Below are positions 1 to 64,000 of a stretch of DNA of 64,000 nt, piece after piece (position 1 is the first letter of the stretch; every line of letters begins with the position of its first letter). The stretch comes from Arthrobacter sp. Leaf69 (GTDB taxonomy: Bacteria > Actinomycetota > Actinomycetes > Actinomycetales > Micrococcaceae), in contig NZ_LMLR01000011.1 of the NCBI RefSeq assembly GCF_001422645.1, forward strand, positions 1-64,000, read 5' to 3'. The notes under the pieces were generated by a model, which was not told the origin of the DNA, did no database searches, and was given only the letters and a program-made list of their open reading frames with translations. Position numbers and translations under genes: made by a program.

Positions 1-443
1 TCGCGGACACCATCTCCGCCGATCCGGGCTTCAGCACCACCGCGCCCGACGGCGAACGGCGCACCATCACCGTCGAGGTGGACGGCCGCCGGATGGCCAT
101 CGGGCTGCCCGCGGATCTCCTGGACGGCTGGGCCCGCTCCGGTCAGGCCCTTCCCGCCGCAGGGACAGCAGCTTCAGAGTCCGACGGCGCCACGCACGCC
201 GGCGGAGACGCCGACCCTCGCGAACTGCGCGCCGGCATGGCCGGGACCGTGGTGAAATGGCTCGTCGCACCGGGCGCCGCAGTTTCGGCAGGGGATCCCG
301 TCGTCGTGCTCGAAGCGATGAAAATGGAAACCCAGGTCGCCGCCCACCGCGACGGAACTGTAATCGGCCTCCTCGCCGAAGCCGGCGGCGTGGTGACGGC
401 CCGAGCGGTCCTGGCACTCATCGGCCAGGGCGGGTTCCGCTGA
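1..443 (+). CDS. acyl-CoA carboxylase biotin carboxylase/BCCP subunit, C-terminal fragment
   Basis: Only the 3' end is present. The frame is open from base 3 and stops at 441-443, about 146 residues. The last 70 residues form a biotinyl/lipoyl carrier domain with the biotin attachment motif EAMKMET, whose second lysine-flanked position carries biotin in this family. Before it lies a short beta-rich linker (ITVEVDGRRMAIGLP) typical of actinobacterial alpha subunits that fuse biotin carboxylase to a carrier domain. Acetyl-, propionyl- and methylcrotonyl-CoA carboxylases share this arrangement, so the substrate cannot be told from the fragment. A urea or pyruvate carboxylase is less likely but not excluded. 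The biotin transporter genes 5 kb away are in keeping with biotin use. Confidence 0.85.
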   Translation, partial: ADTISADPGFSTTAPDGERRTITVEVDGRRMAIGLPADLLDGWARSGQALPAAGTAASESDGATHAGGDADPRELRAGMAGTVVKWLVAPGAAVSAGDPVVVLEAMKMETQVAAHRDGTVIGLLAEAGGVVTARAVLALIGQGGFR

Positions 444-785
444 CGGCCGTTCCGTGGCCGTTCCGGCTGGAGCTCCTCGACGAGAAACCCTATAGCCAAC
501 GTCCTCGCAGCAACGATGACGACTCTTCGAAGGTCTAGCCGGCTCTCCAGTCTCGATCTTTCATGAATGTGTGGGCGGCGTGGTACGAACGTCCGCGAGC
601 AGCCGACAGTGGACCGATTCCTCTTCGAGGACAGGCAGCCCCCGCGGCCTTGGGACCTCCCCACGGCCCAGCCAGCGAATTTCCAAGTCTCGGGCTGTGG
701 TGCTTCGAGGTGTTTCATAATCCCCGCTCAGCAACAACACGCACTAGTGCGCATGGCGCACATGGGCAGACAAGGATGGAGAACC
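444..785. other. intergenic region upstream of the decarboxylase
   Basis: No convincing gene is seen in these 342 bases. A CATAAT near 716-721 could be a -10 element for the decarboxylase, but no good -35 was found. A short palindrome (GCACTAGTGC) lies at 741-750. A purine-rich run at 772-780 is the likely ribosome binding site for the ATG at 786. In-frame upstream ATGs at 567, 753 and 762 exist but lack a comparable Shine-Dalgarno sequence. Confidence 0.4.
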
Positions 786-3683
786 ATGCCTCAGGGCCCA
801 ACCCCTGATTTCCAAGACAACCACCTCGAACAGGGGAGCCAGATCAGGGAACAATCATGCAACCCCGCAGACCGGCCGGTGCATGGACCTAGCGACGTAT
901 TCCACGACCGCACCGCGGACCTTCCCGTCGTCGTGGATGAAGGCTTGAACGAAGTTGTGACGGAGACGGTCGCGGCAACTCAGCCATTCATCGGGATACC
1001 CAGCAGCGTGTGGCGGCTGCGCAGCGATGCGTGGGAGTTCCTGGGCTACGCCACCAAGCAGTTGGCTGCTGCCGACGCGCCGGAGGCTTCGGTGAACGGC
1101 CTCCCGCGCGAGATCAGGCGGCTGCTCCAACTGCTGGAGGCGATAGAGATGTATTGGGCGTTCCCTGGGCACCGGCATATCACCCAGCTGCGCCAGCGCA
1201 TCGACGCCGGGGACTACCGCAAGGCGCTTGAACTCATTGAACCCGTCACCCGCGGTTTCGCGAGATTGAGCCCCGGTGCTGAGGAGCGGGAATCCTCTCT
1301 CGAGAGGGATACCCCCGGTGCCGAGCTGCCCGTCGCGCAGGCCCCGGCGGAGGTTAGGCCGAGATTCGAGGTCCTCATCGTCGATGACATGTCCGCTACG
1401 GATCGGGACGCCCTCCAAGCCGAGATGCTCCGCCATCGCAGGCCTGCTGATGCGTTCATCTACGAGCTCACCGTAGTCTCGAGCTTTGAGGACGCGCTCG
1501 TGGCGGTGCTGTTGAATCCCGATATTCAGGCCTGTGTTCTTCGGCCGGGGTTCGGATCCACCACGCGACAGCGGCTGGGCCATGACCTGCGCGACTTCCT
1601 TGCCGGATTCGCCGGAGAGGACCTTGCCCCGTTGCGGCCCATCGAGCGGATCCTTGGCCTGGCGGACAAGATCGCGCAGCTGCGGCCCGAACTCGATCTC
1701 TACCTGGTCGCGGGCGTCTCTATCGAGCAGCTCGCCGGGTCACTGACCAAAAGGTTCAGCCGAATCTTCCGCCGGGAGGACAGCCTGGAGCTGCACCTGT
1801 CGCTGTTGCGCGGAGTGGCGGACCGTTACGACACTCCGTTCTTTACCGCCCTTCAGTACTACAGCAGAAAACCCGCGGGTGTCTTCCACGCGCTGCCAGT
1901 CTCCCGGGGCGGGTCTGTGGTGAACTCCAAATGGATCAAGGACATGGGCGAGTTCTACGGCCTCAACCTGCTCCTGGCGGAGACCTCGGCAACCTCCGGA
2001 GGTCTGGACTCGCTGCTTGACCCGCACGGGTCCATCAAGGAGGCCCAGATGCTGGCGGCCCGCGCGTTCGGGGCGCAGAAGTCGTTCTTTGTCACCAACG
2101 GCACGTCAACGGCGAACAAGATCGTCCACCAGTCGATCGTGGCCCCCGGCGATGTGGTCCTGGTCGACCGCAACTGCCATAAGTCACACCACTACGCGCT
2201 CATGCTTGCCGGCGCCCAGGTCGCCTACCTGGATGCCTACCCTCTGCACGAATACTCCTTCTACGGCGCCGTCCCGCTGGCCAGCATCAAGAAGATGCTG
2301 CTGGACTACCGCCGGGCCGGACGGCTGGCCGACGTCAAGATGATCGCGCTGACCAATTGCACCTTCGACGGCATCGTCTACGACGTCGAGCGGGTCATGG
2401 AAGAGTGCCTGTCGATCAAACCGGACCTGGTGTTCCTGTGGGACGAGGCCTGGTTCGCGTTCGCCGGCTTCCACCATGTCTATCGCCGCCGGACCGCGAT
2501 GGCCGCGGCACGAAAACTGGAGGCGGCCTTCAAGGACCCCGCCTACACGCTTCGCCATGCGGCGCAGGTGAAGGAACTCTACGACCCCGACACGAACGAG
2601 CCCCTCGCCGACGAAGTGTGGATGAAGACCCGACTCGTGCCGGATCCGGCAACGGCCCGTCTGCGGGTCTACGCCACCCAATCAACGCACAAGACCCTCA
2701 CCTCGCTGCGCCAGGGCTCCATGATCCACGTCTTCGACCAAGACTTCAGCCACCTCAACGAGGAAGCATTCCGCGAAGCCTATATGACGCACACCTCGAC
2801 CTCACCGAACTATCAGATCCTGGCCTCACTGGACATCGGACGCCGACAGGTCGAATTCGAGGGGTTCGAACTGGTGCAAAAGCAGGCCGATCTCGCCGTC
2901 AGCATCGCCCAGGCAGTGGCACGCCATCCCCTCCTGAAGAAGTATTTCCGCACCCTCACCACCAAGGACCTGATCCCGGAGGAGTATCGCGAAAGCGACA
3001 GGCCGATGCCGCTTCGGGACGGGCTCGCGGCCATGGACGAGGCCTGGCGGCGGGACGAATTCGTCGTTGACCCTAGCCGCCTGACCCTATATATCGGCCT
3101 GACCGGCGTCGACGGCGACACCTTCAAACACGAATACCTCATGGACAAGTTTGGGATCCAGGTCAACAAGACTTCCAGAAACAGTGTCCTGTTCATGACC
3201 AACATCGGCACCAGCCGCAGCTCCGTCGCCTACCTCATCGAGGTTCTCGTCAAACTGGCCGAAAGCTTCGAAGACGAGCAGGCCGCACTGAGCCCGCTCG
3301 GCCAACGAGCCCACGCGGCCCGCGTCGCAGCGCTCACGAGCGCACCCCCGCCGCTGCCGGACTTCAGCCATTTCGCGGACCGCTACCGACGCGACCCGCA
3401 CACCCCGGACGGAAACATCCGAGCGGCCTACTTCGAAAGCTACAAGCCGGGATCATGCGAATACCTTTCCCCGGCCGAGCTGAACCGGCGGGTAGCGGCG
3501 GGCCACGAGGTGGTTTCCGCCGGATTCGTTACTCCTTACCCGCCGGGATTTCCCATCCTGGTACCGGGCCAGGTCATCACCGCCGGGATCCTGGCATTCA
3601 TGTCCGCACTGGACACCCGTGAGATCCACGGATACAACCACGAGCTCGGATACCGGGTAATGACTGGGGCAACTGCAAACTGA
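786..3683 (+). CDS. Orn/Lys/Arg-family PLP-dependent decarboxylase, large form
   Basis: About 965 residues. Residues roughly 190-300 look like the receiver-like wing domain of class-I basic amino acid decarboxylases (FEVLIVDDM). The PLP aminotransferase-fold core follows, with a fixed-lysine motif STHKTLTSLRQGSMIHV in which the K of THK should hold PLP. Upstream are the expected FFVTNGTSTANK and WDEAWFAF segments. The C-terminal domain extends to the end. The enzyme would remove CO2 from ornithine, lysine or arginine to give a polyamine or cadaverine/agmatine. Substrate cannot be assigned from sequence alone. The start at 786 is chosen for the AAGGATGGAG ribosome site. The first 100 residues are poorly conserved in my judgement. 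No partner antiporter gene is adjacent, unlike classical acid-resistance decarboxylase operons. A mobile-element graveyard follows, so acquisition by transfer is possible. Confidence 0.9.
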   Translation: MPQGPTPDFQDNHLEQGSQIREQSCNPADRPVHGPSDVFHDRTADLPVVVDEGLNEVVTETVAATQPFIGIPSSVWRLRSDAWEFLGYATKQLAAADAPEASVNGLPREIRRLLQLLEAIEMYWAFPGHRHITQLRQRIDAGDYRKALELIEPVTRGFARLSPGAEERESSLERDTPGAELPVAQAPAEVRPRFEVLIVDDMSATDRDALQAEMLRHRRPADAFIYELTVVSSFEDALVAVLLNPDIQACVLRPGFGSTTRQRLGHDLRDFLAGFAGEDLAPLRPIERILGLADKIAQLRPELDLYLVAGVSIEQLAGSLTKRFSRIFRREDSLELHLSLLRGVADRYDTPFFTALQYYSRKPAGVFHALPVSRGGSVVNSKWIKDMGEFYGLNLLLAETSATSGGLDSLLDPHGSIKEAQMLAARAFGAQKSFFVTNGTSTANKIVHQSIVAPGDVVLVDRNCHKSHHYALMLAGAQVAYLDAYPLHEYSFYGAVPLASIKKMLLDYRRAGRLADVKMIALTNCTFDGIVYDVERVMEECLSIKPDLVFLWDEAWFAFAGFHHVYRRRTAMAAARKLEAAFKDPAYTLRHAAQVKELYDPDTNEPLADEVWMKTRLVPDPATARLRVYATQSTHKTLTSLRQGSMIHVFDQDFSHLNEEAFREAYMTHTSTSPNYQILASLDIGRRQVEFEGFELVQKQADLAVSIAQAVARHPLLKKYFRTLTTKDLIPEEYRESDRPMPLRDGLAAMDEAWRRDEFVVDPSRLTLYIGLTGVDGDTFKHEYLMDKFGIQVNKTSRNSVLFMTNIGTSRSSVAYLIEVLVKLAESFEDEQAALSPLGQRAHAARVAALTSAPPPLPDFSHFADRYRRDPHTPDGNIRAAYFESYKPGSCEYLSPAELNRRVAAGHEVVSAGFVTPYPPGFPILVPGQVITAGILAFMSALDTREIHGYNHELGYRVMTGATAN

Positions 3684-3871
3684 TACGGGGGTCCGGACTG
3701 GTTATGACCGTTGATTGAGTACTCGGTATTCTTCGGATTTTCTAAGGAGTCTGTCGATGGGAGAGGCTGACTTTGTCGCTTTTGGGAATGGCTCGGGTGG
3801 TGCGGGAGTTTTTGTCGGCTGTGGTCGCCGGGAGCGTATCCGCTTAGGGTGAGAGCGCCACGGACGGTGAG

Positions 3872-4474
3872 CCAGGTCACGAACGAACCGGCTTGGAAAA
3901 GCTGCTGCCGGGCCGGGTATGCCGGAGAGTTGCCCAGCGGTCCTTCCTTTGCCGGCTTTGGCCCGAAGTTTGCGGAGTTGGTGCCAGGTGGCGAAGCGGT
4001 GCAGCACCCGGGTGTGTTCGGGTGGCTGAGGTTTGGTCAGACAAGCAAGCCCGCTTTTGGTCCGTTGCATCGTCAGCATTCGGTCGAACAGCGGGGCCAG
4101 GGGCGGGTGGATGCGGCCCGTGCCGTCATCCAGCAGCGCGGCGAGCCTGTCGGCGAGGGTGCATCTGGGGCAGAGCCGTCCGGCGAGCAGGGGTCCTTCA
4201 ACGCGGCAGCGGTCGCTGGAGAAGTCGCGGGTGATCCCCGCACAGTCGCGGCAGACCGGCATCCCTGTGGCGTTGCGGCCCGGCAGCAGCCGTTCGGTCC
4301 GGCAGCTGGGGCAGGATCCATGTGTGCTGTGGCCTTGTCGAAACAGGTCCGGCAGATCGGGCCGTCCGACCAGTTGGCCGCTTTCGCGGCCTGTCGGCTG
4401 CAGCAGGCACAGCTGCGTATATGCCAGCGCTCAACCTTCTCGCGGGTGTCGTAGGCGGGGTTCACCGCTCCGGG
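3872..4474 (-). pseudogene. zinc-ribbon protein of a mobile recombinase-type module, frameshifted and truncated
   Basis: Reading the minus strand gives a Cys-rich protein split over frames. One frame runs with CACC and CRTCF pairs to about 4316. A one-base shift then leads into CPSCRTERLLPGRN, CRDC, DRC and CPRC, followed by the helical stretch LADRLAALLDDGTGRIHPPL. A further shift near 3880 brings in FVTWLTVRGALTLS, after which similarity is lost. The repeated CxxC pairs suggest two or three zinc ribbons. From memory, proteins like this accompany tyrosine recombinases in Arthrobacter and other actinobacteria. That link is recollection and not shown here. No intact copy or recombinase is present, so it is inactive. 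Confidence 0.6.
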
Positions 4475-4680
4475 GGTGATCCTGGCCCGCTTGGGCCGGA
4501 TGGTGGCGGCAAAGTCCACGACCTCGGCGCCCGCGGCGGCCGTGCGGCGCGGTGTCACGGCCTCTGCCTGAGTGGCGATCAGCTACGCGGGGTCACTCCC
4601 AGAATGTCGCAGAGCGCGGCTAGGACCCGCAGCGAGAGCCGCTCGGTGATCCGGGTGACCAGCCGCCAGACCTGCACTCG
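4469..4680 (-). pseudogene. HTH (XRE-like) regulator fragment
   Basis: The minus strand from 4680 encodes [19 protein letters not shown] followed by AALCDILGVTP, the second half of a small Cro/C1-type helix-turn-helix protein. A frameshift at about 4586-4590 joins it to LIATQAEAVTPRRTAAA and a tail reading DFAATIRPKRARITP. The N-terminal half, including the first helices and the start codon, is missing because the fragment ends exactly where the Tn3-like transposase remnant begins. It probably formed a two-gene unit with the zinc-ribbon pseudogene downstream. Confidence 0.55.
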
Positions 4681-5098
4681 CCCTGCGGGCGCTGGGCAGA
4701 ATGGAACGGACCCTCTTCCTCCTGGACTGGCTCCAGGGCCCCGGCCTGTGCCGTAAAGTCACCGCAGGCCTGAACACGGGCGAGGCCCGGACCACCCTCT
4801 CCCGAGCCGCTTATTCAACCGGCTCGGCGAAATCCGCGACCGTTCCTTCGAGCAGCAGCGCTACCGCGCCAGCGGGCTGAACCTTCTCACCGCAGCCGTC
4901 GTTCTCTGGAACACGGTCTACCTTGACCGCACCGTCGCCACCCTGACCAGCAACGGCTGTGACATCGACCCGGACGTCCTGCGGTTCCTTTCACCGCTGG
5001 GCTGGGAACACATCAACCTCACCGGCGACTACACCTGGCCACGCGCCCACATCAAACCCGGAGAATATAGGCCACCACGACGCCCGGCAAGACCTTAG
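4671..5098 (+). pseudogene. Tn3-family transposase C-terminal remnant, frameshifted
   Basis: Frame one (to about 4812) reads [18 protein letters not shown] and then [17 protein letters not shown] one-base shift near 4810 continues as [18 protein letters not shown], then [18 protein letters not shown], and finally [17 protein letters not shown] before the TAG at 5096-5098. These are the hallmark C-terminal blocks of Tn3-family DDE transposases, including the conserved glutamate region near WNTVYL. About 140 of the usual roughly 1,000 residues survive. No terminal inverted repeat or resolvase was recognised. Its left edge abuts the HTH fragment, marking a recombination or deletion junction. Confidence 0.85.
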
Positions 5099-5133
5099 CG
5101 TCGGATATATCACTTTTTCACAAGCCACCCCTA

Positions 5134-5805
5134 TTAGGGGAGGGAATGTCCAGCGGCGGGGGTGGCTGGCGGGGCATGTTCCCCGGTCTCGTGCTCACCC
5201 AGTCCCCGGGCCGCGAGGGCCTCGCCGGTCTGCCGGGCGAAGGCCACCGTGGTGATAAAGACCGGGAGGATCAGGGCCCGGGGGTTGCGCTCCAGGCCGC
5301 GGGCCCGGGCGGAATCGCGGACGTCACTGTAAGCGCCCGCGATGAACGGGATACTCCGCAGCATGATGGCGATGGTTAGGGCAAAGCGTTCCGGATCCGC
5401 GCCGAACCGCCGGAACGGCTGCGCCAGGGAGGCTACCCCGTCCAGCAGCCGCTGCACCGGAGTGGTGGCGGTCAGGATCGATGCCGCCACAATACAGACC
5501 AGCACATTGAGCACAATCCGCGCCGCCGTGGGGCCGCCGAGCTGCCACCACTGGAACAGGCCGATGGCCGCGAGGACCGGCAGCACGGGACGGACAGCCC
5601 GGAACAGCCGCCGGAAGCCTGCCCCGCTGAGCAGGAACAGGGCACACATCAGCACCAGGGCTGCGGCCGCCACCACCCAGTCCACGATCAGGAACGATGC
5701 CATGCCGCAGGCAAGCACCAGGAGAAACTTCAGCCACAGTGGCGCGCGGTGCAGCAGGGAGTTCCCCGGCACGTAGTTGGCGAACAGGAATCCGTGCCCG
5801 CTCAC
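5134..5805 (-). CDS. bioN: ECF transporter transmembrane (T) component, biotin system
   Basis: 223 residues with about five hydrophobic segments, matching the CbiQ/EcfT/BioN family. Two Ala-Arg-Gly coupling motifs are visible (DSARARGLERN and ALAARGLGE). In EcfT proteins these dock onto the two ATPases. It starts at a GTG that overlaps the stop of the upstream ATPase gene by four bases (GTGA), so translation is probably coupled. The role is inferred from the adjacent bioM and bioY: it transmits ATP hydrolysis to the biotin-binding S component in the membrane. A short hairpin CCCCTATTAGGGG overlaps its stop codon. Confidence 0.93.
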   Translation of the reverse strand: MSGHGFLFANYVPGNSLLHRAPLWLKFLLVLACGMASFLIVDWVVAAAALVLMCALFLLSGAGFRRLFRAVRPVLPVLAAIGLFQWWQLGGPTAARIVLNVLVCIVAASILTATTPVQRLLDGVASLAQPFRRFGADPERFALTIAIMLRSIPFIAGAYSDVRDSARARGLERNPRALILPVFITTVAFARQTGEALAARGLGEHETGEHAPPATPAAGHSLP

Positions 5806-6584
5806 AACTGCTCCAGTCGCGGCTGACTGACGTGCGGCTGATTGAGGCGCGGCCGGTCCGGCCCCGGGCCTGGAGCAGGGAGAGTCTCCGCGCAGATGGC
5901 CCGGTAGTGGGCAACAGCGGCGGCCGGGCCGCCGTCGAACACCACCGACCCGGCGTCGACGACGAGGACCCGGTCAAGGTCCAGGGCGAGGTCGAGGTCG
6001 TGGGTGGAGAGGATAACCTGCTGGCTGAGTCCGGCCAGGGTCCGCCGCAGCAGTTCCCTGTTGCGCAGGTCCAGCAGCGTGGAGGGCTCGTCCAGGACCA
6101 GCACCTCCGGGTCCACGGCGAGGACGGCCGCGAGGGCCAGGAGCTGCCGTTCCCCGCCGGACAGCTCGTAGATGCTCTGGTCGGCCAGCGGCAGCAGCCC
6201 GAAACGGTCCAGGGTCGCCTCCGCCTGGCTGCTGCGTTCCCGCGCGTTCCGGACCGAACGCCGGAGGGAGAGCTCAACATCCTCCCGGCCCGTCGGCATC
6301 ACCAGCTGGGACAGCGGATCGGTGAACACGAAGCCGACGCGCCGGCGTACCTCCCGCACCGCGCGGACCGTGTCCGAGCCGTCCACCGTGACGGTGCCAC
6401 TGCTCGGCGCCACGAGTCCGTTCAGGAGCCGCAGCAGGGTGGACTTGCCGGAACCGTTGGCGCCGATCACGCCGATCCGCTGCTCCGTGAGCCGCAGGCT
6501 CAGCTCCCCAAGCAAGGTTTTGGGCGCGGGGCGGCCGTCGACGGCCACCCGCACCGCAGCCCGGTCCAGCACGATGGTGCTCAC
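5802..6584 (-). CDS. bioM: ECF transporter ATP-binding component, biotin system
   Basis: 260 residues, a single ABC ATPase domain. Walker A is GANGSGKSTLLRLL, the Q-loop region is TDPLSQLVM, the signature is ELSGGERQ, Walker B is VLVLDEPSTLLDL, and the switch histidine is in LSTHDLDLALDLD. Length fits BioM/CbiO. The gene overlaps bioY upstream and bioN downstream by four bases each, so all three form one operon. Only one ATPase is encoded here, so it presumably works as a homodimer or with a second EcfA encoded elsewhere. The start is a GTG. Confidence 0.93.
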   Translation of the reverse strand: MSTIVLDRAAVRVAVDGRPAPKTLLGELSLRLTEQRIGVIGANGSGKSTLLRLLNGLVAPSSGTVTVDGSDTVRAVREVRRRVGFVFTDPLSQLVMPTGREDVELSLRRSVRNARERSSQAEATLDRFGLLPLADQSIYELSGGERQLLALAAVLAVDPEVLVLDEPSTLLDLRNRELLRRTLAGLSQQVILSTHDLDLALDLDRVLVVDAGSVVFDGGPAAAVAHYRAICAETLPAPGPGPDRPRLNQPHVSQPRLEQL

Positions 6585-7276
6585 GGCCGGCTGTCCGCCT
6601 GGGCGCCGACAGCGGGGGCCGCGGATGCGCCGCCGGGAGTCCCGGAGGTCCGGATCCGGCGGATCAGCAGGTCCGGGAATGCTTTGTGCAGGGCAAGCGC
6701 AACGGTCACGGCCAGTGCGTTCTTGATTACATCTCCGGGGTAGAAGACCAGGTCGGCGAGGAACGCCTTGGAGAAGTCCAGCTTCGCGTTGACCATCATC
6801 CCGAGGATGCCAAGGCCGTGGATAAAGATGATGCTGCTCACCATTGCGGCGGCGAACAGCAGGACGGCACGGAACTTGCCGGGACGGCCTGCCGTGCGGC
6901 GGAGCACGACGACAGTCAGCCAGCCCACCGCCGTGGCCGCGTACACAAAGCCGATGATGTAGCCCGCGGAGGGGCCGGCAAGGACCCCGAGGCCGCTGCG
7001 CCCGCCGCTGAAGATCGGCAACCCGGCAAGCCCGAGGAGGACGTAGAGCCCGACGGCGGCGAACGCCCTGGCGGGGCCCAGGGCCAGGCCCGTGAGCATG
7101 ACGGCGAGCGTCTGCAGGGTGATGGGGACGCCGAGGCCGCCTACCGGAATGGCGGCGATCAGGGCGGATCCTGCCACCAGCGCGGCGAAAACGGCGATCA
7201 GTCCCAGGTCGGTGGCGTTCCAGGGGTTACGGCGCCGGGCGGGAGTGGCGGCAGCGGTGCCGTCGGTCTTTGTCAT
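6581..7276 (-). CDS. bioY: biotin transporter substrate-binding (S) component BioY
   Basis: 231 residues with about six membrane segments. The N-terminal region has the BioY pattern GVPITLQTLAVMLTGLALG followed by LAGLPIFSGGRSGLGVLAGP. BioY binds biotin in the membrane and, with the T and ATPase subunits downstream, imports it. First gene of the bioY-bioM-bioN operon. ATG at 7276 is preceded by AGGAA. I could not identify a BirA- or BioQ-type operator upstream with confidence. Confidence 0.95.
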   Translation of the reverse strand: MTKTDGTAAATPARRRNPWNATDLGLIAVFAALVAGSALIAAIPVGGLGVPITLQTLAVMLTGLALGPARAFAAVGLYVLLGLAGLPIFSGGRSGLGVLAGPSAGYIIGFVYAATAVGWLTVVVLRRTAGRPGKFRAVLLFAAAMVSSIIFIHGLGILGMMVNAKLDFSKAFLADLVFYPGDVIKNALAVTVALALHKAFPDLLIRRIRTSGTPGGASAAPAVGAQADSRP

Positions 7277-7553
7277 GGGAGTTCCTATCGCGGGTGAATC
7301 GGGGACCTGCTTCTCATTTTGACTCTACGAGCATGGCGGGCGGGGTTTTTTGTAGGTGACCCACTAACCGGCGGCCCTGTTGCTGGAGGGCGGCACCAAA
7401 GCGTCCCGGATGCTCCCGGAGCGGCCCTTGTCATGGGGCGGAGGCCGGGCCGGTAGACTGGGAGAGGCCGTCCTCTCGGCCACACTGCCCCGGCCCCTTC
7501 CAGATTCCACCGTTGTGCCGCGGCGTTCCCTGTTGTGAAAGGCCTTAGCTGCA

Positions 7554-9152
7554 TTGATTACCGTCCAGGATCTCGAACTGCGCGCCGGCGCCCGCCTCCT
7601 TATGGACCAGGTGAGCTTCCGGATCGACAAGGGAGACAAGATCGGCCTTGTGGGCCGTAACGGTGCAGGCAAGACCACACTGACCCGGGTGCTCGCGGGC
7701 GAAGGCCTGCCGGCCGGGGGCAAGGTGACCCGCACCGGCGAGATTGGCTACCTGCCGCAGGACCCGCGCACGCCGGACATGGAACAGCTGGCCCGTGACC
7801 GGATCCTGTCCGCCCGCGGCCTGGACATCGCCGTCGGGAAGCTCCGCGTGGCCCACGAGGAAATGGCGAGCGACGACGCCGACGTCCAGCGCAAGGCCAT
7901 GAACCGCTACGACCGGCTGGAATCGGAGTTCCTGGCCGCCGGCGGCTACGCGGCCGAGGCCGAGGCCGCTGCGATCTGCTCCAACCTGGCTCTCCCGGAC
8001 CGGCTGCTGAACCAGCCCCTGAAGACCCTGTCCGGTGGCCAGCGCCGCCGCGTGGAGCTGGCCCGCATCTTGTATTCGGACGCCGAAACGATGCTCCTCG
8101 ATGAGCCCACCAACCACCTCGACGCCGACTCCATCGCCTGGCTCCGTGAGTTCCTGAAGAACCACCAGGGCGGTCTGATCGTGATCAGCCACGACACGGA
8201 ACTGCTCGAAGCCACCGTGAACAAGGTCTTCCTGCTGGATCCGAACCGCGCGCAGATCGACTTCTACAACATGGACTGGAAGCGCTACCTGCAGCAGCGC
8301 GAAACGGATGAGCGTGCCCGCAAGAGGGAGCGCGCCAACGCGGAGAAGAAGGCCCAGGTCCTCTTCGACCAGGCCAACAAGATGCGCGCCAAGGCCACCA
8401 AGGCCGTGGCCGCGCAGAACATGGCCAAGCGCGCCGAGCGTCTGCTGGGTGGCCTTGAAGCCGTGCGCGCGACCGACCGCGTGGCCGCCCTGCGCTTTCC
8501 GGATCCGTCGCCCTGCGGCAAGACCCCGCTCACCGCGGACGGCCTCAGCAAGTCCTTCGGTTCGCTGGAAATCTTCACGGATGTGGACCTCGCGATCGAC
8601 CGCGGCTCCAAGGTGGTCATCCTGGGCCTCAACGGTGCGGGCAAGACCACCCTGCTGCGGATGCTCGCCGGCGTCGACAAGCCGGACACCGGCGAAGTCG
8701 TCGCCGGTCACGGCCTGAAGGTGGGCTACTACGCCCAGGAGCACGAGACGCTCGACGTCGACCGGACGGTGCTGCAGAACATGCGGTCCTCCGCCCCGGA
8801 CATGAACGACGCGGAAGTGCGCAACATCCTCGGGTCGTTCCTGTTTTCGGGTGACGACGTCGACAAGCCCGCCGGTGTGCTGTCGGGCGGCGAGAAGACC
8901 CGCCTGGCGCTGGCGACCATTGTCGCCTCGAGCGCGAACGTGCTGCTCCTCGACGAGCCCACCAACAACCTTGACCCGGCCAGCCGCGCCGAAATCCTCG
9001 GAGCCTTGAGCAACTACACCGGCGCCGTGGTGCTGGTGAGCCACGATGAAGGTGCCGTTGAGGCGCTGAATCCGGAGCGTGTGGTGCTGCTGCCCGACGG
9101 CGTCGAGGACTTGTGGAACGCGGACTACCTCGACTTGATTACGCTGGCGTAG
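7554..9152 (+). CDS. ABC-F family ATPase (translation factor type)
   Basis: 532 residues with two tandem ABC domains and no membrane segments. Domain 1 has GRNGAGKTTLTRV, LSGGQRRRVELAR and LLDEPTNHLD. Domain 2 has GLNGAGKTTLLRM, LSGGEKTRLALA and LLLDEPTNNLD. Between them is a basic, helical linker (about residues 240-310) as in EttA/Uup/Vga-like proteins that bind the ribosomal E site. The start is a TTG, with GAAAGG 11 bases upstream. It stands alone on the plus strand with no transporter partner. Subtype (housekeeping or antibiotic resistance) cannot be decided from sequence, but the housekeeping type is more likely. Confidence 0.92.
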   Translation: MITVQDLELRAGARLLMDQVSFRIDKGDKIGLVGRNGAGKTTLTRVLAGEGLPAGGKVTRTGEIGYLPQDPRTPDMEQLARDRILSARGLDIAVGKLRVAHEEMASDDADVQRKAMNRYDRLESEFLAAGGYAAEAEAAAICSNLALPDRLLNQPLKTLSGGQRRRVELARILYSDAETMLLDEPTNHLDADSIAWLREFLKNHQGGLIVISHDTELLEATVNKVFLLDPNRAQIDFYNMDWKRYLQQRETDERARKRERANAEKKAQVLFDQANKMRAKATKAVAAQNMAKRAERLLGGLEAVRATDRVAALRFPDPSPCGKTPLTADGLSKSFGSLEIFTDVDLAIDRGSKVVILGLNGAGKTTLLRMLAGVDKPDTGEVVAGHGLKVGYYAQEHETLDVDRTVLQNMRSSAPDMNDAEVRNILGSFLFSGDDVDKPAGVLSGGEKTRLALATIVASSANVLLLDEPTNNLDPASRAEILGALSNYTGAVVLVSHDEGAVEALNPERVVLLPDGVEDLWNADYLDLITLA

Positions 9153-9343
9153 GCCGGGTGGGCGGGCGCGCGCCTCGCGTTCCGCTTCGCGGCTCGCCCG
9201 ATTTGCCGCGTGCTCGCTCGTACACCCCACCGTCTCCCTAACCTCGCAAGCTCGGCCAGGGAACCCGGACGAAGGGGCATTCGCTTAGACGCACGCTACG
9301 CAAATCGACCGCACCGCTGCGCTGGCGGGCGTCGTCACCTTCG
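9153..9343. other. intergenic region between convergent genes
   Basis: No gene seen. The segment 9160-9205 is very GC-rich, with imperfect inverted arms around CGCGTTCCGCTTCGCG and flanking CGGGCG/CGCCCG. It may serve as a terminator for the ABC-F gene and the YbaK gene or be a dispersed repeat. No T-tract follows. Confidence 0.3.
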
Positions 9344-9820
9344 TTACCGGACCGGCATTTCCTGGGCTTCGGTGATGCGCTGGAGTTCTCTGTAGCTGAT
9401 GGAGAACATCGAGTGGTGGTCGCCCGCTCCGGCCCAGAGCACGGGGTGGGCCGAGAGGGACTCGTCCAGCAGGGTCTGGATCTTTTCCGGATGCCCCACG
9501 GGGGCCACGCCGCCGACTTCCTGGCCGGTGTGTTCCAGGACGAACCCGGGGGAGGCGCGGCGGATGCTGCCAGTGCCCAACTGCACGGCGACCTTCCGGA
9601 CATCGACCCTGGCGGCCCCGCTGGCCAAGATCAACAGCGGAGCGCCCTCGAGGTCGAACACTAGGCTGTTGGTGATGGCCGCGACGTCGCAACCCAGCGC
9701 AGTGGCCGCGGCCGCCGCCGTCGGGACTGTCGAATCGAACACCGTCACGGTGTCCTCGGCGCCCAGCACCGTCAACGCGCGCTTCACCCGGGCCACCGGC
9801 TCCGGCACCACGAGGTCCAT
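9344..9820 (-). CDS. YbaK/EbsC-type aminoacyl-tRNA deacylase
   Basis: 158 residues covering the whole YbaK/ProX editing fold. Recognisable parts are the early FDSTVPTAAAAATALG, the ITNSLVFDL strand, and the C-terminal GGVAPVGH and LWAGAGDHHSMFSI stretches. Family members hydrolyse mischarged tRNA, most often Cys-tRNA(Pro) or Ala-tRNA(Pro). The specificity here is not resolved. The gene starts three bases after the SURF1 stop codon and is the last gene of that minus-strand operon, though a functional link with SURF1 is not obvious. Confidence 0.88.
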   Translation of the reverse strand: MDLVVPEPVARVKRALTVLGAEDTVTVFDSTVPTAAAAATALGCDVAAITNSLVFDLEGAPLLILASGAARVDVRKVAVQLGTGSIRRASPGFVLEHTGQEVGGVAPVGHPEKIQTLLDESLSAHPVLWAGAGDHHSMFSISYRELQRITEAQEMPVR

Positions 9821-9823
9821 TCC

Positions 9824-10714
9824 TCAGAACCCCTGGGCGTCCAGGATGGCGTCTTCCTCTTCCTCCGCGGTCGCGTTCTTCCGCTTGCGGGGGAGCGGAC
9901 GGCGGCGGGCCACCGGGCCGCTGGAGTACATATGGCCGCCGGCAGAGGCCCCGTCGCCGGCCTGCGCTTCGGCGTCTTCGGCGTCGATGGCGGCGTTTCG
10001 GGCCTGCTGACGGGCGGCGTACCCGAAGCCGACGAACATCAGCACCCCGAACGCAAACCACTGCAGCGAGTACGACAGGTGTGTGCCCTCCTCGGTGGAC
10101 GGTTTCGGGAACGGGAGGGGCATCTCCGCCACGGCCGGGCTCTCGGACGCCAACTGCCCGTACGCCCCCGTCAGCAGGGGGTAGCCCAGCTCGGTCGAGT
10201 AGGCGGCGAGGTCAATGGAGGCCAGCTGCCCGTCCGGGGCGCCGCGCTGAAGATCCGGCTCGGCCGGTTTGAGGCGGGCGACGACGGTCACGGTGCCCTG
10301 CGGGGGTGCGGGAACCGTGTCGGGCCGTCCCGGGTTGTTGTTGCCGATCGGCAGCCACCCGCGGTCGATGATGACGGTCTCGCCGGATTCCAGCCGGAAG
10401 GGGACCACCACCTCGTAGCCGGGCTGGCCGTTGAGCGGCCGGTTGCGGACTATGCGCTGTCCGGCGACGTCGTACCTGCCCTTCAGCTCCACCTGGGTCC
10501 ACTCGCGTTCCGGCGCGAGGGAGCGGAACTGCTCCTTGACCTCGGCGAAGGGTACCGGCGTGGCGGAATAGTTGGACGTGACGCGGCTGATCTCGGCGAG
10601 GGTCTCGGCGCGGCGGTCCATCTGCCAGCGGCCCAGGCCGACGCAGGCAGCGGCAAAAATCGCGGCAAGCAACAGGTATCCCAGCCACTTGCTGGAGAAA
10701 AGAAAACGGTACAT
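9824..10714 (-). CDS. SURF1 family cytochrome oxidase assembly protein
   Basis: 296 residues. A transmembrane helix lies near the N terminus (residues about 10-28, ending GLGRWQ) and a second near residue 225-245 (LQWFAFGVLMFVGFGYAAR). The periplasmic loop carries the SURF1 signature elements REWTQVELKGRYD, LNGQPGYEVVVPF and IIDRGWLP. SURF1 helps build cytochrome c oxidase in the membrane. The C-terminal 45 residues are basic/acidic and low complexity. The gene follows the small gene 10715-10963 without a gap. Confidence 0.93.
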   Translation of the reverse strand: MYRFLFSSKWLGYLLLAAIFAAACVGLGRWQMDRRAETLAEISRVTSNYSATPVPFAEVKEQFRSLAPEREWTQVELKGRYDVAGQRIVRNRPLNGQPGYEVVVPFRLESGETVIIDRGWLPIGNNNPGRPDTVPAPPQGTVTVVARLKPAEPDLQRGAPDGQLASIDLAAYSTELGYPLLTGAYGQLASESPAVAEMPLPFPKPSTEEGTHLSYSLQWFAFGVLMFVGFGYAARQQARNAAIDAEDAEAQAGDGASAGGHMYSSGPVARRRPLPRKRKNATAEEEEDAILDAQGF

Positions 10715-10963
10715 TCAGCTTGCCCTGCCTGCCGGGTTCAGTGCCACAGTTTCCTTCCAGAGCCCGCGGGTCTGCAGGTAGTCCTCGAGCCAGGCCCGAT
10801 GCTCTCCGCAGGCGAGCCAGATCTTGCGCCGTTCCGGGGTGTGGATCTTCGGGTTGTTCCAGAGCAACTGCCATTCGGCGCCGCTCCGGCACGCTTTGCG
10901 GGAGCAGACGGCGTCGGCCGGCCCGGCCGCCCCGCCGTTCCCGGCCAGGTCAAAAAGACTCAC
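10715..10963 (-). CDS. small conserved actinobacterial protein of unknown function
   Basis: 82 residues. Contains three cysteines (CSRKACR and LACGEH) plus histidines, with the block WQLLWNNPKIHTPERRK, so metal binding is possible. It is wedged between DUF3099 and SURF1 genes, overlapping the former by four bases (ATGA), and the arrangement argues that it is a real translated gene. I recall similar short proteins in this position in other actinobacteria, but no function is known to me. Confidence 0.75.
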   Translation of the reverse strand: MSLFDLAGNGGAAGPADAVCSRKACRSGAEWQLLWNNPKIHTPERRKIWLACGEHRAWLEDYLQTRGLWKETVALNPAGRAS

Positions 10964-11472
10964 GACGCCGCCCGCCCCCGGCCGCCGTCGTCCCCGGCGT
11001 CTCCTGCGGTATCTCCCGCGCCGAAGCCGGGGCCGCGCTCCGGGACGTCCTCGATGGGGGAGTCCTCGTCATCGACGAGTTCGCCCTGCAGCAGCGTCAT
11101 CGAGGGGTCGTCCGTCTCCGGGGCGCCCGGTACCGAGGGGGCCGGCGCGTCGAGTTGGGCCAGTGGCGCGTAGTCCAGCAGCGAGTCGGCGTGGACCTCC
11201 GCCTTGTCACTGCCGTTGGCAATGATGACGGCAAACCAGGGCAGGAAGACGGCCCCGATGACCGGGAGGATCTTGAGCCAGCCGTCCACCACAAAAATCA
11301 GGATCAGGCACACCATGCGGATGCCCATCGCCACGGCGTACTTGATCATCCGCTGGCGCATCTCTTCAGAGTGCGCCGCGGAGGCGTCCGTGATGCTGTG
11401 AACCTCGGAATCACCGGATGGGACGTCCGGGTTTCCGGGCACAGGCACACCGTGCTGGTTTTTGAGTGTCAA
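10960..11472 (-). CDS. DUF3099 membrane protein
   Basis: 170 residues. A short polar N terminus is followed by two closely spaced hydrophobic helices (about residues 43-62 and 66-86; LILIFVVDGWLKI and IGAVFLPWFAVIIANG), the DUF3099 pattern. The C-terminal half is acidic and low complexity. Function is unknown. It is the first gene of a probable operon running through the small protein, SURF1 and YbaK genes, so a role near respiration is possible but only inferred. Confidence 0.85.
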   Translation of the reverse strand: MTLKNQHGVPVPGNPDVPSGDSEVHSITDASAAHSEEMRQRMIKYAVAMGIRMVCLILIFVVDGWLKILPVIGAVFLPWFAVIIANGSDKAEVHADSLLDYAPLAQLDAPAPSVPGAPETDDPSMTLLQGELVDDEDSPIEDVPERGPGFGAGDTAGDAGDDGGRGRAAS

Positions 11473-11556
11473 GGCTGTCAGATCACGCTCCCAAGGCTTA
11501 CTCCAATTCTCTCACCAACGGCAGGGCCGCCCAAACGCGGCCCTGCCGGGCGCTAA

Positions 11557-12348
<792 letters not shown>

Positions 12349-12407
12349 CCGGCAAACCGGCGCGGGCGGCGCCCGCCGGGGCAGCCACGTCAGGACCTTT
12401 TGCCCTT

Positions 12408-12465
12408 TAGCCCGGTGTGCTCCGGGGTGTGTAATGGGGCTACAGCCCCTCACCGCACCGGGCAG
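12408..12465. promoter_or_regulatory. nested inverted repeat upstream of the hsp20 gene
   Basis: Outer arms GCCCGGTG (12410-12417) and CACCGGGC (12456-12463) enclose inner arms GGGGC (12436-12440) and GCCCC (12445-12449) with a four-base loop TACA. The structure lies just upstream of the ribosome site of the small heat-shock gene. It could be the end of the fabG transcript or a structured 5' leader. No CIRCE or HAIR box was seen. Confidence 0.35.
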
Positions 12466-12489
12466 GGGCATGGATCCGGGAGGACAATC

Positions 12490-12909
12490 ATGGCTGAACT
12501 TAACAAGTGGGTGCCGTCGGACGTGCTTGAGCCGATCAAGCGATTCCTCGACGGCGACCTCACCATGTCCCCGTCCATCAAGGTGGAGCAGTTCCAGGAC
12601 GGCGAAACCCTGGTGGTGCGGGCGGAGGTGCCCGGGATCGATCCGGACAGGGACGTTGACGTCTCCGTGAGCGAGGGCATGCTGCACATCCGGGCCGAGC
12701 GCGAGGAGAAGACCGAGCACAAGAGCAAGGACGGGTACCGCTCCGAGTTCCGCTACGGCTCGTTCATGCGCAGTGTCGCCCTGCCTCCGGGGGCCAAGGA
12801 GGAAGACATCACCGCCACGTACAAGGACGGTGTCCTCGAAGTCCGTGCACCCGCCCCGGCCACGCCGCCGGACACCACGGCCAAGAAAATCAGGATCGAC
12901 CACACCTAG
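12490..12909 (+). CDS. Hsp20/alpha-crystallin family small heat-shock protein
   Basis: 139 residues. The alpha-crystallin domain spans about residues 32-125 and includes VVRAEVPGIDPDRDVDVSV, MLHIRAERE and the late GVLEVRAPAP (the GVL consensus). The C-terminal KKIRID resembles the I-x-I tail motif. It acts as an ATP-independent holdase. GGGAGGA precedes the ATG at 12490. It is monocistronic, with the convergent DUF5655 gene overlapping its stop by four bases on the other strand. It is related to Hsp18/Acr types often induced by stress or DevR, but no DevR-like box was found here. Confidence 0.93.
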   Translation: MAELNKWVPSDVLEPIKRFLDGDLTMSPSIKVEQFQDGETLVVRAEVPGIDPDRDVDVSVSEGMLHIRAEREEKTEHKSKDGYRSEFRYGSFMRSVALPPGAKEEDITATYKDGVLEVRAPAPATPPDTTAKKIRIDHT

Positions 12910-13283
12910 CCGGCGTTGGCCCGCGCCTCCCGCAGCCAGTCCAGGACCTCCCCGTCGAGTTCGTCCACGGTATTAAGCTCCAAGTGATGCATCCACACCC
13001 CGGGGGACGGGTGGGCTACTTCTTTGAACCGCGGGGATTCCACCAGCCGCGGGAGCGCGATGGACAGAACGGCCGGGACACTGGAGCGCACATACCGGCC
13101 GGGCCGCCACAGATAGGCGAAGCCTCGTTGCGCCCGAAACGTCACCTGGCTTTTTGTGGCCCGGACCGCGGCCGGAGTGGGCGTGGCCAGCAGTTGCTCC
13201 ACGGCCCGGAACAGCAAAAGGCCGCGCGGCGAGCCGTTGAACACCTCTTCCGGCGTCGATTCCTCGCTCAGGCCCCGGGGCAC
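12906..13283 (-). CDS. DUF5655 domain protein
   Basis: 125 residues. Conserved stretches are TKSQVTFRAQRGFAYLWRPG, LSIALPRLVESPRFKEVAHP and WMHHLEL, which match the DUF5655 domain as I know it. Function is unknown. The only plausible start is a GTG at 13283, because the frame is closed upstream by a TAG and has no ATG. It ends four bases inside the convergent hsp20 gene. Confidence 0.8.
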   Translation of the reverse strand: MPRGLSEESTPEEVFNGSPRGLLLFRAVEQLLATPTPAAVRATKSQVTFRAQRGFAYLWRPGRYVRSSVPAVLSIALPRLVESPRFKEVAHPSPGVWMHHLELNTVDELDGEVLDWLREARANAG

Positions 13284-13463
13284 GGGGCCTCCCGGTGCCG
13301 CGTACTCGGCGATGTCATGCCCGCGAGCCTACGCCCGCCGGCGGTGCCGCAACTAGCCTGAAGCAGCTTCTTTGTGGGACCCGAACAACCGAAATGGCCT
13401 GCGCCGCTGGCATGATGGACTGCAGACCCACCGTTTTTGGACGTTTGGAACAAAGGAGCTCGT

Positions 13464-14216
13464 ATGGGACTGCTGGAGAACAAGACCGCAATCGTGACCG
13501 GTTCATCGCGCGGCATCGGCGCTGAAGTCGCCAAGATCCTCGCCGGCGAGGGCGCCGCCGTCGTCGTGAATTACCGCCAGAAGGCCCCGCGTGCCAACAA
13601 GGTGGTTGCCGAGATCGAGGCCGCCGGCGGCCGTGCCGCAGCCGTGGGCGCCGACCTCACCACCCAGGAGGGCGTTCAGGCCCTGGCCAGCGCCGCGATG
13701 GAGAACTTCGGATCGCTCGACGTCCTGGTCCTCAACGCCTCCGGGGGCATGGAATCGGGCATGGAGGAGGGCTACGCCCTCAAGCTCAACCGCGACGCCC
13801 AGGTGAACATGCTCAACGCCGCCGTGCCGCTGATGCCCGAGGGATCCCGGGTGGTCTTCGTGACCAGCCACCAGGCCCACTTCATCAACACCGTGCCCAC
13901 CATGCCTGACTACGAGCCGGTGGCACGCAGCAAGCGCGCAGGCGAGGATGCACTCCGCGGCCTCGTTCCGAACCTGGCCGAGAAGGGCATCTCCCTGGTG
14001 GTCGTCTCCGGCGACATGATCGAGGGCACCGTCACGGCCACCCTGCTGGACCGCTCCAACCCGGGCGCCATCGAAGCCCGCCGCGCCGAGGCCGGGAAGC
14101 TGTACTCGGTCACGGAATTCGCCGCCGAGGTCGCCAAAATGGTCACCGCCGACGTCGAGTCCGGCCACACCGAGTACGTCGGCGGGTCCGACTACTTCGA
14201 CAAGAGCAGGAACTAA
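13464..14216 (+). CDS. SDR family oxidoreductase with displaced catalytic tyrosine
   Basis: 250 residues. Coenzyme motif TGSSRGIGAEVAKIL and LNASGG in place of NNAG fit an SDR. After the serine strand VVFVTSHQAH comes PDYEPVARSKRAGED: the expected Tyr-x3-Lys is replaced by Tyr-x6-Lys, with valine four residues before the lysine. Either the loop is longer and tyrosine still reaches, or activity is altered. The start at 13464 has AAAGGAG at 13452-13458. The substrate is unknown. Single gene followed by a strong terminator. Confidence 0.85.
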   Translation: MGLLENKTAIVTGSSRGIGAEVAKILAGEGAAVVVNYRQKAPRANKVVAEIEAAGGRAAAVGADLTTQEGVQALASAAMENFGSLDVLVLNASGGMESGMEEGYALKLNRDAQVNMLNAAVPLMPEGSRVVFVTSHQAHFINTVPTMPDYEPVARSKRAGEDALRGLVPNLAEKGISLVVVSGDMIEGTVTATLLDRSNPGAIEARRAEAGKLYSVTEFAAEVAKMVTADVESGHTEYVGGSDYFDKSRN

Positions 14217-14253
14217 GGACCGGCCGTATACGCCGAACACGCGACTATCACGC

Positions 14254-14299
14254 GACACTAAGGAAGGCCGGGGCAACTGCCCCGGCCTTCCTTAGTGTC
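14254..14299. terminator. bidirectional terminator between SDR gene and serB
   Basis: Perfect 22-base inverted arms (GACACTAAGGAAGGCCGGGGCA and its complement) around the loop ACT, between two convergent genes. AT-rich outer ends give short U-runs in both directions. One of the clearest hairpins in the window. Confidence 0.85.
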
Positions 14300-14307
14300 A
14301 GTGCCCC

Positions 14308-15225
14308 TCACACGCCGGCGATGTGCCGTACGACGTCGAGGTACGGCAGGTTCACGGCGGCGTCCGCCACCGCGCGGACCGCCGGCTTCGCGTTGAACGC
14401 CACGCCGATCCCCGCGGCACCGAGCATGTCCAGGTCGTTGGCGCCGTCGCCCACGGCAATCGTGTGGGCCATCGGGATGCCTTCCCTGGCGGCCCATTCG
14501 CGCAGGTATTTCTCCTTCGCCGCCCGGTCAATCACCTCGCCGGTCACTTTCCCGGTCAGGGCGCCGTCGGCGATTTCAAGTTCATTGGCGATCCAGTAGT
14601 CGAGTCCCAGTCCCTCGGCAATCGGCTGCAGGATCTGGTTGAATCCACCGGAGATGACGGCCACCACGTGGCCCGCGGCCTGGAAAGCGGCCACGAGTTC
14701 CGCCGCGCCGAGACTCAGCGTCACTTCGGCACGCACGGAATCGACGACGTCGGCGGGCAGCCCGGCGAGTACCGCCACCCGTGCGTGCAGGCTCTCGGCG
14801 AAATCCAGCTCGCCGCGCATGGCGGCCTCCGTCACGGCGGTCACTTCTTCACGCTTGCCGGCGTAGGCGGCCAGGAGTTCGATCACTTCCTGCTGGATCA
14901 GGGTGGAATCCACGTCCAGGATGAGGAACTTCCGCTGCGCATTCCGCAGAGAGGCGGGGACAATGGCCGTGTCCACTCCGGCGGGCAGGTTTTCCGTCGC
15001 CGCGCCGCGGAGTCCGGCGAGTGCTGCCAGTGCGGTTGCTCTGTCGTCCGCGCCGGCGGCCGGGTCAACGCTGCCGTCCACTGTGTAGACCTCGTAGCGG
15101 GAGTCGCCGGTGCGCGTCTCGGCGTCGAGCGTCAGACCCGCAGCGGTGAGCAGCGACCGGAGCCGCTGCACCTCGGGAAGGGTCAGTTTCGGGGCATAGC
15201 TCACTGCGGTCACCTTGAGGGTCAT
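14308..15225 (-). CDS. serB: phosphoserine phosphatase
   Basis: 305 residues. The HAD phosphatase core begins near residue 100 with the nucleophile motif DVDSTLIQQE. Motif II lies in AVISGGFNQ and motif III/IV in AVGDGANDLDMLGAAGIGVA. About 90 residues precede the HAD domain and resemble the regulatory N-terminal part of SerB proteins. It releases serine from O-phosphoserine in the cytoplasm. Monocistronic, starting with ATG at 15225. Confidence 0.95.
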   Translation of the reverse strand: MTLKVTAVSYAPKLTLPEVQRLRSLLTAAGLTLDAETRTGDSRYEVYTVDGSVDPAAGADDRATALAALAGLRGAATENLPAGVDTAIVPASLRNAQRKFLILDVDSTLIQQEVIELLAAYAGKREEVTAVTEAAMRGELDFAESLHARVAVLAGLPADVVDSVRAEVTLSLGAAELVAAFQAAGHVVAVISGGFNQILQPIAEGLGLDYWIANELEIADGALTGKVTGEVIDRAAKEKYLREWAAREGIPMAHTIAVGDGANDLDMLGAAGIGVAFNAKPAVRAVADAAVNLPYLDVVRHIAGV

Positions 15226-15380
15226 GTCTGCAATCCTAGCGATCAGGCGGATCGGGATCCGAATTCGTTGCGCTCCGGTGACGCCTCCGCGGCCCGGCCG
15301 CGGGCGCCGGACCAGCCCCCGGCGCGGGCACGGCGTTCCGGTTATCAGTCGCCCGCTTTTATGTCCTAGTGTCTACTCCT

Positions 15381-16166
15381 ATGAGTGATGTTCTTGAATT
15401 GGCCGCCGTCAGCGTTGTGCGTGGGGCAAAAACCCTCCTGGACAAGGTCGACTGGCAGGTCCGGGAAGGCGAGCGTTGGGTGATCCTGGGTCCCAACGGT
15501 GCCGGCAAGACCACTCTCCTGCAGATCGCCGCTGCGCGGCTCCACCCCACCACCGGGATGGCCGGCATCCTTGAGGAGATTCTCGGCGCCGTCGACGTGT
15601 TCGAACTCCGGCCCCGGATCGGCCTGTCCTCGGCAGCCCTGGCCAACCAGATCCCGGAACACGAGAAGGTCCTCAACGTCGTCGTGACCGCCGCCTACGG
15701 GGTCACCGGACGCTGGCGCGAGGGTTACGAAAAGGACGACGAACGCCGCGCCTTCTCCCTGCTGAACGAGTGGGGTATGGGTCCGCTGCTCAACCGGCCT
15801 TTCGCGTCGCTCTCCGAGGGTGAGCGCAAACGCGTGCAGATCGCCCGCGCCCTGATGACCGACCCTGAACTGCTGCTCCTCGACGAACCCGCCGCCGGAC
15901 TGGACCTGGCCGGCCGCGAGGACCTCGTCTACCGACTCAGTGAACTGGCCCGCGACGAGACCGCCCCGGCGATCGTCCTGGTCACCCACCACCTCGAAGA
16001 GGTTCCGCCCGGTTTCACGCACGCCATGCTGCTGCGCGACGGCGGCGTGGTGGCCCAGGGTCCGATCGAAGGCGTCCTCACCGCGGAGAACCTGAGCGAG
16101 ACCTTCGGGCTGCCCCTGGACGTCAGTGTCACCGCCGGCCGGTACACGGCCACCGCCCGCCGCTGA
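15381..16166 (+). CDS. ABC transporter ATP-binding protein (ModF/YlmA-like)
   Basis: About 261 residues with one ABC domain: GPNGAGKTTLLQI, SLSEGERKRVQIARAL, LLLLDEPAAGLD and the switch TTHHLEEV-like VTHHLEEVPP. No membrane partner gene is adjacent, so it may act as a soluble ATPase like YlmA/ModF-type proteins. The ATG at 15381 is preferred. A GTG at 15369 in the same frame would add four residues, and neither has a clear ribosome site. A TSUP gene starts 18 bases after its stop. Confidence 0.88.
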   Translation: MSDVLELAAVSVVRGAKTLLDKVDWQVREGERWVILGPNGAGKTTLLQIAAARLHPTTGMAGILEEILGAVDVFELRPRIGLSSAALANQIPEHEKVLNVVVTAAYGVTGRWREGYEKDDERRAFSLLNEWGMGPLLNRPFASLSEGERKRVQIARALMTDPELLLLDEPAAGLDLAGREDLVYRLSELARDETAPAIVLVTHHLEEVPPGFTHAMLLRDGGVVAQGPIEGVLTAENLSETFGLPLDVSVTAGRYTATARR

Positions 16167-16184
16167 GCGGGCCGCTGACAGCGC

Positions 16185-16970
16185 GTGGAGTTCCTCAGTA
16201 GCGTCTTCATCTTCTTTGCCGGGCTGTGGGCCGGCACTATCAACAGCGTCGTCGGTTCCGGCACCCTGGTGACCTTCCCGGTGCTGATCGCCCTCGGCTA
16301 CGCGCCCGTCACTGCGTCCATCAGCAACGCGATGGGCCTCGTGGCCGGGAACGCCACCGGCGCGTGGGGCTACCGCAAGGAGCTCACCGGACGCGGGAAG
16401 CAACTGCTTAAGCTACTGCCAGCCTCGCTCCTGGGCGGCGTTACCGGGGCCTACCTGCTGCTGCACCTGCCCGAGGAAGTCTTCCACTACGCCGCCCCCG
16501 TCCTGATCGTGGTCGCCCTGCTGATGGTGGCCTTCCAGCCCAAGCTGCAGCAGTGGGTCCGTAACCGGGAACAGAACCCCGAGCACGCCATCCGGGACCG
16601 CGGCCACAGCGTCATCCTGGTGGTCCTGGTGTATCTTGCCGGCGTGTACGGCGGATACTTCGTCGCAGCGCAGGGCATCCTGCTGGTCGGGATCCTGGGC
16701 GTCTTTATGACCGGGACCATGCAGAACGCCAACGCCATGAAGAACATCCTGGTCCTCGGCGTGAACGTCGTCGCCGCAGTCTCCTACCTGCTCTTCGCGT
16801 TCGGCCGGATCGACTGGACCGTCGTCGGGCTGATCGCCGTGAGCTCGCTGATCGGCGGTGTGATCGGCTCCAAAGTCGGCCGCCGGCTGTCCCCGGTGGT
16901 CCTGCGCGGGGTCATCTTCGTCCTGGGCCTCGTCGCCCTGGGGTTCATGATCGCCAACCTGTTCAAGTGA
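16185..16970 (+). CDS. TauE/SafE (TSUP) family membrane transporter
   Basis: 261 residues with about seven or eight hydrophobic segments. The duplicated TSUP pattern is visible at GTINSVVGSGTLVTFPVL near the start and GGYFVAAQGILLVGILG in the second half. Family members export sulfite, sulfoacetate and other organosulfonates, but the substrate cannot be predicted. GTG start. It follows an ABC ATPase gene closely and may be co-transcribed with it. Confidence 0.9.
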   Translation: MEFLSSVFIFFAGLWAGTINSVVGSGTLVTFPVLIALGYAPVTASISNAMGLVAGNATGAWGYRKELTGRGKQLLKLLPASLLGGVTGAYLLLHLPEEVFHYAAPVLIVVALLMVAFQPKLQQWVRNREQNPEHAIRDRGHSVILVVLVYLAGVYGGYFVAAQGILLVGILGVFMTGTMQNANAMKNILVLGVNVVAAVSYLLFAFGRIDWTVVGLIAVSSLIGGVIGSKVGRRLSPVVLRGVIFVLGLVALGFMIANLFK

Positions 16971-17039
16971 CCCGGTCCCACGGCTCCTAGTAATCCCCCC
17001 ACATAATCCACTGATACCTCCCGCTGAAATGGCCCGCCA

Positions 17040-17849
17040 GTGACTTTCCACCACCTTGACTCCGCCGACGACCCGCGGGTCTCCGACTACACCCGGCTCA
17101 CCGATGTGCACCTGCGCAAGCTCCGTGAACCCGCCGAGGGCATGTACATCGCCGAGTCCTCCCGGGTGCTCCGCCGCGCCCTCGCCGCGGGGCACCGGCC
17201 GCGGTCGTTCTTCCTCGCCGAGAAATGGCTCGAGGATCTCGCGGACGTCTTCGAGCAGCACCCTGACGTCCCTGTCTATATCGGTTCCGCCGCGCTCCTC
17301 GAGGACATCACCGGCTTCCACCTCCACCGCGGCGCGATGGCGGCCATGCAGCGCCCCGACCCGGTGCCGCTGCCCGAACTCCTCGCCGGGGCGCGGAGGG
17401 TCGCCGTGCTGGAGGACATTGTGGACCACACTAACGTCGGCGCGATCTTCCGTTCCGCCGCGGCCCTGGGCGTCGACGCCGTCCTGGTCTCGCCGCGCTG
17501 CGGGGATCCGCTGTACCGCCGCAGCGTCCGGGTCAGCATGGGAACGGTGTTCCAGGTGCCGTGGGCGCGGCTGGACAACTGGCCGGGGGACCTGCAGGTT
17601 CTCCGCGACCAGGGCTTCACTGTGGCCGCCTTGGAGCTCACAGGCGACGCCGTGGACCTCGATGAGCTGGCCGCCCGCCAGCCGGAGCGGCTCGCACTGG
17701 TCCTTGGCACCGAGGGTGCCGGGATGAGCGCGGGCACGCTCGCCGCCGTCGACCTCGCCGTGAAGATCCCCATGCGCGCGGGCGTTGACTCGCTCAACGT
17801 CGCCGCGGCGTCCGCCGTCGCGTTCTGGGAACTTCGGCCGCGCAACTGA
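17040..17849 (+). CDS. TrmH/SpoU family RNA 2'-O-methyltransferase
   Basis: 269 residues. An N-terminal substrate-binding domain (about residues 1-95) precedes the SPOUT knot domain. Conserved motifs are EDIVDHTNVGAIFRSAAALG, LVLGTEGAGMS and IPMRAGVDSLNVAAASAVA, which form the deep-trefoil SAM site. It methylates ribose 2'-OH in rRNA or tRNA. The exact nucleotide is unknown. GTG start at 17040. Confidence 0.92.
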   Translation: MTFHHLDSADDPRVSDYTRLTDVHLRKLREPAEGMYIAESSRVLRRALAAGHRPRSFFLAEKWLEDLADVFEQHPDVPVYIGSAALLEDITGFHLHRGAMAAMQRPDPVPLPELLAGARRVAVLEDIVDHTNVGAIFRSAAALGVDAVLVSPRCGDPLYRRSVRVSMGTVFQVPWARLDNWPGDLQVLRDQGFTVAALELTGDAVDLDELAARQPERLALVLGTEGAGMSAGTLAAVDLAVKIPMRAGVDSLNVAAASAVAFWELRPRN

Positions 17850-17937
17850 AGCACGCAGCCGCACCTCCCGCAGGCAAGGCTCCGCACGGCCCTGCACCGC
17901 GCCGCTGGTCAGGCGGCGAAGGCGCCGGTTTTCCGCT

Positions 17938-17943
17938 ATGATG
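17938..17943 (+). promoter_or_regulatory. possible -10 element of the L31 gene
   Basis: TATGAT at 17938-17943 is the best -10 match upstream of rpmE2, leaving a leader of about 85 bases. The -35 region is not clear. No Zur-type palindrome was seen, although Cys-lacking L31 paralogues are often Zur-controlled. Confidence 0.35.
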
Positions 17944-18031
17944 GATAGCTGGCCGTCCGGTACATTCCGCCGGCCATCCCATTCATACCTGGCAACTGGC
18001 AAAATCCAGTTGTGCGAACAAAGGTCCAATT

Positions 18032-18289
18032 ATGAAGTCCAATACTCACCCGAAGTACGAAGCTGTTGTTTTCAACGACCTGGCTTCCGGCGTCAAGTTC
18101 CTGACCAAGTCCACCGTGTCTTCCAAGAAGACCATCGAGTGGGAAGACGGAAACACCTACCCGGTCATCGACGTCGAAATCTCCTCCGAGTCCCACCCGT
18201 TCTACACGGGCAAGCAGCGCATCATGGACTCTGCAGGCCGCGTCGAGCGCTTCAACGCTCGCTTCAAGGGCTTCGGCGGCAAGAAGTAA
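18032..18289 (+). CDS. rpmE2: 50S ribosomal protein L31 type B
   Basis: 85 residues. Typical L31 elements are [39 protein letters not shown] and RFKGFGGKK. The CxxC zinc-binding cysteines of L31 type A are absent, which makes it the type B, zinc-independent form. It is a small protein of the 50S subunit. A strong hairpin terminator follows at 18315. Confidence 0.96.
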
Positions 18290-18314
18290 CTTCTTCCCCA
18301 AGGTCTTAAGGAAA

Positions 18315-18344
18315 AGCCCGCACCGGTGACGGTGCGGGCTTTTT
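18315..18344 (+). terminator. Rho-independent terminator of rpmE2
   Basis: Perfect 11-base stem AGCCCGCACCG / CGGTGCGGGCT with a GTGA loop and TTTT run. Confidence 0.9.
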
Positions 18345-18397
18345 GCGTCTGCCGCCACGGTGCCTCCAGAACGCCACGGCGTGGCAGGATTAAGGTC

Positions 18398-19504
18398 ATG
18401 ACGACCCTTCGCCCCGTTCCCGGTCCCAGCAACGCTGACGACGGCGGTACCCGCCGCCACGGGGAGTACAAGGTCCCCGGCGGCAAACTGGTAGTCGCCG
18501 ACTTCGACGTCGTCGACCGCGTCCTGACGAACGTCTCGCTCAGCGGCGACTTCTTCCTGGAGCCGGACGAGGCGCTGCTGGAGATCAACCGGGCACTCAC
18601 CGGCCTCCCGGCGGACTCCGCTGCGGCGGACATCTCCGCCGCCGTGGCCGCGGCCCTGCCCGCCGACGCCGTCCTGTTCGGCTTTTCCGCCGACGCCGTG
18701 GCGGTCACCGTCCGCCGCGCCCTGGCCAAGGCCACCGGCTGGGCGGACCATCACTGGAACATCATCGGGCCCTCCGTGCTGCCCACCCACGTGAACGTGG
18801 CCCTTGACGAGGTCCTGACCGAAGAGGTCGGCGCGGGCCGCCGCAACCCGACGCTGCGGTTCTGGGATTGGGAAGAGCCGTCCGTGGTGATCGGCAGCTT
18901 CCAGTCCGTCCGCAACGAACTGGACCCCGCCGGCGTCGAACGCCACGGCATCAGCGTGGTCCGCCGGATCAGCGGCGGGGGAGCGATGTTCATGGAGGCC
19001 GGCAACTGCATCACGTACTCCCTGTACGTGCCGCAGACCCTCGTGGACGGCATCAGCTTCGCTGACTCCTACGGCTTCCTGGACGCGTGGGTGATGGCTG
19101 CCCTTGAGAAGATGGGCATCAGCGCCTTTTATGTGCCCCTGAACGACATCGCGACCGAGCAGGGAAAAATCGGCGGCGCCGCGCAGAAGCGGCTCGCGAA
19201 CGGCGGCATGCTGCACCACGTCACCATGAGCTACGACATCGACGCGGACAAGATGGTGGAGGTCCTGCGGATCGGCAAGGAGAAGCTCTCAGACAAGGGC
19301 GCGCGGAGCGCGAAGAAGCGGGTGGATCCCCTCCGCCGGCAGACGGGCCTGGCGCGGTCCGAGATCGTCGCGGCCATGATGGACGTCTTCGCGGAACGCT
19401 ACGCGGCGACGCCGTCGGAGCTCACCGACGGCGAAATCGCAGCGGCCCATCAGCGGGTCGAGGCCAAATTCGGTACCGCGGAGTGGCTGCACCGGGTCCC
19501 GTAG
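18398..19504 (+). CDS. lipoate-protein ligase A family protein with N-terminal accessory domain
   Basis: 368 residues. The first 85 residues (GEYKVPGGKLVVADFDV onward) resemble the small accessory domain that usually lies at the C terminus of E. coli LplA. The catalytic biotin/lipoate ligase fold follows, with the RRISGGGAMFMEAGNCITYS motif and the lysine in AAQKRL. It would attach lipoate to E2 and GcvH proteins. The reversed domain order resembles split or permuted archaeal and actinobacterial ligases. ATG at 18398 is preceded by TAAGG. Confidence 0.85.
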   Translation: MTTLRPVPGPSNADDGGTRRHGEYKVPGGKLVVADFDVVDRVLTNVSLSGDFFLEPDEALLEINRALTGLPADSAAADISAAVAAALPADAVLFGFSADAVAVTVRRALAKATGWADHHWNIIGPSVLPTHVNVALDEVLTEEVGAGRRNPTLRFWDWEEPSVVIGSFQSVRNELDPAGVERHGISVVRRISGGGAMFMEAGNCITYSLYVPQTLVDGISFADSYGFLDAWVMAALEKMGISAFYVPLNDIATEQGKIGGAAQKRLANGGMLHHVTMSYDIDADKMVEVLRIGKEKLSDKGARSAKKRVDPLRRQTGLARSEIVAAMMDVFAERYAATPSELTDGEIAAAHQRVEAKFGTAEWLHRVP

Positions 19505-19559
19505 GCCCCGTGCGCCCCACCGGGCCCCCGACTGAGCCGCCGCTGCCCTCAGTGCGACT

Positions 19560-19737
19560 CGGGTAACGGCCATTCGTGTCAGATCGGTGGCCGGACCACT
19601 CGCATAGCGGCCACTCGTGTCAGAAGTGCGCACCGCGGGGAGGCGCTCGTCACCGATTCACCACAAGTGGCCGCTACACCGACCCGCTTAGCGGCCGTAC
19701 GTGTCAGATGGGTGGCCGGGCGCCTCGCATACAGCGG
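19560..19737. repeat. degenerate repeat cluster between lipoate ligase and pepN
   Basis: Two longer copies (about 19567-19606 and 19691-19732) share CGTGTCAGAT[C/G]GGTGGCCGG followed by CTCGCATA. A partial copy at 19606-19626 has AGCGGCCACTCGTGTCAGA, and an inverted piece lies at 19663-19677 (CAAGTGGCCGCT). The GC-rich arms could form hairpins. No gene is seen here. This may be a small dispersed palindromic element. Confidence 0.55.
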
Positions 19738-22365
19738 TTACGGAGCAGCGGACGGGGTGTTCGCGGGCAGCGCCTGCGCCTCGAGGGCGCGGTGCAGGTG
19801 GCTGCGCTGTTCGATGATGATGCGGCGCAGTGCCCGCGGGGCGTCCTGGTGTCCGGCAAGCCACTCATCCGTCCGGATGATGACGGGGTGTGAGTCCGGG
19901 GTGCCGCCGCCGAGGTCCTGCCCTGCCGGGTAGAGCCCGCGGACGATCCGGCTGGCAATCTCGATGCTGCGCCCGGCCCATACGTCCTCCAGGCAGTCGA
20001 AATACCGATCAGTGAAGCCCTGCAGCAGCGCCGCCGGGCCGGTGTTGAAACCGGCGATGGTCGCGCTGAGCAACTGGTTGGACAGCGACGTGCCATGCAC
20101 GGCCTCATTCCAGGCTGCCTCCTTGACCGCCGCATCCGGGCGGGCTGCGAGGGCGGTGGCATGCCCGGATTTGCCGGCGGCAGTGTTGTCCCTGCCCAGC
20201 TCCCCGTCGAGCTGCTCGGCGGTGGCTTGCCCGTGGGCGGCCAAGGCGTGCCAGAGGTTCCACCGGAGCTCCGCATCCACGGACAGGCCCTCAATGACCG
20301 TGCTGCCGTCCAGGATCCCGCGGAGCAGGTCGAGCCGGCTGTCATCGAACCGGCTGGTCGCGGCAACCGTGCGCGCCCACGCCAGCTGCTGGTCGGACCC
20401 CGGTGCGGCACGCTGGAGCTCGTCGGCCGCCATGGACAAGAACCCGCGGCGGACACCGGCCCGCTTCGCCTCGGGGACGTAGCGTTCAATGGCCGTGGAG
20501 GCATTGCCCAGGACGTTCAGCAGCACACCGATGCCGGCCTCCGCGGGACCGAAGCGCTGCACGGCGTCCACGTACAGGGCGGACGGCGTGACGGCGTCAC
20601 GCGCGGAATCCCAGAGCGCGGTCCAGCACAGGGCCCGGGCCATCGGATCCGTGAGTGAACTAAGCGAGTTCCGGACCGTGGCCTCGGAGCGCGGGTCCAG
20701 CCGCACTTTGGCGTAGCTCAGGTCATCGTCGTTGACCAGCATCAGGGCCGGCCGCGGCCTGCCGGCGAGGGCCGGCACGTCGGTCCGGGCGCCGGTGACG
20801 TCGGTCTCGACGCTGTCCGTGCGGACCAGGGCGCCGGCGTCGTCCATCTCGTACAGGCCGATACGCAGCCGGTGCGGCCGCGGCTCCTGCCGGCCCGTCG
20901 TCGGGTCCTCGGCGTCCTGGAAAAGGGTGACGGCACCGAGGACGCCGTCGTGCTCTTCAATCCCGGTGGTGAGGGTGGAGATGCCCGAGGTCTGCAGCCA
21001 CTGGCGGGCCCAGTCCGCGAGGTCCCGGCCGGAGGCGGCGCTGAGCGCGGCGAGCAGGTCGGCCAGGGTGGTGTTCCCGTAGGCATGGTCCTTGAAGTAC
21101 CGGCGCGAACCGGCGACGAAGGCCTCGAAACCCACGTACGCGACCAGCTGCTTGAGCACCGAGGCGCCCTTGGCGTACGTGATGCCGTCGAAGTTCTGTT
21201 TGGCTGCCTCGAGATCGGGGATGTCGGCGACGATCGGGTGCGTCGTCGGCAGCTGGTCCTGCACGTAGGCCCACGCCTTGCGGTTGTTGGCGAAGTTCAC
21301 CCAGGCTGTGTCCCAGTCCGTAGTGCGGTCCACGCCGAGGGTGCCCATGTAGTCCGCGAAGGACTCCTTGAGCCACAGGTCGTCCCACCACTGCATCGTG
21401 ACGAGGTCGCCGAACCACATGTGGGCCATCTCGTGCAGCAGGGTGTTGGCGCGGGCCTGGTACTGCGAATCCGCGGCCCGTGAAGTGAAGACGTAGTTTT
21501 CCGTGAACGTCACAAGGCCCGGGTTCTCCATGGCGCCGAGGTTGTACTCGGGCACGAAGGCCTGGTCGTACTTGCCCCACGGGTACGGGAAGTCGAAGAG
21601 TTCGTTGAAGAAGTCCAGGCCGTTCTTGGTGAGGGTGAAGAGTGCCTCGGGGTCGAAGGACGGCGCCATCGAGGCACGGCAGTAAAGGGCCAGGGGCACG
21701 TCCAAGACGGATCCGTCAGTGAGCGTCCCGCGCCAGGAGTCCTCGGCCTTGAAGTACGGGCCGGCCAGCACCGTGGTGATGTAGGTGGACATCGCCTTCG
21801 TGGGGGCGAAGTCCCAGCGGCTGGTGTCGGGATCGCTGGTGAGCTGCGCGCGCCGGGTTTCGACGCCGTTGGAGGACACCTGCCAGGCCGAGGGCGCCAT
21901 GACGTGGAAGGTGAATTCCGCCTTCAGGTCGGGCTGCTCAAAGTTGGCGAAGACCCGGCGGGCGTCGGCGGGCTCGTACTGGGTGTAGAGGTAGCACTGG
22001 CCGTCGGCGGGGTCGAAGAAGCGGTGCATGCCCTCCCCGGAAGTGCTGTACAGCGCGGTGCCCGTGACGGTGACCTGGTTCTCCGCCTGGAGGTTGTCCA
22101 GCCGGATCCGGGAGCCGTCCACGACGTCGGCGACCGGGAGTCCCTTGCCGTTGAGGAAGACGCTGTGCACCTGGCTGCTGATGAAGTCCAGGAACGTGGA
22201 GGACCCGGGTTCGCCGGCGGAGAAGTTGATGACGCTGCGGCTCGTGTACCCGGCGACGTCCGGATCCGCAGCCTGGCGGACGTCCAGGGAGACGTCGTAG
22301 CTGTGGGTGGTAATCAGGGCTGAGCGGGTTGCGGCTTCATCGCGGCGCAGGTTCTGGTTCGACAC
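19738..22365 (-). CDS. pepN: aminopeptidase N (M1 family)
   Basis: 875 residues. The M1 exopeptidase motif GAMEN is in YNLGAMENPGLVTF, and the zinc site is HEMAHMWFGDL with the third ligand in LKESFADYMG. The N-terminal beta-rich domain and the helical ERAP-like C-terminal domain are complete. It trims neutral or basic N-terminal residues from peptides in the cytoplasm. GTG start at 22365. The upstream gene on this strand is a sulfate-exporter-like protein. Confidence 0.96.
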   Translation of the reverse strand: MSNQNLRRDEAATRSALITTHSYDVSLDVRQAADPDVAGYTSRSVINFSAGEPGSSTFLDFISSQVHSVFLNGKGLPVADVVDGSRIRLDNLQAENQVTVTGTALYSTSGEGMHRFFDPADGQCYLYTQYEPADARRVFANFEQPDLKAEFTFHVMAPSAWQVSSNGVETRRAQLTSDPDTSRWDFAPTKAMSTYITTVLAGPYFKAEDSWRGTLTDGSVLDVPLALYCRASMAPSFDPEALFTLTKNGLDFFNELFDFPYPWGKYDQAFVPEYNLGAMENPGLVTFTENYVFTSRAADSQYQARANTLLHEMAHMWFGDLVTMQWWDDLWLKESFADYMGTLGVDRTTDWDTAWVNFANNRKAWAYVQDQLPTTHPIVADIPDLEAAKQNFDGITYAKGASVLKQLVAYVGFEAFVAGSRRYFKDHAYGNTTLADLLAALSAASGRDLADWARQWLQTSGISTLTTGIEEHDGVLGAVTLFQDAEDPTTGRQEPRPHRLRIGLYEMDDAGALVRTDSVETDVTGARTDVPALAGRPRPALMLVNDDDLSYAKVRLDPRSEATVRNSLSSLTDPMARALCWTALWDSARDAVTPSALYVDAVQRFGPAEAGIGVLLNVLGNASTAIERYVPEAKRAGVRRGFLSMAADELQRAAPGSDQQLAWARTVAATSRFDDSRLDLLRGILDGSTVIEGLSVDAELRWNLWHALAAHGQATAEQLDGELGRDNTAAGKSGHATALAARPDAAVKEAAWNEAVHGTSLSNQLLSATIAGFNTGPAALLQGFTDRYFDCLEDVWAGRSIEIASRIVRGLYPAGQDLGGGTPDSHPVIIRTDEWLAGHQDAPRALRRIIIEQRSHLHRALEAQALPANTPSAAP

Positions 22366-22369
22366 TCAG

Positions 22370-23446
22370 CTATCTAATCATGAGGAACGCGGCGCCCAGC
22401 CCCAGCGCGGCAATCAGCAGCCAGGACGCCAGAGCGGCCAGCAACGCCCGCGCCCCGGTGTGGATCAGCTGGCCCACCCGCACCGCCGATCCGAGGCCGA
22501 ACAGCGCCATCCCCAGCAGGATGTCCTGAAGCACCGCGGCGGCGTCGAGCACGGCGGGGGAGAGCCAGCCCGTGGTGCGCAGCGCCGCCAGGGCGACGAA
22601 GCCGAGGACGAACAGCGGGACGATGGGCGGCCGCTTCAGGCCGGTGCCGGCGTCGGCGGTGCTGCGGTGGTGCAGGCCCGCGGCGGCGACCATGGGGGCC
22701 AGGAGGATCACCCGGGTGAGTTTCACGACGACGGCGACCGCCAGTGCCGAGGCCCCGGCGGTCTGCGCGGTGGCCACCACCTGTCCGACGTCGTGCACGG
22801 ACGCCCCGGCCCAGGCCCCGAAAACCTCCGGAGTCAGGCCCAGCGGCTGGATGAGCAGCGGGAGCACACCGATGGCAAGGGTGCCGCACAGTGTCACCAG
22901 GGCCACCGGGAGCACTGTGTCGTGCTGCCGGATCCGGCGCACCGCGGCCATCGCCCCGATGGCCGAGGCCCCGCAGATGGAGAAGCCGGTGGCGATCAGC
23001 AGCGACACGTGCGGCGGCAGCCGGAACAGCCTGCTGATGCCGTAGGTTCCGGCGAAGGCGGCCAGCACCACGCCCGTGATCAGCAGCAGCGCGCTCCAGC
23101 CCAGGCCCAGGACGTCCACGAGGCTGACTTTCAGGCCGAGGACCACGATTCCGGCGCGCATCAGGTGCCTGCCGGCGAAGTCCAGACCTGGCCGGCCCGG
23201 GCCCGCCGTCCAGCCTGACAGCCCCGGGACGTTGGCGGCGAGGAGTCCGAACGCCACGGCCAGCGTCATCGCCGGGAGCACGGGAACCAGGGCGTGGACG
23301 GCCAGCGACAGCACGACGGCGGCTGCCGCGGCCAGCAGCCCGGGGACCAGGCCCGGCAGCGGCTTTGCCCTGGGCAGCGGGTGGGGAATTTTCGGTGGCA
23401 CGCACCAACCTTGCCCCAACTGCGCGGAAAAGCCCGCACGCGCCAC
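22370..23446 (-). CDS. YeiH/UPF0324 family putative sulfate exporter
   Basis: 358 residues with about ten hydrophobic segments. Family stretches include AGIVVLGLKVSL, TGFSICGASAIGA, AWAGASVHDVGQVVATAQ and DILLGMALFGLGSAVR, as in YeiH-type proteins. The transported substrate is not proven for the family. The N-terminal start is uncertain, and the real protein may start about 25 residues in. Its start lies close to the divergent ATP-grasp gene at 23575. Confidence 0.87.
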   Translation of the reverse strand: MARAGFSAQLGQGWCVPPKIPHPLPRAKPLPGLVPGLLAAAAAVVLSLAVHALVPVLPAMTLAVAFGLLAANVPGLSGWTAGPGRPGLDFAGRHLMRAGIVVLGLKVSLVDVLGLGWSALLLITGVVLAAFAGTYGISRLFRLPPHVSLLIATGFSICGASAIGAMAAVRRIRQHDTVLPVALVTLCGTLAIGVLPLLIQPLGLTPEVFGAWAGASVHDVGQVVATAQTAGASALAVAVVVKLTRVILLAPMVAAAGLHHRSTADAGTGLKRPPIVPLFVLGFVALAALRTTGWLSPAVLDAAAVLQDILLGMALFGLGSAVRVGQLIHTGARALLAALASWLLIAALGLGAAFLMIR

Positions 23447-23574
23447 GGCGGCCGCCCCGCGGTCAGCTCCGGTTTCCGGCCAGCGGACAGCGCCACGCCC
23501 GGCGGATTCCCGCTGCCCGGCGCCACGCTCCGGCGGGCATGGAAATGATTTCGCAACAAAAAGGTGATTGTCTA

Positions 23575-25137
23575 GTGACCATGTCTGACCTATTCCAGGA
23601 TTACTCCGTGGCCGCCGAACGTACCGGCGCCTACGACGAGATGTTTACCCCCGGGCAGGAGCCCAGGAAGTCCTACGGGCAGGTTGCCGGGGCTTTGCGT
23701 GAACTCTCGCTCGCTGATGTCACCGCCCGCGCCGATTCCATGGCACGGACCTTCCTGGACCGCGGCGTCACGTTCGACTTCGCGGGGGAGGAGCGGCCCT
23801 TCCCGCTGGACATCGTGCCGCGCGTCATCCCGGCCGATGAGTGGACCGTGCTGGAGCAGGGCGTCGCGCAGCGCGTGCGGGCGCTGGAGGCGTTCCTCAA
23901 CGACGTCTACGACAAGATGGCCGTGGTGACCGACGGCGTCATCCCGCGCCAGCTCGTCACCACCAGCGCCCATTTCCACCGCCAGGTGCACGGCTTCGAG
24001 CCGGCCGGCGGCGTCCGCGTCCACATTTCCGGCATCGACGTCGTCCGCGACGCCGCCGGGACCTTCCGTGTCCTCGAGGACAACGTCCGCGTGCCCTCCG
24101 GCGTCAGCTACGTCCTGGAGAACCGCCGCGCCATGGCCAAGGGCCTGCCCGAGGCATTCGGCCAGCAGCTGATCCGGCCGGTCGAGGAATACCCGCGCCG
24201 GCTCCTCTCCGCCCTGCGCAAGACGGCACCGTCAGGCGTCGACGACCCCACCGTGGTGGTCCTGACCCCCGGCGTCTTCAACAGCGCCTATTTCGAGCAC
24301 ACCCTGCTCGCCGGCCTCATGGGCGTGGAACTCGTCGAGGGGCGCGACCTGATCTGCCGCGGCAACCGCGTCTACATGCGCACCACCGCCGGTGAGCAGC
24401 GCGTCGACGTGATCTACAAGCGCATCGACGACGAGTTCCTGGATCCGCTGCAGTTCCGGGCCGACTCGATGCTCGGCTGCCCGGGCCTGGTCAATGCAGC
24501 CCGCGCCGGCGGCGTCACCATCGCCAATGCCGTGGGCAACGGCGTCGCCGACGACAAACTGGTCTACAGCTACGTCCCTGACCTGATCCGCTACTACCTC
24601 AGCGAAGAGCCCGTGATCGCCAACGTGGACACGTTCCGGCTGGAGGAGAAGGAAGCCCGGGAAGAGGTCCTGGACCGCCTGGACGAACTGGTGGTCAAGC
24701 CCGTGGACGGTTCCGGCGGCAAGGGCCTCGTGATCGGCCCGGATGCCTCCAAAGACGAACTCGATGCGCTGCGCAAGCGCGTCATCGCGGACCCCCGCGG
24801 CTGGATCGCGCAGCCGGTCCTGCAGTTGTCCACCGTGCCCACCCTCAGCGGCGACAAGTTTGGCCCGCGGCACGTGGACCTGCGCCCCTTCGCGGTCAAC
24901 GACGGCGACGACGTCTGGGTCCTCCCCGGCGGGCTGACCCGAGTGGCGCTCAAGGAAGGCTCCCTGATCGTGAACTCCAGCCAGGGCGGCGGTTCCAAGG
25001 ACACATGGGTGCTGGCGGATTCCCCCGAGGTGCCCGTGGAGACCCTGCCCCGCCAGGCCATCACGGTCCGCGAACGGGTTTCGGTCTGGCCCGTCGAAAG
25101 CAACTGGCGCGATAGCCAGAAGGAGCAGCAGCAATGA
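23575..25137 (+). CDS. circularly permuted ATP-grasp protein (DUF404/DUF407 type)
   Basis: 520 residues from the GTG at 23575. AAAAAGG lies 11 bases upstream, and ATG at 23581 is an alternative start. Markers are RPFPLDIVPRVIPADEW, FRVLEDNVRVPSG, VDVIYKRIDDEFLDP and a glycine loop VVKPVDGSGGKGLVIG, the signature of the permuted ATP-grasp ligase fold. Such proteins are predicted to form peptide or amide bonds. It begins a three-gene set with the alpha-E and transglutaminase proteins. Substrate and product are unknown. Confidence 0.93.
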   Translation: MTMSDLFQDYSVAAERTGAYDEMFTPGQEPRKSYGQVAGALRELSLADVTARADSMARTFLDRGVTFDFAGEERPFPLDIVPRVIPADEWTVLEQGVAQRVRALEAFLNDVYDKMAVVTDGVIPRQLVTTSAHFHRQVHGFEPAGGVRVHISGIDVVRDAAGTFRVLEDNVRVPSGVSYVLENRRAMAKGLPEAFGQQLIRPVEEYPRRLLSALRKTAPSGVDDPTVVVLTPGVFNSAYFEHTLLAGLMGVELVEGRDLICRGNRVYMRTTAGEQRVDVIYKRIDDEFLDPLQFRADSMLGCPGLVNAARAGGVTIANAVGNGVADDKLVYSYVPDLIRYYLSEEPVIANVDTFRLEEKEAREEVLDRLDELVVKPVDGSGGKGLVIGPDASKDELDALRKRVIADPRGWIAQPVLQLSTVPTLSGDKFGPRHVDLRPFAVNDGDDVWVLPGGLTRVALKEGSLIVNSSQGGGSKDTWVLADSPEVPVETLPRQAITVRERVSVWPVESNWRDSQKEQQQ

Positions 25138-25212
25138 CCCCCGGCACCCTGCCACACACTGTTCCGCTGACCTGCCCTTTTCAGATTTCCGATGCGCTGG
25201 AGGTAACCGCGA

Positions 25213-26139
25213 ATGCTTAGCCGTATCGCCGAGTCACTGTTTTGGATCGGCCGCTACGTCGAACGGGCCGACGGCACCGCCCGGATCCTCGACGTCCACC
25301 TTGAGCGGCTCAACCACCTGCCCATGGAGGAACAGCGCAGCGTGGCGCAGGAACTCCTGGCCGTGATGGGCGCCCGGGCGCAGAGCGAGGACTTCGGCCT
25401 GCCGGAACTGCTCAACGCCCTCGCCTATGACAAGCAGAGCGCCACGTCCATCGCCGGTTCCCTCGGCGCGGCGCGGGAGAACGCCCGCCGCGCCCGGGAA
25501 ACCGTGTCGTCCGGGCTCTGGGAGAGCCTGAACACCACGTATTACGGGCTGAACCAGCACCGCAAGGACGTCGTGGGGACCTACCGATTCTGCAACTGGG
25601 TGCTGGAACGCACGGCCATGGTCAGCGGCCTCGCGGACACCACGGTCAGCCACGACGAAAGCTGGCAGTTCCTGGTCCTGGGCCGCTCCCTGGAACGCGC
25701 CGACATGACCGCCCGGATGCTCTCCACCCGGGACGTGCTCTCCGCCGGGATGTCGTGGGTGAACATGCTCCGCTGCGCCGGCGCCTACGAATCGTTCCTG
25801 CGCACCCGCCGGGCAGCCTTCGGCGACCAGCACGCCGCCGAGTTCCTGCTCCTGGACCGTCTGTTCCCGCGCTCCATCGTGTATGCGCTGCGTGACGCCG
25901 ATGAATGCCTCGCGAAGCTGGACCCCTCGGCCCAGCGCGTCGGCTTTATCAATGACGCCCGCCGGATCGTGGGCCAGGCCCGCACCTTCCTCGAGTTCCA
26001 CCGCACCGACGACCTGATGTCGGAGCTGCCCGAGCACATGGAACGTGTCCAGAAGGCCGTCTCGCAGGCTTCGGACGCCATTTCCCGTAAGTACTTCAAT
26101 CAGGCAGACGAACTGGCCTGGGTGGGAGAAGTTTCATGA
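25213..26139 (+). CDS. alpha-E domain protein (DUF403)
   Basis: 308 residues, almost entirely helical. Begins MLSRIAESLFWIGRYVERAD, the diagnostic opening of the alpha-E family, and has repeated ERADMTARM-like helices around residue 160. Known only from gene context with permuted ATP-grasp ligases and transglutaminases. No enzymatic activity is established. Its last four bases overlap the transglutaminase start (ATGA). Confidence 0.93.
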   Translation: MLSRIAESLFWIGRYVERADGTARILDVHLERLNHLPMEEQRSVAQELLAVMGARAQSEDFGLPELLNALAYDKQSATSIAGSLGAARENARRARETVSSGLWESLNTTYYGLNQHRKDVVGTYRFCNWVLERTAMVSGLADTTVSHDESWQFLVLGRSLERADMTARMLSTRDVLSAGMSWVNMLRCAGAYESFLRTRRAAFGDQHAAEFLLLDRLFPRSIVYALRDADECLAKLDPSAQRVGFINDARRIVGQARTFLEFHRTDDLMSELPEHMERVQKAVSQASDAISRKYFNQADELAWVGEVS

Positions 26140-26987
26140 CCCGGCTGAGTATCATCCACAAGACGGCGTACAAATACAACAAGCGGGTCACACTGTCCTA
26201 CAACGAGGCCCGGATGACCCCGCTAACGGACCCCCAGCAGGTGGTGCTGGAATCCTCGCTGAAGGTCTCGCCGTCCCAGGCGTCGTTGAGCAGCTACCGC
26301 GACTACTGGGGCACCCGGGTCACCGCCTTCGACATGCAGATGCCGCACGAGCACCTGGAAGTCCTGTCGACCACCACAGTCGAGGTGCACCGGGTGGAGC
26401 GGATCCCGGCCGAGGCGGACATCGTCGGCTGGGACGTCCTCGACTCCCCGGACACCCTCAACAAGTTCAGCGACTGGATTCCGCAGTCGCAGCTCACCGG
26501 GACGGGCACCGAAGTGCTCGGAATCATTCCCGGCGTCGTCGGGGACCGCAACCCGCACGAGGCCGCCATGGCGGTCTTCGAATGGATGCGCGGCGAAATG
26601 ACCTACATGAAGGGATCCACCGGCGTCACCACGAACGCCGAACAGGCCTGGAACCAGCGCCAGGGCGTCTGCCAGGACCTGGCGCACCTCGCCATCGGCG
26701 CGCTGCGGAGCCGGGGCATCCCTGCCCGGTATGTGTCCGGTTACCTGCACCCGCGGTCGACGGCGGACCTCGGCGAGACGGTCGCGGGACAGTCCCACGC
26801 CTGGCTGGAATGGTGGGACGGCGAATGGCGCAGCTGGGACCCCACCAACCACAAACCGGCCGGCGATTTCCACGTGACTGTGGCACGCGGCCGGGATTAC
26901 CGCGACGTGCCCCCGCTTAAGGGAATCCTGTCCGGCGGGGGCGGCTCCGCCCTCAGCGTCACGGTGGAGATCACCCGCCTGGCCTGA
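26136..26987 (+). CDS. transglutaminase-like cysteine protease family protein
   Basis: 283 residues. An N-terminal beta domain (about residues 1-90) precedes the transglutaminase core with catalytic Cys in GVCQDLAHLAI, His in QSHAWLEWW and Asp in WDPTNH. In this gene cluster such proteins may cleave or transfer peptides made by the ATP-grasp protein; this is inference. Translationally coupled to the alpha-E gene. Confidence 0.93.
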   Translation: MTRLSIIHKTAYKYNKRVTLSYNEARMTPLTDPQQVVLESSLKVSPSQASLSSYRDYWGTRVTAFDMQMPHEHLEVLSTTTVEVHRVERIPAEADIVGWDVLDSPDTLNKFSDWIPQSQLTGTGTEVLGIIPGVVGDRNPHEAAMAVFEWMRGEMTYMKGSTGVTTNAEQAWNQRQGVCQDLAHLAIGALRSRGIPARYVSGYLHPRSTADLGETVAGQSHAWLEWWDGEWRSWDPTNHKPAGDFHVTVARGRDYRDVPPLKGILSGGGGSALSVTVEITRLA

Positions 26988-27008
26988 TTCCCGACCTCAT
27001 CTCGCTTA

Positions 27009-27064
27009 TGCGCTATCACCTAAGGCTGTTCTGAGGCCCCAGAACAGCAACAAGTGATAGCGCA
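27009..27064. repeat. long inverted repeat between convergent genes
   Basis: Outer arms TGCGCTATCAC and GTGATAGCGCA, with inner arms GCTGTTCTG and CAGAACAGC around AGGCCC. It sits between the transglutaminase gene and the convergent PPOX-like gene. No long T-run follows, so it may be a two-way terminator or a dispersed palindromic element. Confidence 0.65.
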
Positions 27065-27077
27065 ACGGGTTTAAGGG

Positions 27078-27566
27078 TTATTCCAGGCCGGAGCGGGTGG
27101 CGTCATCCAGCGGCGTCCACCAGGTCAGCGGGGGGACCACCTTGAATCGGCGTCCCGTAACGGTGTCCGGAGTGATCCGGACGAAGTGTTCCTTCTTGCC
27201 CGCCTGCCACGGGAACAGGAGGAGCCCCACGGTGTCCAGGACCTCCTGCTGGTTCTGCACCGGTGCTGCCTGTCCCTTGATCACCACACTCCAGGCGACG
27301 CCGGAGTCAGCGTCGATACCGTCGGCCTCCAGTGCCACGGGTGTGTCTGCCGTGGCCGCCTGCAGCTTGGTGCCGTCCGCCGTGCGGAACACCAGAGTGC
27401 CGTGGTCCACCTTGTAATTGATCGGGAAGATATCAGGATGGTCATCCACCCACACCGCGAGCCGACCCACGCTGACGCCGCGTAACAGACGCCAGCATTC
27501 ATGGTGGTCAAGGTTCTCAACTTCGTGTGCCTGCTGGTGTTTGCCCGGGTTGGGATCAGTACTCAT
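27078..27566 (-). CDS. PPOX-fold (pyridoxamine 5'-phosphate oxidase-like) protein
   Basis: About 162 residues from ATG at 27566; a GTG at 27617 would add 17. Conserved parts are VGRLAVWVDDHPDIFPINYKV, TLVFRTADGTKL and VTGRRFKVVPP, as in small flavin-binding split-barrel proteins. The ligand (FMN, F420 or heme) is not resolved. It lies divergent to the DevS-like kinase gene and is paralogous to the gene at 31110-31580. PPOX-type proteins occur in the mycobacterial DevR regulon. Confidence 0.82.
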   Translation of the reverse strand: MSTDPNPGKHQQAHEVENLDHHECWRLLRGVSVGRLAVWVDDHPDIFPINYKVDHGTLVFRTADGTKLQAATADTPVALEADGIDADSGVAWSVVIKGQAAPVQNQQEVLDTVGLLLFPWQAGKKEHFVRITPDTVTGRRFKVVPPLTWWTPLDDATRSGLE

Positions 27567-27604
27567 GCCGCCGAGCCTACGCCCGCCCGGCGGCAGCGGG
27601 GTAG

Positions 27605-29437
<1,833 letters not shown>

Positions 29438-29517
29438 GAGCGGACATCCTCAGGTGCGCTGTCAGGATGCGCTGTCAGGATGCGCGGTCAGCTACAGCCG
29501 CGAGCGGCGGCTGCCGG

Positions 29518-30246
29518 CTAGCGGACGCTGTGGGTGCGGTGACTCTCGGCCTGGCCTGCGGGTTGCACAGGCGACGCCGGGCCGGCGATGAACACGGCGG
29601 CTTGGGTCCTCCGTTCGAAGCCCAGCTTGGCCAGCAGTGAGGAGACATAGTTCTTGACCGTCTTCTCCGCAAGGAACATTTCCGCCGCGATCTGGCGGTT
29701 GGTGAGTCCGCCGCCCACCAGCTCCAGCACCCGGCGCTCCTGGGGTGTGAGGGAAGACGTCCGGGGGTCCACTTCTTCAGCCTCCACCAGGCTCTCCACG
29801 ACGCCGGCGGCTACGCCCTCCTCGAAGAGCGACTCGCCTGCCGCCGCCCGGCGCAATGCACCGATCAGGTCCGTGCCGCCAATTTCTTTCAGGACATAGC
29901 CCCTCGCGCCAGCCAGGACGGCCCCGCGCAGCGCTTGTTCGTCGTCGAAACTGGTCAGAATAATGCAGTTCAGCGATGGGTCTACCGAGCGCACGTCACG
30001 GCAGACCTCAATTCCGGTCCCGTCCGGAAGCCTGGCATCCAGGACACAGACGTCAGGATGAAGAGCGGGAATCCGGCGGGTCGCCTCCACGGCTGAACCC
30101 GAACTTCCCACCACCTGGAAGCCTTCACCCTCAAGAAGCTCCTGAAGGCCGCGCCGGACGAGTTCGTGGTCATCCAGGATGAAGACTCGTATGACGGCCC
30201 GCGCCCCGTCGGGTGCAGTGAGACCTGCGTCTGCCCAGGCAATCAT
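29518..30246 (-). CDS. LuxR/NarL-family response regulator, DevR-like
   Basis: About 242 residues from ATG 30246, preceded by GGGAG; the first dozen residues are extra to the family. Receiver domain with acidic pair ILDDHE and phosphoacceptor Asp near residue 70 in VCVLDARLPDGTG. The C-terminal HTH is LTPQERRVLELVGGGLTNRQ followed by IAAEMFLAEKTVKNYVSSLL. Probable partner of the adjacent DevS-like kinase, although the two genes converge. DevR-box-like sites occur upstream of this gene, the Usp gene and the PPOX genes, which suggests local regulation. Confidence 0.92.
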   Translation of the reverse strand: MIAWADAGLTAPDGARAVIRVFILDDHELVRRGLQELLEGEGFQVVGSSGSAVEATRRIPALHPDVCVLDARLPDGTGIEVCRDVRSVDPSLNCIILTSFDDEQALRGAVLAGARGYVLKEIGGTDLIGALRRAAAGESLFEEGVAAGVVESLVEAEEVDPRTSSLTPQERRVLELVGGGLTNRQIAAEMFLAEKTVKNYVSSLLAKLGFERRTQAAVFIAGPASPVQPAGQAESHRTHSVR

Positions 30247-30468
30247 GATTCTCCCTCCGGCGGCTTGCGCCGCCACGTATGGTGCGGTGGTCCCCAGCCT
30301 GTCCGCAGATCATACCTGCGCGTCCGCTGACTCCATTGTCGCCGACTTGGGCGCCGCTGTCGCTGTTCGCCCTGGTCGCCCGGGAACTGACGGTCCCTGC
30401 GGGTTGCCCCCTGCGAGTGGTTTACCACCGACGACTGCAATTCTTGCCCCTGCCGGGGACCCCGGCAA

Positions 30469-30482
30469 GGGTCCTTGGTCCC
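30469..30482. promoter_or_regulatory. DevR-box-like site
   Basis: GGGTCCTTGGTCCC matches 11 of 14 positions of the remembered DevR core GGGACTWWAGTCCC. It lies 111 bases upstream of the Usp start, in the region shared with the regulator gene. Confidence 0.45.
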
Positions 30483-30507
30483 GCCGGGACATCTCGTGCA
30501 AACCGCG

Positions 30508-30527
30508 CCTAGGACATATGGCCCTAG
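30508..30527. promoter_or_regulatory. 20-bp palindrome, DevR-box-like, upstream of usp
   Basis: CCTAGGACATATGGCCCTAG is a near-palindrome centred on CATATG, with the core AGGACATATGGCCC matching 10 of 14 DevR consensus positions. It is 65 bases before the ATG, a suitable place for an activator. Confidence 0.5.
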
Positions 30528-30592
30528 CCGTCGTCGTGGCTGGCCGGTCATTGTAGGCTGGACGCGCCAGCTGTACGACGAAGGGATCAGCA

Positions 30593-31054
30593 ATGACCGA
30601 AGCCAGGGACATCCGGACCATCGTGGTGGGGGTTGACGGCTCCGATGCTTCGGTGGAGGCGCTGCGCCAGGCACAAAGCCTCGCCGGGCCGCTCTCGGCC
30701 ACGCTGGTCGCCATGGCCAGCTGGGATGTCCCTCCCGTGTACGACGGTTACGTCGCCATGGGCATCGACGACTTCGACGTCCGTGCCGGCGAAATCCTCC
30801 AAGAGACAGTGGACAAGGCATTCGGGGCGGCAAGGCCCGCCAACGTCGAAACGCGGCTCGTGCAGGGGCACCCGAGGTACACCCTGATTGAGGCCAGCCG
30901 GGACGCCGACCTGCTGGTGGTGGGCCGCCGCGGGCACGGAGGCTTTGGCGGAATGCTGATCGGGTCCGTGAGCTCTGCGCTGGTGGCCCATGCCCATTGC
31001 CCCGTACTGGTGGTCCATTCTCCGGAAACGAAGGCGGCCAAAGCCGCCAAGTAG
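30593..31054 (+). CDS. universal stress protein (UspA family)
   Basis: 153 residues, one Usp domain. Opens with TIVVGVDGSDASVEALRQA and carries the ATP-binding motif GRRGHGGFGGMLIGSVS near the C terminus, so it probably binds ATP. Lone gene divergent from the DevR-like regulator with palindromes between them. Several Usp genes belong to the mycobacterial dormancy regulon. Role here inferred as a stress or hypoxia response. Confidence 0.92.
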   Translation: MTEARDIRTIVVGVDGSDASVEALRQAQSLAGPLSATLVAMASWDVPPVYDGYVAMGIDDFDVRAGEILQETVDKAFGAARPANVETRLVQGHPRYTLIEASRDADLLVVGRRGHGGFGGMLIGSVSSALVAHAHCPVLVVHSPETKAAKAAK

Positions 31055-31109
31055 GCGCCGGTGGAAATTTCCAGGGGGTAGTAGTGCGGTCCTGCCGGTC
31101 TGATGCCGC

Positions 31110-31580
31110 CTATTCGAACGAAGCCCGGCGGGGATCGGAGAGCCGGGTGGCCCACATGTCAGGCCGGTTGACCTTGAACCGGCGCCCGGTCATGGCCTTG
31201 GGGGCAAGACGCACGTAGTAGTCCTTGTCGCCAGGTTGCCACGGTTCGAGCAGTTGTTGATCGACTGCGTCCTTTTCCTGCTGGCTTTCGATCAGCTGTG
31301 CTTCGCCGCGGGCCACAACGCTCCAGGCCTGCTGTTCGTGGGCGTCATAGCCGTCGATCTCGAAGGCGACCGGCTTGGCCGTCATCGCGGCCCACAGTTT
31401 GGACCCGCCGGCGGTGCGGAACACAATGGAGCGGCGCTCCAGCGCGAAGTTCACGGGAAAGATCTCCGGATGGCCGTCCACGATCAGGGCGATCCGCCCC
31501 ACAACTTCCGTTTCCAGAAGTGTCCAGCACTGGTCAAGGGACAGGCCAAAATCGGGCGCGGGCGTGCTCTCTGTGTTCAT
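31110..31580 (-). CDS. second PPOX-fold protein, paralogue of 27078-27566
   Basis: About 156 residues. Shares with the other copy the order VGRIALIVDGHPEIFPVNF, SIVFRTAGGSKLWAAM and MTGRRFKV. Start at ATG 31580; a further start at 31610 would add ten residues. A palindrome GGGCCATAAGGCCC lies 38-51 bases upstream, as expected for activator control. Ligand unknown. Pairing of two such genes around a two-component system suggests they work in the same response. Confidence 0.8.
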   Translation of the reverse strand: MNTESTPAPDFGLSLDQCWTLLETEVVGRIALIVDGHPEIFPVNFALERRSIVFRTAGGSKLWAAMTAKPVAFEIDGYDAHEQQAWSVVARGEAQLIESQQEKDAVDQQLLEPWQPGDKDYYVRLAPKAMTGRRFKVNRPDMWATRLSDPRRASFE

Positions 31581-31617
31581 GTGGACCCACGTTACGGTCT
31601 GTCCCGGCACCCCATCA

Positions 31618-31631
31618 GGGCCATAAGGCCC
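31618..31631. promoter_or_regulatory. DevR-box-like palindrome upstream of second PPOX gene
   Basis: GGGCCATAAGGCCC, symmetrical in its arms GGGCC/GGCCC. Reverse complement GGGCCTTATGGCCC matches 11 of 14 DevR core positions. Lies 38 bases from the start codon at 31580. Confidence 0.5.
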
Positions 31632-31648
31632 GCACCGGACGCCGCCGC

Positions 31649-33112
31649 CTACCAGGGGCTCGGCTTGTAGTCCTTCAGGAAAACGCCGTACTGGTCCTCG
31701 CCCGACTCGCCCATCACGATCGGATCGTAGACCCGGGCAGCCCCGTCGACGAGGTCGAGGGGGGCGTGGAACCCTTCCTCCATCAGGCGCACCTTGGTGT
31801 AGTGCGGGCGCTCATCAGTGATCCAGCCGGTATCGACGGCGGTCATGAGGATGCCGTCGGCGTCCAGCATCTCCTGGGCGCTGGTCCGGGTCATCATGTT
31901 CAGCGCGGCCTTGGCCATGTTGGTGTGCGGGTGGCCCGGGCCTTTGTAGGCGCGGGAGAACTGGCCCTCCATGGCGCTGACGTTCACGATGTACTTCCGC
32001 TTGGCGGTGGAGCGTTTCATCGCGCCGCGGAGCCGGCTGACGAGGAGGAAAGGCGCGGTGACGTTGCACAGCTGGACTTCGAGCATCTCGAGGGGATCCA
32101 CCTCGTCCACCACCTGGGTCCAGCTGTTGATGGCGGCCAGGTCCGGGACCAGGCCGCCCGCGTCGATGGCGGTGCCGGCGGCGATCCGCTCCAGCGAAGC
32201 GGAGCCGGTGGAGAGCGCCAGCGAGGTGATGGCGTCGCCGGCCAGCACCGGGTGCTCGAGGACGGTGCTGGCCAGGGCCAGCGGGTGCTTGTCGTGGGCG
32301 TGCCCGAAGGTCACGAGTTCCGGCCCGCCGTTGGCGGCCTGCAGGGCCGCGGGCAGCGGTTCGTCCTCGGCGTCGACCAGCGGCTTGTACGCGTTGCCGG
32401 AGCGGCGCACGGTCTGGGCCGCGTTATTGATGATGATGTCGAGAGGACCCGCCGCGTCCAGGGAATCTGTCAGCGCCATGACCTGGGCGGGGTCGCGCAG
32501 GTCGATGCCCACGATCCGCAGCCGGTGCAGCCACTCGCCGCTGTCCTCCATGGCTGCGAAGCGCCTCGCGGCGTCCTTGGGGAAGCGGGTGGTGATGGTG
32601 GTGTGGGCGCCGTCGCGGAGCAGACGCAGCGCGATGTACATGCCGATTTTCGCCCGGCCGCCGGTGAGGAGCGCGCGGCGTCCGGACAGGTCCGTCCGGG
32701 CGTCCCGCTTGCTGTGGCTGAAGAGGGCGCATTCCGGGCACAGCTGGTGGTAGAACGCGTCCACCTGGGTGTAGTGCTGTTTGCAGATGTAGCAGGGCCG
32801 GGACCTGATCAGGTGCCCCGCGATGCTCCCGGTCGTGGACGGGGCGAGCTTATTGCCGCGGGTTTCGTCGTCGATCCGGTCCGGTGCGGCCGTCGCCGTC
32901 TGGGCGATCACGGCACGGTCCGCTTCGGCGATGAGATCCCGCTTGCTGACCCGCCGGTGACGCTTGACGGCCTTGAACATCTTGCCGGTGGCCCTGCGCA
33001 CCGAAACGTAGTCCGGGTGCTCCTCGTCATAGACGTGGATGCTGTTCAGGACCTTGAGGCAGGCCTGGATTTCTTCGGGCGTCAGATCGGACTGCAGATC
33101 GGGGGAGCTCAT
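31649..33112 (-). CDS. zinc-ribbon SDR fusion, catalytic tyrosine missing
   Basis: 487 residues. Residues 1-105 form a helical, basic region. A CxxC pair (CYICKQHY) and a second CPEC about 20 residues later make a probable zinc ribbon at residues 107-130. The SDR domain follows with TGGRAKIGMYIALRLL and IIINNAAQTVRR. In the place of Tyr-x3-Lys the sequence reads HPHTNMAKAAL, so threonine replaces tyrosine four residues before lysine. The serine strand NVSAMEGQF is kept. It may bind NAD(P) without normal SDR chemistry. Homologues with such zinc ribbons exist, but the function is unknown to me. The glgC gene lies 87 bases upstream, so they may be linked. Confidence 0.85.
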   Translation of the reverse strand: MSSPDLQSDLTPEEIQACLKVLNSIHVYDEEHPDYVSVRRATGKMFKAVKRHRRVSKRDLIAEADRAVIAQTATAAPDRIDDETRGNKLAPSTTGSIAGHLIRSRPCYICKQHYTQVDAFYHQLCPECALFSHSKRDARTDLSGRRALLTGGRAKIGMYIALRLLRDGAHTTITTRFPKDAARRFAAMEDSGEWLHRLRIVGIDLRDPAQVMALTDSLDAAGPLDIIINNAAQTVRRSGNAYKPLVDAEDEPLPAALQAANGGPELVTFGHAHDKHPLALASTVLEHPVLAGDAITSLALSTGSASLERIAAGTAIDAGGLVPDLAAINSWTQVVDEVDPLEMLEVQLCNVTAPFLLVSRLRGAMKRSTAKRKYIVNVSAMEGQFSRAYKGPGHPHTNMAKAALNMMTRTSAQEMLDADGILMTAVDTGWITDERPHYTKVRLMEEGFHAPLDLVDGAARVYDPIVMGESGEDQYGVFLKDYKPSPW

Positions 33113-33131
33113 TCCCCCAATTTTACAGCCT

Positions 33132-33170
33132 GCGGGGAGCCCGGTCCGACGCCGGCACCGGGCTCCCCGC
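33132..33170. terminator. hairpin between glgC and the zinc-ribbon SDR gene
   Basis: Perfect 14-base arms GCGGGGAGCCCGGT / ACCGGGCTCCCCGC with an 11-base loop. It lies downstream of glgC and just before the SDR start. No T-run on the minus strand, so it could attenuate rather than end the transcript. Confidence 0.55.
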
Positions 33171-33199
33171 CCTTTATGAATCCTCGCTGGCCGGCGGGC

Positions 33200-34609
33200 T
33201 CAGCGGTCCTTCGGGGACGCTGCGCCCGGGACGCCTACTGCGGCGGCCTGGACCTCGGCGACCTTGTCCACCGATTCCCGCATGGCGGGCCAGTTCTCCG
33301 TGGCGGCACGGACGGCGTCGGGCACCAGGATCAGGTTGGCGGCCGACAAGGCGCGTTCCTGCTCGCCGGGTTCGGGCACGAACTGCCCCTTCGACAGGAC
33401 AGTGATGCCCGATTCGGTGACCTTGAAGCCGCGGGACCGGTCCAGATCGGCGTCGAGGCCGATCGCTGCGCCCGCCGGGACCTTGACGTTCTTGTCGATG
33501 ATGGCGCGCTTGACGACGGCCCCCGCACCGATGTTGACCTTGTCCATGAGGACGGAGTCCAGCACCCGGCTGGACGTACCGACGTAGACGTCGTTGGACA
33601 GCACGGAGCCTTCCACGATGCCGCCGGAGATCACGACCCCGCTGGCGACGATCGAATCCAAGGCCGTGCCCACGGTGTTCTTCTGGCCGCGCACGAACTT
33701 GGCCGGCGGGGAGATGCTCTGCCGCGTGTAGATGGGCCATTCGGAGTTGTACAGGTTGAACACCGGCACGGGCGAGATGAGGTCCATGTGCGCGTCGTAG
33801 AACGAGTCGATGGTGCCGACGTCGCGCCAGTAGGTGCGGTCGCGTTCGGTGGAGCCGGGGATCTCGTTCAGGGTGAAGTCGTAGACACCGGCCTCTCCCT
33901 TGTCCACGAAGTAGGGAATGATGTCACCGCCCATGTCGTGCTTGGTGTCCAGGCGCTCGGCGTCGACGTGCAGGGCCTCGACGAGGGCGTCGGCGTCGAA
34001 GACGTAGTTGCCCATGGAGGCGAGGAACTGGCTGGGATCAGCGGCCAGGCCCGGCGTGGAGGATGGCTTCTCGACGAAGGCCGCGATCTTCTCCGGGTTT
34101 TCCTGGTCCACTTCGATGACACCGAACTGGTCGGCCATGTGCAGCGGCTGGCGGACGGCGGCGACGGTGGCCTTGGCGCCGCTGGCGACGTGCTGGTCCA
34201 CCATCTGGGCAAAGTCCATCCGGTAGACGTGGTCTGCGCCCACAACCACCACGATGTCCGGGTTGGCATCATGGATCAGGTTCAGGGACTGGTAGATGGC
34301 GTTGGCGCTGCCGAGGAACCAGCTCTTGCCCACACGCTGCTGCGCAGGGACGGAGGCGATGTAATTGCCCAGCTGGGTGGACATCCGCCAGGTCTCGGAA
34401 ATATGGCGGTCCAGGCTGTGCGACTTGTATTGCGTCAGCACAACGATCTGCAAGTAGCGGGAATTGACCAGGTTGGACAACGCAAAGTCAATGAGCCGGT
34501 AGCTTCCTGCGAACGGGACGCCGGGCTTGGCCCGGTCCGCCGTCAGTGGCATGAGCCGGTTTCCCTCGCCGCCTGCAAGGACAATAGCCAGAACTTTCTT
34601 ATTCGGCAT
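33200..34609 (-). CDS. glgC: glucose-1-phosphate adenylyltransferase
   Basis: About 469 residues from ATG 34609, with CAGGAG about 10 bases upstream; the frame is open to 34672 but has no better start. The pyrophosphorylase signature [18 protein letters not shown] is at residue 10, and [10 protein letters not shown] lies in the catalytic core. The left-handed beta-helix makes the C-terminal third ([20 protein letters not shown] and [14 protein letters not shown]). It makes ADP-glucose for glycogen, trehalose or maltose-1-phosphate routes. Divergent from glgA. Confidence 0.96.
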
Positions 34610-34710
34610 GGTGATCGCTCCTGAACGCCTTTGTACTTCCCCAAACAGTCCGGCACGCCCGAACGTCTTCACACTAGATCAGTTCCACCGTAACGACTAC
34701 CTTGGGGTTT

Positions 34711-35916
34711 GTGCGTATAGACATTGTGACCAAAGAATTCCCGCCCGAAATCTATGGCGGCGCCGGGGTCCACGTGGCCGAACTCAGCCGGGTGCTCGCC
34801 CAGCACGTGGATCTGCAGGTGCGCGCCTTCGGCGCGCCCCGTGAACCGGGGTACCACGGCGCGACGGTCACGTCCTACGCCGTGCCCGAGGACCTTTCCG
34901 GGGCGAACGCCGCAGTGCAGACCCTGGGGGTGGACCTGCGGATCGTTCCGGACATCGCCGGCGCGGACCTGGTGCACTCGCACACGTGGTATGCCAACAT
35001 GGCCGGGCACATCGCCTCGCTGCTGCACGGCATTCCGCACGTGCTCAGCGCGCACAGCCTCGAGCCGCTGCGTCCGTGGAAGGCCGAGCAGCTCGGCGGC
35101 GGCTACGCGCTGTCCTCCTGGGTGGAAAAAACCGCCTACGAGGCCGCGGCCGCGATCATCGCCGTCTCCGAGGGCATGCGCCAGGACATTCTCCGCAGCT
35201 ACCCCGAGGTTGACCCCGCCAAGGTCAAGGTGGTCCACAACGGGATCGACGTGAGCCTCTGGAACCGGGACGAGGGCGACGACGTCGTGCGCGCCCTGGG
35301 GATCGACCCGGACCGGCCGAGCGTGGTCTTCGTAGGCCGCAACACGCGCCAAAAGGGTGTGCCCTACCTGCTCCGAGCGGCCGCCAAGCTGCCGGCCGAC
35401 GTCCAGCTGGTGCTGTGCCTCGGCGCCGCTGACACCCCAGAGCTCGCGGCCGAAACCGCCCGCCTGATCGAGGAGCTGCAGACCCAGCGCGGCGGTGTGA
35501 TCCTGGTGGAGCGGATGCTGCCGCGGAACGAACTCATCCAGGTCCTCAGCCACGCCACAGCGTTCGCCTGCCCGTCGATCTACGAACCGCTCGGAATCGT
35601 CAACCTGGAGGCCATGGCCTGCGGCGCCGCCGTTGTGGCCAGCGCCACCGGCGGAATCCCCGAGGTGGTCCAGCACGGTGAGACCGGCCTGCTGGTGGGC
35701 ATCGAGCAGGTCACGGACGGGACCGGCACTCCGCTGGACCCGGAGAAGTTTGTCACCGAATTCGCCGCTGCCCTGACCGAGGTGGTGTCCGATCCGGAAA
35801 GGGCCCGCGCCATGGGACAGGCCGGACGCCGCCGGGCGGAGGAGCACTTCTCCTGGGAATCGATCACGGAGACCACCCTGGAGGTCTACCGCTCGGTGCT
35901 CCCCGAGGGTTCCTGA
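34711..35916 (+). CDS. glgA: glycogen synthase, actinobacterial GT4 type
   Basis: About 401 residues from GTG 34711 (a TTG at 34702 adds three). N-terminal KEFPPEIYGGAGVHVAEL is typical of the actinobacterial GlgA/GlgM group. The GT4 donor site has IYEPLGIVNLEAMACG. It transfers glucose from ADP-glucose to a glucan; in mycobacteria related enzymes make maltose-1-phosphate, so that product is also possible. Divergent from glgC with about 100 bases between starts, so one control region may serve both. Confidence 0.93.
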   Translation: MRIDIVTKEFPPEIYGGAGVHVAELSRVLAQHVDLQVRAFGAPREPGYHGATVTSYAVPEDLSGANAAVQTLGVDLRIVPDIAGADLVHSHTWYANMAGHIASLLHGIPHVLSAHSLEPLRPWKAEQLGGGYALSSWVEKTAYEAAAAIIAVSEGMRQDILRSYPEVDPAKVKVVHNGIDVSLWNRDEGDDVVRALGIDPDRPSVVFVGRNTRQKGVPYLLRAAAKLPADVQLVLCLGAADTPELAAETARLIEELQTQRGGVILVERMLPRNELIQVLSHATAFACPSIYEPLGIVNLEAMACGAAVVASATGGIPEVVQHGETGLLVGIEQVTDGTGTPLDPEKFVTEFAAALTEVVSDPERARAMGQAGRRRAEEHFSWESITETTLEVYRSVLPEGS

Positions 35917-35937
35917 CCCGCCGCTTCCAGACAACAA

Positions 35938-35983
35938 ACGACGACGGCGCCGCCCCGGCTTTGGGGGCGGCGCCGTCGTCGTT
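35938..35983. terminator. bidirectional terminator after glgA
   Basis: Arms ACGACGACGGCGCCGCCCC and GGGGCGGCGCCGTCGTCGT enclose a short GGCTTTG-type loop. Sits between glgA and the convergent acyl-CoA dehydrogenase gene. Confidence 0.8.
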
Positions 35984-36014
35984 GTCCGGCCGGGTCAGGC
36001 GCGGCGCTTTCGAT

Positions 36015-38183
36015 TCACTGTGCCTTTGTAGCGCGGGTCTTTCGGGCGAGCAGGATTTTCTCGTCCACCGGTGCGTCGCCGCTGGCACGCTGCCGGCGGA
36101 AGTACTCGCGGGCCTCGTCCTGGCGGACCTTTTCGGCGCCCGTGGCGATCTCGGCACGGAGATGTTCAGGGCCGAAGCCGAAAGCGTCCACCAGGTCCAG
36201 GGCGTGCGGGCGGATTTTCACCAGCAGCCGGTTGATGTAGTCGCCCACGGTCCGGGCGCGCTGCATCGAGAGGCGGCCGTTCATCAGGTACCAGGACAGG
36301 TTCTCCTCGATCAGGGACAGGCCGAAGAGGTCGCGAAGCCAAGTCAGGACTTTTTTGGTGCCCGGGTCCGTGACCTTCCCCAGCGCTTCCGTGAAGGCTT
36401 CCCACTGCAGCAGTTCGGCGTGCGCCTGGGCGGCTTCGATGAGTTCGTTCTGGTGGCTGTTGAACAGCGCGGCGCCCTGCTGCTGCGGCAGCTTGCCGGC
36501 GCCTTTCAGGGCCGAGCCGACTTCGGCGACCATGGTCTGGACACGGTCGGTCAGCAGCGCGCGCTGGCTCGCTTCGTCCTTGATCGCGATGGCAGCTTTC
36601 TGCACCGAACCGGTGTCCGCCATGAACTGCGCCACTCCGCGAAGGCCGGTCCGGTGGATGGCGGCGTCGGTGGCCTGGCCGACGACGTAGCGGGCCAGCA
36701 CACCGAAGTTCACGCTGCGGAATTCCTTGGCGTAGTCGGCGAGCAGCCGCTTGGCAACAAGCTGCAGCAGGACGGTGTTGTCGCCTTCGAACGTGGCATA
36801 GACGTCCAGGTCCGCGCGCAGCGAGGCGAAGCGGTTCTCGATCAGGAAGCCGGCGCCGCCGCAGGCCTCGCGGCATTCCTGCAGGGTGTCGAGGGCGTGC
36901 CAGGTGCTGAGCGGCTTGAGCGCCGCCGCGAGGGTTTCCAGGTCCTGGCGGTCCTCATCCGTATCCGTGCGGCCGGAGAAGACGTCGTCGAACTTCTGCA
37001 GCAACTGTTCGCTGGCGAAGCCCGCGGCGTAGGTCGTCGCGAGGCGCGTGAACAGCCGGCGCTGGTGCCGCTGGTAGTCCAGCAGCACTTCCTCGTCGGT
37101 CTGGGAGGAGGCGTTGAACTGGCGGCGCTCCGTGGCGTACTGGATGGCTGTCTTCAAAGCCAGCTTCGACGCGGTGACAGCGGCGCCGTCGAGGGAGACG
37201 CGGCCCTGGACCAGGGTGCCGAGCATAGTGAAGAAGCGGCGGCCCGGGCTGGCGATGGGGGACCTGTAGCTGCCGTCGGCGTCGACGTTGCCGTAGCGGT
37301 TCAGCAGGTTGGTGCGCGGGATCCGGACGTGCGTGAAGTGCAGCCGGCCGTTGTCGATGCCGTTGAGGCCACCCTTGACGCCGTCGTCCTCGCCGCCGAT
37401 TCCGGGCAGGAATTCCTTGGTTTCGGGATCGCGGAGGTCCATGTAGAAGGCGTGGACGCCGTGGTTCACGCCCTGCGTCACCAGCTGGGCGAAGACCACC
37501 GCGGCGAGGCCGTCCACGGCGGCGTTCCCGATGTAGTCCTTCCACGCGGCACGGAACGGTGTGTGCACCACGAACTCCTCCGTGGCGGGGTCATACGTGG
37601 CGGTGGTGGCGATGCTGGCGACGTCCGAGCCGTGCCCGGTCTCGGTCATGGCAAAGCAGCCGGGAATGTCCAGGCTCATGATGCCGGGGAGCCATTTCCC
37701 GTGGTGCTCCTCCGTGCCGAGGTGGTTCACGGCGGAGCCGAACAGGCCCCACTGGACGCCGGCTTTGATCTGCAGTGAGGGGTCGGCGATGACGAGTTCC
37801 TGGAAACCGGCCACGTTGCCGCCGTGTTCGTCAGCGCCCCCGACGGACACGGGGAAGGCGCGGTGCACCGCGCCGTTTTCCACCAGGATCTTGAGCTGGC
37901 CGAATGCACGCTGGCGGTGCTCGGTGTGGGTCAGGCCCTCTGTCTTGTGCAGCTCCGGCCGGCCGGCGAGCGCCCGGGAGGCACGGCGGGTCTCGGCCCA
38001 CTTGCCCAGGAGCAGTTCGCCGAGGGCAGCGACGTCGACCACGGGGGCCGGCGTCCCGGACGAGCTCCCCGCGGCGGCCGGCGCCGGGGCCGATGCGGGG
38101 CGGGAAGCGGCGGTGCGGGCTGTCGTGTTACGGACGGTGTTCTCGGGGGCTTCGCCCCACTGGCGGTCTGCAAGTTCGGTCAT
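36015..38183 (-). CDS. large acyl-CoA dehydrogenase/oxidase (FadE5-like)
   Basis: About 722 residues from ATG 38183, preceded by AAGAAGGA. The first 45 residues are Ala/Pro-rich. The dehydrogenase core has CFAMTETGHGSDVASIAT, the FAD-domain ATERRQFNASSQ and the C-terminal helices ECREACGGAGFLIENRF. It is longer than standard acyl-CoA dehydrogenases (about 390 residues) and closer to FadE5-type or acyl-CoA oxidase forms. It oxidises acyl-CoA to enoyl-CoA using FAD. Its start overlaps the stop of the upstream TetR gene by four bases, so both are co-transcribed. The gene set around it matches mycobacterial fadE5-fadA2-fabG4-htdX, here with a regulator added. Confidence 0.9.
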   Translation of the reverse strand: MTELADRQWGEAPENTVRNTTARTAASRPASAPAPAAAGSSSGTPAPVVDVAALGELLLGKWAETRRASRALAGRPELHKTEGLTHTEHRQRAFGQLKILVENGAVHRAFPVSVGGADEHGGNVAGFQELVIADPSLQIKAGVQWGLFGSAVNHLGTEEHHGKWLPGIMSLDIPGCFAMTETGHGSDVASIATTATYDPATEEFVVHTPFRAAWKDYIGNAAVDGLAAVVFAQLVTQGVNHGVHAFYMDLRDPETKEFLPGIGGEDDGVKGGLNGIDNGRLHFTHVRIPRTNLLNRYGNVDADGSYRSPIASPGRRFFTMLGTLVQGRVSLDGAAVTASKLALKTAIQYATERRQFNASSQTDEEVLLDYQRHQRRLFTRLATTYAAGFASEQLLQKFDDVFSGRTDTDEDRQDLETLAAALKPLSTWHALDTLQECREACGGAGFLIENRFASLRADLDVYATFEGDNTVLLQLVAKRLLADYAKEFRSVNFGVLARYVVGQATDAAIHRTGLRGVAQFMADTGSVQKAAIAIKDEASQRALLTDRVQTMVAEVGSALKGAGKLPQQQGAALFNSHQNELIEAAQAHAELLQWEAFTEALGKVTDPGTKKVLTWLRDLFGLSLIEENLSWYLMNGRLSMQRARTVGDYINRLLVKIRPHALDLVDAFGFGPEHLRAEIATGAEKVRQDEAREYFRRQRASGDAPVDEKILLARKTRATKAQ

Positions 38184-38953
38184 GTCGATTCCTTCTTTGG
38201 TTCTGACAAAGGCGGTGCTGAAGTCGGTGTTGCTCGGCTCGGGGCTGCCGTGCGCAGCTCGGGGGCGAGGCCGAGGCACAGCCAGTCGGTAATCTGGCGT
38301 GCCATCGCTTCCTGCCCGGGCTTGGACGGGGACTCCGGGCTGGCGAGCCATTGTTCGCCGGCGTTCCGGACCAGGCCGATCGCCGCGTTCGGCCAGTAGC
38401 CAATCACGGCCTCGCGCCCCGCCGAGTCGCCCAAGTGGCTGCGCATGGGGCGGGCGATCATGTCGCTGATCGACGCGAAGAAGTGGCCCAGGGCGCCGTC
38501 GGTGGCGATGGTGCCGTTGGTGGCTCCCGTATCGCCGGGGGTGTAGCGCGTCACGAAGGCGTACACGTTCGGGCTGGTCTCAGCCATCTGAAGGTAGGCG
38601 GAGACCATGGCGAACAGTCCCTCGCGGGGAGTTTGTGCGCTCTGCGCGGCTTCCTGGATCCGGCGCTGCATCTGGCTCAGCACCACTTCGCCCACGGCCT
38701 GCTGCAGCCCGGCTTTGTCCCCGAAGTACCGGTAGAACACGGATTTCGAGGTACCCGCGGCGGCGGCAATGTCCTCCATGGACGCGTCACTGCCGAGCGC
38801 GTGCACGGCCTTCCGGGCCGACTTGATGAGCTCCCGGCGGCGCTCTTCGCGATGCGACTGCCAGCGCGAGGCGCGGCCGTCCACACTGCCGGCGCGGGCA
38901 CTGGGGGAGTCGGCGGCGCTTCCGCCGGGAAGGCCGGGCTGGGGGATGTTCAC
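38180..38953 (-). CDS. TetR family regulator of the acyl-CoA gene set
   Basis: 257 residues. HTH near residues 57-77 (SMEDIAAAAGTSKSVFYRYF), followed by an effector domain. The GTG start lies directly next to the operator at 38954, so the transcript is leaderless or the true start is further in (GTG 38884 is possible). It overlaps the acyl-CoA dehydrogenase gene by four bases. Probably represses its own operon and the divergent thiolase operon, responding to an acyl-CoA. Confidence 0.92.
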   Translation of the reverse strand: MNIPQPGLPGGSAADSPSARAGSVDGRASRWQSHREERRRELIKSARKAVHALGSDASMEDIAAAAGTSKSVFYRYFGDKAGLQQAVGEVVLSQMQRRIQEAAQSAQTPREGLFAMVSAYLQMAETSPNVYAFVTRYTPGDTGATNGTIATDGALGHFFASISDMIARPMRSHLGDSAGREAVIGYWPNAAIGLVRNAGEQWLASPESPSKPGQEAMARQITDWLCLGLAPELRTAAPSRATPTSAPPLSEPKKEST

Positions 38954-38984
38954 GATACCCAGCGTATCAGGTACGCTGGGTATC
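38954..38984. promoter_or_regulatory. perfect palindromic operator for the divergent TetR/thiolase operons
   Basis: Arms GATACCCAGCGTA and TACGCTGGGTATC are exact reverse complements, 13 bases each, around TCAGG. The site sits between the TetR start (38953) and the thiolase start (39016), the only such long exact palindrome in this gap, so it is the likely TetR binding site for both promoters. Confidence 0.85.
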
Positions 38985-39015
38985 GGTAACCCGCTTTGAT
39001 CGAAGGAGACAGCCC

Positions 39016-40452
39016 ATGTCCGTCAACGGACAGTCCGCACCCGGACCAAAGGAATCGACCCGCGCAGCGACGCCCCCGGCAGGCAAAGGCGCCGGCGTGC
39101 CAACGGCAGAACCGGCCGCAGGCACAGCAACCGGACCGGCCGCTTCCCACCTTCCGCAGGTTCGCAGGGCGGTCATCGTGGGCGGCAACCGCATTCCCTT
39201 TGCCCGGACCGGGGGCGCCTACACCAAGTCCTCCAACCAGGACATGCTGACAGCGGCCCTGGACGGGCTCATCGCCCGTTTCGGGCTGCAGGACGAGCGC
39301 ATTGGGGAAGTTGCTGCCGGCGCCGTGCTCAAACACTCCCGTGACTTCAACCTGACACGCGAAGCCGTGCTCGGCTCCGCGCTCTCCGCAGAGACGCCGG
39401 CGTACGATCTGCAGCAGGCGTGCGCCACCGGGCTGGAAACGGTCCTGGGCCTCGCCAACAAAATCAAGCTCGGCCAGATCGATTCAGCCATCGCCGGCGG
39501 CGTGGACTCCGCCTCGGACGCCCCCATCGCCGTGAGCGAGGGCCTGCGCGAGGTGCTCCTTGACCTCAACCGCGCCAAGACGCTGCCGCAGCGGCTCCAG
39601 GTCCTCAGCCGGCTCCGGCCCAAGGACCTCTCCCCGGATGCCCCCAACACCGGCGAACCGCGCACCGGCCTGTCCATGGGAGAGCACCAGGCGCTCACCA
39701 CTGCGCAGTGGAAGATCACCCGGGAGGCCCAGGATGAGCTGGCCTTCAACAGCCACCGCAACCTCGCCGCCGCCTACGACGGCGGCTTCTTCGATGACCT
39801 GCTCACCCCGTACCGCGGCCTCACCCGGGATTCCAACCTGCGCGCCGACACCAGCCTCGAAAAGCTGGCCACCCTGAAGCCCGTTTTTGGCAAGAGCCTG
39901 GGTTCCGCGGCGACCATGACGGCGGGCAACTCCACTCCGCTGACTGACGGCGCCTCCACCGTGCTGCTCGCCTCGGAGGAGTGGGCCGACGCCCACGACC
40001 TGCCCAAGCTGGCCACGGTGCTCGACGGCGAGGCGGCGGCCGTCGACTTTGTCCACGGCAAGGACGGCCTCCTGATGGCACCCGCTTTCGCCGTGCCGCG
40101 CCTGCTGGCCCGCAACGGGCTCAGCCTCGACGACATCGACTTCTTCGAAATCCACGAGGCATTCGCCGGCACCGTGCTGAGCACCCTGGCAGCGTGGGAA
40201 GACGAGGAGTTCGGCCGCACCCGGCTGGGGCTGGACGGGGCCTTCGGCACCATCGACCGCTCCAGGCTCAACGTCAACGGGTCCTCGCTCGCGGCGGGCC
40301 ATCCCTTCGCGGCCACCGGCGGACGGATTGTCGCTTCGCTTGCGAAGATGCTCCACGCCAAGGGCCGCGTGGACGGCCGTCCGGCCCGCGGACTCATCTC
40401 CATCTGCGCCGCCGGCGGCCAGGGCGTCGTCGCCATTCTTGAAGCACACTAG
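39016..40452 (+). CDS. acetyl-CoA C-acyltransferase (thiolase), FadA2-like
   Basis: 478 residues. The N-terminal about 45 residues are low complexity, before VRRAVIVGGNRIPFARTGGA-like thiolase sequence. Catalytic Cys in LQQACATGLET, His in EIHEAFAGT, GHPFAATGGR and the second Cys in SICAAGGQG. AAGGAG at 39003. It cleaves or forms 3-ketoacyl-CoA. First gene of an operon with fabG4- and htdX-like genes, divergent from the TetR gene. Confidence 0.93.
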   Translation: MSVNGQSAPGPKESTRAATPPAGKGAGVPTAEPAAGTATGPAASHLPQVRRAVIVGGNRIPFARTGGAYTKSSNQDMLTAALDGLIARFGLQDERIGEVAAGAVLKHSRDFNLTREAVLGSALSAETPAYDLQQACATGLETVLGLANKIKLGQIDSAIAGGVDSASDAPIAVSEGLREVLLDLNRAKTLPQRLQVLSRLRPKDLSPDAPNTGEPRTGLSMGEHQALTTAQWKITREAQDELAFNSHRNLAAAYDGGFFDDLLTPYRGLTRDSNLRADTSLEKLATLKPVFGKSLGSAATMTAGNSTPLTDGASTVLLASEEWADAHDLPKLATVLDGEAAAVDFVHGKDGLLMAPAFAVPRLLARNGLSLDDIDFFEIHEAFAGTVLSTLAAWEDEEFGRTRLGLDGAFGTIDRSRLNVNGSSLAAGHPFAATGGRIVASLAKMLHAKGRVDGRPARGLISICAAGGQGVVAILEAH

Positions 40453-40461
40453 GGGGACCCG

Positions 40462-41817
40462 ATGACCGACAAATACACCCAATTCGTGAGCCGCAGCCCG
40501 GGCAGGGACATCGCCCGGAAACTTGGGCTGCCCCAGCCGGTGGTGTTGAGGCGCCACAAGCCGGGCCAGCCGCTCATCACCGGACCCGTACTGGTCCAGG
40601 GGACCGGCACGGGAGCCGACGAGCTGGCCTCGACCCTGCTGGCCTGGGATCTCGACGTGCGCCGGCATGCCGTGCCCAAAGAGAAGCTCGGCGCCATCAT
40701 CGTGGTGCTTGACGAACTGGCCCGCCCCGAGGACCTCGCGCGGCCCGTGCTCACCGCCGCCACGTCCCTCCGGGACCTGGCACCCAATGCCCGTGTCATC
40801 ACCGTCTCCCGTGCTGCATCCGACAGTGCAGACCCAGCCGCTGCAGACCCTGCCTCCGCCGCGGCCCGGCAGGGAGTGGACGGGCTGCTCCGCTCGCTCG
40901 CCAAGGAGCTCCGCGCCGGCGCCACCGCCAACGGCATCCTGCTCGCGGGCGGCGCCGGAACCACCAGCCCCAGTACGCTCGGTGCCCTCCGGTTCTTCCT
41001 TTCCGGCCGTTCCGCGTTCGTCGACGGTCAGTTCCTCACCGTGAGCTCCGCGGAAGGACAGCTGCCGGCCGACGCCGAGAAGCCCCTGGCGGGTAAGGTC
41101 GCCGTCGTGACCGGGGCCGCGCGGGGAATCGGCGCCGCGATTGCCCGCACCCTGCGCCGGGACGGCGCCACAGTGGTCGTCGTCGATATCCCGGCGGCAG
41201 GGGACCACCTTGCCGCGGTGGCCAACGAGGTGCACGGCACCGCCCTGCAGCTGGACATCACCCGGGAGGACGCCGGACAGCGGATCATCGACCACGCCGT
41301 GGAACGCCACGGACGCCTGGACATTGTGATCCACAACGCCGGCATCACCCGGGACAAACTGCTGGCCAATATGGACCAGAGCCGCTGGGACTCCGTGATC
41401 GCGGTCAACATCGCCGCGCAGTTGCGGATCAACGAGGCGCTGCTGGGCTCGCAGCACTTCCGGGAGTCACCGCGGATCGTCTCCGTGGCCTCCACCAGCG
41501 GCATCGCCGGAAACCGCGGCCAGACCAACTATGCCGCCTCGAAGGGCGGTGTCATGGGCATGGTCCGGGCCACGGCTCCTCTGCTCAGTGTGCATGGCGG
41601 TTCCATCAACGCCGTCGCCCCGGGCTTCATCGAGACCGAGATGACAGCGAAGATCCCCTTCGCCACCCGCGAGATCGCCCGCAGGCTCAACAGCCTGCAG
41701 CAGGGCGGCCGTCCCGGCGATGTGGCCGAAGCCATCGCGTTCCTGGCCAGTGACGCGGCAGGGGGCATCTCCGGCGAGGTACTGCGTGTGTGCGGCCAGA
41801 ACCTGGTGGGAGCATGA
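40462..41817 (+). CDS. 3-oxoacyl reductase, FabG4-type (high molecular weight)
   Basis: 451 residues. An N-terminal flavodoxin-like region of about 200 residues precedes the SDR domain, as in mycobacterial FabG4 (about 450 residues). SDR motifs: TGAARGIGAAIARTL, HNAGIT, catalytic Ser in ASTSGIAG and Tyr-Lys in YAASKGGVMG. Reduces 3-oxoacyl-CoA with NADH in the studied FabG4. Starts nine bases after the thiolase stop and overlaps the hydratase start by four bases. Confidence 0.92.
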   Translation: MTDKYTQFVSRSPGRDIARKLGLPQPVVLRRHKPGQPLITGPVLVQGTGTGADELASTLLAWDLDVRRHAVPKEKLGAIIVVLDELARPEDLARPVLTAATSLRDLAPNARVITVSRAASDSADPAAADPASAAARQGVDGLLRSLAKELRAGATANGILLAGGAGTTSPSTLGALRFFLSGRSAFVDGQFLTVSSAEGQLPADAEKPLAGKVAVVTGAARGIGAAIARTLRRDGATVVVVDIPAAGDHLAAVANEVHGTALQLDITREDAGQRIIDHAVERHGRLDIVIHNAGITRDKLLANMDQSRWDSVIAVNIAAQLRINEALLGSQHFRESPRIVSVASTSGIAGNRGQTNYAASKGGVMGMVRATAPLLSVHGGSINAVAPGFIETEMTAKIPFATREIARRLNSLQQGGRPGDVAEAIAFLASDAAGGISGEVLRVCGQNLVGA

Positions 41818-42725
41818 CCCCATCCGGGCCCGTCATCCTGGGGGAGATGCCGTCGCTGTCGAAGCTGTACGTCAACGCGGCCGCCACCGCCGCCCGCCGC
41901 CGGGTCTTGGGAACCCATGCGGGGAACGGTCTCCCGGAGGCACGGCACGAGGTCCGCGGGGTGAAGGCGGCGGTGGAGAACCTCACGGCCTACCAGCACC
42001 TGATCGGCGAGACCGCCAGCGATGTGCTGCCCGCCGGCTTCATCCATGCGCTGGCGTTCCCGCTGGCCATGAGTGTGATGAACCGGGATGACTTCCCGCT
42101 GCCTCTGCTGGGCATGATCCATCTGGAAAACCGCGTGGTGCAGTCCGCGCCCCTGCGCTTTACGGAGGCCCTCGACGTCCGGGCATGGACGGAGAACCTG
42201 CGCGGGCACCGGTCCGGCACCCAGCTGGACGTCGTCACCGAAGTCGGCTGCGCGGGGAAGGACGCCGTGAGCTGGCGAGGTGTGTCGACCTATCTGGCGA
42301 AGGGTGTTTTCCTGCCCGGCATCGACAAGCCGACGGCCGCGCCGGCGGCGGCGGACTTTTCGGCGCCGGATCCCACCGCGCTGTGGCAACTCGGCGTCGA
42401 CACGGGCCGGGCCTACGCTGCCGTGTCCGGCGACTTCAACCCGATCCACCTGAGCGTCCTCTCGGCCAAGGCCCTGGGCATGCGGCGGTCCATCGCGCAC
42501 GGGATGTATCTCGCGTCGAGGGCACTGGCGGACGTGGGCGCCGTGAAGGGTGAAGCCTTCAGCTGGGACGTGGCCTTCGAGGCCCCGGTATTCCTGCCGG
42601 CACGGGTGGCGCTGGATATCAGTTCCGTACAGGACTCCGTGGGGGCGTGGCAGCGCTCCGACTATGTCGCCTGGAATTCGCGTTCCGGGCGCAGGCATTT
42701 CAGCGGAACGGTTGCCGCGCTCTAG
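41814..42725 (+). CDS. MaoC-like (R)-hydratase, HtdX-type
   Basis: 303 residues from ATG 41814 (ATGA overlap with the FabG4 gene). Hot-dog hydratase signature DFNPIHLSVLSAKALG and IAHGMYLASR lies in the C-terminal half; the N-terminal half is the second, degenerate hot-dog. It hydrates enoyl-CoA to (R)-3-hydroxyacyl-CoA. With FabG4, thiolase and the dehydrogenase it completes a cycle for acyl-CoA shortening or elongation. Confidence 0.9.
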   Translation: MTPSGPVILGEMPSLSKLYVNAAATAARRRVLGTHAGNGLPEARHEVRGVKAAVENLTAYQHLIGETASDVLPAGFIHALAFPLAMSVMNRDDFPLPLLGMIHLENRVVQSAPLRFTEALDVRAWTENLRGHRSGTQLDVVTEVGCAGKDAVSWRGVSTYLAKGVFLPGIDKPTAAPAAADFSAPDPTALWQLGVDTGRAYAAVSGDFNPIHLSVLSAKALGMRRSIAHGMYLASRALADVGAVKGEAFSWDVAFEAPVFLPARVALDISSVQDSVGAWQRSDYVAWNSRSGRRHFSGTVAAL

Positions 42726-42760
42726 CCGCGCCGGCCGACAACATGACGGCCGAAAGAATG

Positions 42761-42808
42761 ACGACGGCGGCGCCCGCCCCGGGAGGGGAAGGCGCCGCCG
42801 TCGTTTTC
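42761..42808. terminator. terminator after the hydratase gene
   Basis: Arms ACGACGGCGGCGCC (42761-42774) and GGCGCCGCCGTCGT (42791-42804), then TTTT. Lies between the convergent hydratase and FUSC genes. Confidence 0.85.
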
Positions 42809-42846
42809 TCGGCTGTTCGCCCACTCGTTTTTTGTTGCCGGAACCG

Positions 42847-43977
42847 CTACTGCCGGTCTGCTGACTCCTTCACCACACGCAGCATCCGGTGGAGGCTCAA
42901 CAGAATCGATTCAACGGCGCTGGGCGCACCGGTGGCAGCTTCCTCGCTGCCGACCCGTGCCGTCAGGGCCTTGACGGCAGCGTCAGCCTCAGCGCTCAGC
43001 TCGGCCTGCCGCTCCGGGCTTTCCTCCTCGACCGAACGCAGGACGTCGCCCACGGAAACCATGGCGTCGGCGAGTGGCGCGGCGTATTCATCCGGCACCA
43101 CAAAGGGGGTGTCCTTGGCCCAGATGACGTCCGAAAGCACCTGCGTCACGTCCTGGACGTGGAAGGTCACCCGTTCCAGGTCCCGCAGGTTGCGGTAGTC
43201 CTCGTCGATGTCGCGGGGATGGAGCCGGCGCCGGGGGTTTGCCCGCCGGCTGGCGTCCGCCTTCTCCACCGCGAGGCGGACGGACCGTGCGGACGATTCA
43301 AGCCCGTCGGAGCGTTTTGACCAGTCTTCGTGCTCCGGCGGCCAGCTCTCCTTCAGCGCCTTGGCCATGTCCCAGAGCTGCTGGGCGAGCGCCAGGCGCA
43401 GTTCGGCGATGCTGAGCTCCGCGGCGCGGAAGTGCAGCGGCGGGAACACCAGCAGGTTCACCAGTACGCCCACCGTGACCCCGGCGCCCATCTGGAGGAG
43501 GTAGCCGAAGGAGAACTGGTCCGGATTGTGGCCGCCGACCAGCAGGACCAGGAGCGCCGCCGTCGGGATCCAGTCCCGGCCCGCGCCGATCTTCGGGAGT
43601 CCGGCGAGGATGACGCCGAAAGCCATCACCACACCGACCGTCAACGGCGTGGGACTGCCGAGGATGAACAGCACAAAGGCCAGGCCGACGCCGATTGCCA
43701 GCCCCGCGAGCGTCTGGACGCCCTGCTTCATGGAACCGGCGACGTTCTCGTACATCGCCACCAGGGCGCCCAGCGGAGCGTAGTAGGGGTAGTCGGCTGC
43801 GGACCCCGGCATAAACGGGGCGATGGCGAACGCGATGCCCGCGGCCAGTCCTGCTTTGAGGGCCAGCTGCAGCCGGGGCCACAGCAGCGCCGAGCGGACG
43901 TTGCTGGCCGCGATCCGCCAGAGCCGCCGGACGAGTGAGGGGTGTCCGGCGTGGGTAGCCTCATCTGTAGTTGTCAC
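42847..43977 (-). CDS. FUSC/aromatic acid exporter family membrane protein
   Basis: About 376 residues from GTG 43977; a TTG at 44013 would add 12. About six hydrophobic segments occupy residues 25-175 (AGLAAGIAFAIAPF, GVGLAFVLFILG, AGVTVGVLVNLLVF), and a soluble helical C-terminal half with many Glu/Arg follows. Related proteins export aromatic acids or form membrane channels. Probably last gene in a minus-strand group with the serine hydrolase. Confidence 0.8.
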   Translation of the reverse strand: MTTTDEATHAGHPSLVRRLWRIAASNVRSALLWPRLQLALKAGLAAGIAFAIAPFMPGSAADYPYYAPLGALVAMYENVAGSMKQGVQTLAGLAIGVGLAFVLFILGSPTPLTVGVVMAFGVILAGLPKIGAGRDWIPTAALLVLLVGGHNPDQFSFGYLLQMGAGVTVGVLVNLLVFPPLHFRAAELSIAELRLALAQQLWDMAKALKESWPPEHEDWSKRSDGLESSARSVRLAVEKADASRRANPRRRLHPRDIDEDYRNLRDLERVTFHVQDVTQVLSDVIWAKDTPFVVPDEYAAPLADAMVSVGDVLRSVEEESPERQAELSAEADAAVKALTARVGSEEAATGAPSAVESILLSLHRMLRVVKESADRQ

Positions 43978-44025
43978 CCGGTTCACCCTAGGGTGGGGAT
44001 GTTGCTGCGACAACTGGACGAACCC

Positions 44026-45150
44026 TTAGCTGGCGTCGCCGGCGGCCTGCCGGACGGCCGCGGAAAGACGCTGGGCGCGCCCGCGGGTGCGGCCTTCTTC
44101 ACTCCGGCGGGGAACATATCCGAATCCGAGACCGTAGGCAGGGTCCGCGAAGCCGAGCGCTCCGTTGGCTCCCTCATGCCCGAAAGCGCAATGGCTGCCG
44201 AAATTCCGGCCGGGCTGCGGTTTCATGAATACGACGGCGAACGCGTTGTCCTGGCCCGAAGCCCGGTCCAGGCCCCAGACCTGTTCTTCGGCCATGGCGT
44301 CCACTGTTTGCGACGTCAGGAAGGGTGCGGAGCCGTCGACTCCCGTGGTTGCGGCGGCATAGAGCCTGGCAAGACCGTCAGCGGAACCCACTCCGCCAGC
44401 ACTGCTCATCCCGCCGGCACGGATGACGCGGTGGTTGGGCAGCTCCATAATGGTGCTGACCGGTGCGTTGCTGTTCAGGCCATCCAGTCCGAACGGGTCA
44501 GTCCACGGGAGGTCAGGGTCATCCGCATAGAGAACCTGCCGGTAGCGCGGCTCCTGGTCCTCGGGCAGCCCGAGGAAGAAGTCGACGCCGAATGGCCGGC
44601 GGATGCGCGCATCGTACAACTCCTGCAGGGAGGAATCGGTCACCCGTCGGCAGAGCTCCTCCATGAGGATTCCCATTGTCAGGGCGTGGTAGCCGAACGA
44701 TGTTCCCGGGCGCCACAGGGGCACGGCCGCGGCCAGCCTGTCGGCCGCCTCCGGAGTGGTGAACTCATCCAGGGCAAACCCGCCCGCGACGCCGGGCACG
44801 CCCGCCTGATGCGACAACGCCTGCCTGACACTGATCCTGTTCTTACCGTGGGCGCCGAACTCCGGCCAGTAAGAGGACATTGTCCGGTCAAGGTCCAACG
44901 TCCCGTCCTGCAGCAGCAGGGCGATCACGAAAGCTGCCGCACCTTTTGAACACGAGTAAGTGCCGGTGATGTCACCATGGGTCAGCTGCGGACCGCCGAT
45001 GAGATCGAGCACCTTCACCCCGTGGCGGTAGACCGTCAGCTGGGAGCTATAGTCCGGATCCTCGGCCAGGAAGGCGTCGAACAGGGTGCGGACGTCCGTG
45101 AATTCCGCGGTGGCAAACCCGCTGGAGAGCGATGTTGTCGACGACCCCAT
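44026..45150 (-). CDS. serine hydrolase of the beta-lactamase/EstB family
   Basis: 374 residues. The nucleophile motif Ser-x-x-Lys is in YSCSKGAAAFVI, the Tyr motif in FGYHALTMG, and a Gly-rich C-terminal part in SAGGVGSADGLARL follows. No signal peptide. Enzymes of this family act as esterases or D-aminopeptidases rather than true beta-lactamases. Four bases separate it from the upstream GST gene stop, so they may be co-transcribed. Confidence 0.9.
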   Translation of the reverse strand: MGSSTTSLSSGFATAEFTDVRTLFDAFLAEDPDYSSQLTVYRHGVKVLDLIGGPQLTHGDITGTYSCSKGAAAFVIALLLQDGTLDLDRTMSSYWPEFGAHGKNRISVRQALSHQAGVPGVAGGFALDEFTTPEAADRLAAAVPLWRPGTSFGYHALTMGILMEELCRRVTDSSLQELYDARIRRPFGVDFFLGLPEDQEPRYRQVLYADDPDLPWTDPFGLDGLNSNAPVSTIMELPNHRVIRAGGMSSAGGVGSADGLARLYAAATTGVDGSAPFLTSQTVDAMAEEQVWGLDRASGQDNAFAVVFMKPQPGRNFGSHCAFGHEGANGALGFADPAYGLGFGYVPRRSEEGRTRGRAQRLSAAVRQAAGDAS

Positions 45151-45153
45151 CCG

Positions 45154-46218
45154 TTAGTCTGCGCCGTGTCCGGGGGCCACTTCTTCGCCGGCACGTACCG
45201 GGCCCGGAGGTGTTCCGTCGCCGAAGGGACGGCCGCCGAGGGCTTCGCGGCCGTGGTCAGTCAGCCAACCGTCGAGCGCTGGTCCCGCGGGAACGATCCC
45301 GGTGGGGTTAATGTCCTCGTGGACGATGTAGTAGTGCTGCTTGATCTGCACGAAGTCGGTGGTGTCACCGAATCCGGGGGTCTGGAAGAGATCGCGGGCG
45401 TAGGCCCACAGAGCAGGCATCTCACTGAGCTTCTGCCTGTTGCACTTGAAGTGACCGTGGTAGACGGCATCGAACCGGGCCAGCGTCGTGAAGAGGCGGA
45501 CGTCGGCTTCGGTGATTGTGTCGCCCACGAGGTAGCGCTGGCCCGTGAGCCGCTCTTCCAGCCAGTCCAGGGCGGTCCAGAGCCGGTGGTAGGCGGCGTC
45601 GTACGCTTCCTGCGAGCCGGCGAAGCCGCAGCGGTACACCCCGTTGTTCACTTCGGTGAAGACCTTCTTGTTGACGGTGTCGATCTCCCCGCGCAGCGCT
45701 TCCGGGTACAGGTCCGGCGCGCCCGGCCGGTGGTGCTCGGCCCACTCGGTGGAGAAGTCCAGGGTGATTTGCGGGAAGTTGTTGGTCACTACCTGTCCGC
45801 TGGCGACGTCGACAAGGGCCGGGACGGTGATGCCGCGGGGATAGTCCGGGAACCGGCGGAAGTATGCCTCTTGGATCCGCTCGATGCCGAGCACCGGATC
45901 CTTGCCACCCGGGTCCAGGTCAAAGGTCCACGAGCGCGCATCGTGGGTGGGGCCGGGCTGGCCGAGGGAGATGGCGTCCTCGAGGCCAAGCAGCCGCCGT
46001 ACGATCACGGTCCTGTTGGCCCACGGGCAGGCGCGGGCCGCGATCAGCCGGTACCGCCCCGGCTCAACCGGCCAGCCGGGCTCACCGTTCCGGCCGGGGG
46101 CGCCGTCGCGGGTGATCCGGTCCTCGATGTAGTTAGTGTCGCGGGTGAACTCCTCGCCGCCGGTGACATAGGCGCCCTTGGTGCTGAATCCCGGATCGTC
46201 CGTGTGTGTTGTACTCAT
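45154..46218 (-). CDS. Xi-class glutathione S-transferase/quinone reductase-like protein
   Basis: 354 residues. Active site Cys in AARACPWANR near residue 60, followed by the GST N domain and an all-helical C domain (ITEADVRLFTTLARFD). Xi-class enzymes reduce glutathionyl-hydroquinones. As this lineage uses mycothiol (mshC is in the window), the thiol partner may differ. Lies eight bases after the M50 gene. Confidence 0.9.
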   Translation of the reverse strand: MSTTHTDDPGFSTKGAYVTGGEEFTRDTNYIEDRITRDGAPGRNGEPGWPVEPGRYRLIAARACPWANRTVIVRRLLGLEDAISLGQPGPTHDARSWTFDLDPGGKDPVLGIERIQEAYFRRFPDYPRGITVPALVDVASGQVVTNNFPQITLDFSTEWAEHHRPGAPDLYPEALRGEIDTVNKKVFTEVNNGVYRCGFAGSQEAYDAAYHRLWTALDWLEERLTGQRYLVGDTITEADVRLFTTLARFDAVYHGHFKCNRQKLSEMPALWAYARDLFQTPGFGDTTDFVQIKQHYYIVHEDINPTGIVPAGPALDGWLTDHGREALGGRPFGDGTPPGPVRAGEEVAPGHGAD

Positions 46219-46227
46219 GGTCCCAGC

Positions 46228-47022
46228 CTATGCCGGGGTGCCGCCGGTGGCGTGCAATGGTACGCCCTGCCACTGCGGCGGCAGTCCTGCCGCGAGGACC
46301 TGGGACAGGGGCTGCCAGGCGACCCACCAGGCCGCGCCGACCACCACGGCGAACAGCACGATCCACACGGCCGCGGGGATGCGGGTGGACCGGTGCAGCA
46401 GGTACGCGTCCGACGTCGCCAGCCGGTCCCGCCGCTTCAGGTGCACGGTGGCGAGCTTGCCGAGGTCCCGGACGGCCGCGACGAGGAGTGCCAGGCCAAG
46501 CACGATCATGACGTGGCCGGTGAATTCGGGCGGGACAAACAGCACAAGCAGGGCCGCTGCCAGGACCGCACCGGCGGTGATCAGCAGCCCGATGCCGTTG
46601 CGGATGAAGAGGAACGAGGCCAGCAGGATGAGGGTGCCCAGCGACATGGCTGCCGGACCCCAGCCGTTGAAGCCGCTCCAGACCATGGCGGCCCCGACCA
46701 CGGCTGGCACCGGGTAGCCCCAGAAGGTGGACCAGACGGCTGCCAGGGGTCGCCGGCTGTAGGTGGTGGTGGTGCCCGAATGGTCCAGGCCCAGACGGAT
46801 CCCGCCCACGCGCTGCCCGGTCATCAGCGCCGCGAAGGCGTGGCCGAGCTCGTGCGTCACCGTGGCCAGCAACCCGAAGTACCGCCAGGTCACCCGCGGC
46901 AGGGAGAGAACGACGGCGAGGAGCACCACCAGGGCGAGTTCGGTGCCGGTGACGTGGGGGACGGGGGACTGGGTGAATCCGGCGGCAATCCGGTCCCACC
47001 AGGCCCCGGCTGCGTCGGTCAT
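46228..47022 (-). CDS. M50-like membrane metalloprotease
   Basis: 264 residues from ATG 47022. Zinc motif HELGHAF in VTHELGHAFAALM, with about six hydrophobic helices. Resembles the M50B-like family of actinobacteria. The lone HExxH is clear, but no distal Asp motif of site-2 proteases was recognised with certainty. It overlaps the DksA-like gene by four bases (ATGA). Confidence 0.85.
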   Translation of the reverse strand: MTDAAGAWWDRIAAGFTQSPVPHVTGTELALVVLLAVVLSLPRVTWRYFGLLATVTHELGHAFAALMTGQRVGGIRLGLDHSGTTTTYSRRPLAAVWSTFWGYPVPAVVGAAMVWSGFNGWGPAAMSLGTLILLASFLFIRNGIGLLITAGAVLAAALLVLFVPPEFTGHVMIVLGLALLVAAVRDLGKLATVHLKRRDRLATSDAYLLHRSTRIPAAVWIVLFAVVVGAAWWVAWQPLSQVLAAGLPPQWQGVPLHATGGTPA

Positions 47023-47396
47023 GCCCTGCCCCGAGGAGTAGGTCCTGCCGGGCCGGCACTGTGCCGGATGCAATACGGTGTCCAGGGCCTGGCTTCCAGC
47101 CGTCCCTCCGCGATCCCTTCCCCGCACACGGAGCAGATTCCGTAGGTGCCGGCGTCGATCCGTGCCAGGGCTGCCTCAATTTGTGCCAGGCCCTGCCGGC
47201 TCTGGTCCATCAGGGCGGAAGCCTGGGAGAGCTCAAAAGCGATCGTGGAGCCCTCGGGATCGTGTTCGTCATCGACATTGGAATCCTGCCGGGCGGCGTT
47301 CACCGCCGTGATGTCCCGGCGCAGCGCGGGCAGGAGTTCAAGTTTGCGGCGGCGCTCCTCCTGAAGGAGAGTCCGGAACCGTTCGACGTCGACCAT
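47019..47396 (-). CDS. TraR/DksA-type zinc finger protein
   Basis: 125 residues from ATG 47396. A helical N-terminal part, with LIDQSRQGL-like residues around 55-75, leads to the zinc finger at residues 88-115: CSVCGEGIAEGRLEARP and YCIRH. The fourth ligand position is His rather than Cys. DksA-type proteins bind RNA polymerase in the secondary channel. Related actinobacterial proteins are general regulators. The frame stays open far upstream, but the ATG at 47396 is the natural start. Confidence 0.85.
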   Translation of the reverse strand: MVDVERFRTLLQEERRRKLELLPALRRDITAVNAARQDSNVDDEHDPEGSTIAFELSQASALMDQSRQGLAQIEAALARIDAGTYGICSVCGEGIAEGRLEARPWTPYCIRHSAGPAGPTPRGRA

Positions 47397-47579
47397 AGGC
47401 TGCAAGGCTAGCGCGACGCGCCAGCCGGCGTCGAAACCCCGAGCCTGAAAGCGGCGGCGGAATCCGCGGCGGGCCGGCACCATCTGGTTGGGCCGAAAGG
47501 CCCCGGTGCCCGGGGAATCTCCGCCGTACAGTGGGGAAGAGAGCGCGGAAGCCCCAATTCGACAGTCCCAGGAGACGTC

Positions 47580-48119
47580 ATGGACCAGCCAGCGGCCGGC
47601 ACCGTCAACAAGAACGCCGATGACGACGCCGCGGCCTTCGCGGCGGTGGAACAGCACCATGCGAGTATGCTCAAGCGCCTCAGCGCGCTGACGGCGACAC
47701 TGGTCCGCGCCGTCAGGACCGCCGACACTGTGGCGGAACACGACGCCCACGAGGTGCTGGTGGAGTGGTGCGAGACCGAACTCGTCCCCCATGCGCTCGC
47801 CGAGGAGGGTCCGCTGTACACAGGGGCAGGGAACCTGCCGCAAGGCCGGCTGCTCGTGGAGGGGATGCTCGCCGAGCACCAGGTAGTCGTCGGACTGGTC
47901 GAGGACCTGCGGGGATCCACCGGGGTGGACGCCGCCGTGGCCGCCGGCTCGCTCCGGGACATCTTCGCCCTGCACCTGGAGAAAGAGAACCGGCTCCTGC
48001 TGCCGTTCATCGTCGCCTCCCCGGAGCTCTCGCTGGCGCGCGCCGTTGAGGGCCTGCAGGAACTGGTGGGCGAAACCCACGTCCACCGACACGGGACGGG
48101 GCCCGGGGGCAGCGTTTAG
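47580..48119 (+). CDS. hemerythrin HHE domain protein
   Basis: 179 residues. Candidate iron ligands: His residues in VEQHHASM, HALAEEGPL, MLAEHQVV and the Glu/His in LHLEKENRLL. Four-helix fold. It may bind non-heme diiron and sense or store oxygen or NO. AGGAGA precedes ATG 47580. Its start lies 184 bases from the divergent DksA-like gene. Confidence 0.9.
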   Translation: MDQPAAGTVNKNADDDAAAFAAVEQHHASMLKRLSALTATLVRAVRTADTVAEHDAHEVLVEWCETELVPHALAEEGPLYTGAGNLPQGRLLVEGMLAEHQVVVGLVEDLRGSTGVDAAVAAGSLRDIFALHLEKENRLLLPFIVASPELSLARAVEGLQELVGETHVHRHGTGPGGSV

Positions 48120-48128
48120 AGTTGCCCC

Positions 48129-50318
48129 ATGGCTGATGGCATGCACCCTGACACTGCTCCTCGCGCAGCCGCACTGCTCAAGGAGCTTGCGGCCGCCCAC
48201 GGCGTAGGGACCACCTACTGGGGGTGGGACGGCGTCGAACGGTCCGTCCCGGAGAGGACCTTGCGCGCGGTGCTCGCCGCGCTGGGTGTCCCGGCCGGGG
48301 ACGCGGACGCGACGGAACGGTCCCTGACCGAGGCCCGGCTGGCGCCGTGGCGGCGCCTGCTGCCGCCGGTCGCCGTCGCGCGGGAGGGGCAGGAACTCCA
48401 CGTCAATGTCCATGTGCAGCACGGAAGCGCCGTCCGCGTCTGGATCGTCGCCGAGGACGGCACCAGGTACGAGGCAACGCAGCGGGACAACTGGGACGCG
48501 CCGGTCGACGTCGACGGCGTCCTCACCGGCCAGGCGACCTTCGCGGTTCCGGACCGGGTGCCCCTGGGGTGGCACACCCTGGTGGCGGACAACGAGGGCA
48601 CGGTGGCCCAATGCCCGCTCATTGTCACGCCGCGGAGGCTCCACACCACCGAGGCGCTCGCCGGACGGCGGAACTGGGGCCTGACCGCGCAGCTCTATTC
48701 CGTGCGGTCCTCCCGGTCGTGGGGCATCGGTGACTTCACCGACCTGGCCGATCTCGCCGCCATGACCGGGCAGGAGGGCGCCGGCTTCCTGCTGGTCAAC
48801 CCGCTGCACGCCGCCGAGCCCCGGCCTCCCGTCGAGGACTCGCCCTACCTGCCCACCACCAGGCGGTACGTCAATCCGCTCTACCTGCGCGTGGAGGAGA
48901 TCCCCGAATACGGCTACCTCGGCCCGGCCGACCGCGCCGAGGTGGAACGGCTGGCCGCCCAACAGCACTCCGCCAACCACTCCACCGGGCTGCTGGACCG
49001 GAACTCCAGCTACAATGCCAAACTGGCTGCCCTGGAGTTGCTGTTCGGCGTTCCGCGCGACCCCGCCCGCTCGCTCGCGTTCGCTGACTTCTGCGCCCGG
49101 GAGGGGAGGGGGCTCGACGACTTCGCCCTGTGGTGCGCCCTGGCCGAGAAGCTGGCCCCCGACGCTCCCCAGTGGGCGGTGGAAGCCTCCTCGCCGGAGA
49201 CCGCCTATTGCCGGGAGCAGCGCGCGCTGCTGGCAGGCCGCATCGAGTTCCACCGCTGGCTGCAGTGGCTCTGCGACCAGCAGCTCGAGGCCGCCCAGCG
49301 CTCGGCCCGCAGGGCGGGCATGGAAATCGGCGTCATCCACGACCTTGCCGTGGGCGTGAAGCCGGGCGGCGCCGACGACTGGTCGCTGGCGCGGGTCCTG
49401 GCCCGGAACGTCTCGGTGGGTGCGCCGCCGGACATGTTCAACCAGCAGGGCCAGAACTGGACCCAACCGCCCTGGCACCCCGGCCGGCTCGCCGAATCGG
49501 GTTATGCCGCCTACCGGGACATGCTCCGCACGGTGCTGCGCCATGCCGGCGGGATCCGGGTGGACCATATTCTGGGGCTGTTCCGGCTGTGGTGGATTCC
49601 TGAGGGTGCCGGGCCGGGGGAGGGCACCTACGTCTACTACGACCACGAGGCGCTCATCGGCATCCTGGCGCTGGAAGCGCAGCGGGCAGGCGCGATCGTG
49701 ATCGGCGAGGACCTTGGCGTGTTCGAGCCGTGGGTCCGGGACTATCTTGCCGAGCGCGGGATCTTCGGCACCTCGATTCTTTGGTTCGAGCACGACGCCG
49801 ACGGTCCGATCCCGCCGGAGCGATACCGGCAGCAGTGCCTGACCAGCGTCAACACCCACGACCTGCCCCCGACGGCAGGGTATCTGGCCGGCGAGCACGT
49901 CACCCTCCGCGAATCCCTGGGGCTGCTGCAGCGTCCGGTGCACGAGGAGCGCGCCGAAGCTGCCGCGGAGCAGGAAGCCGTGCTCCGCCTCCTGCACGAT
50001 CGCGGCCTCCTGCCGGAGCCGGGGCACCGGGATGTCCAGCGCACGGTGGAGGCGCTCTACGCCTTCACCACCCTGACGCCGTCGTCGCTGCTGGGTGTCG
50101 CGCTGGTGGATGCGGTGGGCGAAACCCGGACGCAGAACCAGCCCGGCACCAGCACGGAATACCCCAACTGGCGCATACCGCTCGCCGGCCCCGGGGGACC
50201 CGTCCTGCTGGACGGGCTGCAGTCCGATCCGGGATTCCGTTCACTTGTCGGCACGATCCGGTCAGCGCTGCACCCGGACGCGTTAGCTCAAGGCAAAGAG
50301 TTTTCGCCAAATCAATGA
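48129..50318 (+). CDS. malQ: 4-alpha-glucanotransferase
   Basis: 729 residues. Residues 1-130 form an N-terminal beta domain as in long actinobacterial MalQ. The GH77 barrel has GGIRVDHILGLFRLWW (nucleophile Asp), VIGEDLGVFEPWV (acid Glu) and NTHDLPPTAGYL. It transfers glucan chains between maltodextrins in the cytoplasm and links with the glgC/glgA pair. Starts nine bases after the hemerythrin gene. Confidence 0.95.
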   Translation: MADGMHPDTAPRAAALLKELAAAHGVGTTYWGWDGVERSVPERTLRAVLAALGVPAGDADATERSLTEARLAPWRRLLPPVAVAREGQELHVNVHVQHGSAVRVWIVAEDGTRYEATQRDNWDAPVDVDGVLTGQATFAVPDRVPLGWHTLVADNEGTVAQCPLIVTPRRLHTTEALAGRRNWGLTAQLYSVRSSRSWGIGDFTDLADLAAMTGQEGAGFLLVNPLHAAEPRPPVEDSPYLPTTRRYVNPLYLRVEEIPEYGYLGPADRAEVERLAAQQHSANHSTGLLDRNSSYNAKLAALELLFGVPRDPARSLAFADFCAREGRGLDDFALWCALAEKLAPDAPQWAVEASSPETAYCREQRALLAGRIEFHRWLQWLCDQQLEAAQRSARRAGMEIGVIHDLAVGVKPGGADDWSLARVLARNVSVGAPPDMFNQQGQNWTQPPWHPGRLAESGYAAYRDMLRTVLRHAGGIRVDHILGLFRLWWIPEGAGPGEGTYVYYDHEALIGILALEAQRAGAIVIGEDLGVFEPWVRDYLAERGIFGTSILWFEHDADGPIPPERYRQQCLTSVNTHDLPPTAGYLAGEHVTLRESLGLLQRPVHEERAEAAAEQEAVLRLLHDRGLLPEPGHRDVQRTVEALYAFTTLTPSSLLGVALVDAVGETRTQNQPGTSTEYPNWRIPLAGPGGPVLLDGLQSDPGFRSLVGTIRSALHPDALAQGKEFSPNQ

Positions 50319-50383
50319 CCCGCCCGCGGGTGTCCGTATACGATGACCTCGTTTCATCACACTGACACCATGGGGGAATCACC

Positions 50384-50887
50384 GTGAGCTATCCGCAATA
50401 TCCGCAACAGACTCAGCAGCAATCCGGGCAACCGGTCTGGCAGGGCGGCGAACCGCCACTCTGGGCGCCGTACTACGGGGCACCGTTCCCGGCAGCCGTC
50501 CGCCGGTTCTTCAAGAAGTACGCCACATTCTCCGGGCGGGCCAGCCGGAGCGAATACTGGTGGTGGGCGCTGGTCTCCTTCATCGTCTCCGCCGTACTGA
50601 ACGTCATAATGCTCGTGGGCGGGGCCGCCGGCGCCGAAGTGGGAGCCGACGGTACCAGCGTCCCCGGTCCCGGGATGGTGATCGGACTCATCCTCGCCGC
50701 CATCTGGTTCATTGCGGTCATCGTTCCGTCCTTGGCCCTCTCGGTCCGGCGGCTCCACGATGCGAACTTCAGCGGCTGGATGCTGCTCCTCGGTTTCGTG
50801 CCGTTCGTGGGCGGCATCATCCTGCTCGTCTTTATGGTGATGGAAGCCAAGCCGGCCGGGCAGCGTTTCGACCAGCATGGCTGGTAG
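50384..50887 (+). CDS. DUF805 membrane protein
   Basis: 167 residues from GTG 50384. Begins with a Gln/Pro-rich, glycine-poor tail (about 30 residues), then the DUF805 opening FSGRASRSEYWWWALVSF and three or four membrane helices ending in LLVFMVMEAKPAGQRF. Family function is unknown. Lone gene, hairpin at 50936 follows. Confidence 0.9.
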   Translation: MSYPQYPQQTQQQSGQPVWQGGEPPLWAPYYGAPFPAAVRRFFKKYATFSGRASRSEYWWWALVSFIVSAVLNVIMLVGGAAGAEVGADGTSVPGPGMVIGLILAAIWFIAVIVPSLALSVRRLHDANFSGWMLLLGFVPFVGGIILLVFMVMEAKPAGQRFDQHGW

Positions 50888-50935
50888 CTCGGCTACAGGG
50901 ACAGCAAGCTGATCCCGCAGGAAGCACCAAAAGTT

Positions 50936-50976
50936 GAAGGCCCTGCCGTCTGCCCAAATCAGTCTGCGGGGCCTTC
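50936..50976 (+). terminator. hairpin after the DUF805 gene
   Basis: Arms GAAGGCCCTGC and GCGGGGCCTTC pair with one mismatch, followed by TGCTTTTG. Confidence 0.6.
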
Positions 50977-51140
50977 TGCTTTTGCCGAATCGCACCGGGC
51001 CCTGACGACTGGCTAGACTTCGACAACTGCTGCCGCAGCCAGAGCCGGCCCCGCGGGATGGCCCACCCAACAGAAGATGTATACGTCTCGTGGTGCGTGC
51101 CGCCGGATGAAGTATTCCCCGAGCCGATAGGAAACACCCT

Positions 51141-51542
51141 GTGAACCCCCTCGACGACCTCAACCAGCGCCTCACCCAACAACTCGAGGAATACCTCTAC
51201 GGGATCGAGAACCGACCCCCTAATGCGTCACTGTGGCTCACTGTGGTGCTCCAGGCTGCGGTGTGCGCCGCCGTCGGCGGAGGCCTCACCTTCGTCGTGG
51301 GTGCCTGCGCCGGCGTCGAGGACGGCTACGCGCTCATGGGCCTCATCGCACTGGGCGGCCTTGCGGGCCTGTGGTGGTGTGTGACTGCCATGCAGCGCCG
51401 CGGACGAAGGGTCAAGGAAGAATACGTCCGGCACGGCGGCAATCCTGCCGGAACCAGCGATCTGCTCTTCGGCGCCGTGGTGTACAAGATCATGCCGGAC
51501 GGCCGGTGGAAGTGGCCGGAACCGAGTTCCAGCAGCGAATGA
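51141..51542 (+). CDS. small hypothetical membrane protein
   Basis: 133 residues from GTG 51141. Two hydrophobic helices (VVLQAAVCAAVGGGLTFVVG and YALMGLIALGGLAGLWW) with a basic C-terminal tail RRGRRVKEEYVRHGG. No domain known to me. Codon use matches the neighbours, and a good terminator follows. Confidence 0.65.
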   Translation: MNPLDDLNQRLTQQLEEYLYGIENRPPNASLWLTVVLQAAVCAAVGGGLTFVVGACAGVEDGYALMGLIALGGLAGLWWCVTAMQRRGRRVKEEYVRHGGNPAGTSDLLFGAVVYKIMPDGRWKWPEPSSSSE

Positions 51543-51571
51543 CCTGGCTGCACCGGGTTATCGGGCACGCG

Positions 51572-51609
51572 AAAAAGGCCCCGGAATCCATGGGATTCCA
51601 GGGCCTTTT
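51572..51609. terminator. terminator between the membrane protein gene and tRNA-Leu
   Basis: Stem AAAAGGCCC-GGAATCC / GGATTCC-GGGCCTTTT with one internal mismatch; A-run on one side and T-run on the other, so it can work in both directions. Confidence 0.8.
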
Positions 51610-51616
51610 CCTGTTG

Positions 51617-51699
51617 TGCGCGGAGGGGGACTTGAACCCCCACCCCCTTTCGAGGACTAGCACCTCAAGCTAGCGCGTCTGCCATTCCGCCACCCGCGC
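51617..51699 (-). tRNA. tRNA-Leu (anticodon GAG)
   Basis: 83 bases on the minus strand. Acceptor arm GCGCGGG pairs with TCCGCGC before discriminator A. The anticodon stem CTAGC/GCTAG encloses the loop TTGAGGT, so positions 34-36 read GAG. A long variable arm and TPsiC arm with GGTTCAAGTCC complete the leucine class-II form. CCA is not encoded. Confidence 0.93.
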
Positions 51700-51863
51700 A
51701 GGTGGTATTCGGTGAACCATTTCGCCTTTCAGCGTTTTGGATTTCTCCGAAGCAGCGAGAAAGACTCTAGCACGACTTTTCCGGAAACAAATAATCGGGG
51801 TCCGGCGGGGTGGTGTGGGTAGGCTGAAGCCAGCAACAGAGCCGACGCCACGAGGAGTTACAC

Positions 51864-53168
51864 ATGACTGACATCAGGCCCGAGGACGAAGTCGTCAGAA
51901 TCTGCCAGGAACTGATCCGGATCGACACCTCCAACTATGGAGACGGGTCCGGCCCGGGGGAGCGGGCGGCTGCCGAATACACCGCGGGGCTGATGACGGA
52001 AGTGGGACTGGACGCCGAAATCTTCGAGTCCGCCCCGGGCCGGGCCAGCGTGGTGACCAGGCTGGCCGGCGAGGACCCGTCCGCCAGCGCCCTGGTGGTC
52101 CACGGACACCTGGATGTCGTCCCTGCACTCCGCGACCAGTGGTCGGTGGATCCCTTCGGCGCCGAACTCAAGGACGGCATGATCTGGGGCCGCGGCGCCG
52201 TGGACATGAAGGACATGGACGCCATGATTCTCGCCGTCCTCAGGAACTTTGCCCGCACCGGCCGCAAACCCAAACGGGACCTGATCTTCGCGTTCTTCGC
52301 CGACGAGGAAGCCGGCGGCACCTACGGCGCCCGCTACGCGATCGAGAAGCGCCCCGAGCTCTTCGACGGCGCCACCGAGGCCATTTCCGAGGTCGGCGGC
52401 TTCTCCGCGACCATCGGCGGCCAGCGCACCTACCTGCTGCAGACCGCCGAGAAGGGCCTGTCCTGGCTCCGGCTCGTCGCCCACGGCCGCGCCGGGCACG
52501 GCTCCCAGATCAACACCGACAACGCCGTTACGCGGCTGGCCAGTGCGGTCTCCCGCATCGGGGAATACCGCTGGCCGGTGGAGCTGACCCCCACCACCCG
52601 GCAGTTCCTCGACGGCGTGACGGAACTCACGGGTGTGGAATTCGATCCTGACGATCCCGACAAGATCCTCAAGGAGCTCGGCACGGTGGCCCGGTTTGTC
52701 GGCGCCACCTTGCAGAACACCACCAACCCCACGCTGCTCAAGGGCGGCTACAAGCACAATGTGATCCCCGAATCGGCGGAGGCCCTCATCGACTGCCGGA
52801 CCCTGCCCGGCCAGGAGGAGCACGTCCTCGAGATCGTCCGCGAACTCGCCGGCACCGGCGTGGACGTCAGCTACGTCCACAACGACGTCTCCCTCGAGGT
52901 TCCGTTCGCCGGGAATCTCGTGGACTCCATGATCGACGCCCTGCACGCCGAGGACCCGGGAGCCAAGGTCCTGCCCTACACACTCTCCGGCGGCACGGAC
53001 AACAAGTCCCTCAGCCGTCTGGGCATCACCGGCTACGGCTTCGCCCCGCTCCAGCTCCCGGACGAACTGGACTTCACGGGGATGTTCCACGGAGTGGACG
53101 AACGCGTCCCCACCGAATCCCTGAAGTTCGGTGCACGCGTGCTGGACACCCTACTCACCAACTACTAA
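51864..53168 (+). CDS. M20/M25/M40 family metallopeptidase
   Basis: 434 residues. Zinc ligands are in VVHGHLDVVP, GRGAVDMKDM (bridging Asp) and FADEEAGG (Glu), with a later His near HGVDERVP. Typical of carboxypeptidase/dipeptidase or deacylase enzymes (ArgE/DapE relatives). No signal peptide. ATG 51864 preceded by GAGGAG. Confidence 0.92.
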   Translation: MTDIRPEDEVVRICQELIRIDTSNYGDGSGPGERAAAEYTAGLMTEVGLDAEIFESAPGRASVVTRLAGEDPSASALVVHGHLDVVPALRDQWSVDPFGAELKDGMIWGRGAVDMKDMDAMILAVLRNFARTGRKPKRDLIFAFFADEEAGGTYGARYAIEKRPELFDGATEAISEVGGFSATIGGQRTYLLQTAEKGLSWLRLVAHGRAGHGSQINTDNAVTRLASAVSRIGEYRWPVELTPTTRQFLDGVTELTGVEFDPDDPDKILKELGTVARFVGATLQNTTNPTLLKGGYKHNVIPESAEALIDCRTLPGQEEHVLEIVRELAGTGVDVSYVHNDVSLEVPFAGNLVDSMIDALHAEDPGAKVLPYTLSGGTDNKSLSRLGITGYGFAPLQLPDELDFTGMFHGVDERVPTESLKFGARVLDTLLTNY

Positions 53169-53187
53169 GGCCCGGTAGACACCACAC

Positions 53188-54399
53188 ATGCGCCCTGACG
53201 ATTCCCTGCCTGCGGCCTTGCCCGCAGCCTTGCCCGACGCCCTGTCCGAAGTCCTGCCCGATGACCTGCTCGAACGGATCCGGGGGCGCGCGGCGGGTTA
53301 TGACCGGGACAACGCCTTCTTCCACGAGGATCTTGAGGAGCTGGCCGCGGCCGGCTATCTGAAGATCTTCGTCCCGGCGGCCGACGGCGGGCTGGGACTC
53401 GGGCTCGCGGCGGCAGCGCAGCTGCAGCGCCGGCTGGCGACGGCGGCCCCGGCCACCGCACTGGCCATCAACATGCACCTGGTGTGGACCGGCGTCGCGC
53501 ATGTCCTGGCCGCCCGCGGCGACGCCTCACTGGATTTTGTCCTCAAGGAAGCCGCGCAGGGCGAAATCTTCGCGTTCGGCAACTCGGAGGCGGGGAACGA
53601 CTCGGTGCTCTTCGACTCCCGCACCACGGCCGCGCCGGACTCAGGCGGCGGCTACGCGTTCACCGGCCGCAAGATCTTCACGAGCCTCTCACCGGCGTGG
53701 ACCCGGCTGGGGATATTCGGCAAGGACACCTCGGCCGGCGACGGCGAGGGGCAGCTGGTCCACGGCTTCATCACCAGGGACACCCCCGGCTACGAGATCC
53801 TGGCCGACTGGGACACCCTGGGCATGCGCGCCAGCCAGTCGAACACTACGGTCCTGGACGGGGCGGTGGTGCCCGCCGAGCGGATTTTCCGGAAGCTGCC
53901 GGTCGGCCCGAACGCGGATCCGCTGATCTTCGCCATCTTCGCCTGCTTCGAGACGCTGCTGGCCGCCGTGTACACGGGCATCGGCGAACGGGCCCTGACC
54001 CTCGGCGTTGAGGCCGTGAAGGGCCGGACTTCGTTCAAGAACGGCGGGCGCAGCTATGCCCAGGATCCGGACATCCGCTGGAAGGTGGCCGACGCGGCGA
54101 TGGCGATGGACGCCCTGTATCCGCAACTGTCGGGCGTCGCCGCCGACGTCGACGCCCTCGCCGAACATGGCGGCCAGTGGTTCCCGAAGCTGGTGGGGCT
54201 GAAAGTCAGAGCGACGGAGACGGCCCGCACCGTCGTGGACCTGGCCATCCGGGTCTCCGGGGGCTCCAGCTACTTCCGCGGCTCGGAGCTGGAGCGGCTG
54301 TACCGCGACGTGCTGGCAGGAATGTTCCACCCCTCAGACGACGAGTCGGCGCACAACACAGTGGCCAACGCGTGGTTGGGACCCCTCGAAACGGCGTAA
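53188..54399 (+). CDS. acyl-CoA dehydrogenase family protein
   Basis: 403 residues of standard length. Opens with a Leu/Pro-rich helix, then the dehydrogenase fold with AFGNSEAGNDSV, TFTGRKIFTS-like GYAFTGRKIFTSLS and IRVSGGSSYFRGSELERLYRD near the end. The catalytic Glu position is not clear from the text. Oxidises acyl-CoA or related nitro or sulfur compounds. ATG 53188 is 20 bases after the peptidase gene. Confidence 0.85.
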   Translation: MRPDDSLPAALPAALPDALSEVLPDDLLERIRGRAAGYDRDNAFFHEDLEELAAAGYLKIFVPAADGGLGLGLAAAAQLQRRLATAAPATALAINMHLVWTGVAHVLAARGDASLDFVLKEAAQGEIFAFGNSEAGNDSVLFDSRTTAAPDSGGGYAFTGRKIFTSLSPAWTRLGIFGKDTSAGDGEGQLVHGFITRDTPGYEILADWDTLGMRASQSNTTVLDGAVVPAERIFRKLPVGPNADPLIFAIFACFETLLAAVYTGIGERALTLGVEAVKGRTSFKNGGRSYAQDPDIRWKVADAAMAMDALYPQLSGVAADVDALAEHGGQWFPKLVGLKVRATETARTVVDLAIRVSGGSSYFRGSELERLYRDVLAGMFHPSDDESAHNTVANAWLGPLETA

Positions 54400-54418
54400 A
54401 CGCTGGAGTCCAGAACCC

Positions 54419-54652
54419 CTAAACGGTCCTCTGGACCTGGGTAACCCGTCGGCGCAGCCAGAAGCGGCGTCCGCCGCCCAGATACAGCACACTGCGCTCC
54501 AGTTCCCACTTGCCGTACTCGGAGTGCTCCACCAGGCGGCGGCGCGCCTCGGGCAGGGAATCCTCAGGACTTACCGTCAGTACGAGGTACTCGTACTGCC
54601 TCACATAGTCCCGTTCCCGCCGGACTGAACTGCTGAGAAAATGTTCCTTCAT
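54419..54652 (-). CDS. DUF5703 family protein
   Basis: 77 residues from ATG 54652 with GGAGAG upstream. Core YEYLVLTVSPEDSLPEARRR and HSEYGKWELERSVLYLGG then basic WLRRRV, as in DUF5703. Function unknown. Divergent from the acidic gene at 54692. Confidence 0.8.
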   Translation of the reverse strand: MKEHFLSSSVRRERDYVRQYEYLVLTVSPEDSLPEARRRLVEHSEYGKWELERSVLYLGGGRRFWLRRRVTQVQRTV

Positions 54653-54691
54653 TGCTCTCCATTTTCTTCCTTTTCCGGCTAACGTGAAGTC

Positions 54692-54958
54692 ATGAGCATC
54701 GATCCGCGTGTCGCGCTTCAGTCCCTGACGTCTGCCCTGGAAGAACACCTCGCCGCCGCGTCGGCGCGCCGGGGGGCCGGGGATCCGGCGGTCGAGGCAG
54801 CGTTCTTCGCCGTTGCTGATGCCTTTGAAGTCTACGACGACTCGCTCTACGAAGCGTACGGCGAAGTGACGCCGCTTGAAGTGATCGATGACGACAGCGA
54901 CGAGGATGAGGACGAGGACGTCGACGACGAGGAAGACCTCGAGATCCTCCAGGACTAA
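54692..54958 (+). CDS. small acidic protein of unknown function
   Basis: 88 residues. N-terminal helix region ALQSLTSALEEHLAAASARR then FAVADAFEVYDDSLYEAYGE, and a very acidic tail of Asp/Glu repeats. Similar proteins in related species are sometimes called primosomal, without evidence. Separated by 39 bases from the divergent DUF5703 gene. The combination of order and codon use makes it real. Confidence 0.7.
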   Translation: MSIDPRVALQSLTSALEEHLAAASARRGAGDPAVEAAFFAVADAFEVYDDSLYEAYGEVTPLEVIDDDSDEDEDEDVDDEEDLEILQD

Positions 54959-54989
54959 GTCCGGCCGTGAGGCCAGCCAAATAGTCCGG

Positions 54990-55925
54990 TCAGGCGGGGT
55001 TTGACACGTCCTCCAGGGCCTGGGCGATCTGCGGCGGGAGCGGCGCCAGCGTTGAATCCATAATCTCCTTGAGCTGCACCGGCGTACGCGCCCCCACAAT
55101 CGCCGTCGCGACGCCGGGCTGTGACAGCAGCCAGCTCAGCGAAACGTCCAGGGACGTCCGCCCCAAGCCTTTCGCCGCCATCGCCACGGCCTCCACCACG
55201 CTGGACGCAGCACCCTCAAGGTACGGTTCCACATAGCCGGCCAGCCGCGCTTGCGCCGCCCGCGAATCCGCAGGGATATGGCCGCGGTACTTGCCGCTCA
55301 ACACCCCGCGCCCTAGCGGCCCCCACGCCATCAGGCCCAGGCCTGCGTCCTCGATGGCGGGGACCAGTTCAGTTTCGGGGGAGCGGTGCAGGAGGGAGTA
55401 TTCCGACTGGTTCGCGACCAGCGGAAAACCCGCGACGGCGGCGGCCTTCGCCGTCTGCCAGCTGTTGAAGTTGGACACACCCGCGTAGCGGGCGCGGCCC
55501 GTGCGCACGGCGAATTCGAGCGCGGACAAGGTCTCCTCCAGCGGGACGTTGGGGTCCCAGGCATGCGCGAACCAGAGGTCCACGTAGTCGGTGCCGAGCC
55601 GGGCAAGGCTGGCGTCCAGGCCGGAGAGCATCCCGTTCCGGGAGGTGTCGACGCTGCGCCGGCCATCCGACGTCGCAAGTCCCGCTTTGGTGGAGATGAC
55701 CACCTCGGAACGGGCGACGACGTCGCCCAGCATTCCGCCCAGCATTGCCTCCGCCTGGCCGTCGCCGTAGGACGCGGCCGTGTCGATCAGGGTTCCGCCG
55801 CCGTCCACAAAGGTACGGAGCAGGGCCGAGGCATCCTGCTCATCGGTTTCCCGGGCCCAGGACAGGGTGCCGAGGGAAACGGAGGACACACGCAACCCAC
55901 TGTTGCCGACATAACGCTGCTGCAT
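54990..55925 (-). CDS. aldo/keto reductase
   Basis: 311 residues. Catalytic Asp and Tyr in [14 protein letters not shown], Lys in ISTKAGL and His in [10 protein letters not shown]. Coenzyme-binding C-terminal part has [14 protein letters not shown]. Substrate unknown. Starts with ATG 55925, close to the divergent uppP gene. Confidence 0.95.
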
Positions 55926-55977
55926 GTCAGCTAGCTTACGGGGATTCGGAATGCTTCATGACGTAGGGTCTATCTAC

Positions 55978-56811
55978 GTGAACTGGTTTGAAGCGGCCTT
56001 TCTAGGCCTTGTGCAGGGACTGACTGAATTCCTCCCAATTTCCTCGAGTGCCCATCTGCGGATTGTTGGCTCCTTCCTCCCGAACGCGGCGGATCCCGGG
56101 GCCGCGTTTACCGCCATCACGCAGCTCGGCACGGAAACCGCCGTGGTGGTGTACTTCTGGCGCGACATTGTGCGGATTGTCAAAGCCTGGGCCGGATCAC
56201 TGACCGGCAAAGTCTCCCGGCAGGACCCGGACGCCCGGATGGGCTGGCTGGTGATACTGGGCAGCCTGCCGATCATCGTCCTGGGGCTGCTGTTCCAGGA
56301 CCAGATCGAATCCGTGCTCCGCAGCCTTTGGATCGTCGCCACCATGCTGATCGTCTTCGGCATGATCCTTGCCGTCGCCGACGCCGTCGGACGCCAGGAC
56401 CGCGACCTGACCCAGCTGACCTACAAGCACGGCATCCTCTACGGCCTGGCGCAGGCCCTGGCCCTGATCCCCGGGGTCTCCCGCTCCGGCGGCACCATCA
56501 CCGCGGGGCTGCTGATGGGCTACACCCGCGAAGCGGCCGCCCGCTATTCCTTCCTGCTCGCGATCCCGGCCGTGTTCGGCAGCGGCCTGTACCAGCTTTA
56601 CAAGGTGGTCTCCCAGGATGGCGTCACCGGACCCTACAGCCTCCCGGAAACGGCCCTCGCCACGGCCGTTGCCTTCGTGGTGGGGTACATCATCATCGGC
56701 TGGTTCCTGAAGTACGTCTCGACGCACAGCTACCGGCTTTTCGTCTGGTACCGGATTCTCCTCGGCCTGGCCCTGTACCTGCTCCTCGGTTTCAACGTCA
56801 TCAGCGCGTAG
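55978..56811 (+). CDS. uppP: undecaprenyl-diphosphatase
   Basis: About 277 residues from GTG 55978; ATG 55951 and an earlier GTG are in frame but less likely by family length. Active-site motifs are [14 protein letters not shown] and [10 protein letters not shown], with seven or eight membrane helices. It recycles the lipid carrier for cell-wall synthesis. Followed by mshC after 15 bases. Confidence 0.95.
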
Positions 56812-56826
56812 CACTAGGCTTGGGCT

Positions 56827-58113
56827 GTGAAGTCTTGGATCTCCCGCCCCGTTCCCCAGCTCCCCGGCAGCATGCCTGCCCTCCGCCTCTTCGACACTGC
56901 CAAGGGCAGTATGGTCACCCTCGGCGCAGCGGGCGAACAGTCCATGTACGTCTGCGGCATCACCCCGTATGACGCCACCCATATGGGCCACGCGGCCAGC
57001 TACGTCGCCTTCGACCTGCTCAACCGAGCCTGGCGGGACGGCAGGCAGCAGGTCTCCTACGTGCAGAACGTCACCGACGTCGACGACCCCCTGCTGGAAC
57101 GAGCGACGGCGACAGGCGTGGACTGGCGCGACCTCGCCGCCAGCCAGATCGAGCTCTTCCAGACGGACATGGAAGCCCTCAACGTCCTCGCCCCGGACCA
57201 CTATGTGGGCGCTGTCGAAGCCGTACCCCTGATTGTTCCCGCGATCGAACAGCTCGTGGAACGCGGCCTCGCGTACCGGGTGGCCGGCTCCGACGGCGAG
57301 CCCGACGGCGACGTCTATTACGACGTCGAGGCCGCCGGCAAACACTCCGCCGAGGCCACCGACGCCTGGACCCTCGGCGCCATCTCCGGATTGTCCGACG
57401 CCGAGATGCTGGAGCTCTTCGCCGAACGCGGCGGCGATCCCGGCCGCGCCGGCAAACGCCAGGCGCTGGATCCCCTGCTCTGGCGGGTGGCCCGCGAGGG
57501 CGAACCCAGCTGGCCCGGCGGCGAACTGGGGGAGGGCCGGCCCGGCTGGCACATCGAATGCACCGTCATAGCCCAGCAGTACCTGCCCGCCCCGTTCACG
57601 GTGCAGGGCGGCGGCTCGGACCTCATTTTCCCGCACCACGAGATGGGCGCCGGGCACGCCTATTCGCTGTCCGGCGTGCCGCTGGCCCAACACTTCGCGC
57701 ACGCCGGCATGGTGGGACTCGACGGGGAAAAGATGAGCAAGTCCAAGGGAAACCTGGTCCTCGTCTCCAGGCTCCGCGCCGCCGGCGAGGAACCGGCAGC
57801 AATCCGGCTGGCCATCCTGGCCCACCACTACCGCAGCGACTGGTCCTGGACCGAGGCCGGGTTCGCCGAGGCCAAGGAGCGGCTCCGCGTATGGCGGGCA
57901 GCCCTCGCCGCGGCCCCCGGCGGCTCAGCAGCCGGGCTGGTGTCCCGGATGCGGGCGGAGCTGTCCAACGACCTGAACGCCCCCGGGGCCGTCGCCGCCG
58001 TCGATGAGTGGGCCCGGGCGGCCCTCGCGGACGGCCGCGCCGCGGCACCCGATGCCACAGACGCCGCGCTGGTCAGCGACGCCGTCAACGCGCTGCTCGG
58101 CGTTGAACTCTAG
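56827..58113 (+). CDS. mshC: L-cysteine:1-D-myo-inosityl 2-amino-2-deoxy-alpha-D-glucopyranoside ligase
   Basis: 428 residues. Class-I aminoacyl-tRNA-synthetase-like fold with [17 protein letters not shown] (HIGH region) and [15 protein letters not shown] (KMSKS). The zinc site Cys of CGITPYD and others match CysS/MshC. It joins cysteine to GlcN-inositol in mycothiol synthesis, marking an actinobacterial host. GTG start. Confidence 0.96.
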
Positions 58114-58207
58114 GGCGTCGAACCCTACGGGGGGTCGTTCCCTACGGGTGTCGTTCCCTAGGCGTTGAACACCAGGGCGTCGGACCCGAGGGTTGAACCC
58201 TAGGGTT
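58099..58207. repeat. degenerate tandem repeat between mshC and PAC2 genes
   Basis: Six or seven 13-17-base units of form G(G)CGT[C/T]GNNCCCTA. The first, GGCGTTGAACTCTA at 58099-58112, is the end of mshC including its stop, and the last overlaps the PAC2 stop. Middle copies include GGGCGTCGAACCCTAC, GGGTGTCGTTCCCTA and GGCGTTGAACACCA. No gene lies in the gap. Confidence 0.7.
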
Positions 58208-59105
58208 TGTCCTTGCCGCGGCGCTTGAGGTAGCGCTCGAATTCCCGGGCGATCGACTCGCCGCTGGCCTCCGGGAGGTCGGCGGTGTCCTTCGCTTCCT
58301 CCAACTGGCGTACGTAGGCCGCGATCTCGGGGTCTTCGGTGGCCAGCTCATCCACGCCGCGCTCCCACGCGTCCGACTCCTCGACAAGGTCCTGCGTGTC
58401 GAGCGGAACCTGCAGCAGCTCCTCGATCCGGTGCAGGAGCGCCAGCTGGGCCTTGGGGGAGGGCGCCTGGGCGACATAGTGCGGCACGGCGGCCCAGAGC
58501 GAGACCGTGGGCAGGCCGGCCAGCAGCGCGACCTCGGCGAGTACCCCGACGATCCCCACCGGACCCTCGTACTGCGACGCCTCAAGGTCCATCCGCTCGC
58601 GCAGCGCAGGGTCATCGGTGGAGGAACTCACCGGAATCGGCCGGCTGTGCGGCACGTCAGCCAGAAGTGCACCGACCAGGATCACGTAGTCCACATGGAG
58701 CGCCTCGGCATGGACCAGCAGTTCGGCGGTGTACGCCCGCCACTTATAAGACGGTTCGGTGCCCTGAACGAAGATGACGTCCACGTTGGAGTCGGGAACA
58801 CTGGCTTTGAAGATCCGGGTGGAGGGCCACTTGATCTTCCTCTCACCGGTTGCCGTGCGGCGGATCGTGGGCCGGGTGAACTGGAAATCGTAGTATTCGT
58901 CGGCGTCGATGGACCCGACCTTCTTGCCGCCCCAGAGCTTGTTCAGGTAGCGCAAGGCATCACTGGCCGCTTCCCCGGCGTCGTTCCATCCTTCGAAGGC
59001 CGCGAGCAGCACCGTGACGCGCTGGCCCTCGGGTACAGGCTGCAGCAGCCGTTCCGGCTCGGGCACGTCGCCCGTTTCCGCGGGGTCTACCTCGAAGCTA
59101 TTCAT
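58200..59105 (-). CDS. PAC2 family protein
   Basis: 301 residues. PAC2 (proteasome assembly chaperone) fold: GWNDAGEAASDALRYL, FQFTRPTIRRT and WKVPHSRPI-like PHSRPIPVSSSTDDP, and GIVGVLAEVALLAGLPTVSL. Function in bacteria is unclear. In actinobacteria it often lies near mshC and proteasome genes, as here. ATG 59105. Confidence 0.92.
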   Translation of the reverse strand: MNSFEVDPAETGDVPEPERLLQPVPEGQRVTVLLAAFEGWNDAGEAASDALRYLNKLWGGKKVGSIDADEYYDFQFTRPTIRRTATGERKIKWPSTRIFKASVPDSNVDVIFVQGTEPSYKWRAYTAELLVHAEALHVDYVILVGALLADVPHSRPIPVSSSTDDPALRERMDLEASQYEGPVGIVGVLAEVALLAGLPTVSLWAAVPHYVAQAPSPKAQLALLHRIEELLQVPLDTQDLVEESDAWERGVDELATEDPEIAAYVRQLEEAKDTADLPEASGESIAREFERYLKRRGKDKP

Positions 59106-59235
59106 CCCTTCACCCTACGTCCAAGGACCCGGGCCACGCATGGAATGAAGCGCCGGGAATCGCAGACGCGCAGGTGATATTCGCCGTAGGCGTAGTCACA
59201 GGCCCCTCGCAGGGCCGCACCGTAGACTGGAAAGC

Positions 59236-59982
59236 ATGCGATCCTCAGCTGCCCAGCCCCTCCTCAAAGCCGCTCTCTGGGACATGGACGGCACCATCGT
59301 CGACACGGAGCCGTACTGGATTGAGGCCGAGCACGCCCTGGTCACCGCGCACGGCGGGCAGTGGTCCCATGAGAAGGCCATGCAGCTGGTGGGCCAGTCC
59401 CTTGTCTTCTCCGCGGGCATCCTGCAGGACGCCGGCGTCCGGCTCGACCGCCGCGAGATCATCGACATCCTGACCGCCCACGTCGTCAGCCAGGTCCGCA
59501 CGTCCGTGCCATGGCGGCCCGGCGCCCGTGAACTGCTGGAGGAACTCCACACAGCGGGTATCCGGTGTGTCCTCGTGACCATGTCCGAGGCGCCGCTGGC
59601 GCGGGAAATCGTCGCCAGCCTGCCCAAGCCCTACTTCGATTTCCTCGTCACCGGCGACACCGTCACCCAAGGCAAGCCACATCCCGAGGCCTATCTGACG
59701 GCGGTGGAACTGCTACAGGAGCAGGACCCGGACCTCGGGCTCCACCACTGCATCGCACTGGAGGACTCCGCACCGGGCGTGGCCGCCGCCGTCGCCTCCG
59801 GCGTGCTGACCGTCGCCATTCCGCACATCGTGCCCCTCCCGCACGACCCGCGCCGCGCCATGTGGGACACCCTGGAAGGACGGACCGTGGCCGACCTCGA
59901 AGAGCTCGTCGCCCTGCGCCACGAGTTCCCGGACGCCACCTTCGGCCTGGCCCGCGCCGGGCAGGATCCCGTCCATGACTGA
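59236..59982 (+). CDS. HAD family hydrolase (phosphatase/mutase-type)
   Basis: 248 residues. Motif I DMDGTIVDTEPYW, motif III GKPHPEAYL, motif IV ALEDSAPGVAAAVASG. The cap domain lies between motif I and II. Beta-phosphoglucomutase or GS-family phosphatase type; substrate unknown. Overlaps the site-2 protease gene by eight bases. Confidence 0.93.
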   Translation: MRSSAAQPLLKAALWDMDGTIVDTEPYWIEAEHALVTAHGGQWSHEKAMQLVGQSLVFSAGILQDAGVRLDRREIIDILTAHVVSQVRTSVPWRPGARELLEELHTAGIRCVLVTMSEAPLAREIVASLPKPYFDFLVTGDTVTQGKPHPEAYLTAVELLQEQDPDLGLHHCIALEDSAPGVAAAVASGVLTVAIPHIVPLPHDPRRAMWDTLEGRTVADLEELVALRHEFPDATFGLARAGQDPVHD

Positions 59983-61183
59983 CACCGACACCCGCGGCCG
60001 CAGCGGGCAGGACCCCCAGAAGCAAAGCCGGAAAGAGGGAATCCCGCTGGGCCGCATCGCCGGCATCCCGGTGATCCTGGCCTACTCGTGGTTCATCATC
60101 GCGGCGTTCACGGTGATCGTCTACGGCCCGGTGCTGCGGGCCAACAACCCTGAGCTGGGCCTCGGCGCCTACGTCGTGGCGTTCGCCTACGCCCTCCTGC
60201 TGCTGGTTTCGGTCCTCGCGCATGAGCTCGCGCACGCGCTGACCGCCAAAATCTACCGCTGGCCCAGCGAAAAGATCGTCCTCAACCTCTGGGGCGGGCA
60301 CACCCAGTTCGAGAGCTTCACCGCCTCACCCGGCCGTTCCGTCCTCGTCGCGATGGCCGGCCCGGCAGCGAACTTCGTCCTGGCCGCCGGGGGCTGGCTG
60401 GTGCTGACCGGCGGCGACCTCAAGGGGGTCGCGGCCATCCTGGCCAATATCTTTGTCTGGGCCAACCTGCTGATCGGCCTCTTCAACGTGCTTCCCGGGT
60501 TGCCGCTCGACGGCGGACGCCTCGTCGAATCCGCGGTCTGGAAACTCACCGGCAGCCAGGAGAAGGGCACCGTGGCTGCCGGCTGGGGCGGCCGGATCAT
60601 CGTGATCGGCCTCGTGGGCTGGTTTGTTGTCCTGCCCCTGCTCAGCGGCCGTGAGCCGGACACGTCACTCGTGCTCATCACGATCCTGGTCTGCGGCTTT
60701 TTGTGGATGGGGGCCAGCGCCTCGATCCGGCAGGCCCGGCTGCGGGGCCGGCTGCCGCTCGTGGAGGCCGGTGCCCTCGCCGAACCGGCGGTGGGCCTGC
60801 CGGAGTCGGCCACCGTGGCCGACATGCTGGCCCTTGCGCATGTCCCTTCCACCGGGGCGGCCCCCGCCGTCGTGCTGTACCGCCCCGACGGGCGGCCGGC
60901 CGCCGTGGTCGACGCCGGCGCGGTCGCCACGGTTCCCGCGGCAGCCACCGCCGCCACGCCCCTGACCGCCGTGTCCTACGCCCTCGGCGCGGGCGCTTAC
61001 GTGCCTGAGTGGTCCCGGGGGCAGGAGCTGATCCAGTACCTGGCCCAACTCGAGGGCCTGGAGTACGCCGTCGTCGACCGCGACGGAACCGTCACCGGGC
61101 TGCTCCGGCAAGCCGCTGTCCTGGGCGCCCTCACGGGCAAGGGTCCCGGCGCCGGCAAGCGGACGGACGGCCAAAGCCGGTAG
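59975..61183 (+). CDS. site-2 protease (M50) with C-terminal CBS-like region
   Basis: 402 residues. HELAHALTAKIY zinc motif, GLPLDGGRLVES second motif, and about six membrane helices. Residues about 270-390 are CBS-like (PLVEAGALAEPAVGLPESAT and EYAVVDRDGTVTGLL), similar to Mycobacterium Rip3. It may cleave membrane anti-sigma factors or signal peptides. Overlaps the HAD gene. Confidence 0.9.
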   Translation: MTDTDTRGRSGQDPQKQSRKEGIPLGRIAGIPVILAYSWFIIAAFTVIVYGPVLRANNPELGLGAYVVAFAYALLLLVSVLAHELAHALTAKIYRWPSEKIVLNLWGGHTQFESFTASPGRSVLVAMAGPAANFVLAAGGWLVLTGGDLKGVAAILANIFVWANLLIGLFNVLPGLPLDGGRLVESAVWKLTGSQEKGTVAAGWGGRIIVIGLVGWFVVLPLLSGREPDTSLVLITILVCGFLWMGASASIRQARLRGRLPLVEAGALAEPAVGLPESATVADMLALAHVPSTGAAPAVVLYRPDGRPAAVVDAGAVATVPAAATAATPLTAVSYALGAGAYVPEWSRGQELIQYLAQLEGLEYAVVDRDGTVTGLLRQAAVLGALTGKGPGAGKRTDGQSR

Positions 61184-61304
61184 AGTTACCTGCCGGTCGT
61201 GTATTTCCGGGCCCGAGCCCCGGACACGAACCGCCGGGCACGAGCCGCCGGACCGCCGGCACCATCCGCGGCCACACAGCTTCACAGGATTGAGGAACAT
61301 TTTC

Positions 61305-62402
61305 ATGAGCAGCGACACCGCCGCCGGCATCAGCCCGGACGACGCCGGTACAGCCGGCAGCGCAGCAACCACCACCGCCCAGGCGTCCGGTACCGCAAAT
61401 GCCGCCGCCCCGGTAGGCGCTGCGCGCCGCCGCGGGCCGTTCCGGGAAGGCGAGCGAGTGCAGCTCACCGACGAGCGCGGCCGCATGAACACGATCAGCC
61501 TCGAGGCCGGCGGGGCGTTCCACACGCACCGCGGCTTCCTCAACCACGACGAGATCATCGGCAAGCCGGACGGCTCCGTGGTGGTCAACAACGTCGGTCA
61601 GCAGTACCAGACCCTGCGGCCCCTGCTGTCGGACTTCGTCCTCTCGATGCCACGCGGCGCAGCCGTCGTCTACCCCAAGGATGCCGGCCAGATCGTCACC
61701 ATGGCGGACATCTTCCCGGGCGCACGCGTCGTCGAAGCCGGCGTCGGCTCCGGGGCACTGTCCATCTCGCTGCTCCGCGCGGTCGGGGACAACGGTTACC
61801 TGCACTCGTTCGAGCGGCGTGAGGAATTCGCCGACATCGCCCGCGGCAACGTCGAAACGATCTTCGGCGGCCCGCACCCGGCCTGGCAGATCTCGCTCGG
61901 CGACTTCCAGGAGGAAGTGGTCCGCACCGAGGAGCCCGGCTCCGTGGACCGTGTGGTCCTGGACATGCTGGCACCATGGGAATGCCTCGACGCTGTCGCC
62001 ACCGTGCTGGCCCCGGGCGGCGTGTGGATCAACTACGTCGCCACCGTGACCCAGCTGTCCCGGACCGCGGAGGCCATCCGCGCCGACGGCCGCTTCACCG
62101 AACCCGACGCCTGGGAATCCATGGTCCGCGGCTGGCACCTCGAAGGCCTGGCGGTCCGCCCGGACCACCGGATGGTCGCGCACACCGGCTTCCTGCTGGT
62201 CACCCGGCGGCTGGCCGACGGTGTCACCGGCATCTCGGTCAAGCGCCGCCCGTCCAAGACGGACTTCAACGAAGAGGACGTCAATGCCTGGACGCCGGGG
62301 GCCGTGGGGGAGCGCGCGGTGTCGGACAAGAAGCTGCGCCGGGCCGCCCGGGACGCCATTGCCGGGACCAACGTGAAGGACGATCCGGATATTACGAAGT
62401 AG
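61305..62402 (+). CDS. trmI: tRNA (adenine-58-N1)-methyltransferase
   Basis: About 365 residues from ATG 61305 (GAGGA upstream). The N-terminal about 50 residues are Ala-rich. SAM-binding motif VVEAGVGSGALSISLL and TrmI-type PKDAGQIVTMADIFPG, with DRVVLDMLAPWE catalytic site. Acts on A58 in the TPsiC loop. Immediately before the proteasomal ATPase, as in other actinobacteria. Confidence 0.94.
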   Translation: MSSDTAAGISPDDAGTAGSAATTTAQASGTANAAAPVGAARRRGPFREGERVQLTDERGRMNTISLEAGGAFHTHRGFLNHDEIIGKPDGSVVVNNVGQQYQTLRPLLSDFVLSMPRGAAVVYPKDAGQIVTMADIFPGARVVEAGVGSGALSISLLRAVGDNGYLHSFERREEFADIARGNVETIFGGPHPAWQISLGDFQEEVVRTEEPGSVDRVVLDMLAPWECLDAVATVLAPGGVWINYVATVTQLSRTAEAIRADGRFTEPDAWESMVRGWHLEGLAVRPDHRMVAHTGFLLVTRRLADGVTGISVKRRPSKTDFNEEDVNAWTPGAVGERAVSDKKLRRAARDAIAGTNVKDDPDITK

Positions 62403-62484
62403 TCCGCATTTCGGAAGTCTTCAGCGGCACCCGGCTTCTTGGGGCTAATGTCTTAATAGAAGCGTAGGAAGGGGCTGATGCACG

Positions 62485-64000
62485 ATGGAGACTCCGAATA
62501 CCGATCCGGGCCGGACACCGGCAGAGGACGCGGCAGGGCAGGCACGGGCCGAAGGCGACCGCCAGGGCGCCGGTGAACTGTCTGTGGCCGAGCGGCAGGT
62601 CAATATCCTTCGGGACAAACTGCGGCATATTGACCGCCAGCTCGCCGCCGCCACGCAGAACAACTCCAAGCTGGTCACCATGCTGGAGGCCGCCAAGCAG
62701 GAAATCCTCCGGCTGAAGAACGCCCTCGACCAGGAGGGCCAGCCGCCGTACAGTTTCGGCACGGTACTGCAGCTGAACCCGAAACGCCATCCCTCCGTCG
62801 GCAACGGCGGGCAGGCCGCCACCGAGGAATCGGTGGACATCTTCAACGCCGGCCGCAAGATGCGCGTCGGAATCAGCCCGCTGGTCAACATGAACCAGCT
62901 GGCCGTCGGCCAGGAAGTCCTCCTCAACGAGGCGCTGCTGGTGGTGGCCGGGCTGGGCTACGAGCGGGCCGGGGACCTGGTGACGCTGAAGGAAATGCTG
63001 GGCGCGGACCGTGCACTGGTGGTGGGCCGCGCGGACGAGGAACGGGTCGTCCGGCTCTCCGGCGCCCTGCTCGCGCAGAAGCTCCGGGTCGGCGACGCCC
63101 TCTCGATCGATTCCCGCACCGGCTACGCCCTCGAGAAGATCCCGCGCTCCGAGGTGGAAAACCTCGTCCTCGAAGAAGTGCCGGACATCACCTACCAGGA
63201 CATCGGCGGGCTGGGACCGCAGATCGAACAGATCCGCGACGCCGTGGAACTTCCGTTCCTGCACCCGGACCTGTACCGCGAACACGGCCTCAAGGCGCCC
63301 AAGGGCATCCTGCTCTACGGCCCGCCGGGCTGCGGCAAAACGCTCATCGCCAAGGCCGTTGCCAACTCCCTCGCGGCCCGGGCCGCCGAACGCACCGGCA
63401 AAACGGACATGAAGAGCTACTTCCTGAACATCAAGGGCCCGGAACTGCTGGACAAGTACGTCGGCGAGACCGAACGCCACATCCGGCTGATCTTCGCCCG
63501 TGCCCGGGAGAAGGCCTCCGAGGGCAGCCCCGTGGTGGTGTTCTTCGACGAAATGGACTCGCTGTTCCGCACCCGCGGCACCGGCATCTCCTCCGACGTC
63601 GAAACGACCATCGTCCCGCAGCTCCTCAGCGAGATCGACGGCGTGGAGCGGCTCGACAACGTGATCGTCATCGGTGCGTCCAACCGCGAAGACATGATCG
63701 ACCCTGCGATCCTCAGGCCGGGCCGGCTGGACGTCAAGGTCAAGATCCACCGCCCCGACGCGGAAGCCGCCGCGGACATCTTCAACAAGTACATCACCGC
63801 TGACCTGCCCTTCCACGAGTCCGACCTCGCCGAGCACCAGGGCGATGTCCAGGCCACTGTGGATGCGATGGTCCAGCGCACCGTCGAGGCCATGTACTCC
63901 ACCGACAAGTCCAACGAATACCTCGAGGTCACCTACGCCAACGGCGACACCGAAATGCTCTACTTCAAGGACTTCAACTCCGGCGCCGTGGTGCAGAACG
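62485..64000 (+). CDS. arc: proteasomal AAA ATPase Arc/Mpa, 5' part
   Basis: 505 codons to the window end; the gene continues. ATG 62485 is preceded by GGAAGGGG. Residues about 37-80 form the N-terminal coiled coil ([18 protein letters not shown]), followed by two OB domains, then the AAA module with Walker [12 protein letters not shown] near residue 279 and Walker [13 protein letters not shown]. It binds Pup-tagged proteins and feeds the 20S proteasome. The dop, pup and prcBA genes are expected downstream. Confidence 0.96.

Follow-up and report, generated by a model that had tools for sequence, protein, structure and literature searches.

The question raised by this locus is whether a long palindrome, lying between two divergent groups of acyl-CoA genes, is the operator through which a single TetR-family regulator controls both groups. 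The palindrome is at 38954..38984 of the window, by which we mean the whole stretch of 64,000 nucleotides of Arthrobacter sp. Leaf69 that was analysed. This predicted operator is 31 bp long, has no assigned strand, and carries a row of TAC and GTA triplets at 8-bp steps. It consists of a left arm GATACCCAGCGTA (38954-38966), a centre TCAGG (38967-38971) and a right arm TACGCTGGGTATC (38972-38984). The preliminary description reported 13-base arms that are exact complements with a gap of five bases, placed beside the TetR start and shortly before the thiolase start, and the letters bear this out. The perfect arms are in fact 14 bases long, because C38953 pairs with G38985; the GTG of the TetR frame (38180-38953, minus strand) abuts the palindrome directly, and 31 bases separate the end of the palindrome from the thiolase ATG at 39016. 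Wider arms of 19 nt (38948-38966/38972-38990) are 89% complementary. When up to three mismatches are allowed, the palindrome pattern has one match in the window (mean 0.00 in 100 shuffles) and one in the whole host genome of 4.14 Mb. At the level of sequence, the palindrome and its adjacency are those of a palindromic operator near its own TetR gene.

The gene on the left, on the minus strand, encodes the TetR-family regulator (38180..38953; 257 aa, with TetR_N and TetR_C_32 domains and a GTG start). It is followed by an acyl-CoA oxidase/dehydrogenase gene (ACOX/FadE-like, 36015..38183, minus strand), the ATG of which overlaps with the stop codon of tetR (ATGA); the two genes are therefore probably co-transcribed. 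On the right, on the plus strand, are genes for a thiolase (acetyl-CoA C-acetyltransferase, PRK09268; 39016..40452), a FabG4-like 3-oxoacyl reductase (PRK08261; 40462..41817) and a MaoC-domain hydratase/dehydratase (41790..42725). On the basis of their families, ACOX, thiolase, the FabG4-like protein and MaoC could together supply the four reactions of a beta-oxidation cycle. The gene set presumably resembles mycobacterial fadE5/fadA2/fabG4/htdX. Convergent with the MaoC gene is a gene for a membrane protein of the aromatic-acid-exporter/FUSC type (42847-44013, minus strand).

The palindrome is well conserved in the genus and its close relatives. Of 99 genomes, 77 had a TetR match (E<=1e-20), including 59 of the 61 from the genus. 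Fifty of these 59 genus loci were read, the window's own included, and in all 50 the 31-mer agrees with the consensus at 29-31 positions. The conserved block in these 50 loci is 43 bp long, TTAYYG...GTGAAC on the tetR strand, with a sharp drop on both sides. A further set of 80 named loci, the best 80 of at least 579 relatives, includes Arthrobacter, Pseudarthrobacter, Paenarthrobacter, Sinomonas, Kocuria, Citricoccus, Cellulomonas and others; among these best 80, the nearest by TetR is Arthrobacter sp. U41 strain DE0109 (94% identical). An order-level model matches near the start of the TetR match in all 80 (E<=0.01), a figure biased towards close relatives because the 80 are the best of at least 579. 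The genus and named sets, which overlap in part, together make 130 loci. One of these (L182) was omitted since its match falls below 24/31, the operator site there being found by the order-level model, and merging identical ones among the remaining 129 gave 120 distinct loci. All 13 arm positions are paired in 80 of the 120, and pairing falls to 7/13 in the most divergent. Arm changes mirrored on both sides are CTC/GAG in six loci and GGTACC/GGTACC in one, the others being one-armed. The central five bases, read on the tetR strand, are CCTGA in 119 loci and GCTGA in one.

One locus (L168, NZ_JADHDY010000010.1) is labelled Sporosarcina beigongshangi, which is a Firmicute, and has a Micrococcaceae-like TetR (56% identical) together with the operator. 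The label points to a mislabelled genome, contamination or transfer.

Judged from the elements that can be read around it, the palindrome appears to form the centre of two divergent promoters that overlap. The putative -35 element of the thiolase gene, TTCACG (38949..38954, plus strand), includes the bases complementary to the GTG start codon of tetR, and is followed at a spacing of 17 bp by a putative -10 element of the TAnnnT type, TACGCT (38972..38977, plus strand), with a transcription start predicted at about 38985. For tetR, the putative -35 is TTACCG (38984..38989, minus strand) and the putative -10 is TACGCT (38961..38966, minus strand), only 7 nt before the GTG, which would make the transcript leaderless. 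The geometry TTnnCG-N17-TACGCT is found on both strands. A scan with the sigma-70 consensus gave no promoter at the site; the promoters described here were read by the looser rule TAnnnT for actinobacterial -10 elements, which both of them fit. The strand opposite the thiolase -35 reads GTGAAC in 108 of the 120 distinct loci, the remaining 12 having a closely similar sequence, and the tetR -35 is found as TTAYYG in 115 and is absent from five. In 18 order-level operators (described below), the place of the thiolase -10 has TAC in all 18 and TACnnT in 13, so that five are without the last T.

The codon that touches the operator is GTG in 119 of the 120 distinct loci and ATG in one. The frame that it opens runs to a conserved DGR motif in 119 of them, despite a varying N-terminal length; the single exception, identified by reading, is L184. 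In a set of 38 more divergent loci, a TAnnnT sequence stands 5-8 nt before an in-frame ATG or GTG in 34, or in 28 of 31 distinct genomes since seven of the loci repeat a genome, compared with a background of 0.6% for any ATG or GTG in the same loci. (The set had 39 members, 20 of them chosen for high operator scores; L081 was omitted as the protein motif was not found.) This spacing points to a leaderless start, and we conclude that the tetR mRNA is probably leaderless. The exceptions (L032, L033/L083 and L086) have a short leader with a G-rich stretch resembling a ribosome site, and keep the operator core.

The protein belongs to the TetR family, with scores of 38.5 bits for PF00440 (cut-off 24) and 35.4 bits for PF19344 (cut-off 27). 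The AlphaFold prediction, based on 28 sequences, has a mean pLDDT of 78.4 and a pTM of 0.66, and is all-helical, matching the TetR fold. Its best structural match is FasR of M. tuberculosis (Z 17.0-17.6, with rmsd 3.3 over 185 at Z 17.6), and the next matches are tied at Z of about 15, among them Bacillus FadR (stearoyl-CoA, Z 15.3), EthR and 2hyt. Foldseek also places FasR first, followed by DarR, a nucleotide-binding TetR protein, with FadR fifth; in the sequence profile FasR is the second-best protein, after 2hyt. TetR proteins share their fold, and therefore structural rank says little about the ligand. On the model, an acyl-CoA ligand is plausible, and we think it reasonably likely that the ligand is a long-chain acyl-CoA. 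An N-terminal basic stretch, DGRxxRWxxHRxxRR, has its named residues invariant in both TetR alignments, and may serve as an arm that contacts DNA. Of the NCBIfam TetR models that match this protein, none scores above its cut-off, and this includes those for KstR and FasR.

The kind of switch proposed here is known, and three regulators offer a useful comparison. According to PMC1995591, KstR (Rv3574/MSMEG_6042) is an autoregulated mycobacterial TetR repressor of lipid degradation; its operator, in the gap to the fadE34 gene, is a palindrome overlapping a -10 element, and its regulon is one of lipid catabolism. The present system shares with KstR the TetR family and, as predicted here, autoregulation, a palindrome over a -10 and a lipid-catabolism regulon. 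It differs in that the KstR motif given there is TnnAACnnGTTnnA, whereas the site here is a 31-bp TAC/GTA row and is not a KstR operator, and in that 74-83 genes are predicted for KstR in the same source, against one locus found in the host genome here. The score with the KstR equivalog model is 20.5 bits against a cut-off of 280, so that by score the protein is not KstR. FasR (Rv3208; PDB 6o6n/6o6o/6o6p) is described in PMC7382501 as a TetR-type activator of fas-acpS, whose DNA binding is disrupted by acyl-CoA of C16 or longer. It thus activates genes for fatty-acid synthesis, whereas degradation genes adjoin the TetR gene here; the FasR equivalog score is 43.1 bits against a cut-off of 330, which again means that by score the protein is not FasR. 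In the oligonucleotide of the FasR crystal, as given in the same paper, an 8-bp alternating row is not evident by eye, whereas it is present here. Bacillus FadR (PDB 3whb/3whc/5gpc), a TetR regulator of fatty-acid degradation, has the same type of pathway and overall fold, and a stearoyl-CoA complex is listed for it; its identity to the protein described here is 14-15%, and as a structural match it is tied with EthR and other TetR proteins. The regulator would thus work like KstR, FasR and FadR, while by score it is neither KstR nor FasR. The arrangement of the genes is also familiar. For TetR-family regulators of Streptomyces, a divergent target with a gap of less than 200 bp predicts direct regulation, according to PMC3511530, and regulator and target are here likewise divergent, with a gap of less than 200 bp. 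The TetR/tetA pair has two 15-bp operators in that source, whereas here there is one composite site over both predicted promoters. No paper on this regulator or operator was recognised in the open-licence literature searched, where the exact core letters were also sought, nor were the operator rule and its spread found there.

On the basis of these observations, we infer a scheme in which binding, repression, the promoter elements, the leaderless start, the number of dimers and the ligand are all predictions. The palindrome would be both the operator and the core of the overlapping divergent promoters, with tetR-ACOX on the left and thiolase-FabG4-MaoC on the right. In the absence of ligand, one or two TetR dimers would occupy the TAC/GTA triplets and keep RNA polymerase away from both promoters; with both blocked, the regulator would repress itself and a complete acyl-CoA beta-oxidation set. 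Long-chain acyl-CoA would most likely loosen the dimer and so release both operons. We regard it as highly likely, from sequence evidence, that the palindrome is the TetR operator and gives shared control of both operons.

A different sign of regulation was also considered, namely that TetR acts as an activator of one or both operons, in the way that FasR acts on fas-acpS. The closest solved structure is indeed that of FasR, a TetR-type activator (PMC7382501), but the operator spans the spacer and the -10 of each predicted promoter and reaches its -35, a position in which a bound protein would block the polymerase. This makes activation unlikely. Activators normally sit upstream of the promoter.

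The window operator was aligned without gaps with the operators of 17 divergent loci, whose TetR proteins are 32-46% identical (alignment A2). The invariant positions of these 18 operators are mostly on TAC and GTA triplets that alternate every 8 bp. In the window the units are TAC 38956-38958, GTA 38964-38966, TAC 38972-38974 and GTA 38980-38982; the corresponding counts are eight of 18 for TAC at column 9, 16 for GTA at column 17, 18 for TAC at column 25 and 14 for GTA at column 33. Six of the 18 operators also have a fifth unit, GTA at column 1. Since the triplets alternate in this way, TCAGG forms the centre of a GTA-N5-TAC unit, and its own letters are conserved as well. The earlier reading of a 13-bp inverted repeat with a 5-base gap is correct in its letters and can be refined: the centre is no neutral spacer, and the site is a row of triplets more than a simple inverted repeat.

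A tentative proposal, to which we give somewhat less than even weight, is that the proteins of this TetR subfamily recognise not a single palindrome but a series of regularly repeated half-sites, with TAC and GTA alternating at 8-bp intervals over three to five units. Dimers would align along the row, and from one lineage to another the unit number and the place of the tetR promoter would change in step, by roughly one 16-bp repeat. In the Arthrobacter version the symmetry would be close enough for the start codon of the leaderless tetR mRNA to lie inside the opposite -35 box. Natural sites with three to five half-sites make the cooperation of TetR dimers on DNA directly testable, and the rule TAC-N5-GTA-N5-TAC-N5-GTA can be used to seek the regulon in many genomes. 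It may be added that in seven loci (L043, L045, L047, L048, L038, L040 and L046) the tetR -10 and the half-site row reach closer to tetR, by about one 16-bp repeat, than they do in the genus of the window.

A sequence-only model built from the 18 operators (R1) and a TetR alignment (A3) were both run on 198 sampled genomes of the order. With cut-offs of E<=0.02 for the operator and E<=1e-53 for the TetR orthologue, which were chosen after the lists were seen, the operator is present in 112 of the 113 genomes that have a TetR orthologue and in none of the 85 that do not. Removal of the 18 genomes used for the model leaves 94 of 95 against 0 of 85. When the operator cut-off is relaxed to E<=0.1, the numbers become 113 of 113 and 9 of 85, all nine having E >0.02. 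The one genome that has the orthologue and lacks the operator at the stricter cut-off (G132) has a weak site (E 0.048). The genome with the next-best TetR (G182, E 5e-46) has no operator, and counts against the association under a looser orthologue cut-off. The operator adjoins the TetR gene in 108 of 110 genomes compared, taking the best operator place among the matches listed (G132, G181 and the host genome are outside this set). In one of the two exceptions (G136) the best-scoring site is at another thiolase (L104), and a further site adjoins its TetR gene (L099); in the other (G237) the TetR gene is at a contig edge. At L099 (G136:C1:2648500-2654500), an HMG-CoA reductase gene is divergent from the TetR-ACOX pair.

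We therefore consider it very probable that the palindrome serves the neighbouring TetR gene as its operator. Regulator, operator and regulon of fatty-acid breakdown are thereby predicted for the order to which Arthrobacter and its relatives belong.

Co-occurrence and neighbourhood need to be separated here, because in 16 of the 18 divergent loci the TetR gene is divergent from a thiolase gene with FabG4 behind it, and ACOX is present in 15; with synteny kept in 16 of 18, neighbourhood and site are partly confounded. It might be argued from this that a different regulator binds the site, its place beside tetR being only a conserved neighbourhood. Against this stand the near-perfect co-occurrence of the site with the TetR orthologue, and the distant homologues. 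A 296-genome sample of the phylum supplied the 16 best homologue loci from outside the order. The TAC/GTA row beside the TetR homologue is complete in five of the 16, has three of four units in one and is absent from 10, and shuffled controls gave no case with three or more units in 640. In the 1.5-kb flanks of all 16 loci, nothing matched the thiolase or ACOX of the window (E<=1e-6). The full row is thus found beside five distant TetR homologues where those neighbours gave no match, and binding by another regulator is very improbable. When six of the 16 loci were read further out, the divergent neighbour proved to be an acyl-CoA dehydrogenase in two (L207 and L209), and the other four had unrelated or unresolved neighbours.

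The genome search for the same palindrome proposed in the preliminary description was carried out in several ways, and the full pattern, the triplet row, the inner 19 bases and model R1 all failed to give a second site in the host genome. The bare triplet row, at up to two mismatches, has the known site as its only match without mismatches, with nine others at two mismatches, where the reversed control gave 33. For the 19 inner bases of the operator, likewise at up to two mismatches, there were seven others at two, compared with six in the control. The next best match to R1 has E 5.96; this runner-up, C1:266079, lies inside an 872-aa open frame. The triplet match C13:315836 was taken as another system, as it has a different palindrome by eye; its flanks, also by eye, hold genes resembling ornithine cyclodeaminase and aldehyde dehydrogenase. 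Since no second site was found, the regulon in the host genome appears to be limited to this locus.

The situation is different in other genomes. Among the matches listed, eight sites in seven other genomes that are not adjacent to a TetR gene were examined (the site on G237:C26 was omitted, its TetR gene being at the contig edge), and all eight are beside acyl-CoA or thioester genes. Three are beside acyl-CoA dehydrogenases (L096, L097 and L103), three beside thiolases (L100, L102 and L104) and one beside an AMP-binding ligase (L101); the last (L098) has a 4HBT thioesterase on one side and a SnoaL-like gene on the other. At L100 there is a thiolase-FabG4 pair, 69% and 63% identical to that of the window, about 7 kb from the TetR-linked site. 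From these eight sites it seems probable that, in several lineages, further acyl-CoA genes are also under the control of this operator. Computation has thus established the site, its conservation, its co-occurrence with TetR and its further copies at acyl-CoA genes elsewhere. Conservation, co-occurrence, adjacency and these trans sites lend strong support to the original suggestion that one TetR regulator would govern both divergent acyl-CoA operons.

The least probable reading, that the palindrome acts as RNA, either as an intrinsic terminator or as a hairpin controlling translation of the thiolase mRNA, was set aside as the main role after a terminator scan and folding against shuffles: the strand does fold into a strong hairpin (z -3.68, equalled by one of 200 shuffles), but the scan found no terminator-like site, so that the idea of a palindrome conserved merely as a terminator is not supported either, the palindrome precedes both start codons and is surrounded by promoter-like elements, its central five bases are conserved, and the trans copies and distant homologues keep the triplets spaced at 8 bp and not long stems.

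It is worth adding that a second divergent pair lies near the tetR-ACOX genes. At 33200-35916 of the window, an ADP-glucose pyrophosphorylase-like gene (minus strand) is divergent from a glycogen-synthase-like gene (plus strand), both named from their translations; according to which start codon is chosen, 29 to about 90 bases lie between them.
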